This document shows positions 1 through 32,077 of a stretch of DNA of 32,077 nucleotides, one piece after another. Origin of the DNA: Anaerolineae bacterium. Lineage in GTDB: Bacteria; Chloroflexota; Anaerolineae; 4572-78; J111. The stretch covers positions 1 through 32,077 of the forward strand of contig JAFGDY010000200.1 of the NCBI GenBank assembly GCA_016931895.1, in the 5' to 3' direction. Within the stretch, counting starts at the first letter, position 1; each line of letters begins with the position of its first letter. Under the pieces are notes generated by a model, which saw nothing but the letters and a program-made list of their open reading frames with translations, was not told where the DNA came from and ran no database searches. The translations under genes and the position numbers were made by a program.

Positions 1-852
1 GTTAAAATGCTGGAGTTATTTTTTTACAGATACATAGGTATTAATGCTGCGGGCGATAGTGAAATTGCTAATGGAAGTGGTATTTTTATAACGGTCAACG
101 CTAGCAACAACTATGTTGGCACCTCTGGTGCCATGCGCGATGTCGAGAGAAATGTGATTAGTGGTAATGACGGCAACGGCATTACAGTGGAAGGTACTAG
201 AAATTTTGTTGCCGGAAACTTTATCGGCACTGACGCAACAGGCAGTTTTGGCATCGGTAATGCGGTGGGGGTATATGTGAGGGTAGGAACATCAAATGTT
301 GTTGGCATCTCTGATAATGGTATAGCCGATCCAAAGGAGGGCAATGTCATCAGTGGCAACGATTTCAATGGCATTGTCGTGGAATCTACTAATGGTACGG
401 TTATCGCCGGCAACATTGTTGGGCTTGATGCGCAAGGAAATACAGCCGTACCCAATGGCAACCGCGGAATAGGCATCTTGGGTAATACCACAACCAATAC
501 TCGGATTGGTTCCAATGGTAATGGCATCTCTGACACCCTGGAACGAAATGTAATTTCCGGCAATCTTAATGACGGCATCATTAGTAATGGGGGCGACAAT
601 ACGGCTGTACGCTGTAATCTTATTGGTGTCTCGGCAGACGGTACCGTGCCGCTGCCAAATGGGGGCGATGGCATTCAATTGGCCCAAGGCGCAGATGGCA
701 ATTACCTGCTCAGAAACAATTTAATTGCTCATAACCCGGTTGGGGTACGGTTTGCAAGCAATACCGTTAGTCTGGCATTTTTCAATAACCGCATTAAGGG
801 TAATGGCACCGGCTTCCTCAACAAGTCGGCCAGTACGGTTATGTCTGGATAG
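1..852 (+). CDS. Right-handed beta-helix repeat protein, 3' part only
   Basis: The frame is open from the first base of the window, so the 5' end is missing and the ATG at 7 need not be the start. About 283 residues are visible. They consist of imperfect repeats built on GNVISGN, GNxIGTDAxG and NGI motifs, which is the pattern of secreted parallel beta-helix (PbH1, pectate-lyase-like) surface proteins; these usually bind or cleave polysaccharide or act as adhesins. No catalytic residues can be assigned. The repeat pattern holds to about codon SASTV (835-840) and then stops. The last few codons before TAG lie on DNA that reads as membrane-protein code in another frame. The natural C-terminus is therefore probably missing, and the present stop is likely an accident of a DNA join (see findings). 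The region is also visibly less GC-rich than the kinase gene that follows. Confidence 0.75.
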   Translation, partial: VKMLELFFYRYIGINAAGDSEIANGSGIFITVNASNNYVGTSGAMRDVERNVISGNDGNGITVEGTRNFVAGNFIGTDATGSFGIGNAVGVYVRVGTSNVVGISDNGIADPKEGNVISGNDFNGIVVESTNGTVIAGNIVGLDAQGNTAVPNGNRGIGILGNTTTNTRIGSNGNGISDTLERNVISGNLNDGIISNGGDNTAVRCNLIGVSADGTVPLPNGGDGIQLAQGADGNYLLRNNLIAHNPVGVRFASNTVSLAFFNNRIKGNGTGFLNKSASTVMSG

Positions 853-962
853 TTGGCTTCATTGTTGCTGTTCGGCCTTTAGTCGCCAATACCCTGGAAT
901 GGATCAATCAGTGGACGATAGCGGAAGGCGTTGCCGCTGCTGTTTTACTGGTCTTAACGCTG

Positions 963-2408
963 GTGGGTTTAGGGTGGCAATATCGGGCCAATTCAGCCGG
1001 CGTTACCGGCCAGCAGATTCGCTGGGTGGTTTTTGGCGCTCTGTTAGCCGGAGGACTCGGCTTTATTTTTTACATTTTGCCCGGCGCGCTTGGCATGGAA
1101 CAGATGAACCCTAATCTAATGGGGCTGATTGTGCTGATTTTTCCCCTGGCGGTGGCTGTGGCCATTGTGCAGTACAATCTGTTTGATATTGACGCCATTC
1201 TCAACCGGACGCTGGTCTACGGCGCTCTCACGGTTAGCACAATGGGGCTTTACGTTTTCCTTGTCGGCTACGTTGGCAACCTCTTTCAGGCCCGCGAGCG
1301 CTCGCTCATTGCTTTTCTGGCGACCGGCTTGGTCGCCATCCTCTTTCAACCTCTACGCGAGCGTTTACAGCGTTCGGTCAATCGGTTAATGTATGGCGAG
1401 CGAGACGACCCGGTAGCCGTGCTTTCAAAATTAGGGCAGCGCCTGGAAGCGGCCATCACGCCAACCAGAGTATTGCCGGGTATTGTGGAGACTGTGGCTC
1501 AGGCGTTGAAACTACCTTATGCCGCCATTGAATTGCGGCAGGAGGATGATTATAAACCAGCGGCCGCCTTCGGCTTGCCCACGGCAACGATCGAACGGCT
1601 ACCGCTAATTTACCAGGCGGATACCATCGGTTATTTGGCGGTGGCCCCGCGCGGTCCCGGCGAGTCCTTCAGCCCGGCGGATATGAAGCTGCTGAAAAAC
1701 GTCGCCCATCAGGCTGGGACGGCGGTCTACGCCGTTCAACTCACCACTGCTCTGCAACATTCACGTCAACAATTGGTCACGGCTCGTGAGGAAGAGCGTC
1801 GTCGGCTGCGGAGAGATTTACACGATGGTCTTGGGCCTCAGTTAGCCAGCCAAATGTTGACCATTGACGCCATTGGCAAACTTTTGAAACGAGAACCGGC
1901 CCGGGCCGAAAGCCTTTTGCAAGACCTCAAACATCAGGCCCAAACCGCCATTGGCGACATTCGACGCCTAGTTTACGATTTGCGGCCACCAACACTTGAT
2001 GACCTGGGGCTGGTGGCGGCGTTGGGCGAAGGGGCCAGGCATTATCAGCAGAGCGGATTACAGATCACCATTGACGCGCCGGAGCATCTTCCCCCTTTGC
2101 CTGCCGCCGTTGAAGTGGCCGCCTACCGCATTGCCCAGGAGGCGCTCACTAACGTTGTTCGCCACGCGCAGGCCGCTACTTGCCAGGTCCGGCTCGGCCT
2201 CGACGATGCCAACGGCAATGGTCGGGGACTGCGTCTGGAAATTCAGGATGATGGCCGGGGCTTGCCACCACAGCATCGAGCCGGGGTGGGCAGCCAGGCA
2301 ATGCGCGAACGGGTGATGGAACTTGGCGGCCGTTTTGTGATTGAATCCCGGAAGAGTAGAGGAACCCGGGTTTCTGTCTGGCTGCCGCTGCTTGAGGAGA
2401 ACGCATGA
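963..2408 (+). CDS. Membrane sensor histidine kinase (HisKA_3, LiaS/NarX-like), N-terminally truncated
   Basis: This is the sensor of a two-component system in the inner membrane; it autophosphorylates and passes phosphate to the regulator encoded next. From GTG 963 the order is: four hydrophobic segments (about residues 21-43, 53-72, 83-106 and 113-130), a GAF-like domain (about 145-265), HisKA_3 dimerisation helices with the phospho-acceptor H287 in RRDLHDGLG, and a C-terminal HATPase_c with an N-box (EALTNVVRHA) and a G-box (DDGRGLP). GTG 963 is unlikely to be the true start. Convincing membrane-protein sequence (YVWIVGFIVAVRPL and VLLVLTLVG) continues upstream in the same frame to about 837, with no ATG, GTG or TTG before the in-frame TAA at 801. 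Relatives carry a longer sensor region with more membrane helices before the segment seen here. I infer loss of the 5' end at the join near 840. Its stop overlaps the regulator start in ATGA. Confidence 0.85.
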   Translation: MGLGWQYRANSAGVTGQQIRWVVFGALLAGGLGFIFYILPGALGMEQMNPNLMGLIVLIFPLAVAVAIVQYNLFDIDAILNRTLVYGALTVSTMGLYVFLVGYVGNLFQARERSLIAFLATGLVAILFQPLRERLQRSVNRLMYGERDDPVAVLSKLGQRLEAAITPTRVLPGIVETVAQALKLPYAAIELRQEDDYKPAAAFGLPTATIERLPLIYQADTIGYLAVAPRGPGESFSPADMKLLKNVAHQAGTAVYAVQLTTALQHSRQQLVTAREEERRRLRRDLHDGLGPQLASQMLTIDAIGKLLKREPARAESLLQDLKHQAQTAIGDIRRLVYDLRPPTLDDLGLVAALGEGARHYQQSGLQITIDAPEHLPPLPAAVEVAAYRIAQEALTNVVRHAQAATCQVRLGLDDANGNGRGLRLEIQDDGRGLPPQHRAGVGSQAMRERVMELGGRFVIESRKSRGTRVSVWLPLLEENA

Positions 2409-3049
2409 AAACTATCCGCATTCTGATTGCCGATGACCATCCGGTGTTTCGCTTTGGCTTGCGCGCCTTGCTGCAAGCGGAAACGGATACCGAGGTGGTA
2501 GGGGAAGCAACCGGTGGCGAAGAAGCCGTTGCCCTGGCCGCCAAACTTGACCCTGACGTGGTCCTGATGGATATCAATATGCCGGAGATTAACGGCATCG
2601 AGGCCACGCGGCGTATTCTACAAAATAACCCAAACGTCGGTATTCTGGTCATCACCATGTTTGATGACGACTCGGTTTTTGCCGCCATGCGGGCCGGAGC
2701 GCGAGGCTATATTCTCAAAGGGGCCGAAGGCGAAGAGGCGTTGCGGGCCATTCGGGCTGTGGCCAACGGCCAGGCCATTTTTAGCCCGGCCATCGCCGAG
2801 CGGGTGATAGAGTACTTTGCCCAATCACCTGCAAATAAACCCGAGTCTGTCTTTCCTGAACTCAGTCTGCGGGAGCACGAAGTGCTGACCTTACTGGCTC
2901 AAGGCTTGACCAACAATGCCATTGCCAGCCGCCTCGTCCTCAGTCCCAAAACCGTGCGCAACCACGTCTCTAACATCTTTAACAAATTACAAGTCGCCGA
3001 CCGGGCTCAGGCCATCATCCGGGCGCGTGAGGCCGGGCTGGGCGACTAA
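2405..3049 (+). CDS. NarL/FixJ-family DNA-binding response regulator
   Basis: A 214-residue cytoplasmic transcription factor and partner of the upstream kinase. The receiver domain (about 1-120) has the acidic pair D10/D11, phospho-acceptor D56 in LMDINMP, the switch residue T84 and the conserved K105. A LuxR-type helix-turn-helix (about 148-205) contains the usual LSLREHEVLTLLAQG and SPKTVRNHVSNIF stretches. Length and architecture are standard for the family (LiaR, DegU, NarL). The start ATG overlaps the kinase stop by 4 nt, so the two are very probably translationally coupled. No target operator can be identified. Transcription probably ends at the hairpin just downstream (3067-3095). The pair sits next to an envelope-defence-type macroglobulin gene on the opposite strand; a regulatory link is possible but nothing in the sequence proves it. 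Confidence 0.95.
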   Translation: MKTIRILIADDHPVFRFGLRALLQAETDTEVVGEATGGEEAVALAAKLDPDVVLMDINMPEINGIEATRRILQNNPNVGILVITMFDDDSVFAAMRAGARGYILKGAEGEEALRAIRAVANGQAIFSPAIAERVIEYFAQSPANKPESVFPELSLREHEVLTLLAQGLTNNAIASRLVLSPKTVRNHVSNIFNKLQVADRAQAIIRAREAGLGD

Positions 3050-3066
3050 GCCTCAAAAGAACTGAT

Positions 3067-3095
3067 GGTTGGAGCGATGGCGCATCGCCCCAACC
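3067..3095. terminator. Bidirectional terminator between convergent genes
   Basis: The stem is GGTTGG-A-GCGATG, loop GCG, CATCGC-C-CCAACC: 12 base pairs with one mismatch. It lies between the stop codons of the plus-strand response regulator (3049) and the minus-strand macroglobulin (3107). On the minus strand a T-rich stretch (TTCTTTT) follows; on the plus strand the tail is weaker (CCTTTTATT). Confidence 0.7.
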
Positions 3096-3106
3096 TGTCC
3101 TGCCTT

Positions 3107-6100
3107 TTATTGACTGATTCGGAACACCCCCCCATCTCCGCGACCAAAGACCTCGGGAAAGTACATTTCCTCGGCATGCGTCGGGATTACGCGAAACTCG
3201 CCGGGCACCGAGGCGCGGATGGTGTAGGTGTATTCGTAGGTGCCTTTGGGCAGGTAGGTGGCAAAGAGCACAGCCTTTTCGTCTCGCATTTCGGCGTGGG
3301 AGAAGTACCACCAACCATAACCCCACCGATTGCGCCGGTCGGTGCGGCTCAGTTCTGGCCGCTCGCTGGCCACGCTAGTTGTAGCCAGGCTGGTGTCAAT
3401 GCCTTCCGTACCGGCGGGCAAGGGGTCTTCCACGACCACGTAGTGCAGGTCGTTGGGTGCAATGATGGTCAGGCTGACCCGGATCACGTCACCCACTTCG
3501 GCACCGGTGACAGGTTGGCCTGCTTCATCATCCACCAGGGTGTATTGGCGCGAAACTATAATGCCCCGATTAAGCGCCTTCACTTCTTGCACCGGCTTGT
3601 AATAGGTCAGGTAGGCCGCGTAATACAGCCGCCCCGGGCTGTTGGAAACTGAGCTGTCTGCCGGATTCCGTTCGATGACCAGCCGGTTGACGGTATTGGC
3701 CAACAGCTCAGAAATCTCCATCCGTAATTTGGTTGTTTCATCAATGTTTTCCTGGTTGATGACCCCCTGCCCCAACTCCTCGCCGTTGAGCAACGTTTGC
3801 CAGGCATAATCACCCTCCAACTCGCCGGTAGCCACCATAAAATCGGTCAGGCCGATGATGGCCCAGGCGGTTTCCTGGGTGGTTTCCCAATGGCCGCCAT
3901 TTTCCCGGACAGCCATCAACCAACGGACCGCATTAGGCAACAGGGGATGGTCGGGCTGGATGCGCGATAGGGCGGCAATAACAATGGCTGTACTGCGAGT
4001 GTCGGTGTTCATGGCGTAGTAGTCCACCTGGGCCTCTTCCCAATGCGCGCCGGTGGCGCTGACAATGGCTTCGCTGGTGATGTCGTCAACAAGCGTGTCA
4101 ATCTGTTTGGCCTCTTCATCCAGAAGATGCAGGGCCATAGCCAGGTAGGCCCGGCCAAAAATGTCCAGTTTCTGGCGCTCTTTGAACAAGGCCACGCTGC
4201 GCCCCATATCACCGGAGCCGGCCTCGGCCAGCACGTAGAGGATAAAGGCCTGCCGGTTGGCTTTCCAGGCCACTTTGATGTCTTTGGGCGCTTCCAGGCT
4301 GGCCTTGAGATAGTCGGTGGCGGAGAAGATGACCTCCTCGTCCACGCTAAATCCGGCCCGCTGCGCCTCGATGAGACTCAGCAACACGTAGGCCGCGAGG
4401 AAAGGATGGCTGTCGTCGTAAGTCCACCACCCCCAACCGCCGTCAAAGTGCTGGTGGTTATAAAGGCGCTGCAAGCCAATGCTCACCAGGCCCGGCAACT
4501 TTTCGGCCAGTTCTGGATTTTCTACGTTGAGCTCCTGCAAGGCCCGGTAGGTGACCACGTTGGGCAAAAAGCGGCTGACTGTCTGCTCGGTACACTCGTA
4601 GGGGAAGTGTTCCAGGTAATCCAGACCATCGCGCATGCCACCGGCCAGGCTGCCGTCAATATGCACGGTCAGATTACCCTGGGTAGGGTCATAACTCTGC
4701 GGCAGAACAAGGCCCTCAACGCGCGTGCCGTCTTCCTCGATCACTCCGGCGGTGGCCACCACTTCCGGCGTGCTGGAATGATAAACGGGCAACTCAAAGG
4801 CTACGGCATCTCCGTATGCCGCAGCGTCACCATCCTCAGTTGACTTGGCCCCCATCGTCAATTTGACCATCTCGACATCACCTTCAACCTGCACCGCGTA
4901 CTCGGCCTTGATGCGCTCGCCGGCTTCAACCGTTAAAATGGTCTCATTCAGCGGCTCGATGCTCAAGCCATCTGCCTCAAACCGGGTTTCCACTTGAAGC
5001 GATTGGTTGGTATTGTTTTGCACAATCATGCCCAACATGGCCTCGTCGTTGATCACAAAGAAGCGCGGGGTGACGGGCCGCACTAACAGCGGCTTGGTGC
5101 TGACAATTTCCACTGCGCTTTCGCCCACCAGGGTCTTGGCCCCGGTAACGCCTTTGCCAGTCAGGGTCCAGGTGGTCAGGTTGTCGGGCAGATCCGCCTC
5201 AACCGCGCCTTCGCCGTTGGCGTCGGTCATAAAGTCGGCTATCCACAAGGCGGTGTCTTTAAAATCGCCCCGGATTACGCCAAAGCCCTCGTCAAAGCCG
5301 CCGCCCCCACCGCCTTTGGCCTCCGGCGCTACGGCCAGGTTGATACGGTCAATGGCCAGGGTCAATCCCCCGGCAGTTTTAACCCCCAGGCCCCGATTGC
5401 GCCAGAAAACGCTCATCAGTTGGCCCGGCGGTTCAGGGGCCAAGGTGAGCACCGCCTTATCCACCAGCGACAGGGATAACTCCGCCTTGACCGGCTCGCC
5501 CTGGGCATCGGTTACTTTCACCCGGTATTCCGCGGTTTCGCCGGGCTGATATTTTTCGTCAGCCGGTTTGTCGGGGGTTAAAGTAATTTGTAGTTCTTTT
5601 TCACCGGTGTTGATGGGCAAACTGGCGTAGCCTATTTTGAAGCTGGGCAGGCCATCGCCACTGCCACCGGCAGCGTCGGCAGCGCCCTGCACCACCACCA
5701 CCGAAACGTACATATTAGGAATCATATCCTCGGTAATGGGGATTTCGATTTGTTCGCTGTTGGTTTTAAGTTCCTGCACCCAGTGTTTGTAAACGTGGCC
5801 GCGCTCCAGCGTGATCAAGGCCTGTACCGTGCCGCTGTAGGGATGGGGGATCAGGATAGTGGCGGTGTCGCCCACGTTGTATTCCCGCTGATCGGCCACC
5901 AACTCGATACGATCGTTGTTTTCCTGCCGCCAGTTCACGTATTTGCGGCCGCTGACCCACATGTAGGTGGAGGAGCGAACTTCGTTGCGCTGCCGGTCAA
6001 CGCCGGTGGCCAGAATCTTGTAAATACCGCCCTCCTCCGGGCTAAAGCCGGCCAGGGCCTGGCCTTCCTGGTTGGTGGTGACGGTAGTGGTAAAGACCGG

Positions 6101-9100
6101 GATGTCTTCTACCACGCTGTCCCAATAAAAAGAGCCGTCTTCGTACTGTTTTTGCACGCTGTACCAATTGTGTTCGGAAAAGACCACCTGCACTTCTTGG
6201 TTGGCCACCGGCTCGCTATCCCAATCAACCACCAGCACGTTCATTTGACTCTCTTCACCAACCCGGCCCACGTATTTTTCCGGCCGCAGGCCAATGTAAA
6301 AGAGTCCTTTATGCACCACCGCTTCGGCCTGGCTGGCCACTTCTTGATTGTTGATGTCGGTGATGACCACGTCAAAGGTGAAACGCTGGCTGGCGATTTT
6401 GTCGGCGATGTCGGCCTCCACCTCAAAGGTAAACCGACCGTCTTTGTCGGTAACGCCTTCGCCTTCGGCAATGGTTTCGCCATAGCCGTAAACGTAGTCG
6501 TCCTGGTAGCGGCGGCTGAAATCATAGTCGGTGAAATCGTACCAGCCTTTGCCCTGGTAGCGGAAGAAGTAATCATCGGAAAGCAGGGTCCAGCGCACCT
6601 GGGCGTTGGACACCGGCCCGCCAAAGAAGAACTCGGCGGCGGCGGTTACTTTTATTTTTTCGCCCTGGGTGTATTCAGGCTTGTCGGTGGTCACTTCCAC
6701 CAGGAATTCGGGTTTGCGGTAAGCGGCCACCTGGAAGTCACCATAAAAGTAGTTCTCTTCATCATAAACGGCCTGAATAGAGTAAAAACCGAGGGCGGCG
6801 TTCTCGTCCAGGTCAAACGAGCCGTGGACGGTACCCATCTCGCTCAAGGGCAGGTCCTTGTTAAAGATTTCTTTGCCCTGGCTGTCACTAACAAAAACTT
6901 GCACCGTGCGGCTGGCCTTGGGCAGGCTGTAATTGGCGTCGTCGTCGGCGCGGATAATGCCCTTGAAGTTGACGGTTTGGCCGGGGCGGTAAATGTTGCG
7001 GTCGGTGTAGAAGTGGGCGTTGTAGGGCTGCTGGTAATCTTCGGTGCTGACGTTGTCAAACTCGTACCGCTCAATACCGTCGGACCAGTTGCTCACGGTC
7101 ACGCCAAAATTTTCGTCGGGGTCATCAGGATCGCCGGCAAAGGCAAAGCGGGTCTCGTAGGCTTCCCGGCGGTTATAGGTGGTCAAGGCCACGCCATCAC
7201 TTTGGGTGGCGGCCTGGTCAATTTCCTCCGGGGCGGTACTTTCATCTTCAGAAGCAACAAACGTTATTGGCACATCCTCCACGGGCTGGCCGCTTTGCAA
7301 ATCGGTGACCCAGGCCAGGGACTCGCTGCCTGCGGCTTTGAGAGTAATGTTATTGTTAGTGACCACCAACATCTGGCGCTCATAGCCGGTGTAGTAGTCG
7401 CCCTGCGCTTCCGGGTAAACCGAGTCAATGGGATAAGAGGCAGTGAGGTAATAGAGGCCCGGCGGCAGCGTGTCGCCATTGCCCAAACCGCTCTCTTCCG
7501 CCAGGTCAACCCGGTAGATGATATTCTGGTTCAAAGGTGGGCTGGTTTCCAGGGTCCACTCGCTGAGCAGGTTGTCGTCATCGGGCTGGTAATTATCCCA
7601 GGCGTCCCACCAGTAGTCGCCATTCAGGCTGATAAAATCCTTTGGGGGCAGGCGGTAGAGTTCAAAATCAACTGCGCTGAGATTACGCACGGTAACATAG
7701 GCCAGGGTATCGGTGTAGGCGTTATAGGTAGCCAGGCGGCCAGGGCTGTGCATGTAGAGCAGGGGACTTTTGGCCCGCGTTTCCCAGGCAATGTTGGTGG
7801 ACGCGCCAAGCCGCTGGCCGTAACGGCCCTCAATGTCCGCGCCAAAGGTAACCTGGTATTGACTGCTGGCCTCGGTGGGGAAGCTGACGGTTAATTGGGT
7901 ATTGCTGCGCCGCCAGTAGGTGTAAACCTGGGTTACGGAAACGGTTGGCTCGATGATGAGGTTTTCACCCACCACCAGCGTATCCGGGTTCATGGGACCG
8001 CTGAAGGTAACTTCCAGGTCTTCCCAGGGCGAGATAGCGTCATCGCCATCGGCGGGGTAGGTTTCAATAATTTTCGGGTAGGGGGTGACGGTGAAATTGG
8101 CGGTAAAGTTACTCATGGTTTCCGCGCCCTTGATTTTACCCAGGGTTCCTTTGGGCAGTTCAATCACATAAACTTGGTCAAAGCCAAGGGTTACATTGGG
8201 TGTAAAAGTCACCGTTTCTACCCCCATCTCCGCCGGACCTTCGCCTTCGGCGTAGGCGTAGTCGTAGTAACTGTAGAAGTTATCCTCATTGCCGGTGGGT
8301 TGGGCCAGGGGCAGTTCGGTCCAGGTGAATTCGCCGGGGATGGCCTCATCCTGCCCGGCGACGTGCAGGGCAAAATTTTCTTCCACGCTGGAGCGGTCCA
8401 TGGGCTGGTTAAAGGTGAGGCTGATGACGGGGGTGGGGCTAACGTAGATATCACCCTCGGCAGGGATGCTGCCAATGACGGCCGGGTTGAAGGTGGTGAA
8501 GGACCATTCAAAGTCATCCTCCAGCATAGTATTACCGGTAACATCGGTTAATCCCTGGGTCACCCTGGCCCGGTATTGAGTAGACGGGGTAAAACCCTCG
8601 TCGGGGATGAACTGGTAAATGGAGGTATTGAGCCACTGGCCCTGGCCCGTGACCGGCGGAACAAAGGTGAGGGGATCGGGCAGGCCGGCCGCATCTTCGA
8701 TGGCGGTGAGGGGAACCACTGGCCGGTTGAAGGAGACGGTAACGATGGTGTGGGGCATCACTTCAGCCGTGTCATTGGGGGGTTGCACGTCGGTAACTTC
8801 TAAAAAACCAATGGCGTTAAAGCGCAGTTCAAAGGAACGCTGCATTTCCAAGCCGGCGGCGCTGCGGGCCGATTCGATGATCCGCATCCGGTAACGCTCG
8901 CCGCGTTTAAAACCATCGTTCAAGCTGAAACGCAAGGTCCGGTCGTTGGGCCACTCAAACACGCCGTCCACGCTGGCGCCCGGTTCAATGGCAAAGGCTT
9001 TTTCCACGCTGTCGCGGTCCATGGGTTGGTCAAACTCAATTTCGATGGGGGCAGCAAGGGGTTGTTCCTCGCCTCGTTCGGGACTGGTGCGCACGACGAG

Positions 9101-9304
9101 CGGAGGCAGGGGTTCAGGTTCCAAAGTAGGGGTGGGCGTTGCTTTGGGGGTGGCGGTATCGGCCGGCGGAGTGACCTCTTCTTTGACCGTCTGGGCTTCC
9201 CCTTCGGGTTGATTGGGTTTGGGTAAGGGGGTTGCGCCGGGGGTGCAACCGATAATGGTTACCAGGATGAGAGATATTGTTAGAAACAGAATTGCTCTTT
9301 TCAT
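3107..9304 (-). CDS. Bacterial alpha-2-macroglobulin lipoprotein with thioester
   Basis: A 2065-residue envelope protein expected to trap attacking proteases: bait cleavage collapses the protein and exposes a reactive thioester. ATG 9304 is chosen because GAGGAGG lies just upstream and it starts a clear lipoprotein signal peptide (hydrophobic to IIGC, lipidated C20); a longer frame to 9364 lacks both. A Thr/Pro-rich linker (about 21-65) is followed by about four SbsA/Big_5-like Ig domains, each with an xxFxxPM-type motif (about 66-460), then macroglobulin domains, a poly-Gly stretch near 1330 in the likely bait region, the A2M domain with ALWIADFMTD and PDNLTTW, the thioester domain with C1571-T-E-Q1574 in PYECTEQ, and a C-terminal MG10-like domain. 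Typical bacterial family members are nearer 1500-1700 residues; the extra Ig domains explain the excess. The PBP1C gene often found beside such proteins is absent from this window. The gene appears to be transcribed alone. Confidence 0.93.
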   Translation of the reverse strand: MKRAILFLTISLILVTIIGCTPGATPLPKPNQPEGEAQTVKEEVTPPADTATPKATPTPTLEPEPLPPLVVRTSPERGEEQPLAAPIEIEFDQPMDRDSVEKAFAIEPGASVDGVFEWPNDRTLRFSLNDGFKRGERYRMRIIESARSAAGLEMQRSFELRFNAIGFLEVTDVQPPNDTAEVMPHTIVTVSFNRPVVPLTAIEDAAGLPDPLTFVPPVTGQGQWLNTSIYQFIPDEGFTPSTQYRARVTQGLTDVTGNTMLEDDFEWSFTTFNPAVIGSIPAEGDIYVSPTPVISLTFNQPMDRSSVEENFALHVAGQDEAIPGEFTWTELPLAQPTGNEDNFYSYYDYAYAEGEGPAEMGVETVTFTPNVTLGFDQVYVIELPKGTLGKIKGAETMSNFTANFTVTPYPKIIETYPADGDDAISPWEDLEVTFSGPMNPDTLVVGENLIIEPTVSVTQVYTYWRRSNTQLTVSFPTEASSQYQVTFGADIEGRYGQRLGASTNIAWETRAKSPLLYMHSPGRLATYNAYTDTLAYVTVRNLSAVDFELYRLPPKDFISLNGDYWWDAWDNYQPDDDNLLSEWTLETSPPLNQNIIYRVDLAEESGLGNGDTLPPGLYYLTASYPIDSVYPEAQGDYYTGYERQMLVVTNNNITLKAAGSESLAWVTDLQSGQPVEDVPITFVASEDESTAPEEIDQAATQSDGVALTTYNRREAYETRFAFAGDPDDPDENFGVTVSNWSDGIERYEFDNVSTEDYQQPYNAHFYTDRNIYRPGQTVNFKGIIRADDDANYSLPKASRTVQVFVSDSQGKEIFNKDLPLSEMGTVHGSFDLDENAALGFYSIQAVYDEENYFYGDFQVAAYRKPEFLVEVTTDKPEYTQGEKIKVTAAAEFFFGGPVSNAQVRWTLLSDDYFFRYQGKGWYDFTDYDFSRRYQDDYVYGYGETIAEGEGVTDKDGRFTFEVEADIADKIASQRFTFDVVITDINNQEVASQAEAVVHKGLFYIGLRPEKYVGRVGEESQMNVLVVDWDSEPVANQEVQVVFSEHNWYSVQKQYEDGSFYWDSVVEDIPVFTTTVTTNQEGQALAGFSPEEGGIYKILATGVDRQRNEVRSSTYMWVSGRKYVNWRQENNDRIELVADQREYNVGDTATILIPHPYSGTVQALITLERGHVYKHWVQELKTNSEQIEIPITEDMIPNMYVSVVVVQGAADAAGGSGDGLPSFKIGYASLPINTGEKELQITLTPDKPADEKYQPGETAEYRVKVTDAQGEPVKAELSLSLVDKAVLTLAPEPPGQLMSVFWRNRGLGVKTAGGLTLAIDRINLAVAPEAKGGGGGGFDEGFGVIRGDFKDTALWIADFMTDANGEGAVEADLPDNLTTWTLTGKGVTGAKTLVGESAVEIVSTKPLLVRPVTPRFFVINDEAMLGMIVQNNTNQSLQVETRFEADGLSIEPLNETILTVEAGERIKAEYAVQVEGDVEMVKLTMGAKSTEDGDAAAYGDAVAFELPVYHSSTPEVVATAGVIEEDGTRVEGLVLPQSYDPTQGNLTVHIDGSLAGGMRDGLDYLEHFPYECTEQTVSRFLPNVVTYRALQELNVENPELAEKLPGLVSIGLQRLYNHQHFDGGWGWWTYDDSHPFLAAYVLLSLIEAQRAGFSVDEEVIFSATDYLKASLEAPKDIKVAWKANRQAFILYVLAEAGSGDMGRSVALFKERQKLDIFGRAYLAMALHLLDEEAKQIDTLVDDITSEAIVSATGAHWEEAQVDYYAMNTDTRSTAIVIAALSRIQPDHPLLPNAVRWLMAVRENGGHWETTQETAWAIIGLTDFMVATGELEGDYAWQTLLNGEELGQGVINQENIDETTKLRMEISELLANTVNRLVIERNPADSSVSNSPGRLYYAAYLTYYKPVQEVKALNRGIIVSRQYTLVDDEAGQPVTGAEVGDVIRVSLTIIAPNDLHYVVVEDPLPAGTEGIDTSLATTSVASERPELSRTDRRNRWGYGWWYFSHAEMRDEKAVLFATYLPKGTYEYTYTIRASVPGEFRVIPTHAEEMYFPEVFGRGDGGVFRISQ

Positions 9305-9600
9305 ACTGCCTCCTCGTGGTAAGTCACAATTTATGATGGGCAATTTTGAGGTAAAATTTGTCAAGGTATATTCACGCCCTCACATGTTATCACAACCCCT
9401 TGAATTTTACTAGACTACCGGCCCATATTCGGCGGGCGGCCAGGGCGACGGTTTGGCGTAGGGCAAAGGTCAGGGCCATCTCTGTTTATTTTTTGGCAGA
9501 TGTTTTTTATATTGGGGCATTGGGCCAACAATTGCCTCTCCAGGCCCCTGGAGTCGCCGGATAATGGAAATATTCTTTGCGGGGGTCAAGGCAAGTGGAG
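9305..9600. other. Intergenic region upstream of the macroglobulin gene
   Basis: This 296-bp gap lies between two minus-strand genes and must hold the macroglobulin promoter. A perfect TTGACA (minus strand, 9364-9359) is present, but the hexamer 17 nt on is poor, so I do not call a promoter. A second possibility is TTGTGA-N17-AATATA slightly upstream on the same strand. The Shine-Dalgarno GAGGAGG is at about 9310-9316. A short perfect palindrome, CTCCAGG-CC-CCTGGAG, lies at 9538-9553. No terminator with a T-run was found for the gene at 9601. Confidence 0.4.
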
Positions 9601-10203
9601 CTAATGTTTCACTCTTTTAGGTAACTGCTTTTCAACATACGTCTTCCCGGCAGGGGTTAAGGTCATTTTGCCGGTTTTGGTGGTTCTGATCCAACCATGC
9701 TGATTGGCCGTCAGGCGCAAACTGTGTTCAAGGTTGAGCGGCGCTCGAATCTTGGCCTGCCGATAACAGGTATAAACGTGGTCGGGGGTAATTGATTTGA
9801 GTTTGAGGGTATATTGCAAATAATATAAAAAAACTATATTTCGTTCCTCATTGGTAATGGGGAATTTGGCATCCATAAACTCCACCAGCGAGGGACGGCC
9901 ATCTTGCGTGCCCAGGTCAAGGTCTTTAACTAAGGTATAGGCCGGCACAGGTGGAGCAGGCTCTTTAGGCAGAGATTCAGGCTCACTTTTTGCTTCTTCA
10001 CCAGGCTCAAACACAGGAGTAGGAACAGCCGGTGTAGCCGCAGTTTTAGTTTTTCGGGTTCTTCGGGCAGGCTTCAGCTCCTCTGTTACATCTATACCGG
10101 CAAAATGTGTTTTAAAATCATTATAAATAATCTTAACAAAACTCTCACTGCCCTCCACCTCCAGCAGCCCTTGGGTTAAGTCTATTTTTAATTTTGTCGT
10201 CAT
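9601..10203 (-). CDS. Hypothetical protein with C-terminal winged-helix-like region
   Basis: I do not recognise a named family. The 200-residue start at ATG 10203 is preferred because GTAGGAG lies 8 nt upstream; the longer frame to 10269 adds only improbable residues. The N-terminal 35 residues (KIDLTQGLLEVEGSESFVK and following) look like a small beta-strand plus helix module. Residues about 45-105 are low-complexity Lys/Ala/Pro/Glu linker. The C-terminal half (about 110-200), with LVEFMDAKFPITNEERN, a tyrosine-rich helix and TANQHGWIRTTKTG followed by LTPAGKTYVE, reads like a winged helix. A DNA-binding or regulatory role is an inference only. It is divergent from the glycosyltransferase gene that starts at 10323, with about 120 bp between them. 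Confidence 0.7.
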   Translation of the reverse strand: MTTKLKIDLTQGLLEVEGSESFVKIIYNDFKTHFAGIDVTEELKPARRTRKTKTAATPAVPTPVFEPGEEAKSEPESLPKEPAPPVPAYTLVKDLDLGTQDGRPSLVEFMDAKFPITNEERNIVFLYYLQYTLKLKSITPDHVYTCYRQAKIRAPLNLEHSLRLTANQHGWIRTTKTGKMTLTPAGKTYVEKQLPKRVKH

Positions 10204-10287
10204 CACCAAAACTCCTACCCGTTTGATACCTCTACCTTGATTATAGCACATCCAGGCCCACCAAAACAAGGTTTTACCGCCTTAAAT

Positions 10288-10314
10288 TTGGCAACAACCT
10301 CAATCTGATATAGT
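10288..10314 (+). promoter_or_regulatory. Possible promoter of glycosyltransferase gene, leaderless
   Basis: TTGGCA (10288-10293) and TATAGT (10309-10314) are separated by 15 nt, which is short. TATAGT ends only 8 nt before ATG 10323, so a transcript from here would start almost at the start codon. No Shine-Dalgarno sequence is visible, which fits a leaderless mRNA. Confidence 0.35.
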
Positions 10315-10322
10315 ATGGCCCT

Positions 10323-11498
10323 ATGATGACCACCATTGGACTTGATTATACTGCCGCTATCCGTCAATCCGCCGGAATTGGCCGCTATACCCGCGAAATG
10401 GTCAAAGCGCTGGCCCAACTGGACCCAGAAACGCAGTATCGTTTATTTGTGGCCGATGTGGGTAAAATTTTTGCGCTATCTCCCCCCGGCCCCAATTTTG
10501 CCTGGCGAACCACGCGCCTGAGTGAACGTTGGCTGGCCCGGTTGTGGTATCGCCTGCGGCTACCTGTGTGGATACAATATTGGACAGGGCCGCTTGACTT
10601 GTTCCATGCCCCAGACTTTGTGCTGCCACCGGTCAAGCCTGGTACGCCGACCTTCGTCACCATTCACGACCTCTCTTTTGTGCGCCAGCCGGAGACGGTA
10701 ATGCCGGGCATGGAAGCTCATCTGAACCGCTGGGTGCCCCATTCAGTTAAAAAGGCCAGCCACGTGATTGCCGTGTCCGAGGCGACGCGGCAAGATTTGA
10801 TTGACCTTTACCGAACGCCCCCGGAAAAAATTACCACCCTTTATCACGGCGTAACCCCTGACTTCAAACCCGTAACGGAGCCGGCCGACCTGCTTGCCAT
10901 ACGGCAAAAGTATGGGTTGGCCGACCGTCCCTTTGTGTTGAGCGTCAGCACCATCCAGCCCCGCAAAAATTACAGGCGTCTCATTCAGGCCTTTGCCCGG
11001 ATAAACCCTTCATTTTCGCTGGTGATAGGGGGCAGCAAAGGCTGGCACTATGCTGATATTTTTGCCGAAGTGGCCAGGCTGGGCCTGGAGGGTCGGGTTC
11101 ACTTTCCCGGCTTTATCCCCGACGCAGATTTACCGGCCCTTTACAGTGCCGCCATTTTATTTGTATATCCTTCTCTATACGAAGGTTTTGGGCTGCCTCT
11201 GCTGGAAGCAATGGCCTGCGGCACGCCCGTGATTGCCTCCAATCAATCTTCCCTGCCGGAAGTGGTGGGCCAGGCCGGGCTGCTGGTTGATCCTTATGAT
11301 GTGGCTGCTTTAGCCGCAGCAATGTCAAACATTCTGGCCGATCCAAATCTGCGCCAAACCTTAGCGCAGGCCGGACAGGTTCAGGCAAAGAAGTTTACCT
11401 GGGAAAAAACGGCCACCAGGTTACTGGCCCTATACCACCAATTATTACCAGGAGGCATAAAGGTAAAGGAAGAAGTAGGTACCAGGAGTAAATGGTAA
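10323..11498 (+). CDS. GT4-family glycosyltransferase (first of tandem pair)
   Basis: A 391-residue GT-B-fold retaining glycosyltransferase, expected to transfer a sugar from a nucleotide-sugar donor to a lipid- or glycan-linked acceptor at the cytoplasmic face of the membrane. The N-terminal acceptor domain begins with GIGRYTREMVKAL and holds VTIHDLSF and HVIAVSEATRQDL. The C-terminal donor domain has VSTIQPRKNYRRLI, VHFPGFIPDADLPALY and the EX7E motif E287-E295 in EGFGLPLLE. Two adjacent ATGs (10323 and 10326) are possible starts; neither has a Shine-Dalgarno sequence. Length and motifs are those of mannosyl- or glucosyltransferases of group 1, but the sugar cannot be told. The following gene is a paralogue of similar length with matching motifs in matching order. 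No other polysaccharide genes surround the pair. Confidence 0.92.
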   Translation: MMTTIGLDYTAAIRQSAGIGRYTREMVKALAQLDPETQYRLFVADVGKIFALSPPGPNFAWRTTRLSERWLARLWYRLRLPVWIQYWTGPLDLFHAPDFVLPPVKPGTPTFVTIHDLSFVRQPETVMPGMEAHLNRWVPHSVKKASHVIAVSEATRQDLIDLYRTPPEKITTLYHGVTPDFKPVTEPADLLAIRQKYGLADRPFVLSVSTIQPRKNYRRLIQAFARINPSFSLVIGGSKGWHYADIFAEVARLGLEGRVHFPGFIPDADLPALYSAAILFVYPSLYEGFGLPLLEAMACGTPVIASNQSSLPEVVGQAGLLVDPYDVAALAAAMSNILADPNLRQTLAQAGQVQAKKFTWEKTATRLLALYHQLLPGGIKVKEEVGTRSKW

Positions 11499-11538
11499 AC
11501 CAGCGATTCCCTGTTTGGTAGAGAGCCATCCCCTCAAT

Positions 11539-11606
11539 CCCCCCCAACGGGGGGTAAGTTGGCCGGTTCTCCCCCTCTGTGGGGGGGGTAGAGGGGGGCT
11601 ACCAAC
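11539..11606. repeat. G/C-tract inverted repeats between the two glycosyltransferase genes
   Basis: Two hairpins with homopolymer arms lie side by side: a C6/G6 stem with an AAC loop at about 11540-11554, and CCCCCTCT (11571-11578) pairing with AGAGGGGG (11590-11597), framed by GTTGG (11558-11562) and CCAAC (11602-11606). An uninterrupted G8 and a G6 tract could also form other structures. No U-run follows, so it is not a classic intrinsic terminator. It looks like a dispersed intergenic repeat type, but there is only one copy in this window. Confidence 0.5.
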
Positions 11607-11642
11607 TCATAACCGGAATTACTGGTGGCAAACCATAGCTCC

Positions 11643-11677
11643 CTAATTCCTAACTCCTAATTCCTGATCCCTGACCC
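11643..11677. repeat. Heptamer array 1 (five units)
   Basis: There are five contiguous 7-bp units: CTAATTC, CTAACTC, CTAATTC, CTGATCC and CTGACCC. A partial unit, CTACC, then leads into ATG 11683. The array occupies the place where a ribosome binding site would be. Two other 35-bp heptamer arrays with different unit sequences occur at 15113-15147 and 31706-31740. Confidence 0.75.
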
Positions 11678-11682
11678 CTACC

Positions 11683-12825
11683 ATGCATATTACAGTTGAT
11701 GTTTCTCCCACCGCCCAAAAACACGCCGGCTTGGGCCGCTACGCCGGAGAAATCGCCCGTGCTCTGGCCAGCAAGAATAATATTGAGCTGTCCCTCTTTT
11801 ACAACCGGCAAGGCCAGGCCGAATTGCCCGACTATCTCAGCCACATCCCCTATCAAACGGTCAACATCGGCAACAAACCCTGGCGAATGGCGGTCTGGCT
11901 CTCCCAATTGTTTCGTTGGCCAATGGATAAAACCTTTGGCGCCACGGAAATCTTTCACGCCACCAATCACCTGCTGGCTCACTTTCAACACGCTCGCACC
12001 GTTTATACCCTGCACGACCTTATTTTTCTCCACTACCCGGAATATCACCTGGCTTACAATCGCTGGTATCTCACCCTGACCATGCCCCTGTATCTCAAGG
12101 CCGCCGATATGATTGTGACGCCTTCGGAATGTTCCAAACGGGATGCTATCAAATTTTATGGGATAGCGGCAGAAAAAATAAAGGTAATTTACGAAGCCCC
12201 GGCTCCCACTTTTAAACCAGTCACCGATCCTGCCAACCTGGCCCGCGTCCGCCAAACTTACCACCTGCCCGAAAAATACATTCTGCACGTAGCCACCATT
12301 GAGCCGCGCAAAAACCTGATCCGTTTGCTGGACGCCTTCAAGCCGCTGCTGGCCGACTGGCCGGATTTGAAACTGGTGCTGGTTGGCAAAAAAGGATGGC
12401 TTTTTGAGTCGTTCTTTCAACATTTGCAGGCCTCGGGCCTGGCCGAAAACGTCATCTTCCCCGGCTACGTGGCAGAGGCCGACCTGCCCGCCTTTTACCA
12501 ACTGGCCGCAATTTTTGCGTTCCCTTCTCTATACGAAGGTTTTGGTCTGGGGCCGCTGGAAGCAATGGCTTGCGGCACGCCGGTAGTTTGCAGCAACAGT
12601 TCCAGCCTGCCGGAAGTGGCGGGGGATGCCGGTTTGCTGGTTGACCCCACCGACACTGCCGCCCTCCATCAAACCCTGCGGCGAATTTTGGAGGATGCGG
12701 AATTACGGGCTAACTTGGTCCAACGTGGCCTGGCCCAAGCGCAAAAGTTCACCTGGGCCAGGGCGGTAACTGAGCTAGAGGCGGTATACGAGTCTTTAAA
12801 ATCAAAAAGAGCCAGTTTAACCTGA
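11683..12825 (+). CDS. GT4-family glycosyltransferase (second of tandem pair)
   Basis: A 380-residue paralogue of the preceding glycosyltransferase with the same GT-B layout: GLGRYAGEIARAL at the N-terminus, YTLHDLIFLHYPEYH, MIVTPSECSKRDAI, VATIEPRKNLIRLL, VIFPGYVAEADLPAFY and the EX7E motif E285-E293 in EGFGLGPLE. It probably adds another sugar in the same surface-glycan or glycolipid pathway, but donor and acceptor are unknown. Around the EX7E motif the two genes share more than 20 identical consecutive bases, so they look like products of tandem duplication. The start ATG follows a heptamer array and has no Shine-Dalgarno sequence. The last codons and the stop lie inside the terminator stem of the convergent tRNA-Cys gene (12808-12829). 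Confidence 0.92.
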   Translation: MHITVDVSPTAQKHAGLGRYAGEIARALASKNNIELSLFYNRQGQAELPDYLSHIPYQTVNIGNKPWRMAVWLSQLFRWPMDKTFGATEIFHATNHLLAHFQHARTVYTLHDLIFLHYPEYHLAYNRWYLTLTMPLYLKAADMIVTPSECSKRDAIKFYGIAAEKIKVIYEAPAPTFKPVTDPANLARVRQTYHLPEKYILHVATIEPRKNLIRLLDAFKPLLADWPDLKLVLVGKKGWLFESFFQHLQASGLAENVIFPGYVAEADLPAFYQLAAIFAFPSLYEGFGLGPLEAMACGTPVVCSNSSSLPEVAGDAGLLVDPTDTAALHQTLRRILEDAELRANLVQRGLAQAQKFTWARAVTELEAVYESLKSKRASLT

Positions 12826-12829
12826 CTCT
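12797..12829 (-). terminator. Terminator of tRNA-Cys, inside the 3' end of a convergent gene
   Basis: Read on the minus strand, AGAGTCAG, loop GTTAAA, CTGGCTCT forms an 8-bp stem with one G-U pair (12829-12808), followed by TTTTTGATTTT. It begins 10 bp after the tRNA 3' end. It contains the TGA stop (12823-12825) of the plus-strand glycosyltransferase gene. On the plus strand there is no T-run after the stem, so it should act mainly on the tRNA transcript. Confidence 0.7.
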
Positions 12830-12838
12830 TCTAATCAG

Positions 12839-12910
<72 letters not shown>

Positions 12911-12927
12911 ACCGTTAGGCTATGGCT

Positions 12928-12955
12928 ATTTTACCATGTCTACTTGTCTCGTCAA
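12928..12955 (-). promoter_or_regulatory. Promoter of tRNA-Cys
   Basis: On the minus strand TTGACG (12955-12950) and TAAAAT (12933-12928) are separated by 16 nt, giving a start about 10 nt before the mature tRNA 5' end at 12910. The 100-bp repeat element begins 2 bp upstream of the -35 box. Confidence 0.65.
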
Positions 12956-12957
12956 AT

Positions 12958-13057
12958 CGGGTGCGTCCAGAATTTTGGGAAATCTGGACAAACCAGGGGG
13001 GAATTCGGGGGGATACCCCCGCGCCCCCCGGTCTATCCTAAAATTTCGGACAGACCC
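12958..13057. repeat. MITE-like palindromic element, copy A
   Basis: This 100-bp element matches 29896-29995 at roughly 85% identity by eye. Its ends are imperfect inverted repeats (GTCCAGAATTTTGGG at the left; CCTAAAATTTCGGAC at the right). The middle holds GGGGGGATACCCCC and a C-rich stretch, so the whole can fold into two or three hairpins. It lies between the stop of the FG-GAP protein gene (13071) and the tRNA-Cys promoter. Confidence 0.8.
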
Positions 13058-13070
13058 TGGAGATAAGGGT

Positions 13071-15047
13071 TCAGTTTTTCTGGATCACCGGCAGGTAGGC
13101 CGGGATGCCATTGGCAATAACTATGGCCTGCCGTTGCAGCACGTTGCCCAGGCCATCATCCATTAACACTGTGTTGGCGATAACGTAAGGCTCGGTAATT
13201 TGTTCGCTCACGGTAACGCCATAGGTGATGGTAACCGGCATTCCCCCGCTGACAGCCCCGGTCCAGGTAATGACTCCCCCCGATTCGCCATAACTGCCGG
13301 CCGAGGCCCACAGATTATGCAAATAATTGACTTCACCGGGCAGGGTATCGGTGACAACGACCTTGGGCAAGTTCAGGCCGGAATTTTGGAGGGTGATGGT
13401 GTAAGTCAGCACGTCGCCGGGGCCGGGCAACATGGGCTGCGCCCACTTACGTGAAGCTTGCAGGGAACCGATTAAGATCGAGCCGGTGCGCCGGTAGTTT
13501 CCCCGGCCCGTGCCCCACAGAATATGCGCATTGGCAGTGCCGGGCAGGTCGTAAGCCACAAAACCGGCGTGGGCCGTATTCAGCACCACTTCCAAATCGG
13601 CGTCGCTGTCAATATTGGCCAGGGTGGGCGCAGCCAGGGCGCCGTTCCAATCGGCGCTGCCAAAGGCCAGGGGCAAATCAACTTCCCGGAGAGGTGTGCC
13701 CTGGTAATTGAGAATGTGCAGTTTGCCGGTCTGGTTACTCCCCTTCTCCACCCAGGAAGCAAAAATAACTTCGGCGTAACCATCAGCGTCCAGGTCGGCC
13801 ACCACCGGCTCGGAAGCAAAACGGTAGGGTCTACTGCCGGAGTAAACGGCGTAAGGCCAGGCGTGATGCTCGGTTTTGTCCGGCCAGAAAACGTGAACGC
13901 GGCCATCATAGGAGGAATACAGGATTTCCAGCTTACCATCGCCGTCCAGGTCGGCGGTGACGGGGTTGGGTTGGTTGTTTTCGATAATGTTATAATCCTC
14001 GGTCAGAGGAGCGCCCGTATCTACCGGGACAGTCTGCCAATCGTAGCCGCCCGCATTGAAACGGCTGCGGTCTGCGTTGAAAACGTACACGCCATTGTAT
14101 TTGCCGGGAGGATGGCCCACGTTGCAATCGTACACGTTGCCCGTAGCCACCACTTCCAGGGCGCCATCACCATTGACATCGGCGATGACGGCCGGGCCGT
14201 GGGCAAAGTTGGTGCGGTAACTTTCCGCCCGCACCCCGTTGCACTCTCCCCAACCGCGCAGTTCAACCGTCAGGCTTTCCCATACCCCCACTTTGCCCCA
14301 CCCTTTGCCGCCATACATTGAGTGAGCCGGTATCTGGCTGCCGTCCGGTTCGTAAGCGCAAATATAGTGTACGTCGGAAGGGATCACAATCTCGCCCGTA
14401 CCGTCACCGTCCAGGTCGCCGACGGCGGCATTATCGTTGAAGACCCCCCAGGCGTAGCCGCTGTCGTCGCTCAATTGGGGCCAACCGGAACGGAGCGCGC
14501 CATCGTGCTTGTAAACCCAGGTATTAGTTTTGCTGCCAACAGCAGCGGTGACAATGATTTCCAACGTGCCGTCACCATCCAGGTCGTAGACAGAAAGGCC
14601 GCGCAATTCGCTGGAAGAGGGCTGGCGGGTCCAGACAAGGCTGCCGGTGTGGTTGAGCACATTCAAGTAACCATCGCCTTGGGCTGTCACAATCTCCAAA
14701 TCTGTATCCCCGTCAATGTCGGCCACCACTACGCCGGGCCATACCCGGCTGCCGGGGGTATCCACGCTTTGTTGAACCGTGCCATCCTCGCCGTTGAGAA
14801 TAAAAACCGTGTATGCGCCGCCAATCACCTCCATCGTGCCGTCGTTGTCCAGGTCGGCTACGGCCGGCGAGGCATACCAGCCGGTCTCGCACCAGGAGGC
14901 GTAACACCCACCGCGCTGCCACTTAAGCACAGGTGTCTGGACAGCCAACTGCGGCGCAGCCCGGGCGGCAAACCATTGGCCGCTCGCAACCACACCCAAC
15001 AGCAGAATCAATCCTAAAATCATTTCCAAAAATTTCTGCGGTTTCAT
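13071..15047 (-). CDS. Secreted FG-GAP/VCBS repeat protein with DUF11 domain
   Basis: A 658-residue exported protein. A signal peptide occupies about residues 1-31 (basic start, hydrophobic core, then ARAAP). Residues about 45-520 are FG-GAP/VCBS-like repeats, each with a DLDGDG, DLDNDG, DINGDG or DSDADL calcium-binding-type loop followed by EI/EVV; they should fold as a beta-propeller that binds Ca2+ and mediates adhesion or binding. A DUF11-type Ig domain follows (about 525-645, with TYTITLQNSG and VVVTDTLPG). The protein ends in AYLPVIQKN, a tail resembling that of the next secreted protein encoded upstream. The start ATG has GGGAGG about 12 nt upstream, a rather long spacing. No catalytic domain is seen. 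It lies downstream of the beta-helix gene on the same strand, separated by 119 bp that contain a heptamer array. Confidence 0.88.
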   Translation of the reverse strand: MKPQKFLEMILGLILLLGVVASGQWFAARAAPQLAVQTPVLKWQRGGCYASWCETGWYASPAVADLDNDGTMEVIGGAYTVFILNGEDGTVQQSVDTPGSRVWPGVVVADIDGDTDLEIVTAQGDGYLNVLNHTGSLVWTRQPSSSELRGLSVYDLDGDGTLEIIVTAAVGSKTNTWVYKHDGALRSGWPQLSDDSGYAWGVFNDNAAVGDLDGDGTGEIVIPSDVHYICAYEPDGSQIPAHSMYGGKGWGKVGVWESLTVELRGWGECNGVRAESYRTNFAHGPAVIADVNGDGALEVVATGNVYDCNVGHPPGKYNGVYVFNADRSRFNAGGYDWQTVPVDTGAPLTEDYNIIENNQPNPVTADLDGDGKLEILYSSYDGRVHVFWPDKTEHHAWPYAVYSGSRPYRFASEPVVADLDADGYAEVIFASWVEKGSNQTGKLHILNYQGTPLREVDLPLAFGSADWNGALAAPTLANIDSDADLEVVLNTAHAGFVAYDLPGTANAHILWGTGRGNYRRTGSILIGSLQASRKWAQPMLPGPGDVLTYTITLQNSGLNLPKVVVTDTLPGEVNYLHNLWASAGSYGESGGVITWTGAVSGGMPVTITYGVTVSEQITEPYVIANTVLMDDGLGNVLQRQAIVIANGIPAYLPVIQKN

Positions 15048-15112
15048 TTCTATTCACTGCCTCCCTTCACGGTAGAGCTTTCCTGAAAAAAATTAATGGA
15101 GATTCCTCAAGT

Positions 15113-15147
15113 CAAACGAGATACGCAAGACGAAATACGCTCTACGC
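15113..15147. repeat. Heptamer array 2 (five units)
   Basis: There are five contiguous 7-bp units on the plus strand: CAAACGA, GATACGC, AAGACGA, AATACGC and TCTACGC, all of the pattern NNNACGN. The array lies between the beta-helix gene stop (15167) and the FG-GAP gene start (15047), both on the minus strand. Confidence 0.7.
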
Positions 15148-15166
15148 AACATATTTAGGCGTAAAT

Positions 15167-16846
15167 TTAGCCCATTCTTTTCAAAATTACAGGCAGATAA
15201 ACATCAAGGCGCGGCCACTGGGCATTGTTGGATAAACCCGACCAGCCGGCGTTGACGTCTTGCGATTTTAGGGCGAAGAAAACAACTCCCCCGCTATCCG
15301 GTATGGCGGCTGTATAAACTTGAGTAGAATCGGGTAATGTATTGGTGAGAACAACAGCGCCGGGCCAATTAAGATCGGTGATGGATGTGTCTGAGTATCG
15401 CAACGTTGTCGTCACCACGTTTACCGGGGCGGTCCAGGAGAGCGTAACCGTGAGAATGCCGGTGCCGGTGACGGCATGGGTCACGCGCAGGTCAGTCACC
15501 GCCCCATCGTATTCGTCAGCGCCAATATCGCGGGTAGTGCCAAAGGGACGCGCGTCCCCGTCAATATCATCGTCAGCTAAACCCGCCCCCACCAAAGAAC
15601 CCTGGTCAATGGCATTGGTCGCTGTGGTGGACAGATGCAAGTTGCCGCCTGAACCGCCTGCAAATAGAGAGAGAGGTTGGTTTTGTAAATTTCCAGACAA
15701 CACGGCTGTCGCCCCATCTCGCGGCCTCAAGTTATGCGTCACCAGATTGTTGGTAATGGTGACATCTTTGGTGTTGGAAAAACGCCACTCGATAGATGAA
15801 AAAGGCGCTTGCGTTGAAGCAACCGTGTTATGCAGCACCTGGCCCCCGCAAGCCTGCCACAGGCAGATGCCGCAATCAAAGCCATCAGCCGATGAGAATA
15901 ATTCGGCATGGTTGGCAAAGACAAAATTGTTGCGAATAATGCCGCCGTAATGGTCAACATAACCGCCGCTCACGCTGGGGCAAGGATTATCGGCATAAGT
16001 GCGGGCCGTGCCGCTTGTTTCCAAACCAAAACCAATGCCGCGCGCATTATTGTTGAGCACATTGCGTTTGACGATTGTATCACGGCAGCCGCGCCACATA
16101 TGGATGCCGTGTTCCGAAAGCCCGCTGGCGCACCAAAAACCTTCAATCAGATTATCACGGATAATCCAGCCCCGGGCCTGGTGCGCATCCACTCCGCCGG
16201 TGTAACAATTGTTGCGAATATGGGGCCGTCCGGCATCGGTCAACTCAATGTGGGAACAGGCGATGAGGCCATTGTCTGGATAGTATCCCCCGGAAACGGG
16301 GTTGATTTTGATGGCCTGCTCGCCGGGGTCAACAATATGCACGTTGTAAATAAGGGTGTTCAGGGTATGGCTGCCGGCGCCGGACATCACGTGGATGGGA
16401 TGATAAAAAGCTTCCCGCAGCGTCAAGTCGGCAATGGTTATGTTGGAAGCGGCAATTTGAATAATTTCGGTAGTATCGTAGTTGCCGTCCAGAATGACGG
16501 CCTCACGATTGCCACTTGCCGAGCGCAACGTTACGTTGGGGGTATCAAACCGCAGGTAAACGCCGTTAAGGTTGTAGGTCCCGTCGGCTACCCGGATAGT
16601 GGTGTTAGGAGCGGCCGTATTGACGGCAGTTTCCAACTGAGAAACGGTGGAAACATCAACAATGGCGCCGGTTAAGGGCAACGCTGGGCAAAGATGGCTG
16701 TCGAACGGGCCTAACAACGGGGTATTTAGGAGCAGTTGGCCTGCCCCCATTTTGGGTGCAGGCCAGGCAAATGAAGCATTTACTAAACCGGCCAGCGCAA
16801 TTGGCCAAACCAGGGTAAGGATAAATCCCTTGAATTTGTGTTTCAT
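15167..16846 (-). CDS. Secreted right-handed beta-helix protein, choice-of-anchor Q type
   Basis: ATG 16846 is chosen because AGGAGGGGG lies just upstream and it opens a signal peptide (MKHKFKGF, then a hydrophobic core, cleavage near ASFA); a longer frame to 16906 lacks both. The product has 559 residues. After export, residues about 50-390 form a parallel beta-helix, with asparagine ladders such as NNCYTGG, RNVLNNNARG and ITNNLVTHN, resembling polysaccharide lyase/chondroitinase-B-type surface enzymes. No catalytic set can be assigned with confidence. Then come a choice-of-anchor Q segment (DIDGDARPFG and RDIGADEYDG) and a fibronectin-III-like domain. The last residues are VYLPVILKRMG, matching the tail of the FG-GAP protein encoded just downstream. 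The two may be co-transcribed and displayed in the same way. No terminator was found after the stop. Confidence 0.88.
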   Translation of the reverse strand: MKHKFKGFILTLVWPIALAGLVNASFAWPAPKMGAGQLLLNTPLLGPFDSHLCPALPLTGAIVDVSTVSQLETAVNTAAPNTTIRVADGTYNLNGVYLRFDTPNVTLRSASGNREAVILDGNYDTTEIIQIAASNITIADLTLREAFYHPIHVMSGAGSHTLNTLIYNVHIVDPGEQAIKINPVSGGYYPDNGLIACSHIELTDAGRPHIRNNCYTGGVDAHQARGWIIRDNLIEGFWCASGLSEHGIHMWRGCRDTIVKRNVLNNNARGIGFGLETSGTARTYADNPCPSVSGGYVDHYGGIIRNNFVFANHAELFSSADGFDCGICLWQACGGQVLHNTVASTQAPFSSIEWRFSNTKDVTITNNLVTHNLRPRDGATAVLSGNLQNQPLSLFAGGSGGNLHLSTTATNAIDQGSLVGAGLADDDIDGDARPFGTTRDIGADEYDGAVTDLRVTHAVTGTGILTVTLSWTAPVNVVTTTLRYSDTSITDLNWPGAVVLTNTLPDSTQVYTAAIPDSGGVVFFALKSQDVNAGWSGLSNNAQWPRLDVYLPVILKRMG

Positions 16847-16971
16847 AGATACCCCCTCCTGAATAAGGATGTTATAATCACCATTATTTTTGCATGGGCC
16901 TGACATTCCTATTATTAGAGTCCGGCAGACCCGGGCCAGGATACGAATCCGGTGAAAATTTTAATAAAAAC

Positions 16972-17004
16972 GGCGAATATCACCCCCAAAGGGTCACACT
17001 CGCC
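16972..17004 (-). terminator. Terminator of the DUF2461 gene
   Basis: On the minus strand a stem of about 14 bp with one mismatch (outer GGCGA/TCGCC, inner ACCC/GGGT) is followed by GTTTTTATT. It starts about 39 bp after the stop of the minus-strand gene that ends at 17043. On the plus strand ATTTTTTAC follows, so it may work in both directions. Confidence 0.75.
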
Positions 17005-17042
17005 ATTTTTTACAAGGATGAATTTTTAGTTCAACAAAAGGG

Positions 17043-17732
17043 TTACCACGGCAACCCGACCGCCCTGGTCAAAAACGCGGTGAACGGGGCGGCGATACGG
17101 CAGCCCTCGGCAAAACGATCCATAAAATCAGGCGCGCATGCTTCTGTTTCGCTGAAAGGCCGGCCCGCCACAAAATCTTTGCGCTTCAGGTATTCAATGA
17201 GCGGATGGTCGGGGTCGTACCCCTTGGGCGGTCGCTTTAATATCTCCCCTTCCAGGCTGTATGTTGACTGAAAAGCCTCATCAGACATGATCTGCCGCCA
17301 ACCGGCCGGGTCAGCCACAATGGCGTCTCGAATCTGGTTCAGGGTAGACAGGTCGGGCTGCCAGATGCCTGCGCCGGCAAAAACGTTGTCCGGCTCAAGG
17401 TGCAGATAAAAACCGGGCGCGTGCACATCCTTGCCGCTCTCGTGACGAAACTGGATGCCCGCCGCTGTTTTGTAGGGAGTTTTATCTTTAGCAAAACGAA
17501 TGTCCCGGTAAATGCGAAACAACGAGCCGCCCACTCGCCGGGCGTCGGCCACATAGTATGGGCTGATTTCGGCCAAGCGCAGGCCAAAATCGGTAATGAA
17601 TTGCAGCAGCGGCTCTCGCACTTGCGCCTCATAGCGGCTTTTGTTGGCTTGAAACCAGGCTCGATGATTGTTTTCCCGCAGCTCTCTAAAAAAGGTAAAG
17701 AGTTCGGGCGTAATGTAGGCGTTGCCTGTCAT
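17043..17732 (-). CDS. DUF2461 (TIGR02453) family protein
   Basis: A 229-residue cytoplasmic protein matching the whole-length pattern of DUF2461: an N-terminal LFTFFRELRENNHRAWFQAN, then FRIYRDIRFAKDKTPYKT, GFYLHLEPDNVFAGAGIW and a C-terminal FMDRFAEGCRIAAPFTAFL. The biochemical function of the family is not established. The start ATG has GAGGAG about 9 nt upstream. It is a single-gene unit, with a good promoter at 17770-17798 and a terminator at 16972-17004. Its promoter lies back to back with that of the threonine T-box operon. Confidence 0.93.
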   Translation of the reverse strand: MTGNAYITPELFTFFRELRENNHRAWFQANKSRYEAQVREPLLQFITDFGLRLAEISPYYVADARRVGGSLFRIYRDIRFAKDKTPYKTAAGIQFRHESGKDVHAPGFYLHLEPDNVFAGAGIWQPDLSTLNQIRDAIVADPAGWRQIMSDEAFQSTYSLEGEILKRPPKGYDPDHPLIEYLKRKDFVAGRPFSETEACAPDFMDRFAEGCRIAAPFTAFLTRAVGLPW

Positions 17733-17769
17733 TTTGGTTACTCCTCTATAGAACCTTTGTTCCGGCCCA

Positions 17770-17798
17770 ATATTAATCTACGTTTCCCCATTTGTCAA
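17770..17798 (-). promoter_or_regulatory. Promoter of the DUF2461 gene
   Basis: Consensus TTGACA (minus strand, 17798-17793) and TAATAT (17775-17770) are separated by 17 nt. The gene starts at 17732 with GAGGAG before it. The -35 box is 9 bp from the -35 box of the divergent T-box promoter. Confidence 0.7.
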
Positions 17799-17807
17799 AA
17801 TTTTTCC

Positions 17808-17836
17808 TTGACTTCCCCCGCTCAATATGCTAAAAT
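17808..17836 (+). promoter_or_regulatory. Promoter of the T-box/thrS operon
   Basis: TTGACT (17808-17813) and TAAAAT (17831-17836) are separated by 17 nt. Transcription should begin near 17843, at the left edge of the T-box leader. Confidence 0.75.
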
Positions 17837-17842
17837 GCCCTC

Positions 17843-18119
17843 AAGAGTTAAAGCGTTGATCAAGACGAGTAAGCGACCGCAGACGCGCCAGAGAGAAAAG
17901 GCCATTGGCTGAGAGCCTTTTTCGCCGAGCGCCGTTGAAAACCCCTTGAGAGCGAGTCTCTGAACGCCGTCACCCGGTTAGTATGAGGCTCCGGCTGGCC
18001 TCGTTATTGGCCGTTAATGAGGGTAAAACGTAAGGCGCATTTTACGTTTTACCAAAATTGGGTGGAACCGCGTGGAAAATCAACCCCTCGTCCCAAAATG
18101 GATGAGGGGATTTTTATTT
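17843..18119 (+). promoter_or_regulatory. T-box riboswitch leader, threonine (ACC specifier)
   Basis: A T-box leader senses uncharged tRNA and lets transcription pass only when charging is low. The conserved T-box TTGGGTGGAACCGCG is at about 18058-18072; its TGGA would pair with the tRNA 3' end. Stem I carries the AGTA S-turn (about 17869) and GAA-A-ACC at 17937-17943, so the specifier codon is ACC (Thr, 17941-17943), matching thrS in the operon. A perfect 12-bp stem III lies at 18022-18053 (GGTAAAACGTAA/TTACGTTTTACC). A terminator stem with a T-run follows at 18084-18118. The control is transcriptional. The specifier assignment rests on the GAA context and on agreement with thrS, not on a full covariance fold. 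Confidence 0.93.
18084..18118 (+). terminator. T-box regulated terminator
   Basis: CCCCTCGTCC (18084-18093), loop CAAAAT, GGATGAGGGG (18100-18109) form a 10-bp stem with one G-U pair, followed by ATTTTTATTT. The T-box sequence upstream can pair with the 5' arm to form the antiterminator. The Shine-Dalgarno GGAGTG of the first gene begins 2 nt after the T-run. Confidence 0.9.
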
Positions 18120-18129
18120 GGAGTGAAAA

Positions 18130-18681
18130 ATGGCGAAACGAAAAAGAAAATCGGGAGAGGGTTCAAAACTGCATCCCATCAAAGATTACCGCAACGATGA
18201 ATACGTGCCTTACATCTTCAAAGCCGAAACCGGCATTTTGCAAGCCTGGGCCATAGAATCGGACATTCGAGACGGCGATGTGCGGCAGGCTTTGCGCGGG
18301 CTGATTTCATCGTTGGAAAAAACCGGGGAAATGCCCAAAATCCTGGCCCAAAAAATTGAAACTCCGCCGGAAAGTATCGAGGTGCAGGGAGACAGCCCCG
18401 AAACGATACTGAAGAGTTTTATCCTTAACAATTTAGCCCTGGCTTTTACCGAACATGGCCCGCTGGCAGCCAAAGATTTGGCCGGGGTGCTGCGGGTGAT
18501 CAATGGTTCGGTAGGAACCTGGAACACCGGCATGCACCGGCAAGGATACCTTAACTACATCAAAGGATTTTTGGGAGGTATGGGCGTCGGCGCGCGCAGG
18601 CTCACGCCTGAAGAAGTCGAGGCGCTGGGTTTGGAAAAGTCAAAAGATGCCATAGAAGGAGAAGACGATGAAACTGAATGA
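18130..18681 (+). CDS. Unknown protein, first gene of the threonine T-box operon
   Basis: I do not recognise a family. The 183-residue soluble protein has a very basic N-terminus (MAKRKRKSGEG), then an alpha/beta-looking stretch (EYVPYIFKAETGILQAWAIE), a helix (DVRQALRGLISSLEKTG), a Pro/Glu-rich linker near residues 75-95 and a second helical part (ILNNLALAFTEHGPLAAKDL and VGTWNTGMHRQGYLNYIKGF). It ends in an acidic tail. No signal peptide or membrane segment is seen. The start ATG follows GGAGTG by 4 nt, directly after the T-box terminator. Its end overlaps the thrS start by 14 nt, so it should be translationally coupled to thrS and induced by uncharged tRNA-Thr. That context suggests a job in Thr-tRNA supply, translation or the threonine stress response, but this is inference. 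Confidence 0.88.
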   Translation: MAKRKRKSGEGSKLHPIKDYRNDEYVPYIFKAETGILQAWAIESDIRDGDVRQALRGLISSLEKTGEMPKILAQKIETPPESIEVQGDSPETILKSFILNNLALAFTEHGPLAAKDLAGVLRVINGSVGTWNTGMHRQGYLNYIKGFLGGMGVGARRLTPEEVEALGLEKSKDAIEGEDDETE

Positions 18682-20455
18682 ACGGGAAAAAGATAGATTA
18701 TACAAACTGCGCCACAGTTTATCACACGTAATGGCCCAGGCCGTGCTGGAGATGTTTCCCATGGGCAAAATTGCCATTGGCCCGCCCATTGAGGATGGTT
18801 TTTATTACGACTTTGACCTGCCGCGCCCCCTCACCCCGGAAGACCTGCAAAATATTGAAAAGCGCATGCGTAATATCATCAAACAAAAACACATTTTCCA
18901 CCGCCGCGAGTTGAGCGCAGCAGAGGCCAAGGAATTGTTTGCCGACCAGCCTTACAAAATTGAATTGATTGAGGGCCTGGAAGCCGGCGGCGTGGACGAG
19001 TACGGCGAATCCACCAACGAACCGCCCATCATCAGCACTTACAAACACGATACCTTTGAGGATTTGTGCAAAGGCCCGCACGTTGACAACCTGGGCGTCA
19101 TCAACCCCAAAGCCTTCAAATTGCTCAAAACCGCCGGGGCCTACTGGCGCGGCGACGAAAAACGCGAGCAGTTACAGCGTATTTACGGCACCGCTTGGGA
19201 GTCGCGGGAAGAACTTGAGGCTTATTTGCACCGTTTAGCAGAGGCTGAAAAACGCGACCACCGCCGCCTGGGCCAAGAACTGGACCTGTTCAGCACCGAA
19301 GCCGACATGCTGGGAGGCGGGCTGGTTTTGTGGCATCCCAAGGGAGGCTTGATGCGCCACCTGGCCGAAGAATTTTGTAAAGAAGAACACCTGGCCCACA
19401 ACTACGATCTGGTCTACTCGCCCCATATTGGCAAGAGCACGCTGTGGGAAACCAGCGGCCACCTGGATTTTTACCAGGAATCTATGTACGCGCCGCTGGA
19501 CATTGAGGGGCAAGAATATTATCTCAAACCAATGAACTGCCCTTTTCACATTTTAATGTACAAAGACCGCCTCCGCAGCTACCGCGACCTGCCGATGCGT
19601 ATGGCCGAGTGGGGCACGGTGTATCGTTTTGAGCGCAGCGGTGTGCTGCACGGTTTGCTCCGGGTGCGCGGCTTCACCCAGGACGACGCCCATCACTTTG
19701 TTCAGCCCAACAAAATGCCGGAAGAAATTGACTTTGTTCTCAATTTCTGCCTGCACATCCTGCGCAGTTTTGGCTTTACCGATTTCCAGGCTTACCTCAG
19801 CACCCGGCCAGAAGGAGATAAAGCCGTGGGCGACCCGGCCCAATGGCGCGACGCCGAACAAGCCCTGGAAGACGCCCTCAAACGGGTGGGCATTCCCTAC
19901 GATATTGACCCCGGCGGCGGCGCTTTCTACGGGCCAAAAATTGATCTAAAAATCAAAGACGCCCTGGGCCGCGAGTGGCAGCTCAGCACCATTCAATTTG
20001 ACTTCAACCTGCCGGAGCGTTTTGACATGACCTACATTGGCGAAGACGGCCAAGCGCATCGGCCCTATATGGTCCACCGGGCTTTGCTGGGTTCTATGGA
20101 GCGATTTTTTGGGGTGTTGATTGAACATTACGGCGGCGCGTTCCCGGTCTGGCTGTCGCCCGTGCAAGCCGTGCTGATTCCCATTGCCGACCGGCACGTG
20201 ACCTACTGCGATGAAGTGACCCGGCGTTTAAAAACCGCCGGCCTGCGCGTGGATGTGGATGCAGGCAGCGAGCGGATGGGCAACAAAATCCGCCTGGCGC
20301 AGCGGCAAAAAATCCCCTACATGCTGGTGGTTGGTGATAAAGAGCAGGAGGCCAAACAGGTATCGGTCCGTTTGCGCAGCGGCGAAGATTTAGGCCCCCA
20401 GGATATTGCCGCGTTTGAAAGGATGGCCCTGGAAGCGGTTAAAAATAAAACGTAA
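18668..20455 (+). CDS. thrS: Threonyl-tRNA synthetase lacking the TGS domain
   Basis: This cytoplasmic enzyme charges tRNA-Thr and edits Ser-tRNA-Thr. It has 595 residues against about 640 in E. coli, because it begins at the editing domain and the N-terminal TGS (N1) domain is missing. The editing site is complete: H16/H20 (HSLSH) and C134/H138 (CKGPH). The class II core has the zinc ligands C291 (MNCPFH), H342 (QDDAHHF) and H470 (HRALL), motif 2 (RFERSGVLHGLLRVRGF) and motif 3 (ending SMERF). A C-terminal anticodon-binding domain follows (about 490-590). AAGGAG lies 5 nt before ATG 18668, inside the preceding gene. The operon is under a threonine T-box. A second, much shortened ThrRS-like gene follows 32 bp after the stop. 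Confidence 0.98.
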   Translation: MKLNEREKDRLYKLRHSLSHVMAQAVLEMFPMGKIAIGPPIEDGFYYDFDLPRPLTPEDLQNIEKRMRNIIKQKHIFHRRELSAAEAKELFADQPYKIELIEGLEAGGVDEYGESTNEPPIISTYKHDTFEDLCKGPHVDNLGVINPKAFKLLKTAGAYWRGDEKREQLQRIYGTAWESREELEAYLHRLAEAEKRDHRRLGQELDLFSTEADMLGGGLVLWHPKGGLMRHLAEEFCKEEHLAHNYDLVYSPHIGKSTLWETSGHLDFYQESMYAPLDIEGQEYYLKPMNCPFHILMYKDRLRSYRDLPMRMAEWGTVYRFERSGVLHGLLRVRGFTQDDAHHFVQPNKMPEEIDFVLNFCLHILRSFGFTDFQAYLSTRPEGDKAVGDPAQWRDAEQALEDALKRVGIPYDIDPGGGAFYGPKIDLKIKDALGREWQLSTIQFDFNLPERFDMTYIGEDGQAHRPYMVHRALLGSMERFFGVLIEHYGGAFPVWLSPVQAVLIPIADRHVTYCDEVTRRLKTAGLRVDVDAGSERMGNKIRLAQRQKIPYMLVVGDKEQEAKQVSVRLRSGEDLGPQDIAAFERMALEAVKNKT

Positions 20456-20487
20456 CCTACCCCAGACTTCAGCCAAAAGAGGGTTAT

Positions 20488-21021
20488 ATGAGCAGCCAAA
20501 AAAACAACCAAAACCTCCAACTCTACAAAATCCGCCATAGCCTGGCCCACGTAATGGCCCAGGCCGCGTCGGAGCGCTTTAACCTGAATTTTATCAATTC
20601 CGAAGGCCAGGAGGAAACGCCGTTATGCATCCATCGCGCTCCATTGAACACGCACGAACGGATGATTGGCTTTTTGATTGAACACTACGCCGGTAAATTC
20701 CCGGTCTGGCTTTGCCCGGAACAGGTGCAGATTGTGCCCATCACCGAGGTCCACAATGAATATGCGCTGCAACTCAAAAAATGTCTGCAAGATGCCAAAA
20801 TTCGAGCCCAAGCCGATTTGGGCGCCGAGCGGATGAACGCCAAAATTCGCCAGGCCCAGTTAATGCAAGTGCCCTACATGTTGATCGTCGGCGACCGGGA
20901 GATGGAAAACGAGACAGTCTCCCTGCGCCGGCGAGATAATACCCGGCAGAATGACCTGCCGGTGGCAGAATTTATCACTACCACGCAAAACTGCATCACT
21001 ACGCGTTCCGGCGAGTTGTAG
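20488..21021 (+). CDS. ThrRS-derived mini-protein: motif 3 plus anticodon-binding domain
   Basis: A 177-residue paralogue of the adjacent thrS product. Residues 12-28 (LYKIRHSLAHVMAQA) match the first helix of the ThrRS editing domain, including HxxxH (H17/H21). After about 20 unrelated residues, alignment resumes at IHRAP (H49, equivalent to zinc ligand H470) and continues through a motif-3-like segment (ERMIGFLIEH) and the whole anticodon-binding domain (FPVWLCPEQV, AERMNAKIRQAQ, VPYMLIVGD). Roughly 425 residues are missing between the two blocks: the editing cysteine site, motifs 1 and 2, and the zinc Cys and first His. It cannot aminoacylate alone. It has its own AGAGGG Shine-Dalgarno sequence and an intact frame with many substitutions relative to ThrRS, which argues for a maintained gene rather than a fresh pseudogene. 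Possible roles are tRNA-Thr binding, regulation or partnership with ThrRS. Confidence 0.85.
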   Translation: MSSQKNNQNLQLYKIRHSLAHVMAQAASERFNLNFINSEGQEETPLCIHRAPLNTHERMIGFLIEHYAGKFPVWLCPEQVQIVPITEVHNEYALQLKKCLQDAKIRAQADLGAERMNAKIRQAQLMQVPYMLIVGDREMENETVSLRRRDNTRQNDLPVAEFITTTQNCITTRSGEL

Positions 21022-21045
21022 CGCGGTTGTGGCAGACTAAGGTTC

Positions 21046-21094
21046 AAAAAGCCCCCCTCTGCGCAAACGGCGCAAAGTGGGGGCTTTTTATTTT
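21046..21094 (+). terminator. Terminator of the thrS operon
   Basis: GCCCCC (21051-21056) pairs with GGGGGC (21079-21084), with an inner GCGC-AAACG-GCGC hairpin, followed by TTTTTATTTT. A matching A-run precedes it, so it may act both ways. It isolates the thrS operon from the asd gene starting at 21129. Confidence 0.9.
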
Positions 21095-21128
21095 GTGCAA
21101 TTTGATCACTTTAATAGGAGAAACAAGC

Positions 21129-22193
21129 ATGCCTTTAAAAGTTACAGTTGTTGGTGTAGGAATGGTGGGCCAACAAATCGTCTCTATTCTGAAGGAGCGT
21201 AAATTACCCGTTGAGTGGCCGCCGCGGGTTTGCGCCACGCGAGAACGCGCCGAAATCCTGGCGGGCGACCAATACCTGGTTGAAAAGATCTCGGCGGATA
21301 GTTTTAAAGAGGTAAACGTGGTGCTGTTTGCCGGCAAGGAAGGGGCCAAAGGAGCCAGTGTCACCTGGCGGGCGACGGCTGAAAAAGCAGGCGCAATCAG
21401 CATAGACAACGGCAAGGATTTCCGCCTGGATGCCGACGTCCCGCTGGTGGTGCCGGAGGTCAATATGGACGCGGTGAAGCCGAAGCACCGTTTCATTGCC
21501 AGTCCCAACTGTTCCACCATCCAAATGGTGCTGGCGCTGGCCCCCCTGCACCGGGCCGCCGGTATCAAACGGGTGGTCGTATCCACCTATCAAAGCGTCT
21601 CCGGTTGGGGCGTGCGGGCTAACCAGGAGTTGCTCAACCAGACCCCGCCCGCGCTGGAATCGCTGGATAACATCCCCTATGATCCCACCATCCTGGCCCG
21701 GCCCATTGCCTTTAACTATATTCCCCACATTGACAAATTCAATAAAAACGGGTATACCGGGGAAGAGATGAAAATGGTGTGGGAAACCCGGAAGATCATG
21801 GGGGATGACCGGCTGAAGATAACGGCCACCACGGTGCGGGTGCCGGTGCTGGTGGGACACGGCGAAAGCATTAATATCGAAACCGAGCGTAAACTGCCGG
21901 CTGATGAGGCCCGAGAAATTCTTGCCAACTTTCCGGGGGTCATTGTGCTTGATCATCCCCAGCCCCACAACCCTCGACAAGACCCTTTGGAAAGAACTTA
22001 TCCGGTAGCCCTGGACCTGCGCCAACCGGCCTACCAAGACGCTGTGCTGGTTGGCCGTATCCGTGAAGACCCAACGATTGAGAATGGCCTCAATCTGTGG
22101 TGTGTGGCCGACAACCTGCGCAAAGGCGCCGCCTTGAATGTGGTGCAAATCATGGAAGGGCTGCTTGAGCGGGGGCTGCTCAATGAACATTAA
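21129..22193 (+). CDS. asd: Aspartate-semialdehyde dehydrogenase
   Basis: Catalyses NADPH-dependent reduction of aspartyl phosphate to aspartate semialdehyde, the branch point towards lysine, threonine, methionine and isoleucine. The 354-residue product starts at ATG 21129, preceded by AGGAG; an open frame back to 21027 runs through the terminator and is not used. The N-terminal Rossmann motif is VVGVGMVGQQ. The catalytic cysteine is C128 in SPNCSTIQ, and the substrate region follows in STYQSVSGWG. The C-terminal half has the expected VRVPVLVGHGESINIE segment. Length fits the family (about 340-370). It lies 50 bp upstream of an aspartate aminotransferase gene on the same strand, so the pair supplies and uses aspartate. 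Confidence 0.95.
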   Translation: MPLKVTVVGVGMVGQQIVSILKERKLPVEWPPRVCATRERAEILAGDQYLVEKISADSFKEVNVVLFAGKEGAKGASVTWRATAEKAGAISIDNGKDFRLDADVPLVVPEVNMDAVKPKHRFIASPNCSTIQMVLALAPLHRAAGIKRVVVSTYQSVSGWGVRANQELLNQTPPALESLDNIPYDPTILARPIAFNYIPHIDKFNKNGYTGEEMKMVWETRKIMGDDRLKITATTVRVPVLVGHGESINIETERKLPADEAREILANFPGVIVLDHPQPHNPRQDPLERTYPVALDLRQPAYQDAVLVGRIREDPTIENGLNLWCVADNLRKGAALNVVQIMEGLLERGLLNEH

Positions 22194-22243
22194 CGCCTGT
22201 CTTTTAAAAACTGCATGCCAATTTTTAGCCAAAGGAGCAAGCC

Positions 22244-23524
22244 ATGAACCCTGAAGCGTTAGCTTTTAACGAACTCAAAAAAAATGAACCGGAATTGAAA
22301 AAACGTTACCAAACGTTTCAATCCCAAAACCTGGCCATAGACATGACCCGGGGAAAACCATGCCCTGAGCAATTAGACCTTTCTCTGGGTTTGCTGACCT
22401 GCGTAAACGACCAACACTTTCACACAGCCGGCGGCGCCGATTGCCGGAACTACGGCGGCCTGGACGGAATCCCCGAAGCCAAGGCCCTCTTTGCCCAATA
22501 CCTGGAGGTTGAGCCGGGCGAAATCATTGTGGGGGGCAATGCCAGCCTCAAGATGATGTACGATACCATCATCCGGGCTATGGTCAAAGGAGTAGTGGAT
22601 AGTGACATCCCCTGGGGGAAACTGCCGGTTGTTAAATTTTTGTGCCCGTGCCCCGGTTATGATCGCCACTTTGCCATTTGCCAGCATCTGGGAATTCAGA
22701 TGATCCCTATTGCCATGCAGGCAGACGGGCCGGACATGGACGCCGTTGAGGAGATTGCCGCAGCAGATGAAACCGTTAAATGCATCTGGTGCGTGCCCAA
22801 GTACAGCAACCCCACCGGCGTTACTTTTTCCAACTCGGTAGTGGAGCGGCTGGCCGGCATGCAAACGGCGGCCAAAGATTTCCGCATTTTCTGGGATAAT
22901 GCCTACACCGCGCACCATCTAACGGATACACCCGACCGGTTGCGCAACATTCTCACCGCTTGCCGGCAGGCCAAAAACCCGGAGCGAGTGTTCATCTTTG
23001 GCTCTACGTCTAAAGTCTCTTTTGCCGGGGCAGGGCTGGCCCTCATGGCCGGGAGCAGAAAAAACATCGAGGCCGTAAAACAAGAGTTGTTTTTCCAAAC
23101 CATCGGACCGGATAAACTGAACCAACTGCGCCACGTATTGTTTTTTAAGGATATGGCGGGCATCGAAGCCCACATGCAAAAAAATGCCGCCATCTTGAAA
23201 CCCAAATTCGACGCCGTCCAAACCACGCTGGTCCAAGAACTGGACGGCAAAAATGTAGCGGAGTGGAGCCAACCCCGGGGCGGATATTTTGTCAGCTTTA
23301 ACACCCCGGATGGCTGCGCCCAAACCGTGGTCAATATGGCAGCCGGAGCGGGCGTCAAGTTTACTCCGGCAGGAGCCACGTTCCCCTATAAAAAGGACCC
23401 CCGCGACCGTAATATTCGCATTGCCCCGTCCTTTCCCTCCATCGAGGATATTCGGACGGCAATGGAGGTATTGGCTGTGTGCACGCAATTGGCCAGCATT
23501 GATCAGGGGGAGGAAAACAAATAA
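22244..23524 (+). CDS. Class Ic aspartate aminotransferase (AspT type)
   Basis: A PLP enzyme expected to interconvert aspartate plus 2-oxoglutarate with oxaloacetate plus glutamate. The 426-residue length and motifs fit the class Ic/PF12897 group known from actinobacterial AspT rather than classical AspC: DMTRGKPCPEQLDLS near the N-terminus, the cofactor-phosphate region GGNASLKMMYD, NPTGVTFS, WDNAYTAHHL and the Schiff-base lysine K257 in STSKVSFAGAG. The C-terminal substrate arginine is likely in RNIRIAPSFPS. AAAGGAG precedes the ATG. The position just after asd supports a role in aspartate-family amino acid synthesis, and both are probably co-transcribed. The exact substrate range is not shown by the sequence. 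Confidence 0.88.
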   Translation: MNPEALAFNELKKNEPELKKRYQTFQSQNLAIDMTRGKPCPEQLDLSLGLLTCVNDQHFHTAGGADCRNYGGLDGIPEAKALFAQYLEVEPGEIIVGGNASLKMMYDTIIRAMVKGVVDSDIPWGKLPVVKFLCPCPGYDRHFAICQHLGIQMIPIAMQADGPDMDAVEEIAAADETVKCIWCVPKYSNPTGVTFSNSVVERLAGMQTAAKDFRIFWDNAYTAHHLTDTPDRLRNILTACRQAKNPERVFIFGSTSKVSFAGAGLALMAGSRKNIEAVKQELFFQTIGPDKLNQLRHVLFFKDMAGIEAHMQKNAAILKPKFDAVQTTLVQELDGKNVAEWSQPRGGYFVSFNTPDGCAQTVVNMAAGAGVKFTPAGATFPYKKDPRDRNIRIAPSFPSIEDIRTAMEVLAVCTQLASIDQGEENK

Positions 23525-23575
23525 AAAGAAAGATAGGACCGCAAAGATCGCTTCTTTCTCTTTTAGAGCAGAGTA

Positions 23576-24694
23576 ATGGCCGCTTACTTCAATTACCACA
23601 GCCAAATTGCCACAAGCCGGTGGGAACGCCGCAGTTTTATTCACGACTGGTGGCGGCTATACGCCGACGATCCCAAGTGGGCGCCGCCTTATTATCCTCT
23701 GCTCCGCCAAGAACTGGAGCCGGGCCGCAATTCCCATCTGGCCAGGCTGGACCCTCTGTTTGTAAAAACTGAAGCCCTGCCCAGGCGGCAAAAAAACTCG
23801 CCATATACCTGGAGCGGGGCTATTTTTGAAAGAATGGTTGCGGCAACCATTGTGCTGGGCGACTCCCGGCGGCAGGACCATGCCGCCTATCTGGGCCTGC
23901 TGCGCTGCGCCAACGAGGTTGAGAGTTTGGAGCGGTTATTGAAGTATGTGGCCGAAACCTTGGCGGGCAGCGGCTATCGGCGGGTTATTGGCCCTACTGG
24001 TCTATCCCCCCACTTGAACAGCGGCCTGCTGCAAGATTACTGGGACCGCCTGCCTCCCCTGCACACAGCCTACGCCCCTCCCTACATGCCCGAAACCGTG
24101 GGATTGGTTATGCGCCCCTTGGCCCGCAGTCAGCTCTATCATCTGAATGTGCCGCCGCCCCCCCCCTCTGTGCCCGCGCTGCCGGCCAAACTTTTGCCCC
24201 TGGAGCCGCTTCGTCTCGCTACCGACCTGTTGCCGCTGCTGGCCGCGGCCTGTCCTACCTGGGCCAACTTTTCCCCTCCCGATGCCCGGGAAGCCGCCTT
24301 TTTACTGCGCCGGGTAAAACCCTGGCCTCTCTCCGGCTGGCTGGCCGAAATAGATGAACAGCCCCCCGGTTTTGTTCTACTGCAACCGGACCTGGCGCCC
24401 CGGCTCCGGCTGGCTAAGGGGGGGCGCAACCTGTTGTGGCGAGCCTGGCTGGCCTGGGCCGGCCGCCGGCCGGTGAGCCACGGGCGGGTTCTCTACGGCG
24501 CAGTATTGCCAAATTGGCAAGGCCGGGGTATTGGCCGCCAATTACTGCACCAGGCTTTACAAACCGCCCACCAACAAGGCTGGCAAAGTTTAACCTTTGG
24601 CCCTTTTCCCACTGCCGCGCTGGGCGGCAAGTTTTTAAAACGTTACGGTGTTCAACCAGGCCAATCCTATATGCTCTACCAATATGAACTATAA
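23576..24694 (+). CDS. GNAT-family N-acetyltransferase, two-part
   Basis: A 372-residue cytoplasmic protein. The N-terminal part (WERRSFIHDWWRLYADDPKW and ELEPGRNSHLARLDP) resembles YghO-like GNAT relatives in which an FxxxPWxLYxxDPxWVPP motif opens the fold. A Pro/Leu-rich stretch (about 190-225) separates the halves. The C-terminal part has a GNAT motif A, GAVLPNWQGRGIGRQLLHQA, which binds acetyl-CoA, followed by a KFLKRYGVQPG region. The acceptor is unknown. The Shine-Dalgarno sequence is weak. The gene follows the aminotransferase gene by 51 bp and may be read through from it. The next gene is also a GNAT protein, but of a different type. Confidence 0.8.
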   Translation: MAAYFNYHSQIATSRWERRSFIHDWWRLYADDPKWAPPYYPLLRQELEPGRNSHLARLDPLFVKTEALPRRQKNSPYTWSGAIFERMVAATIVLGDSRRQDHAAYLGLLRCANEVESLERLLKYVAETLAGSGYRRVIGPTGLSPHLNSGLLQDYWDRLPPLHTAYAPPYMPETVGLVMRPLARSQLYHLNVPPPPPSVPALPAKLLPLEPLRLATDLLPLLAAACPTWANFSPPDAREAAFLLRRVKPWPLSGWLAEIDEQPPGFVLLQPDLAPRLRLAKGGRNLLWRAWLAWAGRRPVSHGRVLYGAVLPNWQGRGIGRQLLHQALQTAHQQGWQSLTFGPFPTAALGGKFLKRYGVQPGQSYMLYQYEL

Positions 24695-24717
24695 ACCTCT
24701 ACCACACCCTCCCAAAT

Positions 24718-24745
24718 TTGCATGTTAAGCCAATACACATAGTAT
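24718..24745 (+). promoter_or_regulatory. Possible promoter of the second GNAT gene
   Basis: TTGCAT (24718-24723) and TAGTAT (24740-24745) are separated by 16 nt, 60 bp before the chosen start at 24805. A small GGGGC/GCCCC hairpin lies in the leader at about 24758-24777. Confidence 0.45.
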
Positions 24746-24804
24746 TATGTAACTAATGGGGCCTTTTTACGTTGCCCCTACTCTCCTTAATAATGAGGTT
24801 GCTC

Positions 24805-25608
24805 ATGATTGACTCCTCAATTCGGGCCAAACTGGATCAACACCTTGTTGCCGCTTACGCCATCCGTTATCGCACCATCCTGGGCGGGATATTCGAGAGA
24901 ATGCCGGCCTGGCTGCGCGGCTACAGCGGCTTAAAGTTCCCTACGTTTAACATTTTTCAGCCGCTCTTCCCAACGGCCCTTAATGACGACCTCCTGGCCG
25001 ATACGGCAGCTTTTTTTTCCTCGCACGAGGTTCTCTACACCATAGAACTGGTGCACGATCGTCTGCCCGAAGGCCCTGATTTTCTTGACCAACGGCGTTA
25101 CCAATCCCTGCCCCCCCAACCCGCCATGTTTTTGCCAAACTTGCCGGCCAAGAACAATTTATTCTTAAACTTGGATATAAACACAGAACGGGTCCAAACA
25201 GTGCCCTCGCTAACTGCCTTTTGTACCTTACAACACCAGGTTTTTGACTTTCCTTTGCCAGACATGGTTAAACTTTTTCCCGTGGCCCATCTTGAAGGAC
25301 AGGCCAAAAACATTATGCGGCACTATCTGGCCTTTTTAGACGAACAGCCGGTTGGCGCCGGCACCACCATTTGTCTGGAAAACGTGGTCAGCATTTGGAA
25401 CGTATGCACCAGCGATCAATATCGCGGGCGCGGCGTGGCCACCATCTTGGTGCATAGCATGCTCAAGGATGCGCTTGAGAGCGGCTGTTCCACGGCAATG
25501 CTCTATTCTACCCCGCAGGCTTACCATCTCTTCAACAAATTGGGTTTTGAAATCTATACGCAACGCCAGTGGTTTTTACCCCCCGACCTCGACTATCAAG
25601 ACGATTAA
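24805..25608 (+). CDS. GNAT-family N-acetyltransferase
   Basis: A 267-residue protein with a C-terminal GNAT domain. The acetyl-CoA motif is CTSDQYRGRGVATILVHSML, followed by a conserved YSTPQAYHLFNKLGFEI, the usual aromatic end of the GNAT fold. The N-terminal 100 residues hold a segment (KFPTFNIFQPLFP, then HEVLYTIELVHDRLPEG) like the N-terminal lobe of tandem-GNAT proteins. ATG 24805 is preferred because TGAGG lies 6 nt upstream; a TTG at 24772 or ATG at 24793 could extend it. The substrate is unknown. A promoter-like sequence lies at 24718-24745. Confidence 0.85.
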   Translation: MIDSSIRAKLDQHLVAAYAIRYRTILGGIFERMPAWLRGYSGLKFPTFNIFQPLFPTALNDDLLADTAAFFSSHEVLYTIELVHDRLPEGPDFLDQRRYQSLPPQPAMFLPNLPAKNNLFLNLDINTERVQTVPSLTAFCTLQHQVFDFPLPDMVKLFPVAHLEGQAKNIMRHYLAFLDEQPVGAGTTICLENVVSIWNVCTSDQYRGRGVATILVHSMLKDALESGCSTAMLYSTPQAYHLFNKLGFEIYTQRQWFLPPDLDYQDD

Positions 25609-25657
25609 GGGCTTAGGACAGAATTGCACAAATGTGTTCTGAGTTTAACTTAGAGTA

Positions 25658-25692
25658 GTAGATGAAGGCAATGGCTTCATCTACCCGGTAGA
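25658..25692 (+). promoter_or_regulatory. Hairpin with an alternative partner in a leader
   Basis: A perfect 10-bp stem, GTAGATGAAG (25658-25667), loop GCAATGG, CTTCATCTAC (25675-25684), is followed by CCG and GTAGA, which can instead pair with TCTAC. The two pairings exclude each other. There is no T-run directly after, so it may be a leader structure rather than a terminator. It lies between a GNAT gene and the gene starting at 25720. Confidence 0.4.
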
Positions 25693-25719
25693 AATTTTCA
25701 AAATTGGATTTTAGAACTT

Positions 25720-26235
25720 ATGAACTTATCAAATTTCTTTGGGCGATGGTTCAAAAAAAAATCGGGCCTCGAGGAACTTGCCCGGCGTATCAACCGCGCC
25801 GCGGAAAGCATCCTGGAAAATGAACAACTGACCGCAGACCTGGACGATGCCGCCGCCAAAGAGTTGCTTAACTGGGGCATTGCCTGGGCCAAACTCATTG
25901 CCCAACGCACCGGCGATTTGGATGACTCTAAGGCCCAAGCCGCAATGTCGCCTCAACTACAGGCGACACGCCGGTTGATGCGAGCGGTCAACAAGTGGGT
26001 CGTCAACCAGCAAGAAGGGGATACAGAAGGTAGCGCGGCAGCCCTGGCTCAAATTATTGAACAGGCCAATCTTATTAGCGTAAATTTTTCTGCCCCCAAC
26101 AACGAACGTGCGGCCTTTATCAGTCAACAAACCGAACATCCCGTACCGCCTCAACAAATGATTGTCAATTTACGCCGGTGGCTTGAAGATTTAAGCGGGA
26201 TAACGCCTCAAGGAGAACCCAATGACCAAACGTAA
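25720..26235 (+). CDS. Unknown helical protein, coupled to a PLD-like gene
   Basis: I do not recognise a family. The 171 residues are predicted mostly helical, with a basic amphipathic N-terminus (MNLSNFFGRWFKKKSG), a helix rich in Glu/Ala (LARRINRAAESILENEQ), a central WAKLIAQRTGDLDD segment, and a C-terminal helix (MIVNLRRWLEDLSG) before a short polar tail. No signal peptide or membrane segment is present. The Shine-Dalgarno sequence is weak. Its 3' end overlaps the start of the phospholipase D-like gene by 14 nt, so the two are translationally coupled and probably act together. No enzymatic motif is visible. A partner or regulator of the PLD-like protein is a guess from context only. Confidence 0.8.
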   Translation: MNLSNFFGRWFKKKSGLEELARRINRAAESILENEQLTADLDDAAAKELLNWGIAWAKLIAQRTGDLDDSKAQAAMSPQLQATRRLMRAVNKWVVNQQEGDTEGSAAALAQIIEQANLISVNFSAPNNERAAFISQQTEHPVPPQQMIVNLRRWLEDLSGITPQGEPNDQT

Positions 26236-27394
26236 AACGTCAGCCGCCTCACGAAGTCAAAATCGAATTATTACCCTGATGATAATTGGCATCCTGTTAA
26301 TATTTGCCTGCTACTATATATTTACCGGCGTTGACCCCCTGGGCCTATTTACGCCAACTGAGCCAACACCTCCGCCGCCGGCGATGGTCGGCAGCGGCGG
26401 CGATTGGTGGCAGGTCTATTTTACCGAGCCGCAGAAAGAACAAACCCTCGACAACCTGGCCGGCTCTATCCCTGAAAAGCTTATCAACCATATCCATAAC
26501 GCCCAAAAAACCATTCACATCGCCTCGTTTGAGTTTGATCTCACCCCTGTGGCCGACGCCTTGATTGACGCCCATAACCGCGGCGTGGAAGTGCAGTGGG
26601 TAACGGATGACGAGTATGGCCTTGAAGCTGACGCCGAAGCAGGGCACGGCCAATTCAAGATGCTCAAAAAAGCCGGGGTAGAAATCAAGGACGACGAGCG
26701 TGAAGCCCTGATGCACAACAAATTCTGGATTTTTGACGGCCAGACGGTTTGGACCGGCTCCACCAACATTACCGTAAACGGCAACTTCCGCAATAACAAC
26801 AACGTTTTGGTGATTGACTCGCCGGAAGTGGCCGCCATTTTTGAGCGCGAGTTTGACGAGATGTGGGCCGGAGAATTTGGGCCAACTTCCCCCTCAACCG
26901 TGAAAAACCAGACCGTGGTGATTGGCGGCACGCCCATCCGCATCTTTTTTGCGGCTGAAGACGAGGCCATCAGCCACCTTATCCCGCTAGTTGAAAATGC
27001 GCAAAAAAACATCCGCTTTATGGCCTTTTCCTTTACGCACGATGCATTGGGAGATGCGCTGCTGGATAAAGCCAAAACCGGGATAGACGTGAAAGGGATT
27101 TTTGAAACGCGGGGCAGCGAGACCGAGTACAGTGAAATGCCCAAGCTCTATTGCGCCGGCGTGCCGGTGCGCCAGGATGGCAATCCCCGCACTTTTCACC
27201 ACAAAGTTTTTATTATTGACGACCAGTTGGTGGTCACCGGCTCGCTGAATTTTTCAGAAAATGCCGACGAAAGCAACGACGAAAACGTGGTAGTGGTCAC
27301 CAATAGCGATATTGCCGCCCAATATCTGCAAGAATTTGAACGCCGCTGGATTGAAGCAACCGAGCCGGAGGCCGGGGAGATGAGTTGCAGATAA
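26222..27394 (+). CDS. Membrane-anchored phospholipase D-like protein
   Basis: A 390-residue protein with an N-terminal signal anchor (about 16-36, IITLMIIGILLIFACYYIF) and a Pro-rich linker. Two PLD domains follow, each with an HKD motif: H165-x-K167-x4-D172 (MHNKFWIFD, then GSTN) and H326-x-K328-x4-D333 (HHKVFIID, then GSLNF). Both halves together form one active site through a phosphohistidine. Family members cleave phospholipids or nucleic acids or transfer phosphatidyl groups; with an N-terminal anchor the catalytic part is probably outside the membrane, and an EndA/Nuc-like nuclease or a lipid enzyme is equally possible. GGAG lies 6 nt before the ATG. It overlaps the unknown upstream gene by 14 nt. 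Confidence 0.9.
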   Translation: MTKRKTSAASRSQNRIITLMIIGILLIFACYYIFTGVDPLGLFTPTEPTPPPPAMVGSGGDWWQVYFTEPQKEQTLDNLAGSIPEKLINHIHNAQKTIHIASFEFDLTPVADALIDAHNRGVEVQWVTDDEYGLEADAEAGHGQFKMLKKAGVEIKDDEREALMHNKFWIFDGQTVWTGSTNITVNGNFRNNNNVLVIDSPEVAAIFEREFDEMWAGEFGPTSPSTVKNQTVVIGGTPIRIFFAAEDEAISHLIPLVENAQKNIRFMAFSFTHDALGDALLDKAKTGIDVKGIFETRGSETEYSEMPKLYCAGVPVRQDGNPRTFHHKVFIIDDQLVVTGSLNFSENADESNDENVVVVTNSDIAAQYLQEFERRWIEATEPEAGEMSCR

Positions 27395-27507
27395 CCTATC
27401 CCCCCACCAATCGCCGGAACATTGGCCAGGAAAACCTCTTTAGCAAGCAAAGGCCCGGAAAGGAGTAGTAATCAATTGTGCCACCTGAGCGCCTTTCTTT
27501 CCTTTCA

Positions 27508-28176
27508 TTAGGGTTGGGGAATGTAGATTTTTGGGTTCATCGGATCGTTATTATCCACAATTAGATCTGCGCGTTCCCCTGGTTGGCAACTTTGCAAGTA
27601 GAGGCGTTGTCCCGGCACGTAACGCTGCCAATATCGCGCCTGCACCGCCTCGGCCGAGCCAAAGCGCACTTGATCACGGGTAGCAGCGCGCTCCACCGCC
27701 ACGGTAAATTCCACTTCTACAAATATTTTGTAATCCCAATAGTGATACAATTCCGGACACAGCAGAAAAACGCCATCAAAAAGCAGGATTGAGTGAGGGT
27801 GAGCGGAACATACCGGGGAGAGAATAGAAACGTCTGTGTCAAAATCAAATACCGCTGTTTGATATTGCCAATTTCCATCAGGGCCAAGCGGCGTAAGCAA
27901 GAGTGTTTTGACCGCTTCATAATCAAAGGTGTCGTAATAATATCCTTCGGGCGAGGTGGAACCACGTTGATGGCGGATGCGGCGAGGATGGTGAAATCCG
28001 TCAAGGGAAGCCCGAATAACGGGGCGATGACGTTTGCGCAAGGGTTGGCTTAACTCGTTTGCCAGGCTGGTTTTGCCGGCAGCATCTACGCCGTCAATAG
28101 CCACCCGGATGGGGTGAGGTTGTTTGATGGCAATAAGTTGATCGGCCAGTGTTTGGAGGAGTTGGGATCGAACCAC
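27508..28176 (-). CDS. Uridine-kinase-like P-loop phosphotransferase
   Basis: A 222-residue cytoplasmic protein with an N-terminal P-loop (VAIDGVDAAGKTSLANEL), then SLDGFHHPRRIRHQRG, YYYDTFDYEAV, SILLFDGVFLLCPELYHYW as Walker-B-like region and a C-terminal ERAATRDQ lid. The pattern is that of the uridine kinase/phosphoribulokinase group, with the reaction likely to be phosphorylation of a nucleoside or a related small molecule. The start is a GTG at 28176; the Shine-Dalgarno sequence is weak and no better upstream start is seen. It lies 81 bp downstream of the tail-anchored protein gene on the same strand and is convergent with the PLD-like gene. Substrate is not certain. Confidence 0.87.
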   Translation of the reverse strand: MVRSQLLQTLADQLIAIKQPHPIRVAIDGVDAAGKTSLANELSQPLRKRHRPVIRASLDGFHHPRRIRHQRGSTSPEGYYYDTFDYEAVKTLLLTPLGPDGNWQYQTAVFDFDTDVSILSPVCSAHPHSILLFDGVFLLCPELYHYWDYKIFVEVEFTVAVERAATRDQVRFGSAEAVQARYWQRYVPGQRLYLQSCQPGERADLIVDNNDPMNPKIYIPQP

Positions 28177-28257
28177 AGGCGTGCCCTATTTTTAGCCCAC
28201 AAGCTTCGGCAAAGTTTCAGCCAGATTTTCAAGGAGGTGTAACCGGGGTCAAAAAGA

Positions 28258-29808
28258 TCAGGTGGCAAACATCAGTAAAATGAGCATCCCCAGCCCGCCT
28301 AACGCCGTTACGGAGAGAGAGCCAAAAATAATAACGGCCAGCACATTGATTTCTTCGCCCTCTTCGTTATCTTTCACCTGCGGTGGGTTTGTTTTGGCCA
28401 CATTTGGCCCGGACCCGGGATTGGCCACCCGGTAGTCAACCATACCGGATTGATAGGGCGGAGCCGGCGCAGCAAAGAAATTACCGGCCGGCATGAGCAT
28501 GGTCGCCTCGGCATAACCGGCCTGATTTTGTGGTAAGGGCTGCTGAACCTGCGGCTGGCCATAGTAGGCCGGCATGCCCATGGCAGTATTTGCGTGAATC
28601 ACCGGCACCGGCTCAGAAGGAGGGGCCCCTCCACTGCCGGAGGGGTATTGGGCCGGCATAGGCATGCCCATGGTGGTGTTTGCATGAAGCGGCGATACAG
28701 GTTGAGAATAACCCTGGGCCGAGCCGTATGGGATGGCCATGCCCATTGTTGGGCTAGAGGGAGTCATCGGCACAGGTTGAGAAGGATTTTGCCCAAAGGT
28801 CACCGGTACGGGCTGTGAAGGCCGCGTATCCTGAATTGGCGCCACTCCCGGTCCAAATTGTTGTGGCACCGGCACCATTTGCGGCGGGTAAGACTGGGTA
28901 GCCTGGCTCATTGGCTGGACGCTGCCCGTTGCCGGTTGCTGTGGTCCGGAGCCGGGCAAGGGACCTGTATCTGGCCTGGGCTGCTGTACTGCTCCAACTG
29001 ACCAGGGGGCGGTTCCCGGCAACACTGCTTGTTCTGGCGACACATCGGTTTGGGTTACCGGCACCGGCTGCGAAGGATGAGGCAAGTTGCCCGTTTGCAC
29101 GCTATCCTGCGCCGTCATTGTCGGCTGGATCACCGGCACAGGTTCTGAGGGGGAGGGTGCTGGTTGAGCCTGAAGGGGTCTGCCTGGCTGAGCCGCGACT
29201 GTTTCCGGCCTGGAATTTACCTGAACAGCGGGCGCAGGCTCCAAGGGTGTAGCTGCCTGTGTGTCCTGGCCGATAGCTTGGGTCGGGCCTGATTCTGCTG
29301 CCGGCTGAACGATTTCAGCAAAAGGTTTGGTGATGGGTTTAAAAGGTAGTTCAGCCACAATGGCCTGGGGATCAAGGCGAAAGGGCCGTCGTTCTGGGGC
29401 GGATGTTGGATTAAGGGGGGCCGGTTGAGGGTTGGCGGATTCAGGTTGAGTTTCGGCCATGGGTTGAGTATCCGGCAAAAACTGGGCTTGCGGCGGCGAG
29501 GGGTTGGGAATTTTGATGGGTTGCGAGTCGCGGGGCACTCTGACCGGGCGCGAGTCTGAAACAACAATACCCAAAAGCTGCAAACCACGCCGGGCCACCT
29601 GGTTATCAGGGTTAATAGCCAGCACATGATAGAGGCAGCGGGCGCGCTGCTCGTCGGTATTGACCACACTGCTCATCCACAACCAGGCCAGCTCATTGTT
29701 GGGGTTTTCCTGAATGAGCAGGTTCAACAATTGCCGCCCTTCATCCTTGCGGTTTGAGCGGATGGCAGTAATGGCTAATTCCAATGATGTGGCCATAGGC
29801 GCACCCAT
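28258..29808 (-). CDS. Pro/Gln-rich protein with TPR-like N-terminus and C-terminal membrane anchor
   Basis: The N-terminal region (residues about 5-85, ATSLELAITAIRSNRKDEGR and INPDNQVARRGLQLLG) is a helical TPR-like module that recurs in Chloroflexota proteins. Residues about 90-470 are low-complexity Pro/Gln/Ser/Thr, with repeated SQPVPV or SEPVPV blocks and several TTMGMPMP or TAMGMP blocks. One hydrophobic helix (INVLAVIIFGSLSVTALGG and following) ends four residues from the C-terminus, so the protein is probably tail-anchored with its bulk in the cytoplasm. ATG 29808 is chosen because GGAG sits 4 nt upstream; ATG 29796 is also possible, and the frame to 29835 is unlikely. A TATAAT promoter lies at 29861-29888. 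Function is unknown; a scaffold role is an inference. Confidence 0.85.
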   Translation of the reverse strand: MGAPMATSLELAITAIRSNRKDEGRQLLNLLIQENPNNELAWLWMSSVVNTDEQRARCLYHVLAINPDNQVARRGLQLLGIVVSDSRPVRVPRDSQPIKIPNPSPPQAQFLPDTQPMAETQPESANPQPAPLNPTSAPERRPFRLDPQAIVAELPFKPITKPFAEIVQPAAESGPTQAIGQDTQAATPLEPAPAVQVNSRPETVAAQPGRPLQAQPAPSPSEPVPVIQPTMTAQDSVQTGNLPHPSQPVPVTQTDVSPEQAVLPGTAPWSVGAVQQPRPDTGPLPGSGPQQPATGSVQPMSQATQSYPPQMVPVPQQFGPGVAPIQDTRPSQPVPVTFGQNPSQPVPMTPSSPTMGMAIPYGSAQGYSQPVSPLHANTTMGMPMPAQYPSGSGGAPPSEPVPVIHANTAMGMPAYYGQPQVQQPLPQNQAGYAEATMLMPAGNFFAAPAPPYQSGMVDYRVANPGSGPNVAKTNPPQVKDNEEGEEINVLAVIIFGSLSVTALGGLGMLILLMFAT

Positions 29809-29860
29809 TCCTCTCCGGCAATCGTACCCATACAACTAGACATAACAATTTTATGTAGCC

Positions 29861-29888
29861 ATTATACCATAAATAACCTTGTTCGCAA
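29861..29888 (-). promoter_or_regulatory. Promoter of the tail-anchored protein gene
   Basis: On the minus strand TTGCGA (29888-29883) and consensus TATAAT (29866-29861) are separated by 16 nt. The leader to ATG 29808 would be about 45 nt. Copy B of the repeat element begins 7 bp upstream of the -35 box. Confidence 0.7.
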
Positions 29889-29895
29889 AGTAAAC

Positions 29896-29995
29896 CGGAT
29901 GCGTCCAGAATTTTAGAAAATTTGGACACATCGGGAGGAATTCGGGGGGGATACCCCCGCGCCCCCCAGCCTGTCCTAAAATTTTGGACAGACCC
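29896..29995. repeat. MITE-like palindromic element, copy B
   Basis: This second copy of the 100-bp element at 12958-13057 is in the same orientation and is the more symmetric of the two. The left end GTCCAGAATTTTAG and right end CTAAAATTTTGGAC are inverted repeats with one mismatch in 14. A G7-ATA-C5 stretch and a C-rich run lie between. It is placed between the ABC-F gene stop (30033) and the promoter at 29861-29888. Confidence 0.8.
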
Positions 29996-30032
29996 CAAGT
30001 AAACCCGTTTATCAAAATTGGCTTGGCCTTCT

Positions 30033-31670
30033 TCATTGCTCCGTTTGAGTGGCCAGGTAATCGGTGTAGCCGCCCAGGTATTCGGTCAAGGCCCCCTGGT
30101 TGGGATCAAGCTCAACCACTTGATCCACCACTTTATCCAAAAAATAACGGTCGTGCGAAATAACCAAAACGGCCCCGTTGAAGTCATCCAGGGCCTGCTC
30201 CAACACTTCTGCCGAGCGGATGTCGAGATTATTTGTTGGCTCGTCCAGCAATAAAAAATTTGGCTCCTGAAGCATCAGCAGGGCCATTTGCAGCCGGCTC
30301 CGCTCTCCGCCGCTCAGGCTGCCCACCGTTTGGGTTTTGGCCTGTTGGTAAGGAAAAAGAAATTTGCCCAGAAACGCAACTGCCTGGTCTTCGTACATCG
30401 GTTTGGTTTCGCGCACCGTTTCCACCAGACTCTTGGTGTAATCCAGGTTTTGATGCTCCTGGGTGTAAATGCCCATTTTTACGCTGGGGCCAATTTTTAC
30501 TTCGCCCCCTGTTGGTTTTTCCTGGCCGGTCACACACCGAAACAGCACGCTTTTACCCGCTCCATTGGGGCCAATCAGGCCCACCCGCTGGCCGTGCCAG
30601 AGCGTCAGGTTAACGCCTGCCAGAATGAGGTTATCGTCAAAGGCTTTGCTGAGATCAATGATCTCCAGCACTTTATCGGAGCCGCGCCAGCCGTTCAGTT
30701 GCAGATTCATATCCTTTTGGACAAAGGGTTTATCAACTTTGTCCATCCGGTCTATTTGGCGGCGTTTGTTGCGGGCCTGTTTGATGTGGCGCTCGTTGAC
30801 TACCAGGCTGGCCCACAATTCAAAGCGGGCAATAGCCGCTTCCAGCCGGGCAATTTCTTTTTGTTGGGCCGCATATACCTGGGCGTGGCGCAAGCGGCGC
30901 AGTTCCTTTTCGGTGACGTAGGCCGAATAATTGCCGGGGAAAAAGTCAAGCTTACCGCCTTCAAGCTCCATAATGCCATCCACCACTTCGTCCAATAAAT
31001 AGCGATCGTGCGATACGATGATAACGGTGCCGGGATAGTGACGGATGAATTGCTCCAGCAGATTTTTCCCGGCCAGATCAAGATGATTATCCGGCTCATC
31101 CAAAAGCAGCACTGCCGGGTTGTTGACGACCAGTTTAGCCAACGCCAGCATCTTTTTTTGGCCTCCGCTCAAAACGATGGTGGGCAACTCAAAATCAGTC
31201 TCGGTAAAGCCCAACTGGCGCAGGATGGCTTTTACGGTTTTTTGGTAGCTCAAACCACCGGCTTCTTGGTATGCCTCCAATAGATGAGCCTGGCGCTCCA
31301 GGGCGTGGGTCAGAGCGTCTTCATTGTTGTAAACGGCCGGAGCGGCCAGAGAATTCTCCACCTCGTGCAGCGCAGCTTCTAACGTTGCCACACGGTCCGA
31401 AGCGGCCAAAGCTTCGGCCAGGACGGTTTTTTGCGGGTCTAGCCTGACCTCTTGAGGCAGATACCCCACGGTGACTCCTTTGCTGGTAACCACAAAACCA
31501 CTGTCCGGCACCAATTCGCCGGTCAGGAGTTTTAGAATAGTGCTTTTGCCTGAGCCGTTTGGCCCAACCAGACCGATTTTATCATTATCCTGAATAGCCC
31601 AGTTTAAGTTTTCCAATACCAGGCCGGCAGGATGGCTAAAGGTAACGTTGTCCAAACGTAAAACAATCAT
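30033..31670 (-). CDS. ABC-F family ATPase (translation/antibiotic-resistance type)
   Basis: A 545-residue soluble protein with two ABC ATPase domains and no membrane part, typical of ABC-F factors that act at the ribosomal E site. Domain 1 has Walker A GPNGSGKST, signature LSGGQKKM and Walker B LLLDEPDNHLDL. The inter-domain linker, about residues 235-320, is rich in charged residues (KRRQIDRMDKVDKP). Domain 2 has GPNGAGKSV, signature LSGGERSRLQMA and FLLLDEPTNNLDI. ATG 31670 has GGAGG 7 nt upstream; a longer frame to 31739 only translates a heptamer array and is rejected. Which ABC-F subgroup it belongs to cannot be decided by eye. The stop is followed by the repeat element (copy B). Confidence 0.93.
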   Translation of the reverse strand: MIVLRLDNVTFSHPAGLVLENLNWAIQDNDKIGLVGPNGSGKSTILKLLTGELVPDSGFVVTSKGVTVGYLPQEVRLDPQKTVLAEALAASDRVATLEAALHEVENSLAAPAVYNNEDALTHALERQAHLLEAYQEAGGLSYQKTVKAILRQLGFTETDFELPTIVLSGGQKKMLALAKLVVNNPAVLLLDEPDNHLDLAGKNLLEQFIRHYPGTVIIVSHDRYLLDEVVDGIMELEGGKLDFFPGNYSAYVTEKELRRLRHAQVYAAQQKEIARLEAAIARFELWASLVVNERHIKQARNKRRQIDRMDKVDKPFVQKDMNLQLNGWRGSDKVLEIIDLSKAFDDNLILAGVNLTLWHGQRVGLIGPNGAGKSVLFRCVTGQEKPTGGEVKIGPSVKMGIYTQEHQNLDYTKSLVETVRETKPMYEDQAVAFLGKFLFPYQQAKTQTVGSLSGGERSRLQMALLMLQEPNFLLLDEPTNNLDIRSAEVLEQALDDFNGAVLVISHDRYFLDKVVDQVVELDPNQGALTEYLGGYTDYLATQTEQ

Positions 31671-31705
31671 AAAAATGCCTCCAAGAGCAGAATTTGCAGA
31701 AACAT

Positions 31706-31740
31706 GACTAACGACTAACGACCAATGACGAACGACCAAG
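31706..31740. repeat. Heptamer array 3 (five units)
   Basis: There are five contiguous 7-bp units: GACTAAC, GACTAAC, GACCAAT, GACGAAC and GACCAAG. It lies 35 bp upstream of the ABC-F start codon, in the probable leader. GACGAACGA (31727-31735) can pair with TCGTTCGTC (31747-31755), which belongs to a CGT-rich run immediately upstream of the array. Confidence 0.75.
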
Positions 31741-31827
31741 CTGAATTCGTTCGTCGTTCGTCCGTCGTCGTCGTCAAATTAAAAATCGTGAACCCTGTAG
31801 CTGTCCACGATTAAAAGAAAAACAAAA

Positions 31828-31855
31828 AGCCGCGGACGCGCTGCCGTCCGCGGCT
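31828..31855 (-). terminator. Strong intrinsic terminator, minus strand
   Basis: An 11-bp perfect stem, AGCCGCGGACG (31828-31838) with CGTCCGCGGCT (31845-31855), is followed on the minus strand by TTTTGTTTTTCTTTT. It should end a minus-strand transcript coming from beyond the right edge of the window. Confidence 0.8.
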
Positions 31856-31931
31856 TGAGTTTACATAATATTTATGCAGCGGACGCACTACGAGAAGGCG
31901 TCCGCCAGGGTAGAAGATTGATAGCCGGTAT

Positions 31932-32077
31932 TTATGGTTGAATTAAGCGCAGGATTTTGGAAAAACATTCTGTCTCCAGTAAGACAATATTGGTTCTTTG
32001 GTATTTTCCGAGGAAACCACGAGATGTAGTGGTATTCACAATTAACGGAAAAGGTGATAAACTGATAGCTTGCCCAA
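31932..32077 (-). CDS. Possible C-terminal end of a gene entering from the right
   Basis: On the minus strand a frame is open from the window edge to TAA at 31934-31932, giving 48 residues that end in ETECFSKILRLIQP. It is followed by two hairpins, the second a strong minus-strand terminator (31828-31855), which is what one expects after a gene end. The fragment is short, shows no family motif, and an open stretch of this length can arise by chance. Another small minus frame (31888-31968) and a plus frame (from 31934) overlap it. Confidence 0.3.
   Translation of the reverse strand, partial: GQAISLSPFPLIVNTTTSRGFLGKYQRTNIVLLETECFSKILRLIQP

Follow-up and report, generated by a model that had tools for sequence, protein, structure and literature searches.

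The threonine operon and its two ThrRS types

The window, i.e., the whole stretch of 32,077 nucleotides that was analysed from an Anaerolineae bacterium (contig JAFGDY010000200.1), carries on its forward strand an operon for threonyl-tRNA synthetase (ThrRS). A candidate sigma-70-like promoter, TTGACT-17-TAAAAT with an extended -10, is located at 17808-17836 and is a consensus match only (10 of 12 positions). It is followed by a T-box leader (17847-18098; RF00230, 109.4 bits, gathering threshold 93), which is overlapped by a predicted terminator stem at 18084-18109. The specifier codon, ACC for threonine, is at 17941-17943 as read from the model alignment. The stretch AAAACCCC is present in all five T-boxes (the window and genomes G006, G001, G002 and G005; loci beside the window L099, L102, L103 and L108) and puts the threonine codon ACC at the specifier. 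The first gene 3' of the T-box is thrS1 in G006, thrS2 in G001, and ORF183 in G002 and in the window. ORF183 (18130-18681, 183 aa, family unassigned) has no match in Pfam, NCBIfam or PHROGs profiles; by tblastn a 48% identical homologue is situated upstream of thrS2 in G002.

The next gene, thrS1 (18668-20455), codes for a complete ThrRS of 595 aa without a TGS domain (TIGR00418, 692 bits). Every editing, zinc, motif 2 and motif 3 residue checked by residue mapping is in place. Downstream is a short gene, delta-thrS2 (20488-21021), and an intrinsic terminator at 21046-21089 (RNA fold, z -2.64) closes the operon before asd. In G006, thrS2 is likewise followed by a GC-rich inverted repeat that has a T-run. 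According to a work cited in PMC2494555, B. subtilis likewise has two ThrRS genes under T-box control. Elsewhere in the window, positions 26222-27394 encode a protein with two PLD-like domains and a weak DISARM DrmC match below the cut-off.

In a 104-row tree of ThrRS sequences, made by a quick method with a midpoint root, thrS1 falls on the Bacillota side and thrS2 beside Bacteroidota, in two well-separated parts. Judged from these sequences, thrS1 and thrS2 are not recent duplicates and belong to different deep ThrRS clades. Genomes G001, G002, G006 and G007 possess both types; G003, G004 and G009 show thrS2 only, G005 and G010 thrS1 only, several of the compared genomes being incomplete. 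That relatives differ in the copy which they kept suggests redundancy of thrS1 and thrS2. Besides the window, loci L099, L102 and L103 show the two types side by side; thrS1 precedes thrS2 in the window and in G006, and follows it in G001 and G002. In five genomes of the class from family f37 (G245, G263, G345, G362 and G382) two ThrRS matches lie on the same strand at a distance of about 1.9 kb, a hint of a tandem pair in that family as well. The thrS2 type is present in many class members and in Poribacteria. In the tree the poribacterial copies (L020, L021, L022 and L025) branch inside those of Anaerolineae, and this placement suggests either transfer between phyla or binning errors.

The short gene and its product

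The short gene is open throughout and encodes 177 aa. A Shine-Dalgarno-like AGAGGG was read directly at 20478-20483, and a similar AAAGAGG run precedes thrS2 of G006. The protein consists of the first HxxxH helix of ThrRS fused to motif 3 and the anticodon-binding domain, residues 1-26 being derived from the N-terminus and residues 29-177 from the C-terminal block. Aligned with thrS1 (44% identity) it gives two matches, residues 11-36 with the first editing-domain helix and residues 29-162 with motif 3 and the anticodon-binding domain. Pfam locates HGTP_anticodon at 79-165 (E 2.3e-25); tRNA-synt_2b is represented by its last 44 model positions only (residues 22-67). The match to the thrS model of NCBIfam spans model positions 422-562 of 565.

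Residue mapping to E. coli ThrRS equates H17/H21 with H73/H77 of HxxxH, H49/R50/R58 with H511/R512/R520, and E138/R147 with E600/R609, i.e., the anticodon-domain residues are kept. D180, C182, H186, C334, R363 and H385 (E. coli numbering) are missing. The functions of these E. coli residues are those known from ThrRS structures. Measured against a functional ThrRS, R363 of motif 2 and the zinc ligands C334 and H385 are gone and only H511 is left, and the anticodon-binding domain is present together with R520 of motif 3. The remnant has lost motifs 1 and 2, two of the three zinc ligands and the greater part of the editing site, and should therefore be unable to make or to proofread Thr-tRNA. 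Profiles and mapping agree with the initial annotation, made from the letters alone, which had described a shortened ThrRS paralogue with HxxxH, motif 3 and anticodon-binding domain, and had rightly called the frame, the ribosome binding site and the key residues of both blocks intact.

In the AlphaFold model residues 71-177 have a mean pLDDT of 87-97 in blocks of ten residues. Residues 11-30 are below 50, and the first 70 residues or so are poorly predicted. A Foldseek search matched ThrRS structures. At most, the product would fold into an anticodon-binding domain preceded by a loose N-terminus; such a free domain might conceivably bind tRNA-Thr. A phage origin was considered and rejected, the PHROGs matches being to the C-terminal parts of full-length models (593-643 positions) of unknown function.

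The parent gene and the deletion

The same-genus relative G006 has at the same locus an intact, full-length orthologue, the second ThrRS thrS2 of 608 aa, 79% identical to the remnant. Gene order there is T-box, thrS1, thrS2, terminator and asd; in the window it is T-box, ORF183, thrS1, short gene, terminator and asd. The N-terminal 26 residues of the short gene are closer to thrS2 of G006 than to thrS1, starting with MSSQKNNQ and MSNQQNNQ in the remnant and in G006, respectively. The wide divergence from the neighbouring gene noticed at the outset is real, and it exists because the short gene descends from a separate thrS2 lineage and not from thrS1.

Compared with thrS2 of G006 exactly 431 codons (1,293 bp) are gone, where about 425 residues had been estimated. 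The join, GCCGCGTCGGAGC at 20563-20575, is the single remaining copy of a 13-bp repeat which flanks the missing DNA in G006. In the latter the direct repeats GCCGTGCTGGAAC and GCCGTGCCGGAAC bound the missing part; they are identical in 12 of 13 positions, 1,293 bp apart and in the same codon phase. The same repeat pair is present in thrS2 of G003. When positions of thrS2 of G006 with a spacing of 300 bp or more are paired, only 6 of the 1,157,481 pairs are this alike, and four of these six would preserve the frame. A search for the missing middle segment elsewhere in the genome did not find it; the best match was thrS1 at 50%. This comparison bears out what had been proposed from the window alone, namely that a ThrRS paralogue suffered an internal deletion in frame.

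We propose that a single deletion between the two direct repeats took these codons from thrS2, and with them motifs 1 and 2 and the bulk of both the editing domain and the catalytic core. The event would date from after this genome's lineage had split from that of G006, and came about probably by slippage or by RecA-independent recombination. In E. coli, short direct repeats are known to give rise to deletions independently of RecA (PMC5426353). Because both repeats share the codon phase, no selection is needed for the frame to be intact. As thrS1 in the same T-box operon would supply ThrRS, thrS2 was presumably redundant. Loss of a redundant copy is the most economical account of the short gene, and we are fairly confident that it is a young pseudogene, a thrS2 inactivated by deletion, and not a new kind of protein.

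Could the assembly have produced the deletion? The dominant genome would then have an intact thrS2, and the short gene would be an assembly error or stem from a minor strain of the metagenome. The assembly, G000, is indeed a draft of 320 contigs with an estimated contamination of 4.7%. However, no piece of the missing middle was found elsewhere in it, and the contig runs through the locus with conserved neighbours. Further, the k-mers usual in short-read assemblers are longer than the imperfect 13-bp repeat. We consider such an artefact very improbable. A fusion of thrS1 with thrS2 by recombination, for which the tandem arrangement and 18 bp (CACGTAATGGCCCAGGCC) common to both genes at the HxxxH helix could be quoted, can be dismissed: thrS1 is complete and upstream, the start of the remnant is of the thrS2 type, and both 5' ends are present.

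Possible constraint on the remnant and comparison with known systems

The retained 149 codons differ between the window and G006 by a dN of 0.13 and a dS of about 1.7, NG86 dS being close to saturation for most pairs. A codon model with 12 thrS2 copies yields an omega of 0.061 overall, and of 0.082 on the window branch versus 0.060 in the background, a difference which is not significant. On the window branch an omega of 1 is rejected (2dlnL 17.5) and the likelihood profile allows values up to about 0.19, for one strain and 149 codons with high dS on a tree with several weak forks. In the retained block 2 residues depart from conserved positions (0-7 in full-length copies) and 6 are unseen in other copies (0-12 in full-length copies). 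The short gene has accumulated no stops or frameshifts. On the assumption that it has evolved neutrally from the deletion onwards, this event dates to about the last 15% of the branch. Taken as sequence evidence, the low omega would mean either a recent deletion or a remnant still under constraint; both fit, because nearly all substitutions can predate the deletion.

Among 12 genomes of the family the second ThrRS type is long in all seven others that carry it, those of G007 and G003 being partial where the gene meets a contig end. Residues 26-177 of the remnant are 70-79% identical to these family members. The same short architecture was absent from the 12 family genomes, from 25 genomes of the order and from the matches listed for 396 genomes of the class. 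In the class, too, the thrS2 type is of full length among the matches listed; the shorter frames checked there, in G330 (170 aa), G382 (202 aa), G342 (352 aa) and G354 (426 aa), all end at contig edges and were rejected. A conserved stand-alone synthetase-like family, which would have the same architecture in several genomes, is not what is seen.

The initial annotation had suspected an old deletion kept by selection, and had named frameshifts, neutral dN/dS or a lack of homologues as signs of a decaying pseudogene. An old age is unsupported, considering that G006 has the gene uncut at this locus and considering the lack of another short version among the matches listed. Retention by selection is unsupported as well: the phase of the repeats explains the frame, and the low dN/dS equally fits a recent deletion. 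As to the signs of decay, frameshifts and stops are lacking and omega is far from neutral, a value that a recent deletion fits as well, and the matches listed contain no short-form homologue; by this last sign decay is the better reading.

The foremost alternative to a decaying remnant is a stand-alone anticodon-binding domain which binds uncharged tRNA-Thr, in competition with thrS1 or with the operon's own T-box leader. It draws on the intact frame and ribosome binding site, on an operon with threonine T-box and terminator, on a well predicted domain with its conserved residues, and on the low omega. Yet the frame is accounted for by the repeat phase and the omega would be by a young deletion, some 70 N-terminal residues are poorly predicted, and the short form is confined to this genome among the matches listed. 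We regard it as unlikely. It also appears improbable to us that the deletion gave rise in a single step to a stand-alone anticodon-binding protein derived from ThrRS, one with tRNA-Thr as its ligand and a tuning effect on its operon's T-box. For a young pseudogene, the lesson is that in a shortened paralogue after a repeat-mediated, in-phase deletion an intact frame and a low dN/dS are no proof of function. As a gene, the remnant is probably nothing unusual: one of a redundant pair of synthetases, caught midway through its loss. Its surroundings are more interesting, i.e., a pair of ThrRSs from distant clades under one threonine T-box of which relatives keep different copies.

Several known systems invite comparison. 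ThrRS-ed, the Ser-tRNA(Thr) hydrolase of some archaea (NF011500, PRK14938), is a ThrRS paralogue without the catalytic core which has the anticodon-binding domain and a whole archaeal-type editing domain. The 177-aa protein aligns with the C-terminal region of this model (266-361 of 387; 49 bits versus a cut-off of 362). In contrast to ThrRS-ed it has only the first helix of a bacterial editing domain, with H73 and H77 kept out of H73, H77, D180, C182 and H186. The HisZ, PoxA and YbaK types are, like the window protein, synthetase paralogues missing a part. They are conserved families, whereas the window protein is the deletion product of one genome, and no relative built in the same way turned up among the matches listed. 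Two ThrRS genes per genome, as here, are present in Anabaena (T1 and T2), where T2 aminoacylates and dimerizes either with itself or with T1 (PMC4787780); the second copy in the window, in contrast, is without a catalytic core. The short gene is orthologous to full-length bacterial ThrRS (thrS, TIGR00418) of the thrS2 type of Anaerolineae and Poribacteria, from which it differs by the 431 missing codons; these include motifs 1 and 2, the zinc ligands C334 and H385 and the larger part of the editing domain.
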